Assembly (NCBI RefSeq): GCF_000378105.1
Contig: NZ_KB899268.1
Coordinates: forward strand, 1 to 42,247
Direction of reading: 5' to 3'
Length of the DNA: 42,247 bases
Origin: Rubritalea marina DSM 17716
GTDB taxonomy: Bacteria > Verrucomicrobiota > Verrucomicrobiia > Verrucomicrobiales > Akkermansiaceae
How positions within the stretch are numbered: position 1 is the first letter of the stretch; the number at the start of each line of letters is the position of its first letter. The notes beneath the pieces were generated by a model that was not told the DNA's origin, did not search any database, and saw only the letters and a program-made list of their open reading frames with translations. This document shows, piece by piece, positions 1-42,247 of the stretch. The position numbers and the translations under genes were made by a program.

Positions 1-122
1 CTTACTTAAACCAAAGCGAAAGCTAAGGCCAATAGAGACCGCTTTTTGAGCCATCAAAAAGTGATGTGACTAAGAACTTCACACTTCTTACTTCACACTG
101 ATCACTCCGCACGAAGTGCGGT
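1..122. other. Spacer upstream of 5S rRNA
   Basis: No reading frame or RNA gene is recognisable here. Because it directly precedes a 5S rRNA gene, it is most likely the 23S-5S spacer of an rRNA operon whose 16S and 23S genes lie left of the window. A small inverted repeat (gcacgaagtgc at about 109-119) may take part in rRNA processing. Assignment rests on position only. Confidence 0.4.
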
Positions 123-239
123 CTCTGGTGACCATAGCAAAGTGGAACCACCCGGTCCCGTTCCGAACCCGGAAGTGAAACACTTTAGCGCCGATGGTAG
201 TTGGGCGATAGGCCCTGTGAGAGTAGGTCGTCGCCAGGT
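123..239 (+). rRNA. rrf: 5S ribosomal RNA
   Basis: This is the small RNA of the large ribosomal subunit. The conserved 5S core is visible (cccggtcccgttccgaaccc and ggaagtgaaac, then ccgatggtag and gagagtaggtcg). The two ends pair: ctggtga at 125-131 with tcgccag at 231-237 forms helix I. The length of about 117 nt is normal. The exact ends are estimated from this helix. A strong terminator follows at once, so this is the last gene of its rRNA operon. Confidence 0.95.
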
Positions 240-244
240 TATAT

Positions 245-280
245 GCCCGGTCTTAGCTGACGCTGAGATCGGGCTTTTTT
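245..280 (+). terminator. Intrinsic terminator of the rRNA operon
   Basis: A GC-rich stem (gcccggtct at 245-253 with agatcgggc at 266-274) is followed by six T residues at 275-280. It lies directly after the 5S gene and fits rRNA operon termination. Confidence 0.9.
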
Positions 281-349
281 GTGCCCAGATGCTAGGTGGT
301 GGAGCGGATTTGTATTGCACTTTGTGAAAGATGAGTGCAGGAGATGGGC

Positions 350-862
350 ATGCTTCGTATCTGGTTTATAGGTGGTTATACCGTGATGTTGTTGATGGTG
401 ATTGCCGCGATGGGAATTAAGGTGATCTCGGTATTGGGGCCTGGCGGCCTCGGTGATGCGACGAAAGTATGGGCCGACTATTTGTTTGAACCGACACGTA
501 TGGGGGCGATTCTAGGCTGTATTGGGGTGGTTGGATTGCTTTGGATTGCAGCTTTATTCAAAATTGCCAAAGGAGTGGACGAGTGGGAGCGCCAGTGGGT
601 GAAGACGCTGATCATCGGCTGTGTCGTGATGTCAGGATTTTTTGTGGTGTTGTGCGTGGTAGGTGCTTCGGTATTCTTTTTAGATGGCTTCGCAGGGGAG
701 GTGGCTGCAAAAATAGCAGGTTATATGACTTCCCCTGTTTTGATGGAGTTGAGCTTCTTCTTTATTGGCGTGTTTCTTTTAATGGTATTTCAAATTGGTC
801 GTCGCCTGTATGAGGGAGATGAGTATGTAGAGATTGAGGTGCCAGATGAGGATGGCCAATAA
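350..862 (+). CDS. Hypothetical four-helix membrane protein
   Basis: I do not recognise the family. The protein has about 170 residues and four predicted membrane helices, beginning with MLRIWFIGGYTVMLL and followed by segments rich in Gly, Ile, Val and Phe. A short acidic cytoplasmic-type tail (EIEVPDEDGQ) closes it. The frame is open from a GTG at 335, but a GGAG at 340-343 sits about six bases before the ATG at 350, which decides for that start. The stop lies five bases from the stop of the convergent gene at 868. It probably acts in the inner membrane, but nothing in the sequence or context tells its job. Confidence 0.65.
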   Translation: MLRIWFIGGYTVMLLMVIAAMGIKVISVLGPGGLGDATKVWADYLFEPTRMGAILGCIGVVGLLWIAALFKIAKGVDEWERQWVKTLIIGCVVMSGFFVVLCVVGASVFFLDGFAGEVAAKIAGYMTSPVLMELSFFFIGVFLLMVFQIGRRLYEGDEYVEIEVPDEDGQ

Positions 863-867
863 GCTCG

Positions 868-1287
868 CTAATTTTTTTTGATTTCCTCTACAATATCCCT
901 CTCGAGGTCACGTAGCTCTTTGAGTTCATTGCCAGTACTATGAACAATCTCTTCGTAGAGTGCTTGCTCATCATCGGGTAGGGATTCTAGCTTCTCTTTG
1001 AAGTAGAGCATGTTGTTAAGAAAGTTGCCAACGATGTGCATGGTTTGGTGCATGGTGGCTCTGAAGACTTGCACTTTTTCTATGTTAGCCTGCTCTTGAA
1101 GCTTGGTAATGTGCTTCATTAAGAAATAGGCACATGTGGTTGCGATGATTGAAGTCACGCAAATGGTGGTGATATGGGATTGCCATATAGAAATATTTGG
1201 CACGAGTAGCATCTTCAAGAGTTCATAAGATGTCATTGTGACTGCACTGATGCAGAAGACAGATGCCAAAAGTGTCTTTGATTTCAT
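868..1287 (-). CDS. Membrane protein with histidine-kinase-like helical domain, no ATPase domain
   Basis: The 139-residue protein starts with two membrane helices (about residues 5-30 and 38-58). A soluble helical part of about 80 residues follows. The stretch FRATMHQTMHIVGNFLNNM (about 75-95) resembles the dimerisation and phosphoacceptor helix of some sensor kinases, and the long charged C-terminal helix fits a helical hairpin. No HATPase domain with N, G1 or G2 boxes follows, because the frame ends at EEIKKN. It could be a remnant of a sensor kinase, a stand-alone phosphotransfer or dimerisation module, or an unrelated coiled-coil protein. No response regulator gene lies nearby. The histidine-kinase link is inference from pattern only. 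Confidence 0.6.
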   Translation of the reverse strand: MKSKTLLASVFCISAVTMTSYELLKMLLVPNISIWQSHITTICVTSIIATTCAYFLMKHITKLQEQANIEKVQVFRATMHQTMHIVGNFLNNMLYFKEKLESLPDDEQALYEEIVHSTGNELKELRDLERDIVEEIKKN

Positions 1288-1456
1288 GGGATCTAGGGAG
1301 GTGATCGATATTGTCCGCGCGCACTATGTTGTATTCGCTGACAATGCGCTTGTTGTGGGGAATATGGCTTGAGCGAGCATTTGAGGCAGCACTGTAGAAC
1401 CATACAGTAGTATGAACGTACACAAGCACGGGAGAGAATGATAGGAAAAATTATCT

Positions 1457-2113
1457 TTATCCGCCGCATTGTCCGCAGGGACTGCCCTCGTTTTTACGAC
1501 AACTGCGACCGCGTTTGGTACTTCGGAACCATTCACATGAGGAGTTGTGCCTCACGTTGGAGCTGGTATTGAGCCAGTAACGCTGTGTTGAAGTTTGAGA
1601 GTTTTCGGCTTTCTCAAGAGTGATTGTTTGGATCCTAAGTGAACGGAATTGCCATGGGGCTATGGGGATACGTGTTTCATTCCACAAGCCAATTTTCTTA
1701 CTTCGAGCATCACGCTCTAGGGCTTTAAGTTCTTCGCTTTTGGAGTACTTTGTGTAGTGCCAGGCGAGGCCTTGGCTGAGCATCCAGGCATTAATGTTTT
1801 CGCCATTGAGGTAGAGAGTTGCGACATAGCGTCCATAGCGATCGCGGGTGTTGGATTTGGCGATGATTTGTTTGCCTACAAGCTTGTTTTGGAGTGCTTG
1901 TGTGGCTTCGGTTCCATAATCTTGATTTTTTTCTGGCGCGTCGATTCCAGCCAAGCGGATTTTGAGTGTCTTCCCGCGTTTACTGGTGAGTGTGATTGAG
2001 TCGCCATCTGCAACTTTTGTGACGATGCCACTGAGTTCAACGGCTTGGAGCTGCGTGATGAAGATGCTAAGAAGACTAAGTAATATAGAGCGCTTAAGCA
2101 GATCCATGAGCAC
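1457..2113 (-). CDS. Secreted thermonuclease (SNase-fold) with Cys-rich tail
   Basis: This is a staphylococcal-nuclease-like endonuclease predicted to be exported and to cleave DNA or RNA with Ca2+. A signal peptide is visible at residues 1-24 (ending TQLQA). The SNase core runs from about 27 to 150: VADGDSI holds the metal aspartate, RLAGIDAPE holds the catalytic Arg, Asp and Glu, and DRYGRYVA holds the second arginine. After the core comes a 45-residue tail with five cysteines (HNSSCEW, GRSC, SPCGQCGG), which looks like a small metal or disulfide knot. The start is either the first ATG or the one two codons on. The gene is alone and divergent from the fumarase gene. Confidence 0.88.
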   Translation of the reverse strand: MLMDLLKRSILLSLLSIFITQLQAVELSGIVTKVADGDSITLTSKRGKTLKIRLAGIDAPEKNQDYGTEATQALQNKLVGKQIIAKSNTRDRYGRYVATLYLNGENINAWMLSQGLAWHYTKYSKSEELKALERDARSKKIGLWNETRIPIAPWQFRSLRIQTITLEKAENSQTSTQRYWLNTSSNVRHNSSCEWFRSTKRGRSCRKNEGSPCGQCGG

Positions 2114-2354
2114 CTGTTATAGAGGGTGATTTTACTTGTAAAGTTTTCCTCTCATTAGGGTGTTTGAATTATATCAAACCGAAGCACTGTGTATGGAGTA
2201 TGTGTTAATCGATTCACCTATAGTGGGATCAATTCATTCATTTCATGAGGCAGATGAAATGTGTTGTATCTGCATAAAATTGATGGCGTGGTAGGTTTTT
2301 TGCCCTTCAAGTGCGGGGGGCGCTGTGCTACTAACACCGCAGCACACAGATACT

Positions 2355-3989
2355 ATGTCAGACAAACCATTTTACTATCAGAAGCAATTCCCTCTTGGTG
2401 CAGACAAGACGGAATATGAACTCATTAGCACCGAGGGTGTGAGCGTGCAGCAATTGGGTGATCAAGAAATCCTCAAAGTAGAGCCTGAGGCTCTCACGTT
2501 CCTAGCAAATGAGGCGATCAAGGCTGTGTCCTTCAAGCTACGTCCATCGCATCTCAAGCAAGTCGCGGCGATTTTAGACGATCCTGAGGCTACAGATAAC
2601 GATCGCATGGTAGCTCTAACCTTGCTACGCAATGCTGAAGTGGCAGTGAATGGGATTTTACCGAATTGCCAAGACACTGGCACAGCGATTGTGATGGGTA
2701 AGAAGGGCGAGAATGTCTTCACTGGGGCTGACGATACTGAGGCGATTTCGCACGGTATTTACAAGACCTACACCGAGGAAAACTTACGTTACTCCCAGAC
2801 CGTGCCCCTCACCATGTACGAGGAGACCAACTCGAAGACCAACCTTCCGGCGCAGATCGACCTCTACGCCACAACTGGCTCTAGCTACGAATTTTTGTTC
2901 ATCACCAAAGGTGGTGGCTCCGCGAACAAGACCTTCCTTTTCCAAGAGACCAAGGCCTTGCTCAATCCTGATTCCTTGAAGTCGTTCTGTCTCGCGAAGA
3001 TGGCCACCTTAGGAACGTCTGCTTGTCCACCCTACCACCTCGCGATTGTCGTGGGTGGCACATCCGCTGAGGCGAACCTGAAGACGGTGAAGCTGGCATC
3101 CACCCGTTACTACGATGAGCTGCCCACTGAAGGCAACGAGCACGGCCAAGCATTCCGCGATGTCGAGCTTGAGAAAGAGCTCCTCGAGCTCTCCCGTGAC
3201 ATTGGCATTGGTGCCCAGTTCGGTGGCAAGCACTTCGCGCTTGATGTGCGTGTGGTTCGCCTCCCTCGCCACGGAGCTTCCTGCCCAGTCGGCATCGGTG
3301 TCTCATGTTCCGCTGACCGCCAAGCGAAAGCGAAGATCACCAAGGACGGCATCTTCCTTGAAAAACTCGAAACCAACCCAGGTCAGTACATTCCAGAAGA
3401 ATTCCGCGACTGGAAATTCAAAGGGGTGGAAATCAATCTCGACGAGGGGATGGACAAGACGCTCAAGACACTTTCACAGTACCCGGTGACCACGGCACTC
3501 TCGCTCAATGGGCACATCATTGTGGCACGCGACATTGCCCATGCGAAGCTCAAGGAGATGATCGATGCGGGTAAGGAACTTCCTGACTACGTTAAGGATT
3601 ACCCCATTTACTACGCTGGGCCGGCCAAGACGCCAGAAGGACTGCCCTCAGGTTCCTTTGGCCCGACCACTGCGGGTCGTATGGATTCCTACGTGCCAAT
3701 CTTCCAAAAAGAAGGAGCCTCGATGGTCATGCTAGCTAAAGGCAACCGCTCGAAGCAAGTGACCGATTCATGCAACGAGTACGGTGGCTTCTACCTAGGG
3801 TCGATCGGAGGACCTGCCGCCATTTTGGCCAAAGACCACATCAAGAATGTGGAAGTGGTCGACTTCCCAGAGCTTGGGATGGAAGCGGTATGGAAGATCC
3901 GCGTGGAAGACTTCCCAGCCTTCATCCTCGTCGATGACAAAGGCAACGACTTCTTCGAGCAGCTCAATTCCTGCCCGACTTGTAAGTAG
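2355..3989 (+). CDS. fumA: Class I fumarate hydratase (iron-sulfur)
   Basis: The enzyme hydrates fumarate to L-malate in the TCA cycle, in the cytoplasm, using an oxygen-sensitive [4Fe-4S] cluster. The product of 544 residues matches the class I FumA/FumB family along its whole length (family about 548). The three cluster cysteines are visible in [19 protein letters not shown] and GVSCSADR. Family blocks such as [19 protein letters not shown]-like, [19 protein letters not shown] and DDKGNDFF are intact. The frame opens at a GTG at 2325, but homology begins at the ATG at 2355, which I prefer. No clear ribosome binding site is visible before either. The gene stands alone and is closed by a hairpin shared with the convergent patB-like gene. 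Confidence 0.95.
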
Positions 3990-4003
3990 TACTAGATAAT
4001 TCC

Positions 4004-4050
4004 AAAAGAACCCTAGTTCAGCGGATAGCTGGGCTAGGGTTCTTTGTTTT
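4004..4050. terminator. Bidirectional terminator between fumA and patB
   Basis: The stem aaaagaaccctag (4004-4016) pairs with ctagggttcttt (4034-4045) and is followed by gtttt. A-rich and T-rich flanks on both sides let it serve both convergent genes. Confidence 0.8.
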
Positions 4051-4073
4051 TGTGAATCTTTCTAGGGGAATCC

Positions 4074-5210
4074 TTAGAAACCTAGGGCGGGTTTGATCTT
4101 TTCTAGGCCTTCTAGCACGCGTGCGTGTGGGCAGCCGTAGTTGAAGCGGAAGTGGTCCGGTGCGCCGAAGGCAGCTCCATCGTTGACCCAGACTTGGGCA
4201 TTTTCTTCGATGACTTTGGCTGGGTTCTTGATGCCGGCGGCACGGGTGTCGATGAGGGCTAGGTAGGTGGCTTCGTTGAATGGGATCGAACACGCGGGGA
4301 GTTCGGAGCGGACGAAGTCGGTGACTGTGTCGCGGTTCTTGCGGAGGTAGGCTAGGAGTTCTTGGCGCCATGGCTCGCCGTGTTTGTAGGCGGCTTCGGC
4401 GGCGTAGAAAGCGAGGCAGTTGATCTCTGCTAGGGTGTGGCCGCGGGCGGCGCAGAATTTGCGGCGGATCGTTGGGTTCTCGATGATGGCGAAGGCGTAT
4501 CCCATGCCGGCGATGTTGTAGGTCTTGCTAGGAGCTTGGAGTACGATGAGTTTTTCGCGGAGATTCTCTGGCAGCTTGAGTGCTGAGTAGAATGCTTGTT
4601 CGTCTTCATTGAGGACGAGGTCGCAGTGGATTTCATCGGACACGAGCACGAGGTCATGGCGCTGGCAGAACTCGGCGACCTTGATGATTTCGTCTGGTGT
4701 GAAGTTGCGGCCGAGTGGGTTCTGCGGGTTGCAGAGGATAAAGATTTTGGTTTTGCTGCTGACTTGCGCTTCCATTTGTTCCCAATCGAAGGTCCAGCGC
4801 CCGTCGCTGAAGACGTGCGGGATGGCGAGAGTTTCGGCCTTGGCATCGCCAGCAACGTGGAGGAATGGGTAATAGACCGGTGTGCAGATCATCACTTCCT
4901 CGCCAGGCTTTACAAAGGCGCGGGCGGCTAGGGAGAGCGCAGGTACGAGGCCACCGAGATGGACAATTTGTTCCTCATCGACCTTCACTTCGTGGCGGCT
5001 ACCTAGGTAGCTATCGAGCGCTTCGGCGATGCCCTCATGTGGTTGTGCGTAGCCCAGCACCCCGTGACTGAGGCGTTGTTGGATCGCATCGAGTACTGGC
5101 TGCGGTGAGACGAAGTCCATGTCGGCAACCCAAAACGGATCGAGCTCGGGGCGTCTGTCCCACTTGATTGAGCCTGAACCTCGGCGGGTGATGATAGAAT
5201 CAAAATTCAT
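4074..5210 (-). CDS. patB: PatB/MalY-type PLP-dependent cystathionine beta-lyase
   Basis: This is a fold-type I PLP enzyme of the MalY/PatB group, which splits C-S bonds (cystathionine or cysteine to pyruvate, ammonia and a thiol) in the cytoplasm. The 378 residues fit the family. Visible marks are the N-terminal WVADMDF, the NPQNPLGR segment (161-168), SDEIHCDL with the PLP-ring aspartate (192), the lysine of APSKTYNIAGMG (K229) that binds PLP, and FRFNYGCP with the substrate arginine near the C-terminus. The related aminotransferase function cannot be excluded. It lies 43 bases downstream of the DUF4870 gene on the same strand and may be cotranscribed with it. Confidence 0.88.
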   Translation of the reverse strand: MNFDSIITRRGSGSIKWDRRPELDPFWVADMDFVSPQPVLDAIQQRLSHGVLGYAQPHEGIAEALDSYLGSRHEVKVDEEQIVHLGGLVPALSLAARAFVKPGEEVMICTPVYYPFLHVAGDAKAETLAIPHVFSDGRWTFDWEQMEAQVSSKTKIFILCNPQNPLGRNFTPDEIIKVAEFCQRHDLVLVSDEIHCDLVLNEDEQAFYSALKLPENLREKLIVLQAPSKTYNIAGMGYAFAIIENPTIRRKFCAARGHTLAEINCLAFYAAEAAYKHGEPWRQELLAYLRKNRDTVTDFVRSELPACSIPFNEATYLALIDTRAAGIKNPAKVIEENAQVWVNDGAAFGAPDHFRFNYGCPHARVLEGLEKIKPALGF

Positions 5211-5253
5211 GCCGAGAGTTTGCTCAGTGATGTCACGTCTGTGAAGAATGATT

Positions 5254-5682
5254 TTAGGAAATCAGGCGGATTGTCCAGGGGTACCGGTAAGCTGTTCCTT
5301 TGTTCGACTTTATCGAAGCAACAAAGACCAACCCGAGATTGACGAAGGGGAGAACCATCAGTGGGATCGCGCCGATCCCAGCGACTGGGACGAGGGCTGT
5401 GGAGATCAATATCGCGACTGTCATGGTGAGCTGAAAGTTCAGCGACTCTTTTGCTTGGTCGACGGCGAATGGGTGCTTGTTGCGACAGGCGGCCCAGATC
5501 ACCAATGGAGCCACGAGGTTCACCAAGGGGAGGCCAAACCAGCTGAGGGTGGTGAGTAAGTGTGCCAACATCCCGATGCTTGCTTCCTTTTCCGATTTAG
5601 GGCGTAGGCTCACGCTGGATGGATTCGGCGCTTCTGTGGGTTCGGGGGATTTTTGCTTTTGTTTGGGTGTGACGTTGCGCAT
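5254..5682 (-). CDS. DUF4870 (Tic20-like) membrane protein
   Basis: The 142-residue protein has a charged, Pro-rich N-terminal part of about 35 residues. Three or four membrane helices follow, with the family hallmark segment CRNKHPFAVDQAKESLNFQLT, in which the Asp, Gln and Asn residues are typical of DUF4870. The function of the family is unknown. It may stand first in a two-gene unit with the patB-like gene 43 bases downstream, with no obvious functional link. Confidence 0.85.
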   Translation of the reverse strand: MRNVTPKQKQKSPEPTEAPNPSSVSLRPKSEKEASIGMLAHLLTTLSWFGLPLVNLVAPLVIWAACRNKHPFAVDQAKESLNFQLTMTVAILISTALVPVAGIGAIPLMVLPFVNLGLVFVASIKSNKGTAYRYPWTIRLIS

Positions 5683-5773
5683 GCGGAAAACTTAGAGTTC
5701 TGCACAAGGTGCCGCTATTACAGAAATCGTCAAGTTTCGTAATGATTTGAGTGTGCAAAATGGGTGTGAAAGT

Positions 5774-5808
5774 GCACAAAAAATGGCGGAACCTGGGGTT
5801 CCGCCATT
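5774..5808 (-). terminator. Intrinsic terminator of the ABC-F gene
   Basis: The stem aatggcggaacc (5782-5793) pairs with ggttccgccatt (5797-5808) around a three-base loop. Read on the minus strand, a run of T residues follows. It lies 40 bases after the stop of the ABC-F gene. Confidence 0.9.
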
Positions 5809-5847
5809 GGTGTTGATTTTTGTGAAGAACCCCCAGGAGGGCTGGGC

Positions 5848-7455
5848 TTATGAAGTTACCGCGGAGCGGTCGTCATTAAGGCCGGATTTTTCAAGGAAGT
5901 AATCGTATCCTCCGGAGTATTTGGTGAGCTTACCGCCACTGACGTGTACGGTGGTCTCGGCGAGGTTGCGGATGAAGTGGACGTCGTGTGAGATGAATAG
6001 CAGGGTTCCCTTGTAGGAACGCATTGCCTGCACGAGCGCCTCGATGGAGAGGAGGTCCAAGTGAGTGGTTGGTTCATCCATGAGGAGGAGGTTCGGCGGA
6101 TCCACGAGGAACTTCACCAGATTGAGGCGGGACTTCTCACCACCAGAGAGGACGCGGACTCGCTTGAGTACGTCGTTCTTACGGAAGAGGAATGAGCCAA
6201 GAATGGAGCGTGCTTCGTCTTCGCGGAGCTCAGGGTTGGAGGCGAGCACTTCGTCGAGCACGGTGTTTGAGTCATTGAGTGTGAGTGCACGGTGCTGTGA
6301 GAAGTAGCCGATCTTGGTTGCGTAGCCGGTTTCGACTTCACCTTTTTGCACGTCTTCAAAGCCTGCAATGATCTTCATGAGGGTGGATTTACCCGCACCG
6401 TTCGGCCCCACGAGAGCCACGCGATCGCCGCGTTCCACGATAAAGTCGGTCTTGTCGTAGATGATTTTGTCGCCGTAAGCCTTGTGCACGCCTTTGAGCT
6501 CGCAGAGGATTTGGTTTGAGCGTGGTGGCTCAGGGATGTTGAAGCGGAATACCTTGCGTGCTGCGATTGGCTTCACTAGCTCGCCTTTGAGCTTTTGAAT
6601 CATCTTCATGCGCTCGTTCACCTGTGAGGCTTTGGAGCCAACATTGCGGAATTTATCGACGAATTCTTGGATGCGTTCGATTTCTTTCTGTTGGTTACGG
6701 TACTTCTGCACTTTCTGCTCGTAGCGCTTTTCACGTTCCTTTTCGAAGGCGGAGTAGTTGCCAGTGTAGGAGACGAATTTTTGTTCATCGATCTCGTAGA
6801 CGGTTTCGATGATTTCGTCCATGAAGTCGCGATCGTGAGAAATCACGAGGAGTGCACCTGGGTAGTTCTGCAAGTAGCGCTGGAGCCAGATCAATGAGAT
6901 GAGGTCGAGGTGGTTTGTTGGCTCATCGAGCATGAGGAGGTCTGGCTCTTGCACGAGAAGACGAGCGAGGTTGGCGCGCATGATCCAACCACCAGAGAAT
7001 TCGTTGGCGGGCTTTTCCATTTGGTCTTGCTTGAAGCCAAGTCCGGAGAGAATTTTCTTTGCCTTGGGCTCTAATGAGTAGCCGTTATTGGCATCGAAGG
7101 TGTCCTGAGCTTCCGCGTAGGCGGGGTCGCTGGTGTTATCTGCAGCTTCGAGCTCGCGCATTGTCTTGATGGCGGTTGCCATTTCAGGAGTGATGCCGAT
7201 GGCTAGCTCGAGGATTGTTTCCGCACCTGGGTCGCCAGATTCCTGAGCGAGGTAGCCGGTGATGGCGTACTCATCAATATCGGCTTCACCACTGTCGGAT
7301 TCTTCTTGTCCTAGGATGATGCGGAAGAGAGTGGACTTACCAGCGCCGTTGGGTCCAACGAGAGCGACGCGCTCGCCCCAGTTGATGGTCATCTTCGCTT
7401 CTTCGAAGAGGGTGCGCCCACCGATGGTCTTGGTTAGGTTGCGGATTGTTAACAT
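5848..7455 (-). CDS. ABC-F family ATPase (YbiT/EttA-type translation factor)
   Basis: This soluble protein has two fused ABC ATPase domains and no membrane segment. ABC-F proteins act on the ribosome in translation regulation or antibiotic protection. The length of 535 residues fits YbiT-type members. The first Walker A is GPNGAGKST at 34-42 and the first signature is EFSGGW. The second domain repeats GPNGAGKST and has LSGGEKSR. Both Walker B motifs (LLMLDEPTNHLD, LLLMDEPTTHLD) carry the catalytic glutamate. The Lys/Glu/Arg-rich helical linker of ABC-F proteins (near KYRNQQKEIERIQEF) lies between the domains. The exact subfamily is not settled. It is a single-gene unit with its own terminator. 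Confidence 0.92.
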   Translation of the reverse strand: MLTIRNLTKTIGGRTLFEEAKMTINWGERVALVGPNGAGKSTLFRIILGQEESDSGEADIDEYAITGYLAQESGDPGAETILELAIGITPEMATAIKTMRELEAADNTSDPAYAEAQDTFDANNGYSLEPKAKKILSGLGFKQDQMEKPANEFSGGWIMRANLARLLVQEPDLLMLDEPTNHLDLISLIWLQRYLQNYPGALLVISHDRDFMDEIIETVYEIDEQKFVSYTGNYSAFEKEREKRYEQKVQKYRNQQKEIERIQEFVDKFRNVGSKASQVNERMKMIQKLKGELVKPIAARKVFRFNIPEPPRSNQILCELKGVHKAYGDKIIYDKTDFIVERGDRVALVGPNGAGKSTLMKIIAGFEDVQKGEVETGYATKIGYFSQHRALTLNDSNTVLDEVLASNPELREDEARSILGSFLFRKNDVLKRVRVLSGGEKSRLNLVKFLVDPPNLLLMDEPTTHLDLLSIEALVQAMRSYKGTLLFISHDVHFIRNLAETTVHVSGGKLTKYSGGYDYFLEKSGLNDDRSAVTS

Positions 7456-7705
7456 GCAGAAGAAGTGGAGTGATTGGGCGAAATTTTCAATACTAATCGT
7501 GTAATAGACGCTAGCTGATGTGGGAATTGCAGGATGTGCTTAGGTATTGCGAATCATGGGGCTACTCTGCGCTCGTTCCTTGTGCTAAATATCTTGTGAC
7601 AAAGTGGAGGAAATTATTAGAAAAAATGTGCAGGGTTTCCTTGACGCCAATGGGTGATTGTGTTTTTCTCCGCCCGCAGCACGACTCGCTAGTTGTGAAA
7701 TCAAA

Positions 7706-7779
7706 GCACCCGTAGCTCAATTGGATAGAGCATCTGACTACGAATCAGAAGGTTAGGGGTTCGACTCCCTTCGGGTGTA
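7706..7779 (+). tRNA. tRNA-Arg(ACG), copy 1
   Basis: A full cloverleaf is visible. The acceptor stem GCACCCG pairs with CGGGTGT, the D arm is GCTC/GAGC, and the anticodon stem TCTGA/TCAGA encloses CTACGAA. The T arm is AGGGG TTCGACT CCCTT. The anticodon ACG at 7740-7742, read as ICG after deamination, decodes CGU/CGC/CGA arginine codons. CCA is not encoded. Confidence 0.96.
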
Positions 7780-7828
7780 TTTTCATTCTCAGGTGTGATT
7801 GATTGGCAAGATAGCGTGCGTTGAAAAA

Positions 7829-7902
7829 GCACCCGTAGCTCAATTGGATAGAGCATCTGACTACGAATCAGAAGGTTAGGGGTTCGACTCCCTTCGGGTG
7901 TA
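7829..7902 (+). tRNA. tRNA-Arg(ACG), copy 2
   Basis: This is identical in every base to the copy at 7706-7779 and lies 123 bases further on, with the anticodon ACG at 7863-7865. The two copies are separated by 49 unrelated bases and share one terminator, so they are probably cotranscribed from a tandem duplication. CCA is not encoded. Confidence 0.96.
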
Positions 7903-7921
7903 TTTCAGCAATCCAAATTTA

Positions 7922-7945
7922 GGCGTCCAGTAGGACGCCATTTTT
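7922..7945 (+). terminator. Terminator of the tRNA-Arg pair
   Basis: The perfect 7-bp stem ggcgtcc (7922-7928) / ggacgcc (7933-7939) with loop agta is followed by attttt. It lies 20 bases after the second tRNA-Arg. Confidence 0.88.
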
Positions 7946-8105
7946 GTGCCCTGGATCTGGTGTTTTGGTTTGAGTTACTAAACCGGTTTGAACGACGGGG
8001 GGCTAAGTTGTTCACCTCGATATGTCGTGTCGTCCAGTGGCTTTGATGGTTCATGAAAATCGGCTCATGACGAGGCATGGGGGTTGTGTTACATTATGCG
8101 CTAGG

Positions 8106-8543
8106 ATGCTTCACCGAATCTTAGTGCCATGGTACCATTTTAGATTGCGCCGTATGTTTCGCGGAAAAGATGCTAGGGGGAATCGCTGGAGTCATATCGA
8201 GCTGGGTCGTTGGGGCGAGGGAGTGGCGGCGGATTATGTGCGGGCGCATGGTGGGAAGTTACTTTACCGAAACTTTCGCGGGCCGCGTGGTGGGGAATTG
8301 GATTTGGTGCTCCGCGACGGCCAGCAGCTTTGCTTTGTGGAGGTGAAGACTCGGCGCAAGCGAGCGACTGGGCGGCCGATGGATGCTGTCACTGGTGAGA
8401 AGCAAGAGTTGATTGAGCGCGGGGGGAGGGCCTGGCTGCGTTTGCTTCGGGACCGAGATGTGATGTGGCGTTTTGATGTGGTGGAGGTCGAGCTCGTGGA
8501 TGGGCAGCCTCCGATGGTTACTTGGGTGAAGAATGCTTTCTAG
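8106..8543 (+). CDS. yraN: YraN-family (UPF0102) nuclease-fold protein
   Basis: The family has a restriction-endonuclease-like fold, and its cellular role is not well known. The domain starts at GRWGEGVAADYVRAHG, a typical UPF0102 opening. The PD-(D/E)XK-type residues are in RGGELDLVLRDG and FVEVKTRR, with conserved arginines after them. The frame is open from 8022, but the first 28 residues are unlike the family, so I take the ATG at 8106. An ATG at 8154 is also possible. The protein is about 145 residues. It is a single gene on the plus strand. Confidence 0.85.
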   Translation: MLHRILVPWYHFRLRRMFRGKDARGNRWSHIELGRWGEGVAADYVRAHGGKLLYRNFRGPRGGELDLVLRDGQQLCFVEVKTRRKRATGRPMDAVTGEKQELIERGGRAWLRLLRDRDVMWRFDVVEVELVDGQPPMVTWVKNAF

Positions 8544-8617
8544 CCACATCCGCATTTGGAACTGTTGACGTTTATGATGCTTGAATAGAAGAGGGACTTA
8601 TGGTTTAGATGCGGTCT

Positions 8618-9169
8618 ATGGCAAAGCAATCAGAACCAGAGCACTACGAGTTTAAAGTAATGTTGTATGGCATTGAACCTGCAATTTGGCGTGAGGTTTC
8701 GATCCCTTCGAGTGCCACATTTTTGGGCATGCATCAGGTGATTCAAGCGGCCATGGGCTGGGAAGATAAGCATTTGCATGAATTTCGCCACGGCAAGGGC
8801 AAGCGTCTGACATCAGTGATTGCCTCTGTGGATGAGGATATTGTTCAGGGAGATGACTTTAAGGATGAGAATGAGCTCACGCTCCAGGAGTTTTTTGGCC
8901 GTAAGCGCTTTCCATTCCGCATGCTCTATCGTTATGATTTTCGTGAAGATTGGATTCATGAAATAGCATTCACGAAGAAGGTGGAAAATGATGCGATGAA
9001 GCCAGTATTGATTGATGGGACGAGGAATTGCCCGCCAGAAGATGCTGGTGGTGTTGAGGGGTATAAGGCTTGCATTGAGGGAGACTTAGAATGGCTGGAT
9101 GACAGCTATGACCCAGGCCGCTTCGACAAAAAAGAAGCGGTGAAGCGCCTGAATAAGCTGAAGTTGTAA
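8618..9169 (+). CDS. Plasmid pRiA4b ORF-3 family protein
   Basis: The protein of about 183 residues matches the PRiA4_ORF3 (IS1096 TnpR-like) family. Marks are the opening YEFKVMLYGIEPAIWREVSIP, the helix LGMHQVIQAAMGW, the HLHEF box, the YRYDFREDWIHEI segment and the end RFDKKEAVKRLNKL. Members are often found on plasmids or near mobile elements, but many are chromosomal and no transposase is adjacent here. The molecular function is not known. ATGs at 8609 and 8618 are both possible starts. The stop is five bases from the stop of the convergent DUF1080 gene. Confidence 0.85.
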   Translation: MAKQSEPEHYEFKVMLYGIEPAIWREVSIPSSATFLGMHQVIQAAMGWEDKHLHEFRHGKGKRLTSVIASVDEDIVQGDDFKDENELTLQEFFGRKRFPFRMLYRYDFREDWIHEIAFTKKVENDAMKPVLIDGTRNCPPEDAGGVEGYKACIEGDLEWLDDSYDPGRFDKKEAVKRLNKLKL

Positions 9170-9174
9170 AGCAC

Positions 9175-9924
9175 TTAGAGTTCGCGTACCCAGATGTTGC
9201 GAAACTCAATCGGGTCACCGTGCCACTGGAGCATGATCGGTGCTTTGACGGGGTGGTTTTTCGGGTATTCGGGGAGTCTGCGATGGGTGGAGGTACCGTG
9301 GAAGGCTTGGTTGTTATGGATTACCACGCCGTTGTGGATGACCGTGATGCGGGCTGGTGAGACGCACTGTTCACCTTCATAGACGGGCGCCTTAAAGCTG
9401 ATGTCGTAGCTTTGCCATTCTCCTTGCGGGGTCGATGGGTTGACCAAAGGTGGGTATTGGCCGTATAACGCGCCGGCTTGACCGTCGGCGTAGGTCACAT
9501 TGGTGTGGCTTTCCTGGACTTGTACTTCATAGCGTTGCATCAGGAAGACTCCGCTGTTGCCGCCTTTTTGGCCACTGACTTCTCGGCCTGCAGGCACGCG
9601 CCATTCGATGTGGAGTTGGCAGTCGCCGAAGCTTTGATTGGTGGAAAGATTGCCCGGTGATGCGATCATGATACCGTCTTTCACCACCCAGTTCTGGTTC
9701 CATGCGGCGGTGTCTGAGCCATTGAATAAGACGACGGCATCCGCTGGGGCGGCGGTGGTGACTGCACCGTTTGTAGCGACCTTCTTTGGGTGCGGGCGCG
9801 TGGCTTCATGCACGGCGTAGCCGCTCCACGGTTGCTTTGGGTTGTTGTTTTTTTGCTCGGGAGCAGCTGCGAGGATAGCAGCTGACGAGCTAAGGAATGC
9901 GAGACTGATGAGTGGAAGTTTCAT
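9175..9924 (-). CDS. Secreted DUF1080 (3-keto-disaccharide hydrolase family) protein
   Basis: The 249-residue protein has a signal peptide of about 20 residues (MKLPLISLAFLSSSAAILAA). After a short Pro/Lys-rich linker comes a single concanavalin-like DUF1080 domain. Family marks are VVLFNGSDTAAWNQNWVVKDG near 85-105, FGDCQLHIEWRVP, GNSGVFLMQRYEVQV, and the end MLQWHGDPIEFRNIWVREL. Such proteins are abundant in Verrucomicrobiota and Planctomycetota and are linked to glycoside breakdown outside the cytoplasm. The substrate cannot be told. The gene appears to be a single unit, separated by 190 bases from lpxA upstream. Confidence 0.88.
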   Translation of the reverse strand: MKLPLISLAFLSSSAAILAAAPEQKNNNPKQPWSGYAVHEATRPHPKKVATNGAVTTAAPADAVVLFNGSDTAAWNQNWVVKDGIMIASPGNLSTNQSFGDCQLHIEWRVPAGREVSGQKGGNSGVFLMQRYEVQVQESHTNVTYADGQAGALYGQYPPLVNPSTPQGEWQSYDISFKAPVYEGEQCVSPARITVIHNGVVIHNNQAFHGTSTHRRLPEYPKNHPVKAPIMLQWHGDPIEFRNIWVREL

Positions 9925-10115
9925 GGGGTGTTGCAGTGGTTTGGATGCTTGGTAGGGTGGCTTGTTGTGCAGGATCGGATAGCAAGCCGTGGCTTTCTTG
10001 TTATGGGTACGAGGATAAACTTAAAATCTTCTACCCATAGGGGGACTTAGCTAATCTTCCAGATGAATTGCCGAAATTTGTACATCGGTGGCAGCAGCCA
10101 CTTGGGCTTATGCTG

Positions 10116-10889
10116 CTAGCGGGTCACGCCGCGATCAGCAGACTCGAGAAACTCAACAAGCTGCTGAACATGTGGGTTGCTGGCGCATTCCGCGATTTTC
10201 AACTCGGCGAGTGATACCGCAAGGTTGGTGTTCTTTTTCAGGAAGATACGCTTGTAGGCTCGGCGGAGGTAGGCCAGGTCTTGCTCGCTGTATCCACGGC
10301 GTTGGAGGCCAACAAAATTGATGGATCGCACCGTGGCGGGTGAGCCATCGACGATGGTGAATGGCGGGACGTCTTGGACGATTTTTGTCATGCCACCGAC
10401 GAGTGAATGGGCGCCGATACGGCAGAACTGGTGGACGCCCGCGAGGCCGGAGATAATGGCGTAGTCTTCCACCTCGACATGGCCACCGATGGTGGCGTTG
10501 TTCGAAAAGATGCAATGGTTGCCAACCTGGCAATCGTGAGCGACATGCGAGTAGGCTAGGAAATTGTTGTGATCACCGATGGTGGTGGGAGTTTCCTTGA
10601 TTGTGGATCGGTGGATGGTGGTGTTTTCACGAAATGTGTTGTGACTGCCAATGATGAGGGCGGTAGCTTCGTTCTTAAACTTGAGGTCTTGAGTTTGCTG
10701 GCCAATAGCGGAAAATGGATAGAAAACATTCGATTCGCCGATGGTTGTGGTGCCATCGATGACGACGTGTGATTTGAGTTCACAATGGTCGCCAATGCTC
10801 ACGTGATCACCAATGACACAATATGGGCCGATGGTGACGTTGTCGCCGATCGTGGCGCTGTCTGCAATGATGGCTGTTGGGTGAACCAT
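10116..10889 (-). CDS. lpxA: Acyl-ACP--UDP-N-acetylglucosamine O-acyltransferase
   Basis: LpxA carries out the first step of lipid A synthesis, moving a hydroxyacyl chain from ACP to the 3-OH of UDP-GlcNAc. The 257-residue protein is a left-handed beta helix built from hexapeptide repeats (IADSAT IGDNVT IGPYCV). The catalytic base is the histidine of VAHDCQVG (H118), followed by NNATIGGHVEV and the family block SGLAGVHQFCRIG. The C-terminal helical part (RRGYSEQDLAYLRRAYKRIF) is complete. It lies 46 bases downstream of sufS and is probably the last gene of that operon. Confidence 0.95.
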   Translation of the reverse strand: MVHPTAIIADSATIGDNVTIGPYCVIGDHVSIGDHCELKSHVVIDGTTTIGESNVFYPFSAIGQQTQDLKFKNEATALIIGSHNTFRENTTIHRSTIKETPTTIGDHNNFLAYSHVAHDCQVGNHCIFSNNATIGGHVEVEDYAIISGLAGVHQFCRIGAHSLVGGMTKIVQDVPPFTIVDGSPATVRSINFVGLQRRGYSEQDLAYLRRAYKRIFLKKNTNLAVSLAELKIAECASNPHVQQLVEFLESADRGVTR

Positions 10890-10935
10890 AGAGTGAGTTA
10901 GTAGGAAATTGGTGAATCGAAAAAGGACAAAATGT

Positions 10936-12150
10936 TTAACGTAGCATCATGGAGGCTTTTTTGACGGCATTTACCAAGAGCTCGATCTCTTCGCTTGTGT
11001 TGTACACTGCGAAAGAGGCTCGTGTGGTGCCGGTGATGCCAAAGCGTTGCATCAGGGGCTGACAGCAATGGTGGCCAGTGCGGACGCCGACGCCCATTTG
11101 GTCAATCAAAGTGCCAAGGTCATAGTGGTGCACCCCTTCGATGGCGAAGGACACGACTGAGGCTTTGTTTGTAGCAGTGCCATAGAGGCGGAGCCCGTCG
11201 ATATCTAGGAGTGCCTGAGTGGCTTGCTGGAGCAAGGAGTCCTCGTGTTGCGCAATGGTGTCGAGACCTAACTGGTCCATCCAATCGAGTGCTGCGGCCA
11301 GCGCAATGCCGCCTTCGATGTTGGGGGTGCCGGCCTCATACTTGAACGGGAGGTCATTGTAGGTGGTGTGCTCGAAGGTGACTTCCTTGATCATCTCGCC
11401 ACCGCCGCGCCATGGTGGGAGCATTTCAAGTACTTCGCTACGGCCCCAGAGGATACCAATACCAGTGGGTGCGTAGGTTTTGTGTCCTGAGAAGGTGTAA
11501 AAGTCGCAGCCGAGGGCTTGCACATCAATGGCCATGTGTGGTGCTGATTGTGCGCCGTCGATGAGTGTGAGGGCGCCAAGTGCTTTGGCCTTGGTGATGA
11601 GTGCGTGAATCGGGTTGATGGTGCCTAGCGCGTTTGATACGTGGTTGACGGCTACCAGCTTGGTGCGTTCGGTGAGAAGTGAGTCGATCTCGCTGAGGTC
11701 CCACTCACCAGCATCGTTGATTGGAATGATGTCGAGCTGCGCTCCCGTTTTTTTGCAGAGCATTTGCCAGGGAACGATGTTGGAGTGGTGCTCTAGTGTG
11801 GAGATCAGGATGCGGTCACCTTGTTGGATTTTTCCTGAGTCGGCGAGGGTCGCGGCTACGAGGTTGATCGAGTCGGTGGTGCCTGAGGTGAAGATGACTT
11901 CGTGACTGGCTGGGGCATTGAGGTAGCGGGCAATGCGATCGCGTGCTTGTTCGTGGGCATCAGTGGCTTTACGCGAGAGGTAGTGCACACCGCGGTGGAT
12001 GTTGGCATTGACCTCTTTGTAATATGTTTCAGAAGCCTCAAGAACGGCGAGTGGTTTTTGAACCGTGGCGGCATTGTCTAGGTAGACAAGTGGGCGTTGG
12101 TTGATCTGCTGATGCAGGATCGGGAATTGCGATCTGATGGCGTCGTTCAT
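10936..12150 (-). CDS. sufS: Cysteine desulfurase, SufS type
   Basis: This PLP enzyme takes sulfur from cysteine for Fe-S cluster assembly. The 404 residues fit group II desulfurases. The PLP lysine is K224 in FSGHKTYAPTGIG, the His-Ser-Asn block LEHHSNIVPW is present, and the persulfide cysteine is C362 in RTGHHCCQP. The extra adjacent Cys363, where family members usually have Ala, is unusual. No sufB, sufC, sufD or sufE gene lies in the window. Instead the gene sits 21 bases after a DUF4340 gene and 46 before lpxA, so its transcription is probably linked to envelope functions. Confidence 0.92.
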   Translation of the reverse strand: MNDAIRSQFPILHQQINQRPLVYLDNAATVQKPLAVLEASETYYKEVNANIHRGVHYLSRKATDAHEQARDRIARYLNAPASHEVIFTSGTTDSINLVAATLADSGKIQQGDRILISTLEHHSNIVPWQMLCKKTGAQLDIIPINDAGEWDLSEIDSLLTERTKLVAVNHVSNALGTINPIHALITKAKALGALTLIDGAQSAPHMAIDVQALGCDFYTFSGHKTYAPTGIGILWGRSEVLEMLPPWRGGGEMIKEVTFEHTTYNDLPFKYEAGTPNIEGGIALAAALDWMDQLGLDTIAQHEDSLLQQATQALLDIDGLRLYGTATNKASVVSFAIEGVHHYDLGTLIDQMGVGVRTGHHCCQPLMQRFGITGTTRASFAVYNTSEEIELLVNAVKKASMMLR

Positions 12151-12171
12151 GATGCTTGGCGTGATGGTGCA

Positions 12172-14115
12172 TTAGTCATCGTCGAAGATGTCGAGTGCGG
12201 CAAGCTTTTTGAGAGTGCTTGTGCCGATGACGAAGATGCCTTCTTGGTTACTTGCTTGTGCATAGAAGAAGGCGCTACTGCGTGATGATGTGGCGGGTGC
12301 GAGGAGCAAGGTGTATCGGGTGATATCGGCAGGATTGCCCTCATTGTCGTATTCTTGTACTGATATAGTAACCTCGAAATTGGCATTCGCCAATGCCTTG
12401 AGGGCATTTGGGTCCTGGGGACTGAGTCTCCGGAAGGCGGTAAGCTGGTGGCATTCATTGAGGAAGAACTTGGCGCGGTTCGGGTTGATTCGTTCGCTGA
12501 CGTCGCGATCCCCTAGTTGGCCAGTGAAGCTATCTGCGATAAAGTCGTACTGTACTGAGAGTTTGGCTTTTCCGCGTTGCTGGGCGGTGAATTCTACGAT
12601 GTCGATGACTGGGAGTGTCCAGATTGTTTTTGGTAGCCAGTTCCAGGTGCGATTGGGGATTTCGGCCACAAACTCTGAGCTGAGTTCCCAGACAACCGGG
12701 GAGCCTTGGAGGTTGGCATAATGTTGTGATGTCGGGGTGCCGTCATCCTCAGTGCCGTGTACGGTGCTGATGCGCAGACGGGTAGGAGCTTCGTGGAAGC
12801 TGAGGAAATCGATGATCATCTGTGGTTCGTCGAGCCCGTAGGGGCTGAAGTCGGTGGCAGCATCGCTGGAAAAGTCTTTGATTGGCATGCTCGTCACAAC
12901 CTTCAGGAAGTCTGCTAAAGTTGATTCGTCGATGTCTTCTTCTGGCCGTCCTTGTCGTAGGAGTTTGAAGCGGCCCTTGGGTTCGCGAGCGACGATGACA
13001 GGCTCTGCATAGGACTGCGGGGAGCGAATGATGATGGAGCGGAGCTCGGCGCGTTGTTGGGCATCCCAATCGAGAATCGTACGTGAGCGCAGCGCGTTGA
13101 TGGATTTGGGCAGCTGGGTGATGTAGTTGGAGGTGCTTTCCGTGGCAATGAGGGGCAAGACCATGACGACGGGGCGATTGCTGATGGTGGCGAAGCAGGT
13201 GGAAGCTGTCTGGGCTGCTTGGTAGATGGTGAGGACGACTTCTTCGTCGCTGGAGAAATTGCTGATTCCGATTTCTGTGACGCGTGGGTTCTCTGGGAGG
13301 GGGACGTCCTCAGGCTGGTGCAATGCGATGGCTTCGATCTTTGAGAGGTTGGTGAGGTAATCGACTACTGCTTGTTTGTCGGTGGCGAGCTCCAGCGGTT
13401 TGGTGATGCGCCAGGCGCTGGCGGTGTTTTCGCGCGCTAGGATGATGTCTGACTGGCTTTGATTGAGTCGGATTTCTTTGAGGTCTTGGAGGTTGAGTGC
13501 GAAGGCGCGCGGGTCACGGAATTTAGCGAGTTGTTCGTCGAAGAGGTTGCTGAGGTTTTCGCTGGGGTCGGAGCACAGGTAGATGTGATCGCTAAGGCCG
13601 GGCTGATGCGGGCGGATGTAGATCGAGGGGAGGAATTTTTCCTCATCTTCCTCATCTTGATGAAGCCACGCGGAGGATTTGCCAATGCTGAAGCTGGTGA
13701 TGGTGTTTCCAGTGCTGTCGCTGAGCGTGACTTTGATGGTGTCATCCGAGAAGCCCAGAGCTTTGAGGTCCTTTTGGGTGGATGGCATCGAGTCGATGAC
13801 TTCGGTGGTGAGGGCGAAGCGTAGTAGCTTGTCGATGACCATGGGGCCGTCGGCACGGTCTTGCCATGGGCTGGAACCAAACCAGAGGCCATTGCTGGGG
13901 TCGAAGTCGAACTGGAAGTTTGGGATTTCACTGCCAGTGATAGAGATTTGGGTGGTGGTTTGGACTTTGCTGGGGAAGAGTCGTTGTCCATTGGGCACAC
14001 TTGCTTCGCTTGCAAAGTAGGCGCTGGGGCTGTCGATGCGGCCAAGCTGCACAAGGCTGATCGTGGCGAGAGCCACGGTGATCAGGATCAGAAAGATGGT
14101 GGCGATGGTCTTCAA
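12172..14115 (-). CDS. DUF4340 domain-containing membrane-anchored protein
   Basis: The 647-residue protein has one N-terminal membrane helix (about 4-26) and a large periplasmic part. The DUF4340 domain is suggested by the WRITKPLELATDKQAVVDYLTNL segment, with DLKEIRLNQS before it. A second repeat of this type follows (FKLLRQGRPEEDIDESTLADFLKVV). Proteins of this family usually accompany GldF/GldG-like transporters, as here, where it lies 19 bases after the gldG-like gene. The role is unknown and is inferred to be part of an envelope ABC system. Confidence 0.85.
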   Translation of the reverse strand: MKTIATIFLILITVALATISLVQLGRIDSPSAYFASEASVPNGQRLFPSKVQTTTQISITGSEIPNFQFDFDPSNGLWFGSSPWQDRADGPMVIDKLLRFALTTEVIDSMPSTQKDLKALGFSDDTIKVTLSDSTGNTITSFSIGKSSAWLHQDEEDEEKFLPSIYIRPHQPGLSDHIYLCSDPSENLSNLFDEQLAKFRDPRAFALNLQDLKEIRLNQSQSDIILARENTASAWRITKPLELATDKQAVVDYLTNLSKIEAIALHQPEDVPLPENPRVTEIGISNFSSDEEVVLTIYQAAQTASTCFATISNRPVVMVLPLIATESTSNYITQLPKSINALRSRTILDWDAQQRAELRSIIIRSPQSYAEPVIVAREPKGRFKLLRQGRPEEDIDESTLADFLKVVTSMPIKDFSSDAATDFSPYGLDEPQMIIDFLSFHEAPTRLRISTVHGTEDDGTPTSQHYANLQGSPVVWELSSEFVAEIPNRTWNWLPKTIWTLPVIDIVEFTAQQRGKAKLSVQYDFIADSFTGQLGDRDVSERINPNRAKFFLNECHQLTAFRRLSPQDPNALKALANANFEVTISVQEYDNEGNPADITRYTLLLAPATSSRSSAFFYAQASNQEGIFVIGTSTLKKLAALDIFDDD

Positions 14116-14134
14116 TGGGCCGTAGTGCGTGGTG

Positions 14135-15682
14135 TTAGTTTCTGCGGCTATTCCAGAAGATCAAGGCAATCAAGAGGAGTCCAAAGGGAAGGTAGATGAG
14201 AGTGATCTGGTCGATGAGTGACTTGTTCTTTGGCTCGATGGTGATTTTTTGGCGCATCACAGATTTTGGCGGGACGCCGATCAGGGCTTGGCGGCCAGCC
14301 AGCCAGTTGATACTGGAGTTGAGGAATTGGTTGATTTCCTCACGATCGTTCTCTGGGCGGAGGAAGTCTGTATTGCCAATCACGATCATGCGTGAGGTGA
14401 GAGGTGCCGTGGTGTCGTTATTTTCTAGCCCTCGTACCACGGCGCCTGAGATGAATGCAGGGGTGGGATTGGCGGCGCCTTCGATGATGCCTTGGTCTTC
14501 ACGTGGGTCGAAGTTTGGGTTGGGCTCGGTGTAGCGGCTTTCGCCCCACCAGCCGTCGGCAGCTTGGACGAGTGGGAAGGGATTGATGTTGCGGATTGCG
14601 AGGCGGTCGTTGTTGTTTTGTATTTCGAGTCCCATGCTCGGGCCGTCAAATCTGGTAGATTGATGGGCTAGACCGATGGTGGCTTCTGGGCCCTGAGTGA
14701 AAAAGGCGCGGGCTGCGGTGAGTGTTTTGCCGAGTGGGTTGGTGCTGAGGATGCGGTTGTCGAGTGGGGTGATGCCGTATTCACGGAGGAAGCGCTTCAG
14801 ATTTTTGAGTTTGGCATTGGGGTCCAAAGTGATGAAAATGCTAGCGGAATTGCGGTCCCAGTACTCGTTGAGTACGGCGATCTCTTGTTTATCAAAATCA
14901 AAGGCAGGGCCAATGATGGCAAGCCCCTCAGCATCGTCGGGAATCTTTTTGATGCTTGAGATTTGAATGGGGAGGAGCTCGATGTTTTGCTCATTGAGCA
15001 TGCGTTGGAAGTTTTTCCATGCTGGAGTGCCTTTGGTTTGTTCGTCGATACGTGCTTTGTCGACGATGAAGTAGAACTTACGTGGCGTGCCTTCGACCGC
15101 GCTCACGAGACTGGTGGTGATGACTGCTTCGTCATTCCAGCTTGAGATGTAGTGCTTGTTGAAGCGATCCACTTCTTCTGTGAAGAGTGCGTCTACTGGG
15201 AAGCTGCGGATGTGTTTGACGAGGTCGCTTCCCTCATCGCCTTCGAGCGAGTCACGGGCATCGATCAGGATGCTTTCTGTGGCGATCTTGCGCTGGTAGG
15301 TTGTGCTGAATTCGAGTAAGCGATCGCGGTCGTGGAGCGGGTCGATGTGTTCTACGACGATCGCATTGTTGGATTGGCGGCGGTAGTTCTCCAGCTGAGC
15401 CTTGATACGTAGGTAGTAGGGGGAGCTTTGTTTGACCACAGCAACGATTTTGATCGGCTGTGAGCGTTCTTTGACCGCTGGGCTTTGTAGGTACTGGATG
15501 CTTGTCTCAGCGAGGCTGAAGTCGGTGTGGCGCGAGAGGTCGAAGCGCTTGTGATTGGTGCAGGATAGAAAGTTCAAGAGCACCACAGCCAAAAACGCGA
15601 GAGCCACCTGAAAAATGGCCGCGCTGCCGAGGCTGAAGCGGTTGATGGTCTTTGCTTTACTAGATTCGCCAGTGTCAGACAT
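14135..15682 (-). CDS. GldG-like ABC transporter auxiliary protein
   Basis: The 515-residue protein has an N-terminal membrane helix (about 20-42), a large extracytoplasmic ABC-type domain, and a C-terminal helix (YLPFGLLLIALIFW) ending in RRN. Such proteins pair with a GldF-type permease. In Bacteroidota the Gld versions serve gliding, but the wider family occurs in non-gliding bacteria, so gliding is not implied. Family-like features are LTSRMIVIGNTDFL and NSSINWLAGRQALIGV near the C-terminus. It is between the permease (24 bases upstream) and the DUF4340 gene (19 bases downstream). Confidence 0.87.
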   Translation of the reverse strand: MSDTGESSKAKTINRFSLGSAAIFQVALAFLAVVLLNFLSCTNHKRFDLSRHTDFSLAETSIQYLQSPAVKERSQPIKIVAVVKQSSPYYLRIKAQLENYRRQSNNAIVVEHIDPLHDRDRLLEFSTTYQRKIATESILIDARDSLEGDEGSDLVKHIRSFPVDALFTEEVDRFNKHYISSWNDEAVITTSLVSAVEGTPRKFYFIVDKARIDEQTKGTPAWKNFQRMLNEQNIELLPIQISSIKKIPDDAEGLAIIGPAFDFDKQEIAVLNEYWDRNSASIFITLDPNAKLKNLKRFLREYGITPLDNRILSTNPLGKTLTAARAFFTQGPEATIGLAHQSTRFDGPSMGLEIQNNNDRLAIRNINPFPLVQAADGWWGESRYTEPNPNFDPREDQGIIEGAANPTPAFISGAVVRGLENNDTTAPLTSRMIVIGNTDFLRPENDREEINQFLNSSINWLAGRQALIGVPPKSVMRQKITIEPKNKSLIDQITLIYLPFGLLLIALIFWNSRRN

Positions 15683-15706
15683 GGTGGTAGAGGGTCGTGA
15701 GTCGCC

Positions 15707-16459
15707 TTAGTACTTCCAGCGGCGGAAGTCGACAATGTGGTGTGTCACGAGCAAGGTAAGCAGGCTCATGCTTAGGTAGAAACAAATCGGGCGTAGGTCG
15801 ATGAGTCCGCGTGAGAAGTAGGCGATGTGCTCGTGCACAGAGATGTAGTGGAAGACCACGGCGCCTTGGAAGCTATCGCCAGCGATACTGGGGATGAGCC
15901 CCATGAAGACGATGAAGATGAGGCTGCCGAAGGTGATGATGGCTGCGATGATTTGGCTGGATGTCAGCGCAGAGGCTAGAATGCCGATTGCGGTGAAGAA
16001 GGCGCCAGCTAGGGTGAGAATGCCCAGCGCTCCTACGGTTTCAGAGAGCGTGACAGGGGGGAGGGCTCCAGTGACCCAGGTGAATACTTTGAGGTGTAGG
16101 ATAAGAGGCAGCCAGAGAACGAGATAAAATGTGTAACTGGAAAGGTACTTTGAGAAAACGACCTGCCAAGTGGTGACTGGTGCCGTCATCAAAGACTCTA
16201 GGGTGCCGCTGCGTTCCTCTTCAGCAAATTGCTTCATCGTGATGAGCGGGAAGATGAAAATGAAGTAGAACCAAAAAATGGGAGTGGATAGGCACGAGAA
16301 TAGCAGGTTCACCTGGACAGGTGATTTCTCATATTGCTCAAGTACCGATGTGAGCGAGAAACCTTGCAACAAGACAATAAATGCCAAAACAATCCATCCG
16401 AAGGGCGTGCCTAGGAAGTGTTTGAGTTCTTTCTTGTAGAGGATGAATAAGGTGCGCAT
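15707..16459 (-). CDS. ABC-2 type transporter permease, GldF-like
   Basis: The 250-residue protein has six predicted membrane helices and the ABC-2 permease pattern, with the conserved FAEEERSGTLESLMTAPV segment at about 77-94. It should form the membrane channel of an exporter with the GldG-like and DUF4340 proteins. The usual ATPase gene is not upstream. Only 88 bases separate the gene from the rpsU terminator. It is therefore probably the first gene of the operon gldF-like, gldG-like, DUF4340, sufS, lpxA. Confidence 0.87.
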   Translation of the reverse strand: MRTLFILYKKELKHFLGTPFGWIVLAFIVLLQGFSLTSVLEQYEKSPVQVNLLFSCLSTPIFWFYFIFIFPLITMKQFAEEERSGTLESLMTAPVTTWQVVFSKYLSSYTFYLVLWLPLILHLKVFTWVTGALPPVTLSETVGALGILTLAGAFFTAIGILASALTSSQIIAAIITFGSLIFIVFMGLIPSIAGDSFQGAVVFHYISVHEHIAYFSRGLIDLRPICFYLSMSLLTLLVTHHIVDFRRWKY

Positions 16460-16546
16460 AGGATGAGCTTGGCCACTGTGGTACTGGGAAACTGATAGTA
16501 ATCCAAGTGCTAAAATGAGCGGATTTCATTTGCTCATTTCGTAGAA

Positions 16547-16578
16547 ACAAAAAAGGCATCCTTCGAGAGAAGGATGCC
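16547..16578 (-). terminator. Terminator of rpsU
   Basis: The perfect 10-bp stem ggcatccttc (16555-16564) / gaaggatgcc (16569-16578) with loop gaga is followed, on the minus strand, by a run of T. It lies 30 bases after the rpsU stop. Confidence 0.92.
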
Positions 16579-16607
16579 GTAAATCGTTGACCTGATGTCA
16601 GGGTTGC

Positions 16608-16859
16608 TTATGCGTTGGCTGCGTTGCGAGCCTCACGAGCTGCCAGAGCTGCTGCGTCTTGTGTTGGGCTTGTGTAGCGGAAACGCTGGCGGTTACGCTT
16701 AGAAGCGGAACGAGCTTTGCGCTGTGCACGCTGAACGGTTGTTTCGAATGCGCGACGGCGGCGCATTTCTTCGAGGATGCCCTCGTTGTCGAGCATTGTC
16801 TTGAGACGCTTGAGAGCGCGATCTACTGGCTCACCTTTGTTGATTGATACTCCACGCAT
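16608..16859 (-). CDS. rpsU: 30S ribosomal protein bS21
   Basis: This small, very basic protein belongs to the small ribosomal subunit, near the anti-Shine-Dalgarno region. The 83 residues begin with MRGVSINKGEPVDRALKRLK and carry the EEMRRRRAFET block of S21. The C-terminal tail is longer than in short forms and rich in Ala and Arg. It is a single gene with its own strong terminator. Confidence 0.95.
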   Translation of the reverse strand: MRGVSINKGEPVDRALKRLKTMLDNEGILEEMRRRRAFETTVQRAQRKARSASKRNRQRFRYTSPTQDAAALAAREARNAANA

Positions 16860-17112
16860 GGTTTGTAAAAAAGAATGTGTTGTTAATAAAACAGGTCGGG
16901 CGCGGACGCTACGCAGGAATTACTCAGCTGTCAAGCTTGTGAGGGAAAAAATGTTGCTTGTATGGTGATGGGGATTGGCGGGGAGGAGACCGGCGGTGCT
17001 TAAGTCGTTGAGGGGCCTTGTGATCGAAAGGTGTGAAGCTTGTTCGACTATAGACATTGCAACTGATCGCGCTTGCCGTGGTGACCTAGGGTTTTGTATG
17101 GATGAGCCTGAC

Positions 17113-18255
17113 ATGAATAGTGGATGGATTTGCATGGTGACAGCTGTGGGGGCGATGGCCTCAGAAGTATCGTGGAAAAAACACACGGTGATGGACGGTG
17201 GGATGTGCCTGACGGCAGTGGCGCTCGATGCGAATGAAGATGGTCTTCAGGATGTGATAGCTGGTGTGGCGGGCAAGGTGGTCTTGTTGCTTGCCCCAGA
17301 TTGGAAGCCCTTGGTGATTCATCAGCTGAAGGCAACGAACATGCGTTGTATTCACAGCGCGGTGCTTGATGTGGATGGCGACGGTGACCTCGACTGGGCT
17401 GGCTCGGATGCGCACGACCATCCGTTTTGGCTGGAGAACCCAGGGGCTGGGGCGCTGAGTGCCAAGCCTTGGGAGATGCGTATGATCGACCACGAGATCA
17501 CTGGCATCCATTGCTTGCTGGCCAGCGATATCGATAACGATGGAAAGCAGGACCTGGTGATCAACAATTTTGAACCCGAGCAAGGGCTCAAAGGATCTAT
17601 GGCATGGTTCAAGGTGCCAGAGAAGCCTCACCTGGCGCCGCAGTGGCATCGCTTCGTCTTTGCCGACCAGGATGCTTTTGGTGGTTCGCACTACATGGGG
17701 GCTGCCGATGTGGACGGCGATGGGTGGAAGGAAATTGCGGTGGGCGCTAAGGGGGATCCCTTCAAAGGGGGTAATTGGTTTGCCTTTTGGACTAACCCCG
17801 GAGCGGATGGCGTGCAGGGCGCGTGGAGGAAGACGCTCTTAGCTGAAGAGCAACTCGCTGCCACCAATATCGTGCCGGCCGACCTCAATGGCGATGGAAA
17901 GGTCGACTGGGTGGCATCGCGTGGGCACTCGGCTGGGGTGTTGTGGTTTGAGAATCCAGCCTGGACGTTGCATGTGATCGATCCGGGTATTGAAGATCCA
18001 CACAGTCTTGATGTGGGGGACTTCGACAATGATGGTGATCTTGATGTTGCCAGCTGTGGCTACGGGAATAAGTCGCTGCGCTGGTACGAAAATGATGGAA
18101 CTGCCCAGTTCGCCATCCACGAAATTGACTCCGATCAAGAAAGCTACGACCTCCGCTCGATTGATATGGACGGAGATGGTGATCTCGACTTGCTCAATGC
18201 AGGCAGAGCCAGCAAGAATGTGGTTTGGTACGAGAACCTAGGTGGAGCGAAGTGA
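17113..18255 (+). CDS. Secreted FG-GAP/VCBS beta-propeller protein
   Basis: The protein carries seven calcium-type DxDxDG loops spaced about 50 residues apart: DANEDG, DVDGDG, DIDNDG, DVDGDG, DLNGDG, DFDNDG and DMDGDG. Each is followed by a hydrophobic strand, which fits a seven-bladed FG-GAP propeller. The frame is open from 16975, but the ATG at 17113 gives a short hydrophobic leader (MNSGWICMVTAVGAMASE) that could be a signal peptide, so I prefer it. That makes about 380 residues. Such proteins bind ligands or surfaces outside the cytoplasm; the ligand is unknown. It is a single gene ended by a shared hairpin. Confidence 0.82.
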   Translation: MNSGWICMVTAVGAMASEVSWKKHTVMDGGMCLTAVALDANEDGLQDVIAGVAGKVVLLLAPDWKPLVIHQLKATNMRCIHSAVLDVDGDGDLDWAGSDAHDHPFWLENPGAGALSAKPWEMRMIDHEITGIHCLLASDIDNDGKQDLVINNFEPEQGLKGSMAWFKVPEKPHLAPQWHRFVFADQDAFGGSHYMGAADVDGDGWKEIAVGAKGDPFKGGNWFAFWTNPGADGVQGAWRKTLLAEEQLAATNIVPADLNGDGKVDWVASRGHSAGVLWFENPAWTLHVIDPGIEDPHSLDVGDFDNDGDLDVASCGYGNKSLRWYENDGTAQFAIHEIDSDQESYDLRSIDMDGDGDLDLLNAGRASKNVVWYENLGGAK

Positions 18256-18320
18256 TGCGGATGTGATTCACCTTTTGATCCTCCGCTTGTGGTTGTGTCT
18301 TTTGTTTTTGTCTCGGTTGT

Positions 18321-18367
18321 TTAAACCAAAAAGGCCGTCCTGGTTAAGGACGGCCTTTTTGGTTTAA
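18321..18367. terminator. Strong bidirectional terminator
   Basis: A perfect 20-bp inverted repeat (18321-18340 and 18348-18367, with core aaaaaggccgtcc and ggacggccttttt) has a seven-base loop. T runs occur in both directions, so it can end both the FG-GAP gene and the tRNA-Lys gene. Confidence 0.93.
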
Positions 18368-18370
18368 AAG

Positions 18371-18443
18371 TACGCAGACTGGGACTCGAACCCAGGACCA
18401 ATTGGTTAAAAGCCAACTGCTCTACCAACTGAGCTATCTGCGC
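18371..18443 (-). tRNA. tRNA-Lys(TTT)
   Basis: On the minus strand the cloverleaf is complete. The acceptor GCGCAGA pairs with TCTGCGT, the D arm is GCTC/GAGC, and the anticodon stem-loop TTGGC TTTTAA has anticodon TTT. The T arm is CTGGG TTCGAGT CCCAG. It decodes AAA and AAG. CCA is not encoded. The strong hairpin at 18321-18367 ends it. Confidence 0.96.
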
Positions 18444-18612
18444 ATTTGTTGGTGATTGGTGCTCCTTTCGGTGCGGGCAGAGACATACGCTGGTAGCTGG
18501 TGGCTGACAAGAAGAAACTTCGAGTTTTTTTAGATTTTTTCTATCGTCCCGGTGAGGGAATCGACTGTGCTGTTTGCTAATCGATTGTGGATCACTGGGT
18601 TTTGCCTCGGGG

Positions 18613-20007
18613 CTAGAATGACTTGCGAAGGTGGCTGGGCAAGATGCCAAGTTGGTCGCGATATTTGGCGATCGTGCGTCTGGCGATTTTCACTCCTTGT
18701 TCCTTGAGAGTTTTTTCAATTGCCGAATCCGAGAGTGGTTTTTTCGGGGATTCTTCGGCAATCATCTTTTGGATGGTGTCGCGAATTCCTGTGTTGGAGA
18801 CCTGCTGGCCGGACTCCGTGGTGTAGCCGCTGGTGAAGAATGAGCGGAGTTCGATAAGCCCGTGTGGAGTTTGGATGTATTTAGCCGCGACGGCGCGTGA
18901 GATTGTGGCTGGGTGCACTTCGATTGCCTCAGCCACTTCATTCATGGTCATCGGCCTGAGTGCTTTCATCCCCTGAAGGAGGAAGTCGCTCTGGCGCAGG
19001 ATGAGTTGCTGCGCGAGCTTGTAGAGGGTGTCTTGGCGTTGAGAAAGTGAGCGGATCAGGATTTTGCCGTCGCGGATTTGGTCGCGCAGATACTGACGTG
19101 CTGACGAGTCGTCGGTGCTCGTCATGAGGTCCTTATAGGCATTGCTGATCGAGATGTCTGGGATGTTTGCGTTGGTGAGCTGGATCGCCCACTCGTGGCT
19201 GGCGTCACGGTAAATGATGATGTCTGGTGTGATGTGCGGGTTTGAGGTGGGATCAAACTCCGCGCCAGGATCTGGGGTGAGGGTAGCGATGGTGTGTGAT
19301 GCTTCGTGGATGGCGTCAATATTCACTCCTAGCGCTTTGGCTATCTCGGGGAAGCGTTTGCGGGCGAAGGCGTCGAGGTGTTCGCTGACGATGCGGTATT
19401 CGAGGCTGCCGAGGAGATCACGTTTGGCGAGTTGAATCATCAATGATTCTTGGAGGTCATTGGCGGCGACGCCCGGTGGGTCAAAGTTCTGCAATGCGAC
19501 TTGAGCGCGCTCTGCCTCTTCGAGGGTGAAGTCGCTGGAGAGGGCGATGTCCTGAAGCGAGGTTTCCATGAAGCCGCGATCATTGATGTAGCCAATGAGT
19601 ACGGTGGCTACTTGCTTGAGCTTGTCTGGGTGTTCGCTGTGAGCGAGTTGGCTCAGGAGGTGTTGCTGTAGGGTTTCTGGCGCGACGATCGAATTGTAGA
19701 GGTGGTCGCGTTTTTCCTGGTCATCAATGCCATCATTGGTGCTTCGGCGTTCCGTGATTTGGAGTTCGCGGAAGTCATCGTCGAGGTCTGAAAGAGTCTC
19801 CATGTCGTGCTCCGCATCAGCCTCACGGAAGTCGTCGAGCTGTTCATCGTTTTGGTCAATTTCCAACACTGGGTTGGTGACGATGGCTTGTTGGAGGATT
19901 TGTCCTAGTTCGAGTGAGTTGGCCTGGAGTACCTCAAGACTCTGCCGCATTTGCGGTGAGAGTATCTGAGATTGGCTCAGATTTTGGTGGAGATCGATGG
20001 CGGCCAT
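18613..20007 (-). CDS. rpoN: RNA polymerase sigma-54 factor
   Basis: RpoN directs RNA polymerase to -24/-12 promoters that need AAA+ activators. The 464 residues contain region I with glutamine-rich helices (LSQSQILSPQMRQSLEVLQ), an acidic region II (about 50-90), the core-binding domain, the helix-turn-helix near HPATISRAVAAKYIQTPHG, and the RpoN box ARRTIAKYR at 442-450, which differs in one residue from the usual ARRTVAKYR. In many Gram-negative bacteria rpoN lies between lptB and hpf. Here it is alone, about 6 kb away from them. No sigma-54 activator is in the window. Confidence 0.95.
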   Translation of the reverse strand: MAAIDLHQNLSQSQILSPQMRQSLEVLQANSLELGQILQQAIVTNPVLEIDQNDEQLDDFREADAEHDMETLSDLDDDFRELQITERRSTNDGIDDQEKRDHLYNSIVAPETLQQHLLSQLAHSEHPDKLKQVATVLIGYINDRGFMETSLQDIALSSDFTLEEAERAQVALQNFDPPGVAANDLQESLMIQLAKRDLLGSLEYRIVSEHLDAFARKRFPEIAKALGVNIDAIHEASHTIATLTPDPGAEFDPTSNPHITPDIIIYRDASHEWAIQLTNANIPDISISNAYKDLMTSTDDSSARQYLRDQIRDGKILIRSLSQRQDTLYKLAQQLILRQSDFLLQGMKALRPMTMNEVAEAIEVHPATISRAVAAKYIQTPHGLIELRSFFTSGYTTESGQQVSNTGIRDTIQKMIAEESPKKPLSDSAIEKTLKEQGVKIARRTIAKYRDQLGILPSHLRKSF

Positions 20008-20179
20008 GTTGTGCTAGGATATCATTGCTGTGCGCTAGCTTTTCGCGCATAACAATGCTTTAGCATAGATCGATCGATCCGCCCAATGAAATCGTTAGCA
20101 GTTTTTATACCAATGTTTAAATTCGTGTGAAACGTGGGTATGATTTCTTGTTTGAATCTGTATTACTTGGCGAATATTT

Positions 20180-20208
20180 TTGACGCCTAAAGTAATCAAC
20201 GATATGAA
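20180..20208 (+). promoter_or_regulatory. Sigma-70 promoter upstream of the UCA tRNA-like gene
   Basis: TTGACG (20180-20185) and TATGAA (20203-20208) are separated by 17 bases, close to the ideal spacing. Transcription would begin near 20215, about 38 bases before the tRNA-like gene. The call is from consensus match only. Confidence 0.6.
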
Positions 20209-20252
20209 TATTTCGTCATGGCGCTAGTGCCAGTTAGACAAGATATTAAATT

Positions 20253-20344
20253 GGAGAGTGTTGCCTTCCTGGTGGTAGCCGCGGTTTTCAAAACCGTTGA
20301 GGGGCTGTTATGGTCCTTGGTTGGTTCGATTCCTTCCCTCTCCG
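20253..20344 (+). tRNA. selC: tRNA with UCA anticodon, selenocysteine tRNA-like (possibly decayed)
   Basis: A tRNA-like fold with a long variable arm is visible. The anticodon arm GCGGT-TTTCAAA-ACCGT gives anticodon TCA at 20288-20290, which reads UGA. The loop TTTCAAA, the variable arm start TTGAGGGGC, the GGTTCGATTCC T-loop block and the discriminator G resemble bacterial selC. Several stems are imperfect: the acceptor (GGAGAG with CTCTCC) has a T-C mismatch at pair 7, the D stem has C-A and U-U mismatches, and the T stem has two adjacent U-U mismatches. Acceptor plus T stem total 12 base pairs, one fewer than usual for bacterial tRNA-Sec. It could be a functional variant, an unusual serine-type tRNA, or a pseudogene. 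A good promoter precedes it. No other Sec gene is in the window. Confidence 0.6.
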
Positions 20345-20440
20345 CTTTATTTATAAGGGTTTGCGGGTGTGTGTATTCAAAATGTATTTACTACTTCAAT
20401 CGAGGGTGAGTGGAGAGTGGTGCAGTGGTCGAGACGTTGG

Positions 20441-21040
20441 TTAGTGACGTTGTTTGTACCAGAGTGAGGTGTCTGGGTGTAGAAGGTGCTTGAGCTCGAG
20501 TGAATCTAGCTTGAATTTCTGAATGATGTGTTCGAGCAGGATGATCGAGGCGGCGGCGTCGTAGAGTGCGTCGTGCCAGCTTTTTTGGGGTACGAGCTGT
20601 GAGACTTTCTCGCTGAGTTCGAGCATTTCGCAGAGCTCACCAAGCGAGTGGCTCGGCGCGTCAGGAAATGCCGATCGAGCTAGCTGGAGGGTGTCGATCC
20701 AGGGGCCAAAGCCGTGGCCTGGGAAGGCGTGGAGGAAGCGTTTTTCCGTGCCGTGGCCGTGGGCGACGACGGCCGCGCCTTTGAGTCGGCGTTTGATGCT
20801 GGGCCAAAGTTGGAAGAATTTGGGGGCGTCTTTGAGGTCTTGGTGTGTGATGCCGTGGACTTTTTGCGCTGCCCAGGTGATGTCTTGGTCGGTGTGGATG
20901 TAGGACATCCAAGTGTCTGAGCACCCTAAGTTTTGCTGCCAAGTGCAGGTACCGATCTGCACTGGAGCGTCGGTTTTGCCTGGCGCGGTACCGGCAGATT
21001 CAAAATCAATGGCGGTGAAGGTGGTGTTGGCGATCAGCAT
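20441..21040 (-). CDS. DEDDh 3'-5' exonuclease (DnaQ-like)
   Basis: The roughly 199-residue protein has the epsilon-like exonuclease fold. Exo I is the aspartate and glutamate of FTAIDFESAG near the N-terminus, Exo II lies near VVAHGHGTEKRFL, and Exo III epsilon is WHDALYDAAAS with catalytic His and Asp. The insertion VHGITHQDLKDAP is typical of DnaQ-like proteins. It would trim DNA or RNA 3' ends in the cytoplasm. It is too short for a DNA polymerase and lacks a clamp-binding motif that I can see. ATGs nine bases apart compete as start; I take the one before LIANTT. It is divergent from trpE. Confidence 0.87.
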   Translation of the reverse strand: MLIANTTFTAIDFESAGTAPGKTDAPVQIGTCTWQQNLGCSDTWMSYIHTDQDITWAAQKVHGITHQDLKDAPKFFQLWPSIKRRLKGAAVVAHGHGTEKRFLHAFPGHGFGPWIDTLQLARSAFPDAPSHSLGELCEMLELSEKVSQLVPQKSWHDALYDAAASIILLEHIIQKFKLDSLELKHLLHPDTSLWYKQRH

Positions 21041-21081
21041 GGCTGGCATAGTTTTGGCACAAAGCGCTGGGGCTGGCTATC

Positions 21082-21116
21082 ATGAATTGGTGGTGAGCTC
21101 GGCGGGTGATGAGCTC
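21082..21116 (+). promoter_or_regulatory. Candidate trp leader peptide and hairpin upstream of trpE
   Basis: A five-codon frame, ATG AAT TGG TGG TGA at 21082-21096 (Met-Asn-Trp-Trp), is the first part. A 6-bp hairpin follows, gagctc at 21095-21100 with gagctc at 21111-21116, overlapping its stop codon. It is in a different frame from trpE. This resembles the tryptophan-codon sensor of a trp attenuator. A classic U-tract terminator is not visible before trpE, so the mechanism is uncertain. Confidence 0.35.
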
Positions 21117-21209
21117 TCGGTGGTAGCTGGTTGCGTGTTGGTTGATTCTTTGGGTGAATGGCCACATTTCTCACTTGCAAGTTGTGCGAGGCTACGCATT
21201 CTCAAGGCC

Positions 21210-22715
21210 GTGAACCATTTGCCTGTTAAACCTGAACTTGAGGAATTTTGCAGTCTCGCCGAGCGCGGGAATGTGGTTCCTGTTTATGCGCAACTTGCAG
21301 CGGATTTTGAGACTCCTGTATCGGCCTACTTGAAGGTAGCTGATGAGAAGGGTGCATTTCTGTTGGAGAGTGCTGAGAGTACAGATGCGGGTGGTCGTTA
21401 CTCCTTTGTAGGGAGCGATCCTCGAGCTGTGTACACCGCGTATGGAAAACAGATCGAGTGGCGGATGGGCAATGAGACACAATTTATCACTGCAGAAGAG
21501 GATGTGCTGGCGGAGCTAGAAAAGCTCATGGCTCCGTACAAACCAGTCCAGCACGGCGACCTTCCACCATTCTACGGTGGCATGGTCGGTTACCTTGGCT
21601 ACGATGCGGTGCAGCAATTTGAGCCGACCATTGTTGAGCAACCAGAAGATTCGTTGGATCTCCCAGATGCGGTGTTTATGCTCACTGACACGGTGCTTGT
21701 TTTCGATCACAAACTACGACGCTTGTTGGTGATTGCGAATGCCTTGCTCAGCGACTACGACTCTGCGGCGGCTGCGCACGCGGCAGCGGTGGCGAAGATT
21801 GAAGCTTGGTTGGCAAAGCTGGACGAGCAGGTGCACGTGGCTCCATTGAATGGGCTCACTGAGTATCCTGAGCCAGAGATCAAGAGCAATACGACTCAAG
21901 AAGAATTTGAGCAGATGGTGCGCGACGCCAAGGAATACATCGCCGCTGGTGATGCTTTCCAGATTGTGCCGAGTCAGCGGTTTGAGGCTGATTACCAAGG
22001 TAGCACGGTGGATCTCTACCGCGCGCTGCGCCATGTGAATCCATCACCCTACATGTTTATCCTTCAGCTTGATGGGTTTGCCCTGGTGGGGAGTTCTCCA
22101 GAAGTGCATGTGCGTTCCATCAATGGTCGCATCGACATTCGTCCGATTGCGGGTACCCGCTGGAGAGGGAAGTCAGCTGAGGAAGATGATGCTCTTGCGG
22201 CTGATCTGCTGGCTGATGCTAAGGAATGTTCTGAGCATTTGATGTTGGTGGATCTTGCACGGAACGATGTGGGGCGTATTGCGAAGAAGGCGAGTGTCAC
22301 GGTGGATGATTTCATGATTGTGGAGCGCTACAGCCACGTGATGCATATTGTGTCTAACGTACATGGCGAATTGGCAGAGGGCCACAGCGCCTACGATGTG
22401 CTACGCTCTACCTTCCCTGCGGGGACCGTGAGTGGTGCGCCGAAAATTCGTGCGATGCAAATCATCAATAGCTTGGAGAAGAACAAGCGGTCTACCTATT
22501 CTGGAGCGGTTGGGTACTTTGGTTGGGATGGGAGTCACGACAGCTGTATCACGCTGCGCACCTGTTTGCTAAAGGACGAGAAAGCATACGTTCAGGCTGG
22601 AGCAGGCGTGGTAGCGGATTCCAACCCTACCTACGAGTACGAGGAGACTCGGAATAAAGCGACGGGCATGCTGCGTGCTGTTGAACTCGCTAAAACCATT
22701 TCAAGCAACGCATAA
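21210..22715 (+). CDS. trpE: Anthranilate synthase component I
   Basis: TrpE makes anthranilate from chorismate, with ammonia from the TrpG subunit, in the first step of tryptophan synthesis. The frame is open from 20913, but family homology begins at [15 protein letters not shown], just after a GTG at 21210, which I choose as start (501 residues). That GTG has an aagg shortly before it. The chorismate-binding domain carries [22 protein letters not shown], the [13 protein letters not shown] block, [13 protein letters not shown] and [11 protein letters not shown]. The N-terminal PVSAYLKV segment belongs to the feedback-binding domain. It lies 17 bases before trpG. Confidence 0.93.
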
Positions 22716-22732
22716 CGCGGAGAGATTCAGAC

Positions 22733-23296
22733 ATGCTTTTAGTTATCGATAATTACGACTCATTCACCTACAACCTCGTGCAGTATTTTGGCGAGTTGGG
22801 GCAGGAAATGAAGGTGGTGCGCAACGACCAGATCACCATTGAGGAGATCGAGGAACTGGCGCCAAGCCACATTTGTATTTCCCCGGGGCCATGCACGCCG
22901 ACTGAGGCGGGGGTCAGCTGTGCGGTGATCGAGCACTTTGCTGGCAAGATTCCAATCTTTGGGGTCTGTCTTGGCCACCAGAGTATTGGCCAAGTCTTTG
23001 GTGGGGATGTGGTGCGTGCTGAGAAGTTGATGCATGGCAAGACCTCACCGATCCAACACCAAGGGATGAGTGTCTTTGATGGTCTACCAAGCCCGTTCAC
23101 TGCGACTCGCTACCATTCATTGGTGGTGAAGCGCGATACGCTACCGGATTGTCTAGAGATCACTGCTGAGACGGCAGATGGCGTGATCATGGGGCTACGA
23201 CACAAGGAATTCGAAGTGCATGGTGTGCAGTTCCACCCTGAGTCGATTCTCACCGAGCACGGCCGCGAGATGCTGTCGAATTTTCTCAAACTTTAG
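22733..23296 (+). CDS. trpG: Anthranilate synthase component II (glutamine amidotransferase)
   Basis: The 187-residue class I amidotransferase frees ammonia from glutamine for TrpE. The catalytic cysteine is C79 in [12 protein letters not shown], and the His and Glu are in VQFHPESIL near 170. The opening [19 protein letters not shown] and [10 protein letters not shown] are typical. TrpG and PabA cannot be separated by sequence, and a single protein may serve both anthranilate and aminodeoxychorismate synthases. It is 17 bases after trpE and 15 before the next gene, so the three form one operon. Confidence 0.93.
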
Positions 23297-23311
23297 TGAC
23301 TGGATTGGCGC

Positions 23312-24577
23312 GTGAATTACGATGATGCGATAGCGAGTTTGCCCCACGCGGGTCTGCGCGACGGGCAATCTTGGTTATTTTCACCCAAGCCATTTTCCTT
23401 GAGCAAGCGTGAGCTGCGAAAGATCAAGTCGTTGGGTCATGTGTTGTCCCAATTTCAGCGTGCTAGCGATAGTTTGTACCAGCGTTCAAAGCGTGGATCG
23501 GTAGCGCCGTGGGTGGCGCAATTGCTTGACGCAGGGAAGCCAGAATGGATGCTGCAGCAACAGTCTGCGCCTGAGTTTCAGGAGTTGCGCCCGCGCGTGA
23601 TTCGGCCCGACCTCATCCTCACGGACGATGGCTTTGCGCTGACTGAGCTCGACTCGGTGCCCGGTGGTATGGGGATCACGACTTGGCTGAGTCAGCTGTA
23701 CACGGAGCATGGATTTGATGTGGTGGGCGGCCGCGATGGCATGCCTGAGGGCTTCAAGAAGCTCATGCCTGAGGGGGGGCGGATTTTGGTTTCTGAGGAA
23801 TCCGCTGACTACCGTCCGGAGATGGAGTGGCTGGCCTCGCAACTTGGTGAAGGGTTTCGCGTGGAGACAGCGGAGACTGCAGTCCCGGATGGTTCAGATG
23901 CCTATCGTTTTTTCGAGTGGTTCGATTGGGAGAATATTTCAGCGGCTAAGGATTGGGCAGCTCAAGCGAACCTGACCTCTCCGTGTAAGCCGCATTTGGA
24001 AGAGAAGCTCTGGCTTGCCCTCTTGTGGTCTCCAGCGTTGCGGCCGCTGTGGGAGGGGATGATGCGACATAGCCATCTCAATGCGGTGCGCGATGTGGTG
24101 CCATTTTCTTGGGTGATCGATCCACAGCCATTACCACCACACGCGGCACTCCCACGACTGGATGTGCACTCATGGGATGAGGTGGCTCAATTGAGCCAAA
24201 AGCAACGTGAACTTGTGGTGAAGATCAGTGGCTTCAGCGAGTTGGCTTGGGGCTCGAAGAGCGTGGCCATTGGCCACGACATGTCGAAAGACGATTGGCA
24301 GGAAACGATTGATACGGCACTCGAACAGCATGGCTCGCAGCCGTGGTTGATGCAGGAGTTTCACGCTGGGCGCGTGGTTGAGCACCCGTACTTTGATGCC
24401 GAGACCGGGGAGGTGAAGTTGATGCAGGGTCGCGTGCGTCTCTGCCCGTATTACTTCACAGACCGATCAGGGTATACCGAGCTCTCGGGGATATTGGCTA
24501 CGATCGTGCCGTCTGATAAAAAGAAAATACACGGCATGAAGGACGGAATCCTGGTGCCGTGTATGCTGGAAGAATGA
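23312..24577 (+). CDS. Unknown protein, ATP-grasp-like, in the trp operon
   Basis: I do not recognise a named family with certainty. The 421-residue protein begins at a GTG and has no signal peptide or membrane helix. Two parts recall circularly permuted ATP-grasp or glutathionylspermidine-synthase-like enzymes: RPDLILTDDGFALTELDSVPG near 95-115, with Asp, Glu and Asp suited to bind metal, and VVKISGFSELAWGSKSV near 300, with a lysine in ATP-binding context. An arginine-rich block (LMQGRVRLCPYYF) follows. It is 15 bases after trpG, so it is probably translated from the same mRNA. Its substrate is unknown, and a link to tryptophan or chorismate chemistry is only inferred. Confidence 0.6.
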   Translation: MNYDDAIASLPHAGLRDGQSWLFSPKPFSLSKRELRKIKSLGHVLSQFQRASDSLYQRSKRGSVAPWVAQLLDAGKPEWMLQQQSAPEFQELRPRVIRPDLILTDDGFALTELDSVPGGMGITTWLSQLYTEHGFDVVGGRDGMPEGFKKLMPEGGRILVSEESADYRPEMEWLASQLGEGFRVETAETAVPDGSDAYRFFEWFDWENISAAKDWAAQANLTSPCKPHLEEKLWLALLWSPALRPLWEGMMRHSHLNAVRDVVPFSWVIDPQPLPPHAALPRLDVHSWDEVAQLSQKQRELVVKISGFSELAWGSKSVAIGHDMSKDDWQETIDTALEQHGSQPWLMQEFHAGRVVEHPYFDAETGEVKLMQGRVRLCPYYFTDRSGYTELSGILATIVPSDKKKIHGMKDGILVPCMLEE

Positions 24578-24612
24578 GGGCTGCTAGAGCCTCATGGTGT
24601 GCCGAGTTACTT

Positions 24613-26139
24613 CTATTGGCCCACTCCAGACGGGCTGTCTAGCTTGTCTTCCAATCGTTCTGCATTTTTCGCTGCAGCCGGTGTCGGTGCTGGCCATTCT
24701 TCGAATGTCTTGAGGTGTTTTTGGACGATCATTTGTGCTGGCCCGAATGCCCACATTTTTTTGCCCATCCATTCGATGTACATGCCGGATTCGTCAGCAG
24801 CTCTTTCGAGTGGGTCTTGGCGGAGGTTGAACAAGAGTGGGGCGGTAAGTTCTTCCTTGGCGCCTGACCAACCTTCATTTTGCACGATGAAATGTGCTTT
24901 CCAGTCGCCGTATCGTACCGCCTGCAAGGTAGTGCGTTCGTAGTAGAGGATCTCTTTTCTGTTGGAGGGGCCCTGGCCTGTGAGCATTGGGATTTGGTTG
25001 TAGCCATCGAGGTGGGCTTTGTGACCTTTGTATCCAGTGAGTAATTGTGCTTTTAGATCCTCTGGGCCACCGGCTGCATTGACGAGTGTGGGGAGTAGAT
25101 CCATGGCGTCGATGATGCCATTGTTGATGGATCCAGCTTCCACCTTTTCAGGCCAACGAAGCAGCATGGGCGCGCGCACTCCGCCTTCCCAGGTGGTGCC
25201 TTTCTCACTGCGGAATGGGGTCATGCCACCATCTGGCCAGGTGAGGATTTCTGGGCCATTGTCCGCAGAGAAAATCACGATGGTATTGTCTGCGACCCCG
25301 AGCTTGTCGAGCTCATCCAGAACTTCACCGACGTGGTCATCGAGGTCACGCATGACGACTTCTTGGAGCCCTTGGCCATCCTTGCCAAGCATGGCTTTGT
25401 ACTTTGGAGAAAGGTGGGTCCAGACGTGCGCTCTGGATGGGCAGTGCCAGACAAAGAACGGCGTCTTTTGTTCCACGGAATCGCGGATGAATTTGAGGGT
25501 GTGCTTGTTGACTTCGTCGTCGACTGTCTGCATCCGCTTGGGGGGAAGTGGGCCATCGTCTTCGATTTTCTGGGTGCCATCACCAGTTGCCCAACAATGA
25601 ACCACGTTGCGTGGGGCGAAGCGCTTGGCCTCTTCTGTTTTCGGGAATTCTGGGTCAGAGGTGTATTCCATGGCGTTGAGGTGGTAGAGCCATCCCCAGA
25701 ACTCATCGAAGCCATGCATTGTTGGGAGAAATTCATCACGGTCACCCAAGTGGTTTTTGCCAAACTGTCCTGTGCGGTAACCGAGCTCGCGGAGTAACTC
25801 CGGGAGGGTGGGGGTATCGGGGCTCAGGCCTATTGGGGCGCCCGGTAGGCCGACGGTGTGCATGCCAGTACGGACGGGAAACTGACCCGTGAGCATCGCC
25901 GAGCGGCCAGCTGTGCAGGTAGGTTGCGCATAGTAGTCGGTGAATAACATGCCCTCCTTGGCTAATCGGTCAATGTTAGGGGTCTTACTGCTCATCAAGC
26001 CACGGTGGTAGGCTCCGATGTTGAGTAAGCCAACGTCATCGGTGAGAATGATGAGAATATTGGGGGGAGGGGTCTCGGTCTTGGCTGAAGTGCTTAGGGC
26101 CGATGCCACAATGAGCAGGAGAGGGAGTAGGAGTTTCAT
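24613..26139 (-). CDS. Secreted sulfatase
   Basis: The formylglycine-dependent sulfatase is predicted to be exported and to remove sulfate esters from glycans outside the cytoplasm. The frame is open from 26193, but the ATG at 26139 gives the signal peptide MKLLLPLLLIVASALSTSAK, so about 508 residues are made. ILTDDVG binds calcium. CTAGRSAMLTGQ at 75-86 is the CxAxR variant of the sulfatase signature, where Cys75 should become formylglycine. GKNHLGDRDEF and FSADNGPE complete the site. No maturase gene is seen near. Closest appearance is to arylsulfatase A-like S1 proteins; the substrate is unknown. Confidence 0.9.
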   Translation of the reverse strand: MKLLLPLLLIVASALSTSAKTETPPPNILIILTDDVGLLNIGAYHRGLMSSKTPNIDRLAKEGMLFTDYYAQPTCTAGRSAMLTGQFPVRTGMHTVGLPGAPIGLSPDTPTLPELLRELGYRTGQFGKNHLGDRDEFLPTMHGFDEFWGWLYHLNAMEYTSDPEFPKTEEAKRFAPRNVVHCWATGDGTQKIEDDGPLPPKRMQTVDDEVNKHTLKFIRDSVEQKTPFFVWHCPSRAHVWTHLSPKYKAMLGKDGQGLQEVVMRDLDDHVGEVLDELDKLGVADNTIVIFSADNGPEILTWPDGGMTPFRSEKGTTWEGGVRAPMLLRWPEKVEAGSINNGIIDAMDLLPTLVNAAGGPEDLKAQLLTGYKGHKAHLDGYNQIPMLTGQGPSNRKEILYYERTTLQAVRYGDWKAHFIVQNEGWSGAKEELTAPLLFNLRQDPLERAADESGMYIEWMGKKMWAFGPAQMIVQKHLKTFEEWPAPTPAAAKNAERLEDKLDSPSGVGQ

Positions 26140-26270
26140 AAGCAATGGGTTTGATGGTGTGAGTCGCAGAGATGCGAAACTAACAACTGTCAATATAGTC
26201 TCAATGATTGGAGTCTGGCAATCATGAATTGAACCCGTGTTCGCTGCTGCGTGCCGGCAGCAAAAAAGCC

Positions 26271-26304
26271 TCCGCTTCGTTGGAAGCGGAGGCTGTGTGT
26301 CGCT
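26271..26304 (-). terminator. Terminator after hpf
   Basis: The stem agcctccgcttc (26277-26288) pairs with gaagcggaggct (26293-26304), loop gttg, and on the minus strand is followed by six T residues. It ends the long minus-strand gene run. Confidence 0.93.
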
Positions 26305-26340
26305 GAATGAGTTTGGTGTGTTCGGGCAAGCCCTGTGGGC

Positions 26341-26925
26341 TTATGGCTCGATGATGGCGTAGTCGCCATCGGGGCGTCTGTACACGATCTGCAGGACATT
26401 GCGTCTGGCATTGGTGTAGACGAGGAATGGGCGATCAGAGAGCTCGAGCTCCATGATGGCTTCTTCCTTAAAGAGCACCTTGAGTTTGGCAGCTTCTCTG
26501 TGGATGATGAATGGTTCTGGATCTTCGGTAGTTTCTGCCGGAAGTGTGTCCAGAATATCCTGTGAGAATACTTTGACGTCGAGGTGTTTGATGGTGTCTT
26601 CAGGCTTGGTTCTGTATTTTTTCAGGAGCCTGGTTTTATGTTTCCGCATTCTACGCGCAATCTTGGAGATTGTGGCGTCGATGGCTGCGTACATGTCTTG
26701 ATCTTCAGTCGAAGCGTCGATGGTGATGTGATTGGCGCAGAAGAGGATGATCTCTGCGACATGGCGGTTCTTTTTGACGTCTAGAACGGCCCTCGCTTCT
26801 ATAATTTTGGGGTAATCCAGATGCAGGGTTCCGATCTTCTTTTCAACGAATTCGCGAATCGAATCAGTAATTGTCTCATGACGAACTACAATATTGATCG
26901 GTGGGTTTACATTTTGTGTTTGCAT
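26341..26925 (-). CDS. hpf: Ribosome hibernation-promoting factor, long form
   Basis: The protein of 194 residues has an N-terminal HPF/RaiA domain (INIVVRHETITDSIREFVEKKIG, then VLDVKKNRHVAEIIL and ASTEDQDMYAAIDATISKIARRMRKHKTR) and a C-terminal dimerisation domain (FIIHREAAKLKVLFKEEAIMELELSDRPFLVYTNA). The long form joins two 70S ribosomes into inactive 100S dimers in stationary phase. It follows lptB by 45 bases, as in the lptB-rpoN-hpf order known elsewhere but with rpoN missing. Confidence 0.93.
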   Translation of the reverse strand: MQTQNVNPPINIVVRHETITDSIREFVEKKIGTLHLDYPKIIEARAVLDVKKNRHVAEIILFCANHITIDASTEDQDMYAAIDATISKIARRMRKHKTRLLKKYRTKPEDTIKHLDVKVFSQDILDTLPAETTEDPEPFIIHREAAKLKVLFKEEAIMELELSDRPFLVYTNARRNVLQIVYRRPDGDYAIIEP

Positions 26926-26969
26926 CGTATTTATTGGGTCCTTTCGTTTGGTTTTGGTTTTTGCTGAGA

Positions 26970-27776
26970 TCAGATCGTAAAGTCATCACCAAGATAATGC
27001 TTCTTGGCGAGTGGGTCATTGGCGATCTGGTCAGCAGTGCCCTCGATAATCGTTTGACCATCGTCCATAACATAGGCGTGATCTACGATCTTGAGAGTCT
27101 CGCGCACGTGATGGTCAGTGATGAGGATGGAAAGACCATCTTCGTCACGTAGTTCACGTACGATGGTGTGGATTGCTTCCACGGCTTTTGGGTCGACGCC
27201 CGCGAACGGTTCATCGAGCATCAGGATTTTAGGATCGCTGCAAAGGCTGCGGGCGATCGTGAGTCGGCGTTTTTCTCCGCCTGAGAGGGTCATGGCGAGG
27301 GAGTCGCGCAGCTTGGTAATACGGAAGCGCTCCATCAATTGTTCGGCACGTTCGAGGCGCGCTTTGCGCTTGAGGTCGCGGCGTGTCTCTAGCACGGAAA
27401 GGAGGTTCTCTTGGACGGTCATTTTGCGGAAGATTGCTTCTTCCTGCGGCAAGTAGCCCATGCCAATCTGAGCACGTCTGTGCATGGGCATTTTGGTGAT
27501 TTCTTTGCCGGCGAAGGATACGATGCCGTCATTTGGCGGGACGAGGCCCGCGATCATGTAGAAGGTGGTGGTTTTTCCTGCACCATTGGGGCCGAGGAGA
27601 CCGACGATTTCTCCATCGCTCACATACATACTGACACCATTCACGACCGCACGGCCGTTGTAGACCTTCTTTAAGTTCTCAGCACGGAGGATCACGCGAT
27701 CTCCGGTACGCATGCTGAGCGTCGTGTCTTGGCTTCCCTTGCTTGTTGAGTGTGAACTCGTGATTTGGGTCTGCAT
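26970..27776 (-). CDS. lptB: LPS export ABC ATPase LptB
   Basis: LptB powers extraction of lipopolysaccharide from the inner membrane with LptF and LptG. The 268-residue protein has Walker A GPNGAGKTT (62-70), the LptB-specific GYLPQEEAIFRK, the signature LSGGEKRRLTIARSL, Walker B ILMLDEPFAGVDP and ITDHHVRETL. A Ser/Thr-rich N-terminal part of about 25 residues is longer than usual. The ATG at 27713 could instead be the start and gives a family-like length. It follows the lptC/lptA-like gene by 16 bases. No lptF or lptG is in the window. Confidence 0.93.
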   Translation of the reverse strand: MQTQITSSHSTSKGSQDTTLSMRTGDRVILRAENLKKVYNGRAVVNGVSMYVSDGEIVGLLGPNGAGKTTTFYMIAGLVPPNDGIVSFAGKEITKMPMHRRAQIGMGYLPQEEAIFRKMTVQENLLSVLETRRDLKRKARLERAEQLMERFRITKLRDSLAMTLSGGEKRRLTIARSLCSDPKILMLDEPFAGVDPKAVEAIHTIVRELRDEDGLSILITDHHVRETLKIVDHAYVMDDGQTIIEGTADQIANDPLAKKHYLGDDFTI

Positions 27777-27792
27777 TGTGTTCAGTGTGCTA

Positions 27793-29127
27793 TTAATCTT
27801 GTAGCTCGTCTAGGTTGGTTTTCACTTCATGCTTGCCGTGCATACGAACACTCATGTCAGGTAACAATTTAATATACCCAGAATTTGAAAGAATGCGAGC
27901 AATAGTGTCACCTTGTTGGACAAAACTTTGGTTCCCTTTGAGGATGACAATTCCGGTGGTGGCGTCGTATGTGGCGATAGGTGCCTGAGCGAGAATAGGT
28001 TTGCCTTCGCTGTCGACGGCGTTGATGACGACGTCGCCAATGGCGATGGCTTTGTGTAATTGTTTGAAGCGAGACATATTTTGGGTCTCTGGGGTGACCA
28101 TCGAGTCGGGGTTCTCGGTATTTGGTTTGATGTAGCTGGTGCCGTCATCTGCCTGGAGGATGAGTTTGAGCTCATCTGAGCAGGTCAACTTGTAGATCGG
28201 GTGGGTGACCACGACATTTTTTTGATAAATGGCGATGCCATTGAAGGCGTCGAAGTACATGCCGTCGTCGCAGTTGATTTGCACTGGGGTGGATGCATTG
28301 TTGCGAGCGACGAGAGTTTCTGGTTCTTGGGTGACTTCGGTGCTTTGCTGGGTGGCATTGACGAGGGTGCTTTGGTGGTCTTGCTTGCGAGCGTCTAGGG
28401 CATTGCTTTGCTTGAGAGTGTCAGCATTTTCAGAACGAGCTTGGGAATCGACGACCTCAATTTGAGCTTCTGAGCTTTGAGCGAGTTGGTCGATTTCTTG
28501 GAGTTCTTCGGCCGTGAGCAGTGCTGGGATGGTGGATGCGACGGTGGCGGCTACGAGTGAGGCTTTCTTGGCGGATGGGCTCATGGTCTCATGGGTTGCT
28601 TTGGTGGAGCTTGGGGCCTGTTGGGGCTCATTGCTAGGTGTGGCTGCCGAGGGCTGCGTGGCTGGTTCGGTAGCGGGTTCGGTGTAGAAAATCGATTGGG
28701 TGTTGCCGAGTAGCAGGCCGTAGCGTTCGGTGCTATCGAGCAGGAGCCCCTGTGCTGCAATGTCGTATTGCTTGGCGTGAATGCGCAAGTTTTGGTTGCT
28801 GTGCACGAGGCCGCTTGTCTCAAAATACAGCGCGGTATTGAGGTGGATCTTGGTGGGGAAGTCGACCTTGGTGTAGAAGGTGAGGTCGACATCGAAGCCG
28901 CGCATGCGTTGTTGTTCGAGGATGTTGACCTGATAGGCCTCGAATAAGGAGGTCTTTTGGTAGTCTTTGTCGAAGCGCGGGACGGTGACACCGTGGAGGC
29001 TGCTGCCGACGGGGAGCACCTTCATGGCGGGGACGGTGCTCTGAGTTCCGTCGTCCTGAGCTTGCAGGGCGCTAAGGCCGGAGAAGCATAGGCTCAATCC
29101 TAGAGTGGTGACGACAGAACGAGGCAT
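27793..29127 (-). CDS. Periplasmic LPS transport protein, apparent LptC-LptA fusion
   Basis: The product of about 444 residues begins with a signal peptide (MPRSVVTTLGLSLCFSGLSALQAQ). The frame is open from 29187 but overlaps kdsA, so I take the ATG at 29127. The region around 30-150 contains TVPRFDKDYQKTSLFEAYQV and GLLLDSTERYGLLLGN, resembling LptC-like sequences. A long low-complexity linker (about 155-270, rich in Ala, Thr, Gln, Ser and Glu) follows. The C-terminal part (INCDDGMYFDAFNGIAIYQ, then NVVVTHPIYKLTCSDELKLI) resembles the OstA/LptA beta-jellyroll. It lies between kdsA and lptB, which supports a role in LPS export. The fusion is inference. Confidence 0.72.
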   Translation of the reverse strand: MPRSVVTTLGLSLCFSGLSALQAQDDGTQSTVPAMKVLPVGSSLHGVTVPRFDKDYQKTSLFEAYQVNILEQQRMRGFDVDLTFYTKVDFPTKIHLNTALYFETSGLVHSNQNLRIHAKQYDIAAQGLLLDSTERYGLLLGNTQSIFYTEPATEPATQPSAATPSNEPQQAPSSTKATHETMSPSAKKASLVAATVASTIPALLTAEELQEIDQLAQSSEAQIEVVDSQARSENADTLKQSNALDARKQDHQSTLVNATQQSTEVTQEPETLVARNNASTPVQINCDDGMYFDAFNGIAIYQKNVVVTHPIYKLTCSDELKLILQADDGTSYIKPNTENPDSMVTPETQNMSRFKQLHKAIAIGDVVINAVDSEGKPILAQAPIATYDATTGIVILKGNQSFVQQGDTIARILSNSGYIKLLPDMSVRMHGKHEVKTNLDELQD

Positions 29128-29179
29128 TTGGAGGAGTGTGAGAAGTCCAGCCCCGCATGGTTGCGGGGCGTGTGCCAGC

Positions 29180-29959
29180 CTAGCCATGGGCCGCTTGGTG
29201 CACGGCGTTCAGCTTGGTGAGGACCGCTTCGATTTCGTCGAGCGGGATTTGGTTCGGCCCATCAGAGAGTGCTTCTGCGGGGTTGGAGTGAACTTCCATG
29301 AAGACTCCGTCGACACCCGTCGCCACTGCGGCACGGGCGAGTACAGGGGCGAGCACGCCGTCGCCACCGGTGGCGCCGCCGAGGCCGCCTGGGCGCTGCA
29401 CGGAGTGCGTGGCATCGAAGATCACTCGGATGCCTTCTTCCTTCATCCAGTAGAGTGATCGCATGTCTGCTACGAGGTTGTTGTATCCGAAGGAGACACC
29501 GCGCTCGGTGAGGTAGTAGTCATCACAGCCAAAGCCTTGCATTTTTTTGGCGATGTTGACGGTGTCCCATGGTGCGAGGAATTGGCCTTTCTTGACGTTT
29601 ACCGAGCGTCCAGTTTTGGCGCACGCTTCGAGCAGGTCAGTTTGGCGGCAGAGGAAGGCTGGGATTTGAAGTAGGTGGATGTGTTCTGCGGCGATTTCGG
29701 CATCTTGTGGGTTGTGGATGTCGGTGGTGACTTTCACCCCCAAGTTGCGGGAGATTTCGCCAAGGATGCGTGTGCCTTCTTTGACGCCTGGGCCTCGGAA
29801 TGCGTCGCCGGAGGTGCGGTTTGCTTTGTCGTAGGAAGCTTTGAAGTACCACTCGATGCCGAGACGGTCTGCGATTTCTTTGATGGCTTTCGCCATGTCC
29901 CACGCGAATTCTTCGCTTTCGAGGCCGCAGGGACCGAGGATGTAAAATGGTTGGTTCAT
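29180..29959 (-). CDS. kdsA: 3-deoxy-8-phosphooctulonate synthase
   Basis: KdsA joins phosphoenolpyruvate and arabinose 5-phosphate to make KDO 8-phosphate for the LPS inner core. The 259 residues show the family blocks LGPCGLESEEFAW, WYFKASYDKANRTS, DIHNPQDAE, QIPAFLCRQTDLL, NVKKGQFLAPWD, DATHSVQRPGG and FMEVHSNP. The alternating SYDKANR and KGQF segments bind PEP. It is 26 bases downstream of the DUF1844 gene and precedes the Lpt genes, giving a KDO-to-LPS-export unit. Confidence 0.95.
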   Translation of the reverse strand: MNQPFYILGPCGLESEEFAWDMAKAIKEIADRLGIEWYFKASYDKANRTSGDAFRGPGVKEGTRILGEISRNLGVKVTTDIHNPQDAEIAAEHIHLLQIPAFLCRQTDLLEACAKTGRSVNVKKGQFLAPWDTVNIAKKMQGFGCDDYYLTERGVSFGYNNLVADMRSLYWMKEEGIRVIFDATHSVQRPGGLGGATGGDGVLAPVLARAAVATGVDGVFMEVHSNPAEALSDGPNQIPLDEIEAVLTKLNAVHQAAHG

Positions 29960-29985
29960 GATTGCGTTGAGTTAGAAAGTTTGGG

Positions 29986-30252
29986 TTAGCCGAGTGCTTC
30001 AGCGTCTGCGTAGAGTCGGGTGAGGTTTTCCAATGCTTTTTGGAGTAGTTCGATCTCTTCACCAGAGAGGTTCCCTTGGGACTTGTCTTTGAGCATGGTG
30101 AGGGAGTCTAGTACTGATTTGGCGGCCTTTAGGTTGACGCTTTTTGCACCAGTTGCTGGGTTGGGGAGTTGGCCGAGGAAAAGACCGGCGTTCTGGGCTT
30201 GGAGTAGGACGAAGTCGTAGAAGCGCGGGTCGATATTTGTTGCGTTTGCCAT
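29986..30252 (-). CDS. DUF1844 protein
   Basis: The 88-residue protein matches DUF1844. Its opening is DPRFYDFVLLQAQNAGLFLGQ, followed by a Leu/Lys helix (AKSVLDSLTMLKDKSQGNLS) and an acidic C-terminal helix. The function is unknown; it is a small helical soluble protein. It is 26 bases ahead of kdsA and 50 bases after the DUF3817 gene, all in one direction. Confidence 0.85.
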   Translation of the reverse strand: MANATNIDPRFYDFVLLQAQNAGLFLGQLPNPATGAKSVNLKAAKSVLDSLTMLKDKSQGNLSGEEIELLQKALENLTRLYADAEALG

Positions 30253-30302
30253 GGTTCGGTGTGGAGTGCGAGATTATGCAATGATGGTGCTGAAGTGGCG
30301 AG

Positions 30303-30623
30303 TTAATTCGCCTGATTGGAAGCGAGTTGTTCGCGCTTAAGTTTCGGTTCTAGAAAGAAGGGAACAATAGGCACCAGGGAGGCTAGAAAGTAGAGGAATG
30401 CTTTTTTGAGTGACCATTTACCGGCTTCTGTGGCCTGGAAGAGTGTGACACAGTAGACGCAGAAGAGTAACCCGTGAATCATCCCGGGGATGCGGATCGC
30501 TTCGGCGTCGCCTAGCATGCGCTTGAGGTAAATCGAGCAATAGAGCAGGTAGATGTATGAAAGTGCCTCTAGGATACTGATGAGGCGGAGGCGGCCGATG
30601 GCGTGGTTAAAGAACTGACTCAT
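30303..30623 (-). CDS. DUF3817 membrane protein
   Basis: The 106-residue protein has three membrane helices and family marks: IGRLRLISILEALSYIYLLY at the N-terminus and GMIHGLLFCVYCVTLF in the middle. The frame is open further upstream, but the DUF3817 homology begins at MSQFFNHAIGRLRL, so the start is the ATG at 30623. This start lies inside the end of the lipoprotein gene, overlapping by 17 bases, which suggests translational coupling. The function is unknown. Confidence 0.87.
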   Translation of the reverse strand: MSQFFNHAIGRLRLISILEALSYIYLLYCSIYLKRMLGDAEAIRIPGMIHGLLFCVYCVTLFQATEAGKWSLKKAFLYFLASLVPIVPFFLEPKLKREQLASNQAN

Positions 30624-31062
30624 TGCTGGCGAGGTAGTGTGCTGGTTTCTGGATGGTGATGCTGTAGCGTCCGGCATTCCTGAGGATGTTGAACTGCTTG
30701 TTGTTGATGCTGAATTGTCTGGGGGTTTTGAGGTTCTCTGGGGTGAGAATGATGTGGCCGAGCACCTGATTTTGCTTGTCGGTGACGCGGTACTTGTAGT
30801 GTTCACCGGCGACTTTCGCAAGGTGATCCGCACCGACTTGTGTGGTGCTTTCGATACTGATGCGGAAGTCAGGGAATTGCGCAAGTGAGCCGGGGGTGAG
30901 GCTCACGGCTTTTCCGTATTGGACCTGTAGGTTGGGAGCGCTCTTGGGCACCTGGTGGCTGTAGGTGTTTTCGCTTCCGAGATTGGGCTCGGTGCAGGAG
31001 CTGAGCAGCGCGAGCAGGGAGCTCGCTACGGCTAGAATGAGAATGCGTGAGTGGGTGTGCAT
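30607..31062 (-). CDS. Predicted lipoprotein of unknown function
   Basis: The 151-residue protein starts with a lipoprotein signal (MHTHSRILILAVASSLLALLSSC), where the LLSSC lipobox puts the lipidated cysteine at 23. The mature part has alternating strands (ISIESTTQV, YKYRVTDKQNQVLGHIILTP) that suggest a small beta domain. No family is recognised. Its end overlaps the DUF3817 start by 17 bases, and it starts 15 bases after the inositol monophosphatase gene. Confidence 0.75.
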   Translation of the reverse strand: MHTHSRILILAVASSLLALLSSCTEPNLGSENTYSHQVPKSAPNLQVQYGKAVSLTPGSLAQFPDFRISIESTTQVGADHLAKVAGEHYKYRVTDKQNQVLGHIILTPENLKTPRQFSINNKQFNILRNAGRYSITIQKPAHYLASNESVL

Positions 31063-31077
31063 GCTGCGGGCTATGGG

Positions 31078-31827
31078 CTAGAGGATCTCTTCGATGGGGA
31101 TCTTGCCATTGCTGGCGATGATGCTGTAGGCGTCGTCGCTGCCTTCGATCGGCTGCAGTTCCACCACGCCGCCTGCGGCTTCAATGAGGAGTTTGCCTGC
31201 AGCGATGTCCCAAAGCGAAATGCGTGCTTCGACATAGGCATCAAGGCGGCCAGTGGCGACGTATGCGGTGGCGAGGGCGGCGGAGCCCATCATGCGCATC
31301 TTGCGAGCGCGTAGTGAGGCGCGCTTGAAGCGTGGCAGGCCGGTCTCCATCGCTTTTTCCGTCTTGCCACAGCCTACGTAGAGGATCGACTCCTCTAGCT
31401 TGGTGCGCGGCGAGGCCTGGATCACTTCGCCATTGAGGAAGGCTGGGCCGTCTTGTTCCACGGTCCAGAGCTCCTTGGCTACTGGATCGAAGATCACGCC
31501 GAGGATGATTTCCCCATGGTGGCGCAGGGCCACCGAAATACAGAAATGCGGGATCCCGTAGAAGTAGTTCACCGTGCCGTCGATCGGGTCGACAATCCAC
31601 TGGTAGTCTGAGTCCTGATTCCCGGCGATCCCTTCCTCGCCGTAGAGCGCGTGGTCGGGGAATTCCTTGAGCAGGATGCTGGTGATGAGGTCTTGAGATT
31701 CGCGGTCGAGTGCCAGCTTGATGTCATGGTGCTTGGCTTCATCGACGCTGAGTTCCTTGCCAAAGCTCCCCATGATGAGGTCGGCGGATGCTTTGACTGC
31801 TGCGACTGCTGCTTCGATGTAGGTCAT
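31078..31827 (-). CDS. suhB: Inositol monophosphatase family phosphatase
   Basis: The 249-residue Mg2+- and Li+-sensitive phosphatase acts on inositol 1-phosphate or related sugar phosphates. All metal-site motifs are present: GEEG near 70 (the second glutamate binds metal), IVDPIDGTVNYF, and SLWDIAAG near the C-terminus with its catalytic Asp. SuhB-type and HisN-type cannot be separated here. It is placed 31 bases after metG and 15 before the lipoprotein gene. Confidence 0.9.
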   Translation of the reverse strand: MTYIEAAVAAVKASADLIMGSFGKELSVDEAKHHDIKLALDRESQDLITSILLKEFPDHALYGEEGIAGNQDSDYQWIVDPIDGTVNYFYGIPHFCISVALRHHGEIILGVIFDPVAKELWTVEQDGPAFLNGEVIQASPRTKLEESILYVGCGKTEKAMETGLPRFKRASLRARKMRMMGSAALATAYVATGRLDAYVEARISLWDIAAGKLLIEAAGGVVELQPIEGSDDAYSIIASNGKIPIEEIL

Positions 31828-31858
31828 GACTATGGGGTGTGGGCTGGGATTTAGACCA

Positions 31859-33436
31859 TTACTCAGGTTTTTCTAGCTGAATGCGAGGAAAAACTGGTTT
31901 TGGTTTGGCCACCTCATGGCCGGTTGGGATGAGTCCCCATTGGAGTTGGTCGAGTGTGAGCTGCGCAAGCTGCGGTGCCTTGAGTTGAGTCTGGATGCGC
32001 TCGCAGGCAGCCGGGATGAATGGCTTGAGGAGTACTGAGGCGATGGCCACGACTTCCACCATGTGGTTGAGCACGGCATTGACTTGTTCGGTCTTGGTTT
32101 CGTCTTTGGCAATTTCCCATGGTTTGTGCTGCTCTGCGAAGACGTTGGCGCTGGTGATGAAGCCAATCACGGCCTCAAGTGCGTGGGATGGGGCGTGTTG
32201 GTCCATGTGTTCACGGTATTTGGCCACGCAGCCTTCGAGCGAGGCGCGCAGTTCCTGGCAGGATGCGTCGTCGAAGCTAGACTCGGTAGTGAGGCCGCCG
32301 CAGTAGCGCTTGGTCATGTTGAGTGCGCGGTTGCAGAGGTTGCCCAGGTTGTTGGCGAGCTCGGTATTGAAGAGCATGACGAGACGCTCGATGTCGTAGT
32401 CGGAATCGCGGCCGGTGTGGATGTCGCGCACGAGGTAATAGCGCACGGCATCGGCGCCGAATTGCTCCACGAGGTTGACCGGGTCAACGACGTTGCCTAG
32501 GGACTTGGACATCTTTTCTGAGCCATCGTCTGATTTGATGTTCCACCAGCCGTGAACGAGGAGGCTGGGCATTTGCTCATCGGAGAAGCCCATGGCCTTG
32601 AGCATGCAGGGCCAGTAGATGGAGTGTGAGGGGACTAGGATGTCCTTGCCGATGATGTGGAGGTTGGCTGGCCAGAGCTCTTCGAAGTTCGGTAGAGCGG
32701 AGCCTTCTGGCTTGAGGTAGCCAGCGAAAGAGATGTAGTTGATGAGGGCGTCAAACCAGACGAAGGTGACGAAGTCGGTGTCGAATGGGAGCTCGATGCC
32801 CCAGCGCAGGCGCTCTTTGGGGCGTGAGATGCAGAGGTCGGTGCCCTCAGCGCGTTCGATGGCATTGACGACGTCGGTCTTGCGGAAGGCGGGGATGATG
32901 AAGTCGTCGTTATTGGCGACGAAGTCTTTGAGCCACGCGACATGGTCGGAGAGGCGGAAGTAGTAGTTTTCTTCGTCGCGTTCTTCGACCTGTCCCCACT
33001 CTGGGCCAAACTCGCCGTTCTCGTTGCGTTCTTTGTCGGTGAGGAATTGTTCCTGACGGATCGAGTAGAATCCCTTGTATTGTTTTTTGTAGATTGCGCC
33101 TTCGTCGTAGAGCTTCTGCAGAATGTGTTGCACGCATTCTTTGTGCAGTGGGTTGGTGGTCTCGGCCCAGCCATCGTAGTCGAGACCGAGCTTTTCCCAG
33201 GCATTGGAGAAGCCTTTGGTCACACGCTTGACGTAGGTGTTTGGGTTCACGCCTTCTTTTTCAGCGGTCTGTTGCACTTTTTGGCCGTGCTGATCGACGC
33301 CGGTGAGGAAGTATGAGCTTTCGCCCTTTTGCTTGCGGTAGCGATTGAGGACGTCGGCTAGCACTTTTTCATAGGCGTGGCCGATGTGTGGCGATCCGTT
33401 GGTGTAATCGATGGCGGTGGTGATGAAGTAGGACAT
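31859..33436 (-). CDS. metG: Methionyl-tRNA synthetase
   Basis: MetG attaches methionine to tRNA-Met. The 525-residue protein is of the short zinc-free type. HIGH is at 17-20 (SPHIGHAYEK), KMSKS at 308-312, and the zinc cysteine knots of the long type are replaced by YSIRQEQFLTDKE. Anticodon-binding helices follow (LFNTELANNLGNLCNRAL). It has no C-terminal tRNA-binding domain. It is 45 bases downstream of the TPR gene. Confidence 0.95.
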   Translation of the reverse strand: MSYFITTAIDYTNGSPHIGHAYEKVLADVLNRYRKQKGESSYFLTGVDQHGQKVQQTAEKEGVNPNTYVKRVTKGFSNAWEKLGLDYDGWAETTNPLHKECVQHILQKLYDEGAIYKKQYKGFYSIRQEQFLTDKERNENGEFGPEWGQVEERDEENYYFRLSDHVAWLKDFVANNDDFIIPAFRKTDVVNAIERAEGTDLCISRPKERLRWGIELPFDTDFVTFVWFDALINYISFAGYLKPEGSALPNFEELWPANLHIIGKDILVPSHSIYWPCMLKAMGFSDEQMPSLLVHGWWNIKSDDGSEKMSKSLGNVVDPVNLVEQFGADAVRYYLVRDIHTGRDSDYDIERLVMLFNTELANNLGNLCNRALNMTKRYCGGLTTESSFDDASCQELRASLEGCVAKYREHMDQHAPSHALEAVIGFITSANVFAEQHKPWEIAKDETKTEQVNAVLNHMVEVVAIASVLLKPFIPAACERIQTQLKAPQLAQLTLDQLQWGLIPTGHEVAKPKPVFPRIQLEKPE

Positions 33437-33481
33437 TTCAGATGTGAAATTTGAGATTTAGAAATTAGAAAGGTGGGTCGC

Positions 33482-33823
33482 TTAATCGCGGGTTTTGTCT
33501 ACTTTGCCACCAATCCCTAGGATGGTGGCATTTTGTTTGGCATGTTCGGCTTCGGCGATTTGCCCGTCTTGGACGTACATTTGCGAGAGCGCGGTCCATG
33601 CGAGCAGGTCATTGGGCTCGAGGATTGTGGCTTGGAGGCCACAGCCGATGGCTTCTTTGATCGCCCCGGTTTTCATGAGTGCCATGCCGAGGGCTTGCCA
33701 GCCGTCGAAGAACTGTGCGTCGAGTTCGACGCATTTGCGGTAGCCTACGATAGCTGCTTCGAGCTCGCCAATGGCGAATTCAGCATTGGCATCGTCGAAG
33801 ATGGATTCAATTTCTGGAGTCAT
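33482..33823 (-). CDS. Small TPR protein
   Basis: The 113-residue protein has about three tetratricopeptide repeats: EFAIGELEAAIVGYRKCVEL, the GWQALGMALMKTGAIKEAIG repeat, and AWTALSQMYVQDGQIAEAE. The frame is open further up, but residues before MTPEIESIF are not TPR-like and the ATG at 33823 is the likely start. TPR proteins hold partners together; the partner is unknown. It sits between the chaperone-like gene and metG. Confidence 0.8.
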   Translation of the reverse strand: MTPEIESIFDDANAEFAIGELEAAIVGYRKCVELDAQFFDGWQALGMALMKTGAIKEAIGCGLQATILEPNDLLAWTALSQMYVQDGQIAEAEHAKQNATILGIGGKVDKTRD

Positions 33824-33903
33824 GCTGAGGTGGTTTGGCGTGTTGGCAAGAAAATGGCCCGAGCACCGAGGTACGCGGGCCAACGGTATGCGCAATGCAG
33901 TGC

Positions 33904-35559
33904 TTAGTTGACACGTGGGAGGGTGAGCTCAGCAGTTTCGTTGAGCTCGATCAACCATGCGTTGAATGCAATGTATTTGAGTTGTGTGGCATTGCGTTCG
34001 AGGAGTTGGGATTCCTTGAGTGCTTCATCGCCGGTGAGCTGGAGACTGCGATCTGCTACAAATACGATTTGTGCGCTATCGCTAGCTTCTACGAGCGTTG
34101 CGGCGATTTCATTTGCCGTGGTGACTTGAGCGATGCGGAAGAGTCCGGGATTGGCTTGTTGTGCTGATTCTTGTGTGAGTGGTGCTTGAAGCTGAGCTTC
34201 GAGGCCTTCAGCGGCAACGGCGTCGGCAAAGCTTTTACCGGCTCCGAGTGCTTCGACGAGCTTGCTGCGCTTGGCTTCTGCGTGGTCGAGCATTGCTTTG
34301 TTGGCGAGATCTTGGATGAGGTCTTCGCGAGCGAGTTCAGCTGCGTCATCGAAGGACTTGACGGCGGGCTTGATTTCCTCGTCGATGCGGATGGCGATGT
34401 TGCCGTCGCGCCCCACTTGGAAGAAGTCGATGTTGTAGATGAGTTCATCGCTGAATTTTTTGGCAAAGATTGATTCGATGATGCCAGCGCGGGCAGATGC
34501 GTCCTTGAGAGTGAGCTTGCTGAGTTCAGCAGGCGCGTTGTCGATGGCGAATGCTTCGGTGGTGGCGACTTGGAAGTCGGCGCCGCCATTTTCTTTGACG
34601 ATTGTGGCAGCTTGGTCGAAGGTCTGGCCTTCGGAGTCCTGCACGCTGTCGATGAAGTCTGAGAACATCTTGGTGAGCACCTTCGTGTGTTCTTTACGGT
34701 TTTTGGTCCACTCTGCGTGCTTGGTTTGGTACTCGAGTGTTTGCTTTGAGACTTCTTCTGGGCTCATCTCTGGGTTAGGACTCGGGCGCTTTGGCTCGTC
34801 TGCATCGGAGAGGTTGGTGAGGACGTAGCTGAGTTTGAGAAGGCGCTGGGTTTTGTAGCGATCCTTGTGAGTTTCCCAGTAGGCTTTGACTTCTTCTTCA
34901 CTAGGTTTGATTTCTTTAGCGAAGTCGAGGATCTTGAAGTCCACGGTGCTGGTTTGGATAGTCTGGCGTGCGAGTTGGTCCTCGGCGATGGCGACTTTTG
35001 GGTCGAGTTCGAGGCCGCCGGCTACGAGGTCGCGGACTTTGGTGAAGACGATGTATTCAGCGACGAGTTGCTCGAACTCGCGCTCTTTCATGCCGACGGC
35101 GCGGTCTAGAGTGTTGATGTATTCTGCGTAGGCTTTGGGGTCGAAGGTGCCGTCACGGCCTTGGAACATGTTGTCCTGGATGAATTGTTGGGCGACTTCA
35201 GGTGAGGAATAGAGACCTAGTTTTTCGCTAGCTTGTTGGAGCAACAGACGGTTGGTGACGAAGTTGAGGCGTTGTTGTTCTTCGCTGAGGGCGCTGCCGG
35301 AAAGCGAGCGAACAAATTCACTAAGTTTGAAGAAGTCGTTGAAGTTTTGCGACTGGCCGAAGAGTTGGGTTGCGGAGATGGCGTTGCCGCCGAGCTTGCT
35401 GTAGGCTAGTCGGTCGATGGCTTGGCCATTCACGGACATGAAGTTGGATCCAGCTCCACCACCAGAGCCACCAGGCTTCATGGTGAGAATGAGTCCTGCT
35501 GCGAGTAGGACGAGAACGACGACCATCAGGCCGGTGTATTTACGCATGTTTTCGATCAT
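33904..35559 (-). CDS. SurA/PpiD-like membrane-anchored chaperone
   Basis: The 551-residue protein has one N-terminal membrane helix (LMVVVLVLLAAGLILTM) and a large periplasmic part. The SurA_N-like domain follows (MSVNGQAIDRLAYSKL, then LLLQQASEKLGLYSSPEVAQQ). Long helices resemble PpiD-type folding factors, but no parvulin motif with its His and Cys residues is evident in the centre. It probably helps secreted or outer-membrane proteins fold. ATGs at 35559 and 35547 are possible starts. It lies 80 bases before the TPR gene. Confidence 0.8.
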   Translation of the reverse strand: MIENMRKYTGLMVVVLVLLAAGLILTMKPGGSGGGAGSNFMSVNGQAIDRLAYSKLGGNAISATQLFGQSQNFNDFFKLSEFVRSLSGSALSEEQQRLNFVTNRLLLQQASEKLGLYSSPEVAQQFIQDNMFQGRDGTFDPKAYAEYINTLDRAVGMKEREFEQLVAEYIVFTKVRDLVAGGLELDPKVAIAEDQLARQTIQTSTVDFKILDFAKEIKPSEEEVKAYWETHKDRYKTQRLLKLSYVLTNLSDADEPKRPSPNPEMSPEEVSKQTLEYQTKHAEWTKNRKEHTKVLTKMFSDFIDSVQDSEGQTFDQAATIVKENGGADFQVATTEAFAIDNAPAELSKLTLKDASARAGIIESIFAKKFSDELIYNIDFFQVGRDGNIAIRIDEEIKPAVKSFDDAAELAREDLIQDLANKAMLDHAEAKRSKLVEALGAGKSFADAVAAEGLEAQLQAPLTQESAQQANPGLFRIAQVTTANEIAATLVEASDSAQIVFVADRSLQLTGDEALKESQLLERNATQLKYIAFNAWLIELNETAELTLPRVN

Positions 35560-35712
35560 GATCTGTAGGCGTTGCTATCAGTTTTGGCCCGCATGGTGCG
35601 GGCTTGAAATGAGATTGATGAATCTTGTAGGTGCTGCAGCCCTAGTCATCAACTGTGAAATGTAGTTTTTATTGGCGATGTGGGGCTTCGCTGGAGGTGG
35701 TCGGTGGCTCGC

Positions 35713-36960
35713 TTAGGGAGCTTTGACGAGAAGGGCGGCGTAGGCGCCGTCGGTTTGGTGTGTGGCCGGGTGGATTGCTTGTTGTTGCTTGAGTTCGAAG
35801 TTCGGGTATGCCGCTAGGAATCTGGAGATTTGCTCTTGGTTTTCCTCGTGTTCGATCGAGCAGGTGGAGTAGACGATGCGGCCGCCTGGCTTGAGGCATT
35901 GGGCGGCGTTGCTGAGGATTTTGGATTGGATCTCGGCGACTTGTGTGATGTTTTCCGGGGTCATGCGCCAGCGAGCATCGATGCGTTTGCGCATCACGCC
36001 GGTGTTGGAGCATGGGACATCGAGAAGGATGGCGTCAAAGCGCTGGTGCCATTCTGAGGGTGGGGCTTGCGTCCAATCGAAGGCGGCGGTGCTTGAGATC
36101 TCGATGCCGAGGCGCTCAAGGTTGCGTTGCAGGCGAGGAAGGCGCTTTTCATTGGAGTCGGTGCAGAGGAGCTTGCCTGTGTTGCGCATGGCGGCGGCGA
36201 TTTGAGTCGCTTTCCCCCCTGGGGCGGCGCAGGCATCTAGCACGGTTTCTCCTGCGCTAGGGGCGAGGAGTTTGACTGAGTGGGTGGTGGCGGGGTCTTG
36301 GATGTAGATGAGGCCCTCTTCGATCCAGTCTCTGGGTGGGAGGCCTTTCTTGGTGATGTAGAATCCCGGGTGATCGGGCATGCTGACGGCGAGCTCGGAT
36401 GCGTCGAGTGTCTCTTGTGCCTCTGGCTTGAGGGGGTTGCTGCGGAAGCTGGTGAGTGAGGATTTCTGGTTCCAATCCAGAAGGGATGCGGTCATTTCAG
36501 CTCCCCATTGCGAGGTCCAGCGATTGACCAGCCAGTCTGGGTGTGAGAGGCGGACGGGTGCTGGGAGTGCTTCGACACTGTCGAGGAGGGGCTCGCGTTC
36601 GCGGATGGCGCGGCGCAGTACTGCATTGATCAGTCCGCGGATCCCTTTGCGTGCAGAATCCACGGTTTCATTGACTGCGGCGTGGTCTGGGAGGCCGAGG
36701 ATGTAGAGTTGTAGGAGGCCGACGCGGAGGTGGCAGCGCACTTGGAGGTCGATATCGCCATCGCGGAGTTGGGCGATCCAGTGGTCGAGCAGGCGTTGGT
36801 TGCGGATGCTGCCAATGACGAGGGCGTTGAGAAGATTGCGGTCTTCGCGGCTGAGCTTATGCTTGCGCGCAGCATGGTCGATGAGGGACTCAGCGTAGTG
36901 GTGGCCTGCGTGCCATTGTTCGAGGGCTTCGGCGGCGAGTCGTCGCGTGTTGGTGGTCAT
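35713..36960 (-). CDS. rsmB: 16S rRNA m5C methyltransferase RsmB
   Basis: RsmB methylates C967 of 16S rRNA using SAM. The start is the ATG at 36960; an upstream open frame reaches 37083 but does not resemble the family. The 415 residues show an N-terminal NusB-like domain (about 1-140: RRLAAEALEQWH, NLLNALVIGSIRNQRLLDHW) and a Rossmann methyltransferase domain. In the latter, DACAAPGGKATQIA binds SAM, and DVPCSNTGVMRKR and YSTCSIEHEEN hold the two catalytic cysteines. It is 41 bases after the HD gene. Confidence 0.92.
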   Translation of the reverse strand: MTTNTRRLAAEALEQWHAGHHYAESLIDHAARKHKLSREDRNLLNALVIGSIRNQRLLDHWIAQLRDGDIDLQVRCHLRVGLLQLYILGLPDHAAVNETVDSARKGIRGLINAVLRRAIREREPLLDSVEALPAPVRLSHPDWLVNRWTSQWGAEMTASLLDWNQKSSLTSFRSNPLKPEAQETLDASELAVSMPDHPGFYITKKGLPPRDWIEEGLIYIQDPATTHSVKLLAPSAGETVLDACAAPGGKATQIAAAMRNTGKLLCTDSNEKRLPRLQRNLERLGIEISSTAAFDWTQAPPSEWHQRFDAILLDVPCSNTGVMRKRIDARWRMTPENITQVAEIQSKILSNAAQCLKPGGRIVYSTCSIEHEENQEQISRFLAAYPNFELKQQQAIHPATHQTDGAYAALLVKAP

Positions 36961-37001
36961 CTGCAAGTGTTTCGTGGGTGTGGTGTGTGGGCGGTGGATG
37001 C

Positions 37002-37661
37002 TTAGGAGTTTAGTTCGTGGTCCACCGCTTGCTTGAGCTCGTTGATTTCCCATGCAAGGTTGCTGGGGACTTGAGTTTGCCAAAGCTTTTTCGCGTGATC
37101 GGTGTGGAAGATTGATTCGCGGTTGAGGAAGTTTTCGAGGATTTTACTGCGTTTTGGGGCGAAGTTTTCTATTGGCACCCATGCGTATTCTTGGCGGATT
37201 GCGCGGGCGTAGCGTTGGTATTGCTCAGTGGGTGCGCCGAGGATCGAGAGGTCGATGTCGCAGAGGATTTCCTCGCAGCGCATGCCTTCGGTGTCTCGGT
37301 GGCGGGTGGAGAGGATGAGTGCCATGGTTTCGGTGCAAAGTGGGTGGTCTTTGATGAAGTGGCTGAGGAGGGCGGCGCTGGCCTCTTCGTTGTCGGCGCG
37401 GCGGCTATCGTAGATGATGTCGTGAAACCAGAGTGCGAGTTCGATGTACTGGGCGGCTTCTTGTTCGGGCTTGTTCGGCCAGGCGTCCCATTTCTCTAGG
37501 CAATCGTGGATGTAGTGGAGGTTGTGGTATGCGCGTTCTTCCTCAGAGTAGAGGGTGGCAATGGCATCCCAGATAGCTTCTGGCTGCGGCAACTGGCAGC
37601 GCTGGGCAAATTCTTGCCAGCGCAATTGCAGTGCTACGGTGATGTATTCTTTGGATACCAA
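37002..37661 (-). CDS. HD-domain metal-dependent phosphohydrolase-like protein
   Basis: The 219-residue protein has HD-fold marks: YHNLHYIHDCL near 45-55, ALWFHDIIYD near 76-85 and LCDIDLSILG near 134-143, where His and Asp can bind metal. It belongs with uncharacterised HD proteins of about 200 residues. The substrate is not known. The only in-frame start is TTG at 37661, which is unusual for its neighbours, and no good ribosome binding site is visible, so the start is unsure. It follows thiS by 39 bases. Confidence 0.78.
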   Translation of the reverse strand: MVSKEYITVALQLRWQEFAQRCQLPQPEAIWDAIATLYSEEERAYHNLHYIHDCLEKWDAWPNKPEQEAAQYIELALWFHDIIYDSRRADNEEASAALLSHFIKDHPLCTETMALILSTRHRDTEGMRCEEILCDIDLSILGAPTEQYQRYARAIRQEYAWVPIENFAPKRSKILENFLNRESIFHTDHAKKLWQTQVPSNLAWEINELKQAVDHELNS

Positions 37662-37700
37662 ATTCTTGTTCTTTGTGTGAAACCGAGCTCTGGTTGATTG

Positions 37701-37907
37701 CTAGCCCCCTGCAGCGATGGTGATCACTTCGATGGAGTCGCCTGGCTTGAGCGAGACGGTGTCGTAGTCACGCGGGAAGAGCGCAGATTGATTGCGTTCT
37801 ACTACAACAGGTTTTCCTTCGAGACCAAGATCTTTAAGTAATCCTGTCACAGTTTTCTGGGTGGGCAGCGGGTGTGCTGTGCCGTTGACTTGGAGTGAAT
37901 CGCTCAT
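37701..37907 (-). CDS. thiS: Thiamine biosynthesis sulfur carrier ThiS
   Basis: ThiS carries sulfur as a C-terminal thiocarboxylate for the thiazole ring of thiamine. The 68 residues are of family length and have the ubiquitin-like fold pattern. The ending EVITIAAGG carries the required Gly-Gly. VVVERNQSALFPRDYDT and LKPGDSIEVI are typical. It lies 30 bases after thiH. No thiG is between or near them. Confidence 0.93.
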   Translation of the reverse strand: MSDSLQVNGTAHPLPTQKTVTGLLKDLGLEGKPVVVERNQSALFPRDYDTVSLKPGDSIEVITIAAGG

Positions 37908-37937
37908 GGCTCGTGCGGGTGCGTGAATAGAGGCTAT

Positions 37938-39071
37938 CTAGGTGTTGAGAATGGCTTCATCCCAGTCTTTCCAGACGGCTTCGTAGCCTTTATTTTGGAG
38001 CAATTGGGCGATTTCTGCGGCGCTGCGTTTGTCGTCGATGGTGAATTGCTCGGTTGCCTTTTGGCATGGTTTGCGTTCATCGATTTCGACGCGGCGGCCC
38101 TTGACGGTGAGGTGGAGGTCATCGTGGCCGGCGCCGGTGTAGCCGCCTGGCTCGGTCTGGGATCCTGCGGACATGTGGGTGACGCCGAGTGGGATCATGG
38201 CGTTGCGCATGGCAGCGGGCTCGCGTGTGGAGAGGACGATATTGACGTGGGGGAAGCAGATGCGGAAGGCGGTGGTGAGCTGGACGAATGAGCGATCATC
38301 GAGGAAGAGCTCTGGGTCTGGGCTGTATTGGTAGTTGCCTGCGTAAGGGCGCATGCGCGGGAAGGCGACGCTGAAGCTGGCTTTCCAGCAATGCTTGTAG
38401 AGGTATTCGAGGTGGGCGGCGAGGGCGAGGGCTTCCTTGCGCCATGGGGCTAGTCCGAAGAGGGCGCCGATGCCAATGCGGCGGAAGCCTCCGGCGTAGG
38501 CGCGCTCGGGGCATTCGAGACGCCAGTCGAAGTTTTTCTTGGGTCCTGCGGTGTGGAGTGTTGCGTAGACTTCACGCTGGTAAGTTTCTTGGTAGACGAT
38601 GAGTCCTTCGCCTCCGTGTTCTACGATTTCAGCGTACTGGTGGTCCTCCATCGGGCCGACTTCGATGGCCACGGTGGGGATGAAGCTTTTGATGGCATCG
38701 ATGCATTGCTGGAGGTAGCCGTCGGAGACAAATTTTGGGTGCTCACCAGCGACGAGTAGGATATTGCGGAAGCCGAGCTTGTGGAGGTGTTGGGCTTCGG
38801 TGACGACCTGCTCGATGGTGAGGGTGGTGCGCAGGATGGGGTTGTCGCGAGAGAAGCCGCAATAGCTGCAATTGTTGATGCATTCATTGGACACGTAGAG
38901 CGGGGCAAACAGGCGCATGGTTTTGCCAAAGTTGCGCTGGGTGATTTGGCTAGCCTCTGCCGCCATCGCTTCGAGTTGCTCGTTGCTGGTGGGGGTGATG
39001 AGTCGCTCAAACTTGCGCAGCAAGGCTGAGCGATGGGTGTCGAGTTGGTTGAATGTGTCTACGAATGACAA
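37938..39071 (-). CDS. thiH: 2-iminoacetate synthase ThiH
   Basis: ThiH is a radical-SAM enzyme that splits tyrosine to give dehydroglycine for thiazole synthesis in anaerobic-type thiamine pathways. The 377-residue protein has the cluster motif CxxxCxxC at C64, C68 and C71 (SNECINNCSYCGF). It then has EGGEGLIVYQE-like EHGGEGLIVYQETY, and RIGIGALFGLAPWR and SAGSQTEPGG, all typical. It is followed by thiS. The partner ThiG is not in this cluster. Confidence 0.93.
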   Translation of the reverse strand: MSFVDTFNQLDTHRSALLRKFERLITPTSNEQLEAMAAEASQITQRNFGKTMRLFAPLYVSNECINNCSYCGFSRDNPILRTTLTIEQVVTEAQHLHKLGFRNILLVAGEHPKFVSDGYLQQCIDAIKSFIPTVAIEVGPMEDHQYAEIVEHGGEGLIVYQETYQREVYATLHTAGPKKNFDWRLECPERAYAGGFRRIGIGALFGLAPWRKEALALAAHLEYLYKHCWKASFSVAFPRMRPYAGNYQYSPDPELFLDDRSFVQLTTAFRICFPHVNIVLSTREPAAMRNAMIPLGVTHMSAGSQTEPGGYTGAGHDDLHLTVKGRRVEIDERKPCQKATEQFTIDDKRSAAEIAQLLQNKGYEAVWKDWDEAILNT

Positions 39072-39159
39072 GGTGCGTGAAGTGTGGAATGTGGAGTGCC
39101 GGCTTGATGAAAGCTAGGGGGGGGAGTCGGGGCCTTGGGTTTTTTCTGCTGATGGAAGC

Positions 39160-40008
39160 CTAGGCTTCGATGATGCCTTCTTCGCTGGCCTGGGCGCGTA
39201 GGTCGAGGTATGACTGAATGCCCTCTGCTGGGTTGTTGGCTCGCATGAGGGATTCGCCGATGAGGAGTGCATTGGCCCCTGCGTTGAGCACGCGTTGGCC
39301 ATCAGAAGGGGTCTTGATGCCGGATTCTGATACGAGGAGGACTTCATCTGGTACCTCATCCACGAGCTGCTCTGTGGTCGCGAGGTCGGTGGTGAAGGTT
39401 TTCAAGTTGCGGTTGTTGATGCCGATAAGGTCGGCACCGAGGTCGAGCGCGCGTTCCATTTCAGGAAGGTTGTGTACTTCTACTAGAACATCGAGCTGGA
39501 AGGTGCGGGCGATGTCGTAGAGCTTTTTCAATTCTTCATCGGTGAGTCCCGCAACGATGAGGAGGATGGCGTCGGCGCCGGAAACCACGGCTTCATAGAT
39601 CTGCACTTCGTGTACCATGAAGTCTTTGCGGAGGCAGGGGATTGGGGACTCCTGAGCGATGCGTGCGAGGTAGCTGAGGTGGCCTTGGAAGTAATTCTCA
39701 TCGGTGAGGATGGACATGCAGTTGGCACCCCCATCGATGTACATGCGCGCCTGGCGAATGGGATCAAAATTGGGGTCGATCACGCCCGCTGACGGCGATG
39801 CTTTTTTGACTTCTGCAATGATGCTGAGCTGGTCTGGCCCTAGATCAAGTGCGCTGCGGAACCCGCGGAACTCATTGCGCTCCAAGGCGGCTGCCTTGAG
39901 CTTTGACATGCGCGGGATCACGGACTCGATCTCAGTCCGCTTGTAGTTCATGATTTCAGTCAATTTGTCCACGGGCGAGAATGTGGCAGGTGTCGAGGTC
40001 GAGGTCAA
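39160..40008 (-). CDS. trpC: Indole-3-glycerol phosphate synthase
   Basis: TrpC closes the indole ring in tryptophan synthesis. The protein is a TIM barrel with the family blocks IAEVKKASPSAGVI, NCMSILTDENYFQG, PCLRKDFMVHEVQIYEA, GADAILLIVAGL, LVEVHNLPEME, IGINNRNLKTF and VSESGIKT. The 282-residue frame starts at TTG at 40008. The GTG at 39972 gives MDKLTEIMNYKRTEIE, which resembles the family opening, and may be the true start; the upper bound is given here. It lies apart from trpE and trpG, which are 18 kb away on the other strand. Confidence 0.92.
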   Translation of the reverse strand: MTSTSTPATFSPVDKLTEIMNYKRTEIESVIPRMSKLKAAALERNEFRGFRSALDLGPDQLSIIAEVKKASPSAGVIDPNFDPIRQARMYIDGGANCMSILTDENYFQGHLSYLARIAQESPIPCLRKDFMVHEVQIYEAVVSGADAILLIVAGLTDEELKKLYDIARTFQLDVLVEVHNLPEMERALDLGADLIGINNRNLKTFTTDLATTEQLVDEVPDEVLLVSESGIKTPSDGQRVLNAGANALLIGESLMRANNPAEGIQSYLDLRAQASEEGIIEA

Positions 40009-40071
40009 TCGGGATCATGCGGCATTCTTCCGTGAATTAGCGACTTCTTACACCTTCATTGTTGATGGGTA

Positions 40072-40109
40072 CAAAAAAAGCGACGCTCCCGATGGGGTGC
40101 GTCGCTTTT
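40072..40109 (-). terminator. Terminator of rpmB
   Basis: The stem aaaagcgacgc (40076-40086) pairs with gcgtcgctttt (40099-40109), and on the minus strand a T run follows. It lies 24 bases after the rpmB stop and separates rpmB from trpC. Confidence 0.92.
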
Positions 40110-40133
40110 AAAAACTTAAACTCGAAGCTAGGC

Positions 40134-40397
40134 CTAGATGATGCCTGCTTTTTTGAGTGTTGCGTATGCGCCGTTCTTGTTGATGGTCTTGATCGCCTTT
40201 GCGCTAAGCTTAACGCGTACGTAGCGGTCGAGTTCAGGAACGAAAATACGCTTTGTCTGAAGGTTTGGTGATACTTTACGCTTCACGGTCTTGGTCACGT
40301 GACGACCGATACCGCCCTTTTTCTTAGCGAGACCGGAACGGTGGATCTTGCGACCTACGCGTACCTTGGATCCGCGGATGCTACATACTTTTGCCAT
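40134..40397 (-). CDS. rpmB: 50S ribosomal protein bL28
   Basis: This basic large-subunit protein of 87 residues begins MAKVCSIRGSKVRVGRKIH and ends with KAIKTINKNGAYATLKKAGII. The TKTVKRKVSPNLQTKRIFV block is typical of bL28. The frame is open further upstream to 40523, but homology starts at the ATG at 40397. It is a single gene with its own terminator. Confidence 0.95.
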   Translation of the reverse strand: MAKVCSIRGSKVRVGRKIHRSGLAKKKGGIGRHVTKTVKRKVSPNLQTKRIFVPELDRYVRVKLSAKAIKTINKNGAYATLKKAGII

Positions 40398-41078
40398 AAT
40401 TCTGAAAGATTGTTGTGGGCGCGGAGATAAACACCTACGGATGATCGGGTCAAGGAATTTATTGTGTAATTCTCGAATCCATTGCCAAGGGGGGCTAGGA
40501 GAGAGGTGCTCCCGCAGTTTCATGCCTCAAGTTTTACGTGTCAAGAGGATCAGAGGAAGGAACCATCTGGGTATTTGTGGGGCACTAGGCTCCATGGGTG
40601 TGTGTGCTGCCGGACGCGTGGGGGCCGCACAGACTAGATACCACGTGAACAGACGTGCGCAGCGCTGGTTTTGCCGACTGGTGGATGCGGGGGGGATCTA
40701 CCTACTCATGTCCTGCGGGGGTGGGAGCGGCTCTACTTTCGGAATCGAGTGGCACAAAACCCCGAGTTTTCACCGATGGTGCAGTGTTCCGTGTGTGGAG
40801 CAGCGTGATGGTAGCCTGAGTGTTCATGATGCAAGGGTTCCCAATCCCTCATCGGTGGGGGGGATGATCCTGGCTCGCTCCCAAGCCACTGCTGTGCCAG
40901 CTCATGCCACTCTCTGCCGTTAGCGGGTTACTCCACGAAATTGGCTTCTCTACCTGCTAGTTTGATGGATTGACCCAAGCAAAAGGCACTTGTTAAAATC
41001 AGCTCCGCTGTTAGACCTTGCGTAGCACTCCGACCGAACAAATGTTCGGCGGGTGTACATAACTGTTCACAGAATTAA
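40398..41078. other. Long intergenic stretch without recognised gene
   Basis: About 680 bases hold no gene I can support. A plus-strand frame is open to 40923, but it runs antisense through rpmB and its product (rich in Cys, Gly and Arg with no family pattern) does not look real. I looked for SRP RNA, RNase P RNA and tmRNA landmarks on both strands and saw none. GC-rich to about 40930, it then becomes AT-rich. It may contain a decayed gene or an unannotated RNA. Confidence 0.5.
41034..41049. promoter_or_regulatory. Palindrome resembling a LexA/DinR-type box
   Basis: The perfect inverted repeat ccgaaca-aa-tgttcgg includes CGAAC-N4-GTTCG, the pattern of a Firmicute LexA (DinR) box. It is centred about 37 bases before the ATG at 41079. 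It could be an operator or a hairpin in the leader. The match is by eye only and no regulator is known here. Confidence 0.3.
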
Positions 41079-41660
41079 ATGAAAGCAAGAGATGTAATCA
41101 TCGATATCCGTCACGAAATCCGACAGGCGCGAACTGACGGATCAAAGGAAACGTCTCTAGACAAACTTGAGCATTTGCTAGACATCCTCGATTCAGAGAT
41201 AAATGAAGATGAGCACAAAAAGGATGCCCATCAAATAAAGATGGAGCATTGGAGACACGTGACATCTACTAGCTTCGAAGAGCACTCAAAATATACGAAT
41301 CTCATTACTGTCATTGGTTATGGTGCGTTCTTAGCGGTCTGGACAAGCTTAAGAGAAGTTATCCCCCAACCATTGGCAATGTGGTCAGTATTTCTCATAA
41401 TCGCATCTGCACTTGTATACCTATTCGACGAAATCTTCTCACAGATGAAGAAAGCGAATGCACTGAAGTCCGATGCTAATCTATATTTGGGTGATGTGGA
41501 CGAATTCCTGAAAAGGAAAGAGGAGGTCGAAGAGACAAAAGAAGAGCATAACATCTCCCGAATATCGACGTGGCACTTTGTATTCTACTGGACCACACTT
41601 ACTGGATTACTATCAGCACTCCTCCTCTGTCTAGGGATCATCATAACAGCATTAAACTAA
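41079..41660 (+). CDS. Hypothetical membrane protein with coiled-coil ends
   Basis: No family is recognised. The 193-residue protein starts with a charged helical part of about 60 residues (DVIIDIRHEIRQARTDG, LDKLEHLLDILDSEINEDE). Two membrane helices follow at about 72-122. A charged linker (VDEFLKRKEEVEETKEEH) and a final membrane helix pair (WHFVFYWTTLTGLLSALLLCLGIIIT) close it. Its codons are visibly more A- and T-rich than the core genes, which suggests acquisition. The palindrome at 41034-41049 lies before it, and a second AT-rich membrane gene and an IS110 transposase follow. Confidence 0.65.
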   Translation: MKARDVIIDIRHEIRQARTDGSKETSLDKLEHLLDILDSEINEDEHKKDAHQIKMEHWRHVTSTSFEEHSKYTNLITVIGYGAFLAVWTSLREVIPQPLAMWSVFLIIASALVYLFDEIFSQMKKANALKSDANLYLGDVDEFLKRKEEVEETKEEHNISRISTWHFVFYWTTLTGLLSALLLCLGIIITALN

Positions 41661-41678
41661 AGCGTGAACCAGTCGATC

Positions 41679-41718
<40 letters not shown>

Positions 41719-41749
41719 ATCTCTACGTTAGCCTAAAAATACCAAACCA

Positions 41750-42046
41750 ATGAAATCATCCGTAGCAATTATATTCACACTTCTAATCCTTCAAATATTC
41801 ATTCAGTCAGATGACATAACGATCGTTTTTAGGAATCTCGCATCGATCATAACTAGTCATCTACTCCTATATATTGGAGGTTTAGCATACCTAATAGGAA
41901 TAACCACATCGTCTGAAAAAGGTGAGCAAACACAGCATGTCGCACTGTGTGTATTTTTTATGGGGTTATCACTAGAGCATTGGTCTGGAGCTTTCGCCTT
42001 AATTCTTTACCTGGCGACGAAATCCTATTTCACCAAACTTGGCTAA
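41750..42046 (+). CDS. Hypothetical small membrane protein
   Basis: No family is recognised. The 98-residue protein has three membrane helices: SVAIIFTLLILQIFI near the start, LLLYIGGLAYLIGITT in the middle, and the last one ending FALILYLATKSYF. It is AT-rich like its upstream neighbour, 89 bases away, and lies 62 bases before the IS110 transposase start. It may be part of the same acquired segment. Confidence 0.6.
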   Translation: MKSSVAIIFTLLILQIFIQSDDITIVFRNLASIITSHLLLYIGGLAYLIGITTSSEKGEQTQHVALCVFFMGLSLEHWSGAFALILYLATKSYFTKLG

Positions 42047-42057
42047 CAAGATAGAAT

Positions 42058-42103
42058 GAGAAGGTGAAGACGGTACATTGAACCGTTTTCTGCTATGCTT
42101 CTC
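42058..42103 (+). other. Nested hairpin directly before IS110 transposase
   Basis: An outer 6-bp helix gagaag (42058-42063) / cttctc (42098-42103) encloses an inner 9-bp helix gaagacggt (42066-42074) / accgttttc (42082-42090) with one G-T pair and a seven-base loop. The structure ends five bases before the ATG and may be part of the element's noncoding end. Confidence 0.5.
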
Positions 42104-42108
42104 ACCCT

Positions 42109-42247
42109 ATGAAATACCACATTCCCACTCATACGATCGGAATCGATCTTGGAGATCGTTCTCACGCTATCTGCATCCTTGACCAAGCTGGCGAAACGCT
42201 AGAGCAACGCTCAATTACCAATCATCGTGAGAGCCTACGCCGGCTTT
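42109..42247 (+). mobile_element. IS110-family transposase, 5' part (cut by window end)
   Basis: The frame continues to the end of the window. The N-terminal 46 residues contain the opening of the IS110 DEDD transposase: THTIGIDLGDRSHAICILDQ, where the Asp of IDLG is the first catalytic residue, then GETLEQRSI. IS110 elements lack terminal inverted repeats and use a RuvC-like and a Tnp domain with a serine; neither is in view. The right end of the element is outside the window, so intactness is unknown. It marks the accessory end of this window. Confidence 0.85.

Follow-up and report, generated by a model that had tools for sequence, protein, structure and literature searches.

A probable lineage-specific form of selenocysteine tRNA with inherited U.U layers in Rubritalea marina and related Verrucomicrobiales

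We found that a stretch of DNA from Rubritalea marina DSM 17716 (contig NZ_KB899268.1, 42,247 nucleotides, here called the window) carries a selC gene that very probably encodes a functional selenocysteine tRNA (tRNASec) of a form specific to its lineage, the Rubritalea-like Verrucomicrobiales. We base this on the inheritance of the gene together with selA, selB, and selD and on the presence in the genome of UGA codons at catalytic-type positions that it could read. Judged from the aligned sequences, the tRNA represents a variant of tRNASec particular to this lineage, having a 6/6 acceptor/T helix and inherited mismatches, and the odd U-U helix appears to be a kept feature, not damage, that is common to dozens of related bacteria.

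The selC gene and its surroundings

The gene lies at 20253-20344 on the plus strand and was called tRNA-SeC with anticodon tca by ARAGORN, in agreement with the first-pass annotation, which had described a selC-like tRNA with a UCA anticodon. It matched RF01852 over its full length (54.3 bits, E 2.3e-8), exceeding the gathering score of 47 by 7 bits. Of 25 RF01852 matches in the 3.01-Mb genome (95.5% complete), it was the sole one above the cut-off, and the next-best two (L002, L003) were tRNASer. The predicted fold had an energy of -34.9 kcal/mol (z -2.53), and 3 of 200 dinucleotide shuffles folded equally well. Both the UCA anticodon and the discriminator G73 (position 20344) are present, and the CCA end is absent from the gene, the DNA reading GCTT from 20344 on. 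When up to 3 mismatches were allowed, a 30-nt middle piece of the gene still had a single site in the genome, without a second copy or fragment, and a 20-nt T-arm pattern occurred once in the window. Viral contigs searched with one pattern of the tRNA gave 0 matches. The parts of the gene and its neighbors are as follows.

20253..20344, plus strand: selC, tRNASec(UCA) including discriminator G73, CCA not encoded (ARAGORN; RF01852, 54.3 bits)
20253..20258, plus strand: acceptor stem 5' strand GGAGAG, partner of 20338-20343; 6 pairs in 35/35 tRNAs (a selection criterion), with two-sided changes at two pairs
20259..20262, plus strand: TGTT linker, U7 and G7a unpaired with 66 and 65; 7.66 paired in 0/35, 7a-65 unpaired in 6/35
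20263..20279, plus strand: D arm with 7-nt 5' strand, TGGT loop, and 6-nt 3' strand, one bulge and one U.U; bulged 6-pair model 87% paired
20281..20297, plus strand: anticodon arm, TCA at 20288-20290 (ARAGORN); 100% paired
20300..20318, plus strand: long variable arm; 98.6% paired, two-sided changes in 6/6 pairs
20319..20337, plus strand: T arm GGTTGG-TTCGATT-CCTTCC, with tandem U.U at 20321.20335 (50.64) and 20322.20334 (51.63), from the alignment of 35
20338..20343, plus strand: acceptor stem 3' strand CTCTCC, from the alignment of 35
20180..20208, plus strand: putative promoter-like TTGACG-N17-TATGAA, read from the letters and absent from the consensus scan
18613-20007, minus strand: rpoN (sigma-54), open reading frame (ORF) beside selC
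20441-21049, minus strand: RNase T-type exonuclease, ORF beside selC
20913-22715, plus strand: trpE ORF
22733-23296, plus strand: glutamine amidotransferase

These neighbors are ordinary chromosomal genes. In a comparison of 51 loci with flanks of about 1.5 kb, rpoN stood next to selC in two, L201 and L036. The promoter-like string had been taken as an argument for expression and placed 38 bases upstream of the tRNA. The string itself exists, but the spacer is 44 bases. It was not listed by a promoter consensus scan, in which the second hexamer has to end in T, and an alignment of nine genomes (that of the window and 8 congeners), inspected by eye, showed nothing comparable ahead of selC; it is thus weak evidence for expression.

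Elsewhere in the window, two tRNA-Arg(ACG) genes of equal length and score (7706-7779 and 7829-7902) are separated by 49 bases. Since a 5S rRNA gene lies at 124-239, near the contig start, the contig end is probably an rRNA operon. Two long ORFs had no family match, one at 12172-14115 on the minus strand (NCBIfam only) and the other at 23312-24577 on the plus strand (Pfam and NCBIfam).

A 12-layer acceptor/T helix with conserved U.U layers

To compare the tRNA with others of its type, we assembled 35 sequences from covariance-model matches in 58 genomes, 387 genomes of the phylum, and one further locus; 58 loci (L001, L009-L037, L174-L201) were screened by script. To be included, a tRNA had to have G73, a D loop reading TGGT, a 3' arm of 12 nt, and an acceptor stem of six pairs; these features are therefore conserved by construction, while the letters of the T-stem played no part in the choice. 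The screen left out tRNASer loci, the types with 13-nt arms, and a different 12-nt type whose 5' part is shorter (L191, L193, L195, L197).

The acceptor/T helix of the window tRNA has 12 layers, 10 of which are standard pairs, and not 13 bp: six acceptor pairs are followed by G48-C66, G49-C65, U50.U64, U51.U63, G52-C62, and G53-C61, and U7 is without a partner. The D stem contains one U.U and one bulge. The first-pass annotation had likewise counted 12 pairs instead of 13 and noted mismatched stems, and this description held. From the T-loop to G73, all 35 tRNAs have 12 nt, one fewer than canonical 8/5 tRNASec. U50.U64 was found in 32/35, and layer 51.63 was U.U in 22, G.U in 5, G-C in 4, A-U in 3, and C-G in 1. 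The layers next to these were firm, with G48-C66 invariant (35/35) and 49-65 paired throughout (30 G-C, 3 C-G, 2 A-U; 5 two-sided changes).

We also examined other ways to pair the helix. A 7:66 pair was formed in 0/35, so that the seventh acceptor pair of the 7/5 subtype is missing, and the 7a-65 pair of an 8/4 model was formed in 29/35 and broken in 6/35. Because the 8/4 alternative fails and 49-65 and 48-66 stay firm, the most fitting description of the helix is a stack of six acceptor pairs and a T-stem of six layers, from G48-C66 to G53-C61 ("6/6"). Over the 35 sequences, 91.7% of the cells of this structure were paired, compared to 78.4% in shuffles and 41-58% when the structure was slid.

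The T-stem was fully paired in three of the 35 tRNAs (L016, L182, L189). The mean predicted T-arm energy was -6.8 kcal/mol for these three, -4.1 kcal/mol for the 10 with a single U.U, and -2.7 kcal/mol for the 22 with the tandem U.U.

The D arm combines a long stem, seven nt on its 5' side, with a 4-nt loop, which is longer by one base in L201. Layer 14.26 (alignment columns) failed in 26/35. A D stem of 7 pairs was also considered and rejected, since only 72% of its cells were paired in the 35 sequences, compared to 87% in the bulged 6-pair model.

Sec machinery and UGA-containing genes

A search of the genome for the Sec machinery, as the first-pass annotation had recommended, returned all three genes over their curated cut-offs: selA (G000:C2:291429-292775, 494.8 bits), selB (C13:15057-16979, 290.9 bits), and selD (C4:174005-174934, 381.2 bits). 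The selD gene has one in-frame TGA, within the motif SCGG-U-ASKL. An internal TGA was found in 28 of the 33 genomes having selD, and at the same site in all 17 that were inspected.

Starting 26 nt past the selD UGA, 15 of the 17 sequences share a hairpin whose loop reads RGTYY; the letters of the hairpin are absent from the other two (L284, L286). With those two set aside and L282 identical to L281 over the piece, 14 distinct sequences remained; among these hairpin bearers, 96.4% of cells were paired and 4/6 pairs showed two-sided change. Of 500 shuffles, 0 scored as high in pairing, 2 in pairs with two-sided change, and 22 in pair types. The conservation of the hairpin partly reflects the coding constraint of the protein, which is still contained in the shuffle test. 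In form it is similar to a bacterial SECIS such as that of E. coli fdhF.

An AhpC/TSA family search of the genome gave 13 matches, two of them with an internal TGA, both reading ASW-UGA-PPCR..APQLV.

L297:1588: thioredoxin-like W-UGA-PPC gene 1 (AhpC/TSA search)
L298 (record C1:39264), minus strand: thioredoxin-like W-UGA-PPC gene 2 (AhpC/TSA search)

With its TGA read as Cys, the first of these matched Thioredoxin_8 (E 4.2e-16). We take W-UGA-PPC to be the WCPPC motif of thioredoxin with Sec replacing the first Cys, and the two genes likely encode selenoproteins. Single-sequence folds of both gave nothing clear. Three genes, selD and the two thioredoxin-like ones, therefore carry UGA at a catalytic-type position. 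The proposed search for UGA-containing selenoproteins and SECIS elements gave these candidate genes and the SECIS-like hairpin of selD, but no Sec-containing formate dehydrogenase, which had been named as the example: the genome had 6 TIGR01591 matches, 0 over the cut-off and 0 with an internal stop. SelW/Rdx family matches in the genome numbered 0.

Distribution of the tRNA type and SelA history

SelA sequences from 55 genomes were placed in a tree by a quick method with SH-aLRT support only, without bootstrap; the tree was left unrooted (midpoint for drawing). One group of 36 rows, with an SH-aLRT of 100 and a long stem branch, held all 34 SelA-bearing genomes with this tRNA type; 31 of its rows have U50.U64, 3 have a paired T-stem, and 2 are untyped. 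No selA match was found in G039, the genome of the 35th tRNA. The genomes outside the group comprised 14 typed as having 13-nt arms, two of the other 12-nt type (G328, G386), and three that were untyped. The paired T-stems are nested within the group (G051; G069 and G221) and look like reversions on this unrooted tree. Among the genomes of the phylum with 13-nt arms, a group of nine (L177-L181, L183, L185-L187) has U49.C65 in the selC T stem, and four of these also have C50.A64, so that mismatches stand at adjacent positions in another background.

A contig scan that demanded the letters of the tandem U.U, and served for names and half-copies, gave at least 116 stretches, including chance matches in unrelated bacteria (e.g., Clostridium, Flavobacterium). 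Among the records listed with this pattern were Rubritalea, Persicirhabdus, Akkermansiaceae, other Verrucomicrobiales, and Puniceicoccaceae bacterium K14.

Among the 66 selC-like matches re-scanned in these loci (at least 116 listed), five were 3' halves of selC that start near the anticodon loop and have unrelated DNA upstream (L098:2555-2602, L109:6743-6791, and others in L075, L080, and L096); a sixth one flagged, in L132, was a full selC copy. Since ORFs with Phage_integrase matches adjoin the half-copies of L098 and L109, islands appear to use selC as an integration site in relatives. No 3' half-copy was seen in the window's own genome, where the 30-nt piece occurs once. In L106, two 3' parts of selC (1210-1258 and 3732-3780) lie 2.5 kb apart, each with a D-arm-like stretch upstream and the second cut by the contig end, and an ORF with a Schlafen/AlbA_2 domain lies between them.

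DISCUSSION

The window tRNA shares the UCA anticodon, G73, the long variable arm, and the 4-nt D loop with long D stem with the bacterial 8/5 tRNASec (E. coli selC type, RF01852), but it has 12 layers and not 13, an unpaired U7, U.U layers in the T-stem, and an extra 5' nucleotide in the D stem. A 12-bp tRNASec as such is already known. The pertinent sections of the Secmarker paper report 47 tRNASec, spread over several phyla, whose acceptor stem has 7 bp, and a 12-bp AT-stem in Gammaproteobacteria, Clostridiales, Spirochaetes, two Alphaproteobacteria, Rubrobacter, and Dehalogenimonas, besides a Cloacimonetes type (PMC5330540); a 7/5 form is described for Epsilonproteobacteria in the corresponding part of PMC4607533. 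As far as those sections go, these tRNAs resemble ours in a 3' strand one nucleotide shorter, G73, the accompanying Sec machinery, and, in some, an extra linker or D-stem nucleotide. They differ in having 7 acceptor pairs, whereas here 7.66 never pairs (0/35) and G48-C66 fills the layer. The sections on 12-bp tRNASec in PMC5330540 and PMC4607533 make no mention of U.U layers in the T-stem. By term search, Verrucomicrobia, Akkermansia, Opitutae, and the PVC group are unnamed in the main text of PMC5330540, and Verrucomicrobia is unnamed in PMC8124441, PMC7609411, and PMC13188914. Literature searches on tRNASec, selenocysteine, selC, or selB in Verrucomicrobia, on Rubritalea, and on the U-U mismatch gave, among the matches listed, no title or abstract opening describing this form. 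As far as these searches reach, the 6/6 form with U.U layers is new.

The bacterial route, as outlined in part of PMC7609411, has SerRS charging the tRNA with Ser, SelA converting it with selenophosphate, and SelB delivering it at UGA codons with a SECIS. By this known pathway, SerRS would charge the R. marina tRNASec with Ser, SelA would use the selenophosphate of SelD to turn Ser into Sec on the tRNA, and SelB would carry the Sec-tRNA to UGA codons with a SECIS-like hairpin behind them.

A tRNASec must escape EF-Tu and be taken by SelB, and the accepted answer to how it does so is helix length together with an antideterminant. According to passages of PMC11231383, the affinity of EF-Tu is set by the T-stem pairs 49:65, 50:64, and 51:63; EF-Tu prefers a 12-bp acceptor domain and refuses E. 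coli tRNASec through an antideterminant at 7:66, 49:65, and 50:64, and Aeromonas SelA recognizes a 12-bp domain. Because the U.U layers sit on pairs that set EF-Tu affinity and the length barrier of 13 bp is lost, U.U at 50:64 and 51:63 may weaken EF-Tu binding and/or suit the SelA and SelB of the lineage. We tentatively propose from the positions of these layers that the U.U pairs help to keep this tRNASec off EF-Tu and on SelB. It is possible, though we would not favor it, that the conserved (tandem) U.U took the place of the lost 13-bp length, either keeping EF-Tu away or being recognized by the lineage's own SelA and SelB, or both, and that the 13-nt group reached a similar state through U49.C65 and C50.A64. 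The loci examined also provided 28 distinct non-Sec tRNAs; U50.U64 was present in two of these (one Trp, one Ser) and U51.U63 in none, and the 10 distinct non-Sec tRNAs examined from the window's own genome had no T-stem mismatch. A single U.U is therefore not an absolute block to EF-Tu, since it occurs in 2/28 non-Sec tRNAs, and the mismatch is not indispensable, since 3/35 tRNAs of the type have a fully paired T-stem.

A serious rival, to which we give about an even chance, is that the tRNASec is functional but its U.U neutral, an early change that was tolerated and never repaired and that has no role in the choice between EF-Tu and SelB. The SelA tree allows a single origin of U50.U64 at the base of the group, a single U.U also occurs in 2/28 other tRNAs, and the nested genomes with paired T-stems (G051; G069 and G221) retain selA. 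The drop in predicted T-arm stability would fit slow drift equally well. Against neutrality, the U.U persists across deep SelA divergence, a second U.U is adjacent in 22/35 while 49-65 stays paired, and the group with 13-nt arms has its own T-stem mismatches (U49.C65, plus C50.A64 in 4/9).

An allo-tRNA-like suppressor with an 8/4 or 9/3 helix, which would rely on EF-Tu to bring Ser or a different amino acid to UGA, had been one of two readings offered by the first-pass annotation and is very improbable. Its 12 layers, long variable arm, and UCA anticodon would suit this reading, and as described in part of PMC7609411, allo-tRNAs and selC* tRNACys share the Sec-like outline and a 12-layer helix; but allo-tRNAs pair as 8/4 or 9/3 and selC* tRNACys has U73 and an A51a bulge (PMC7609411), whereas the window tRNA has G73 and no 51a bulge, the 8/4 pairing, the one of the two that was counted, fails (7.66 in 0/35; 7a-65 broken in 6/35), and the genome, whose Sec system is complete, has this gene as its sole RF01852 match above the cut-off. 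The other, a decaying selC pseudogene whose mismatches gathered once Sec use was lost, is extremely improbable: the non-standard layers in the T and D stems and a score just 7 bits over the Rfam cut-off speak for it, but the Sec trait has users here, with selA, selB, selD, and three UGA-containing genes, the same mismatches recur in 32/35 (50.64) and 22/35 (51.63) with compensatory changes adjacent to them, and neither a further RF01852 match above the cut-off nor a duplicate of the 30-nt piece was found in the genome. Lack of a tRNA score, of selA, selB, and selD, and of the locus in relatives had been named as signs of a chance match or pseudogene, and on each point the result was the opposite.

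Read as a lineage-specific tRNASec, the gene cautions that a selC with T-stem mismatches need not be decaying. It also offers a natural test case for what the choice between EF-Tu and SelB requires, in a lineage whose helix has stayed shorter and whose T-stem has stayed mismatched, and a natural 12-layer tRNASec is of practical interest for engineering Sec insertion.
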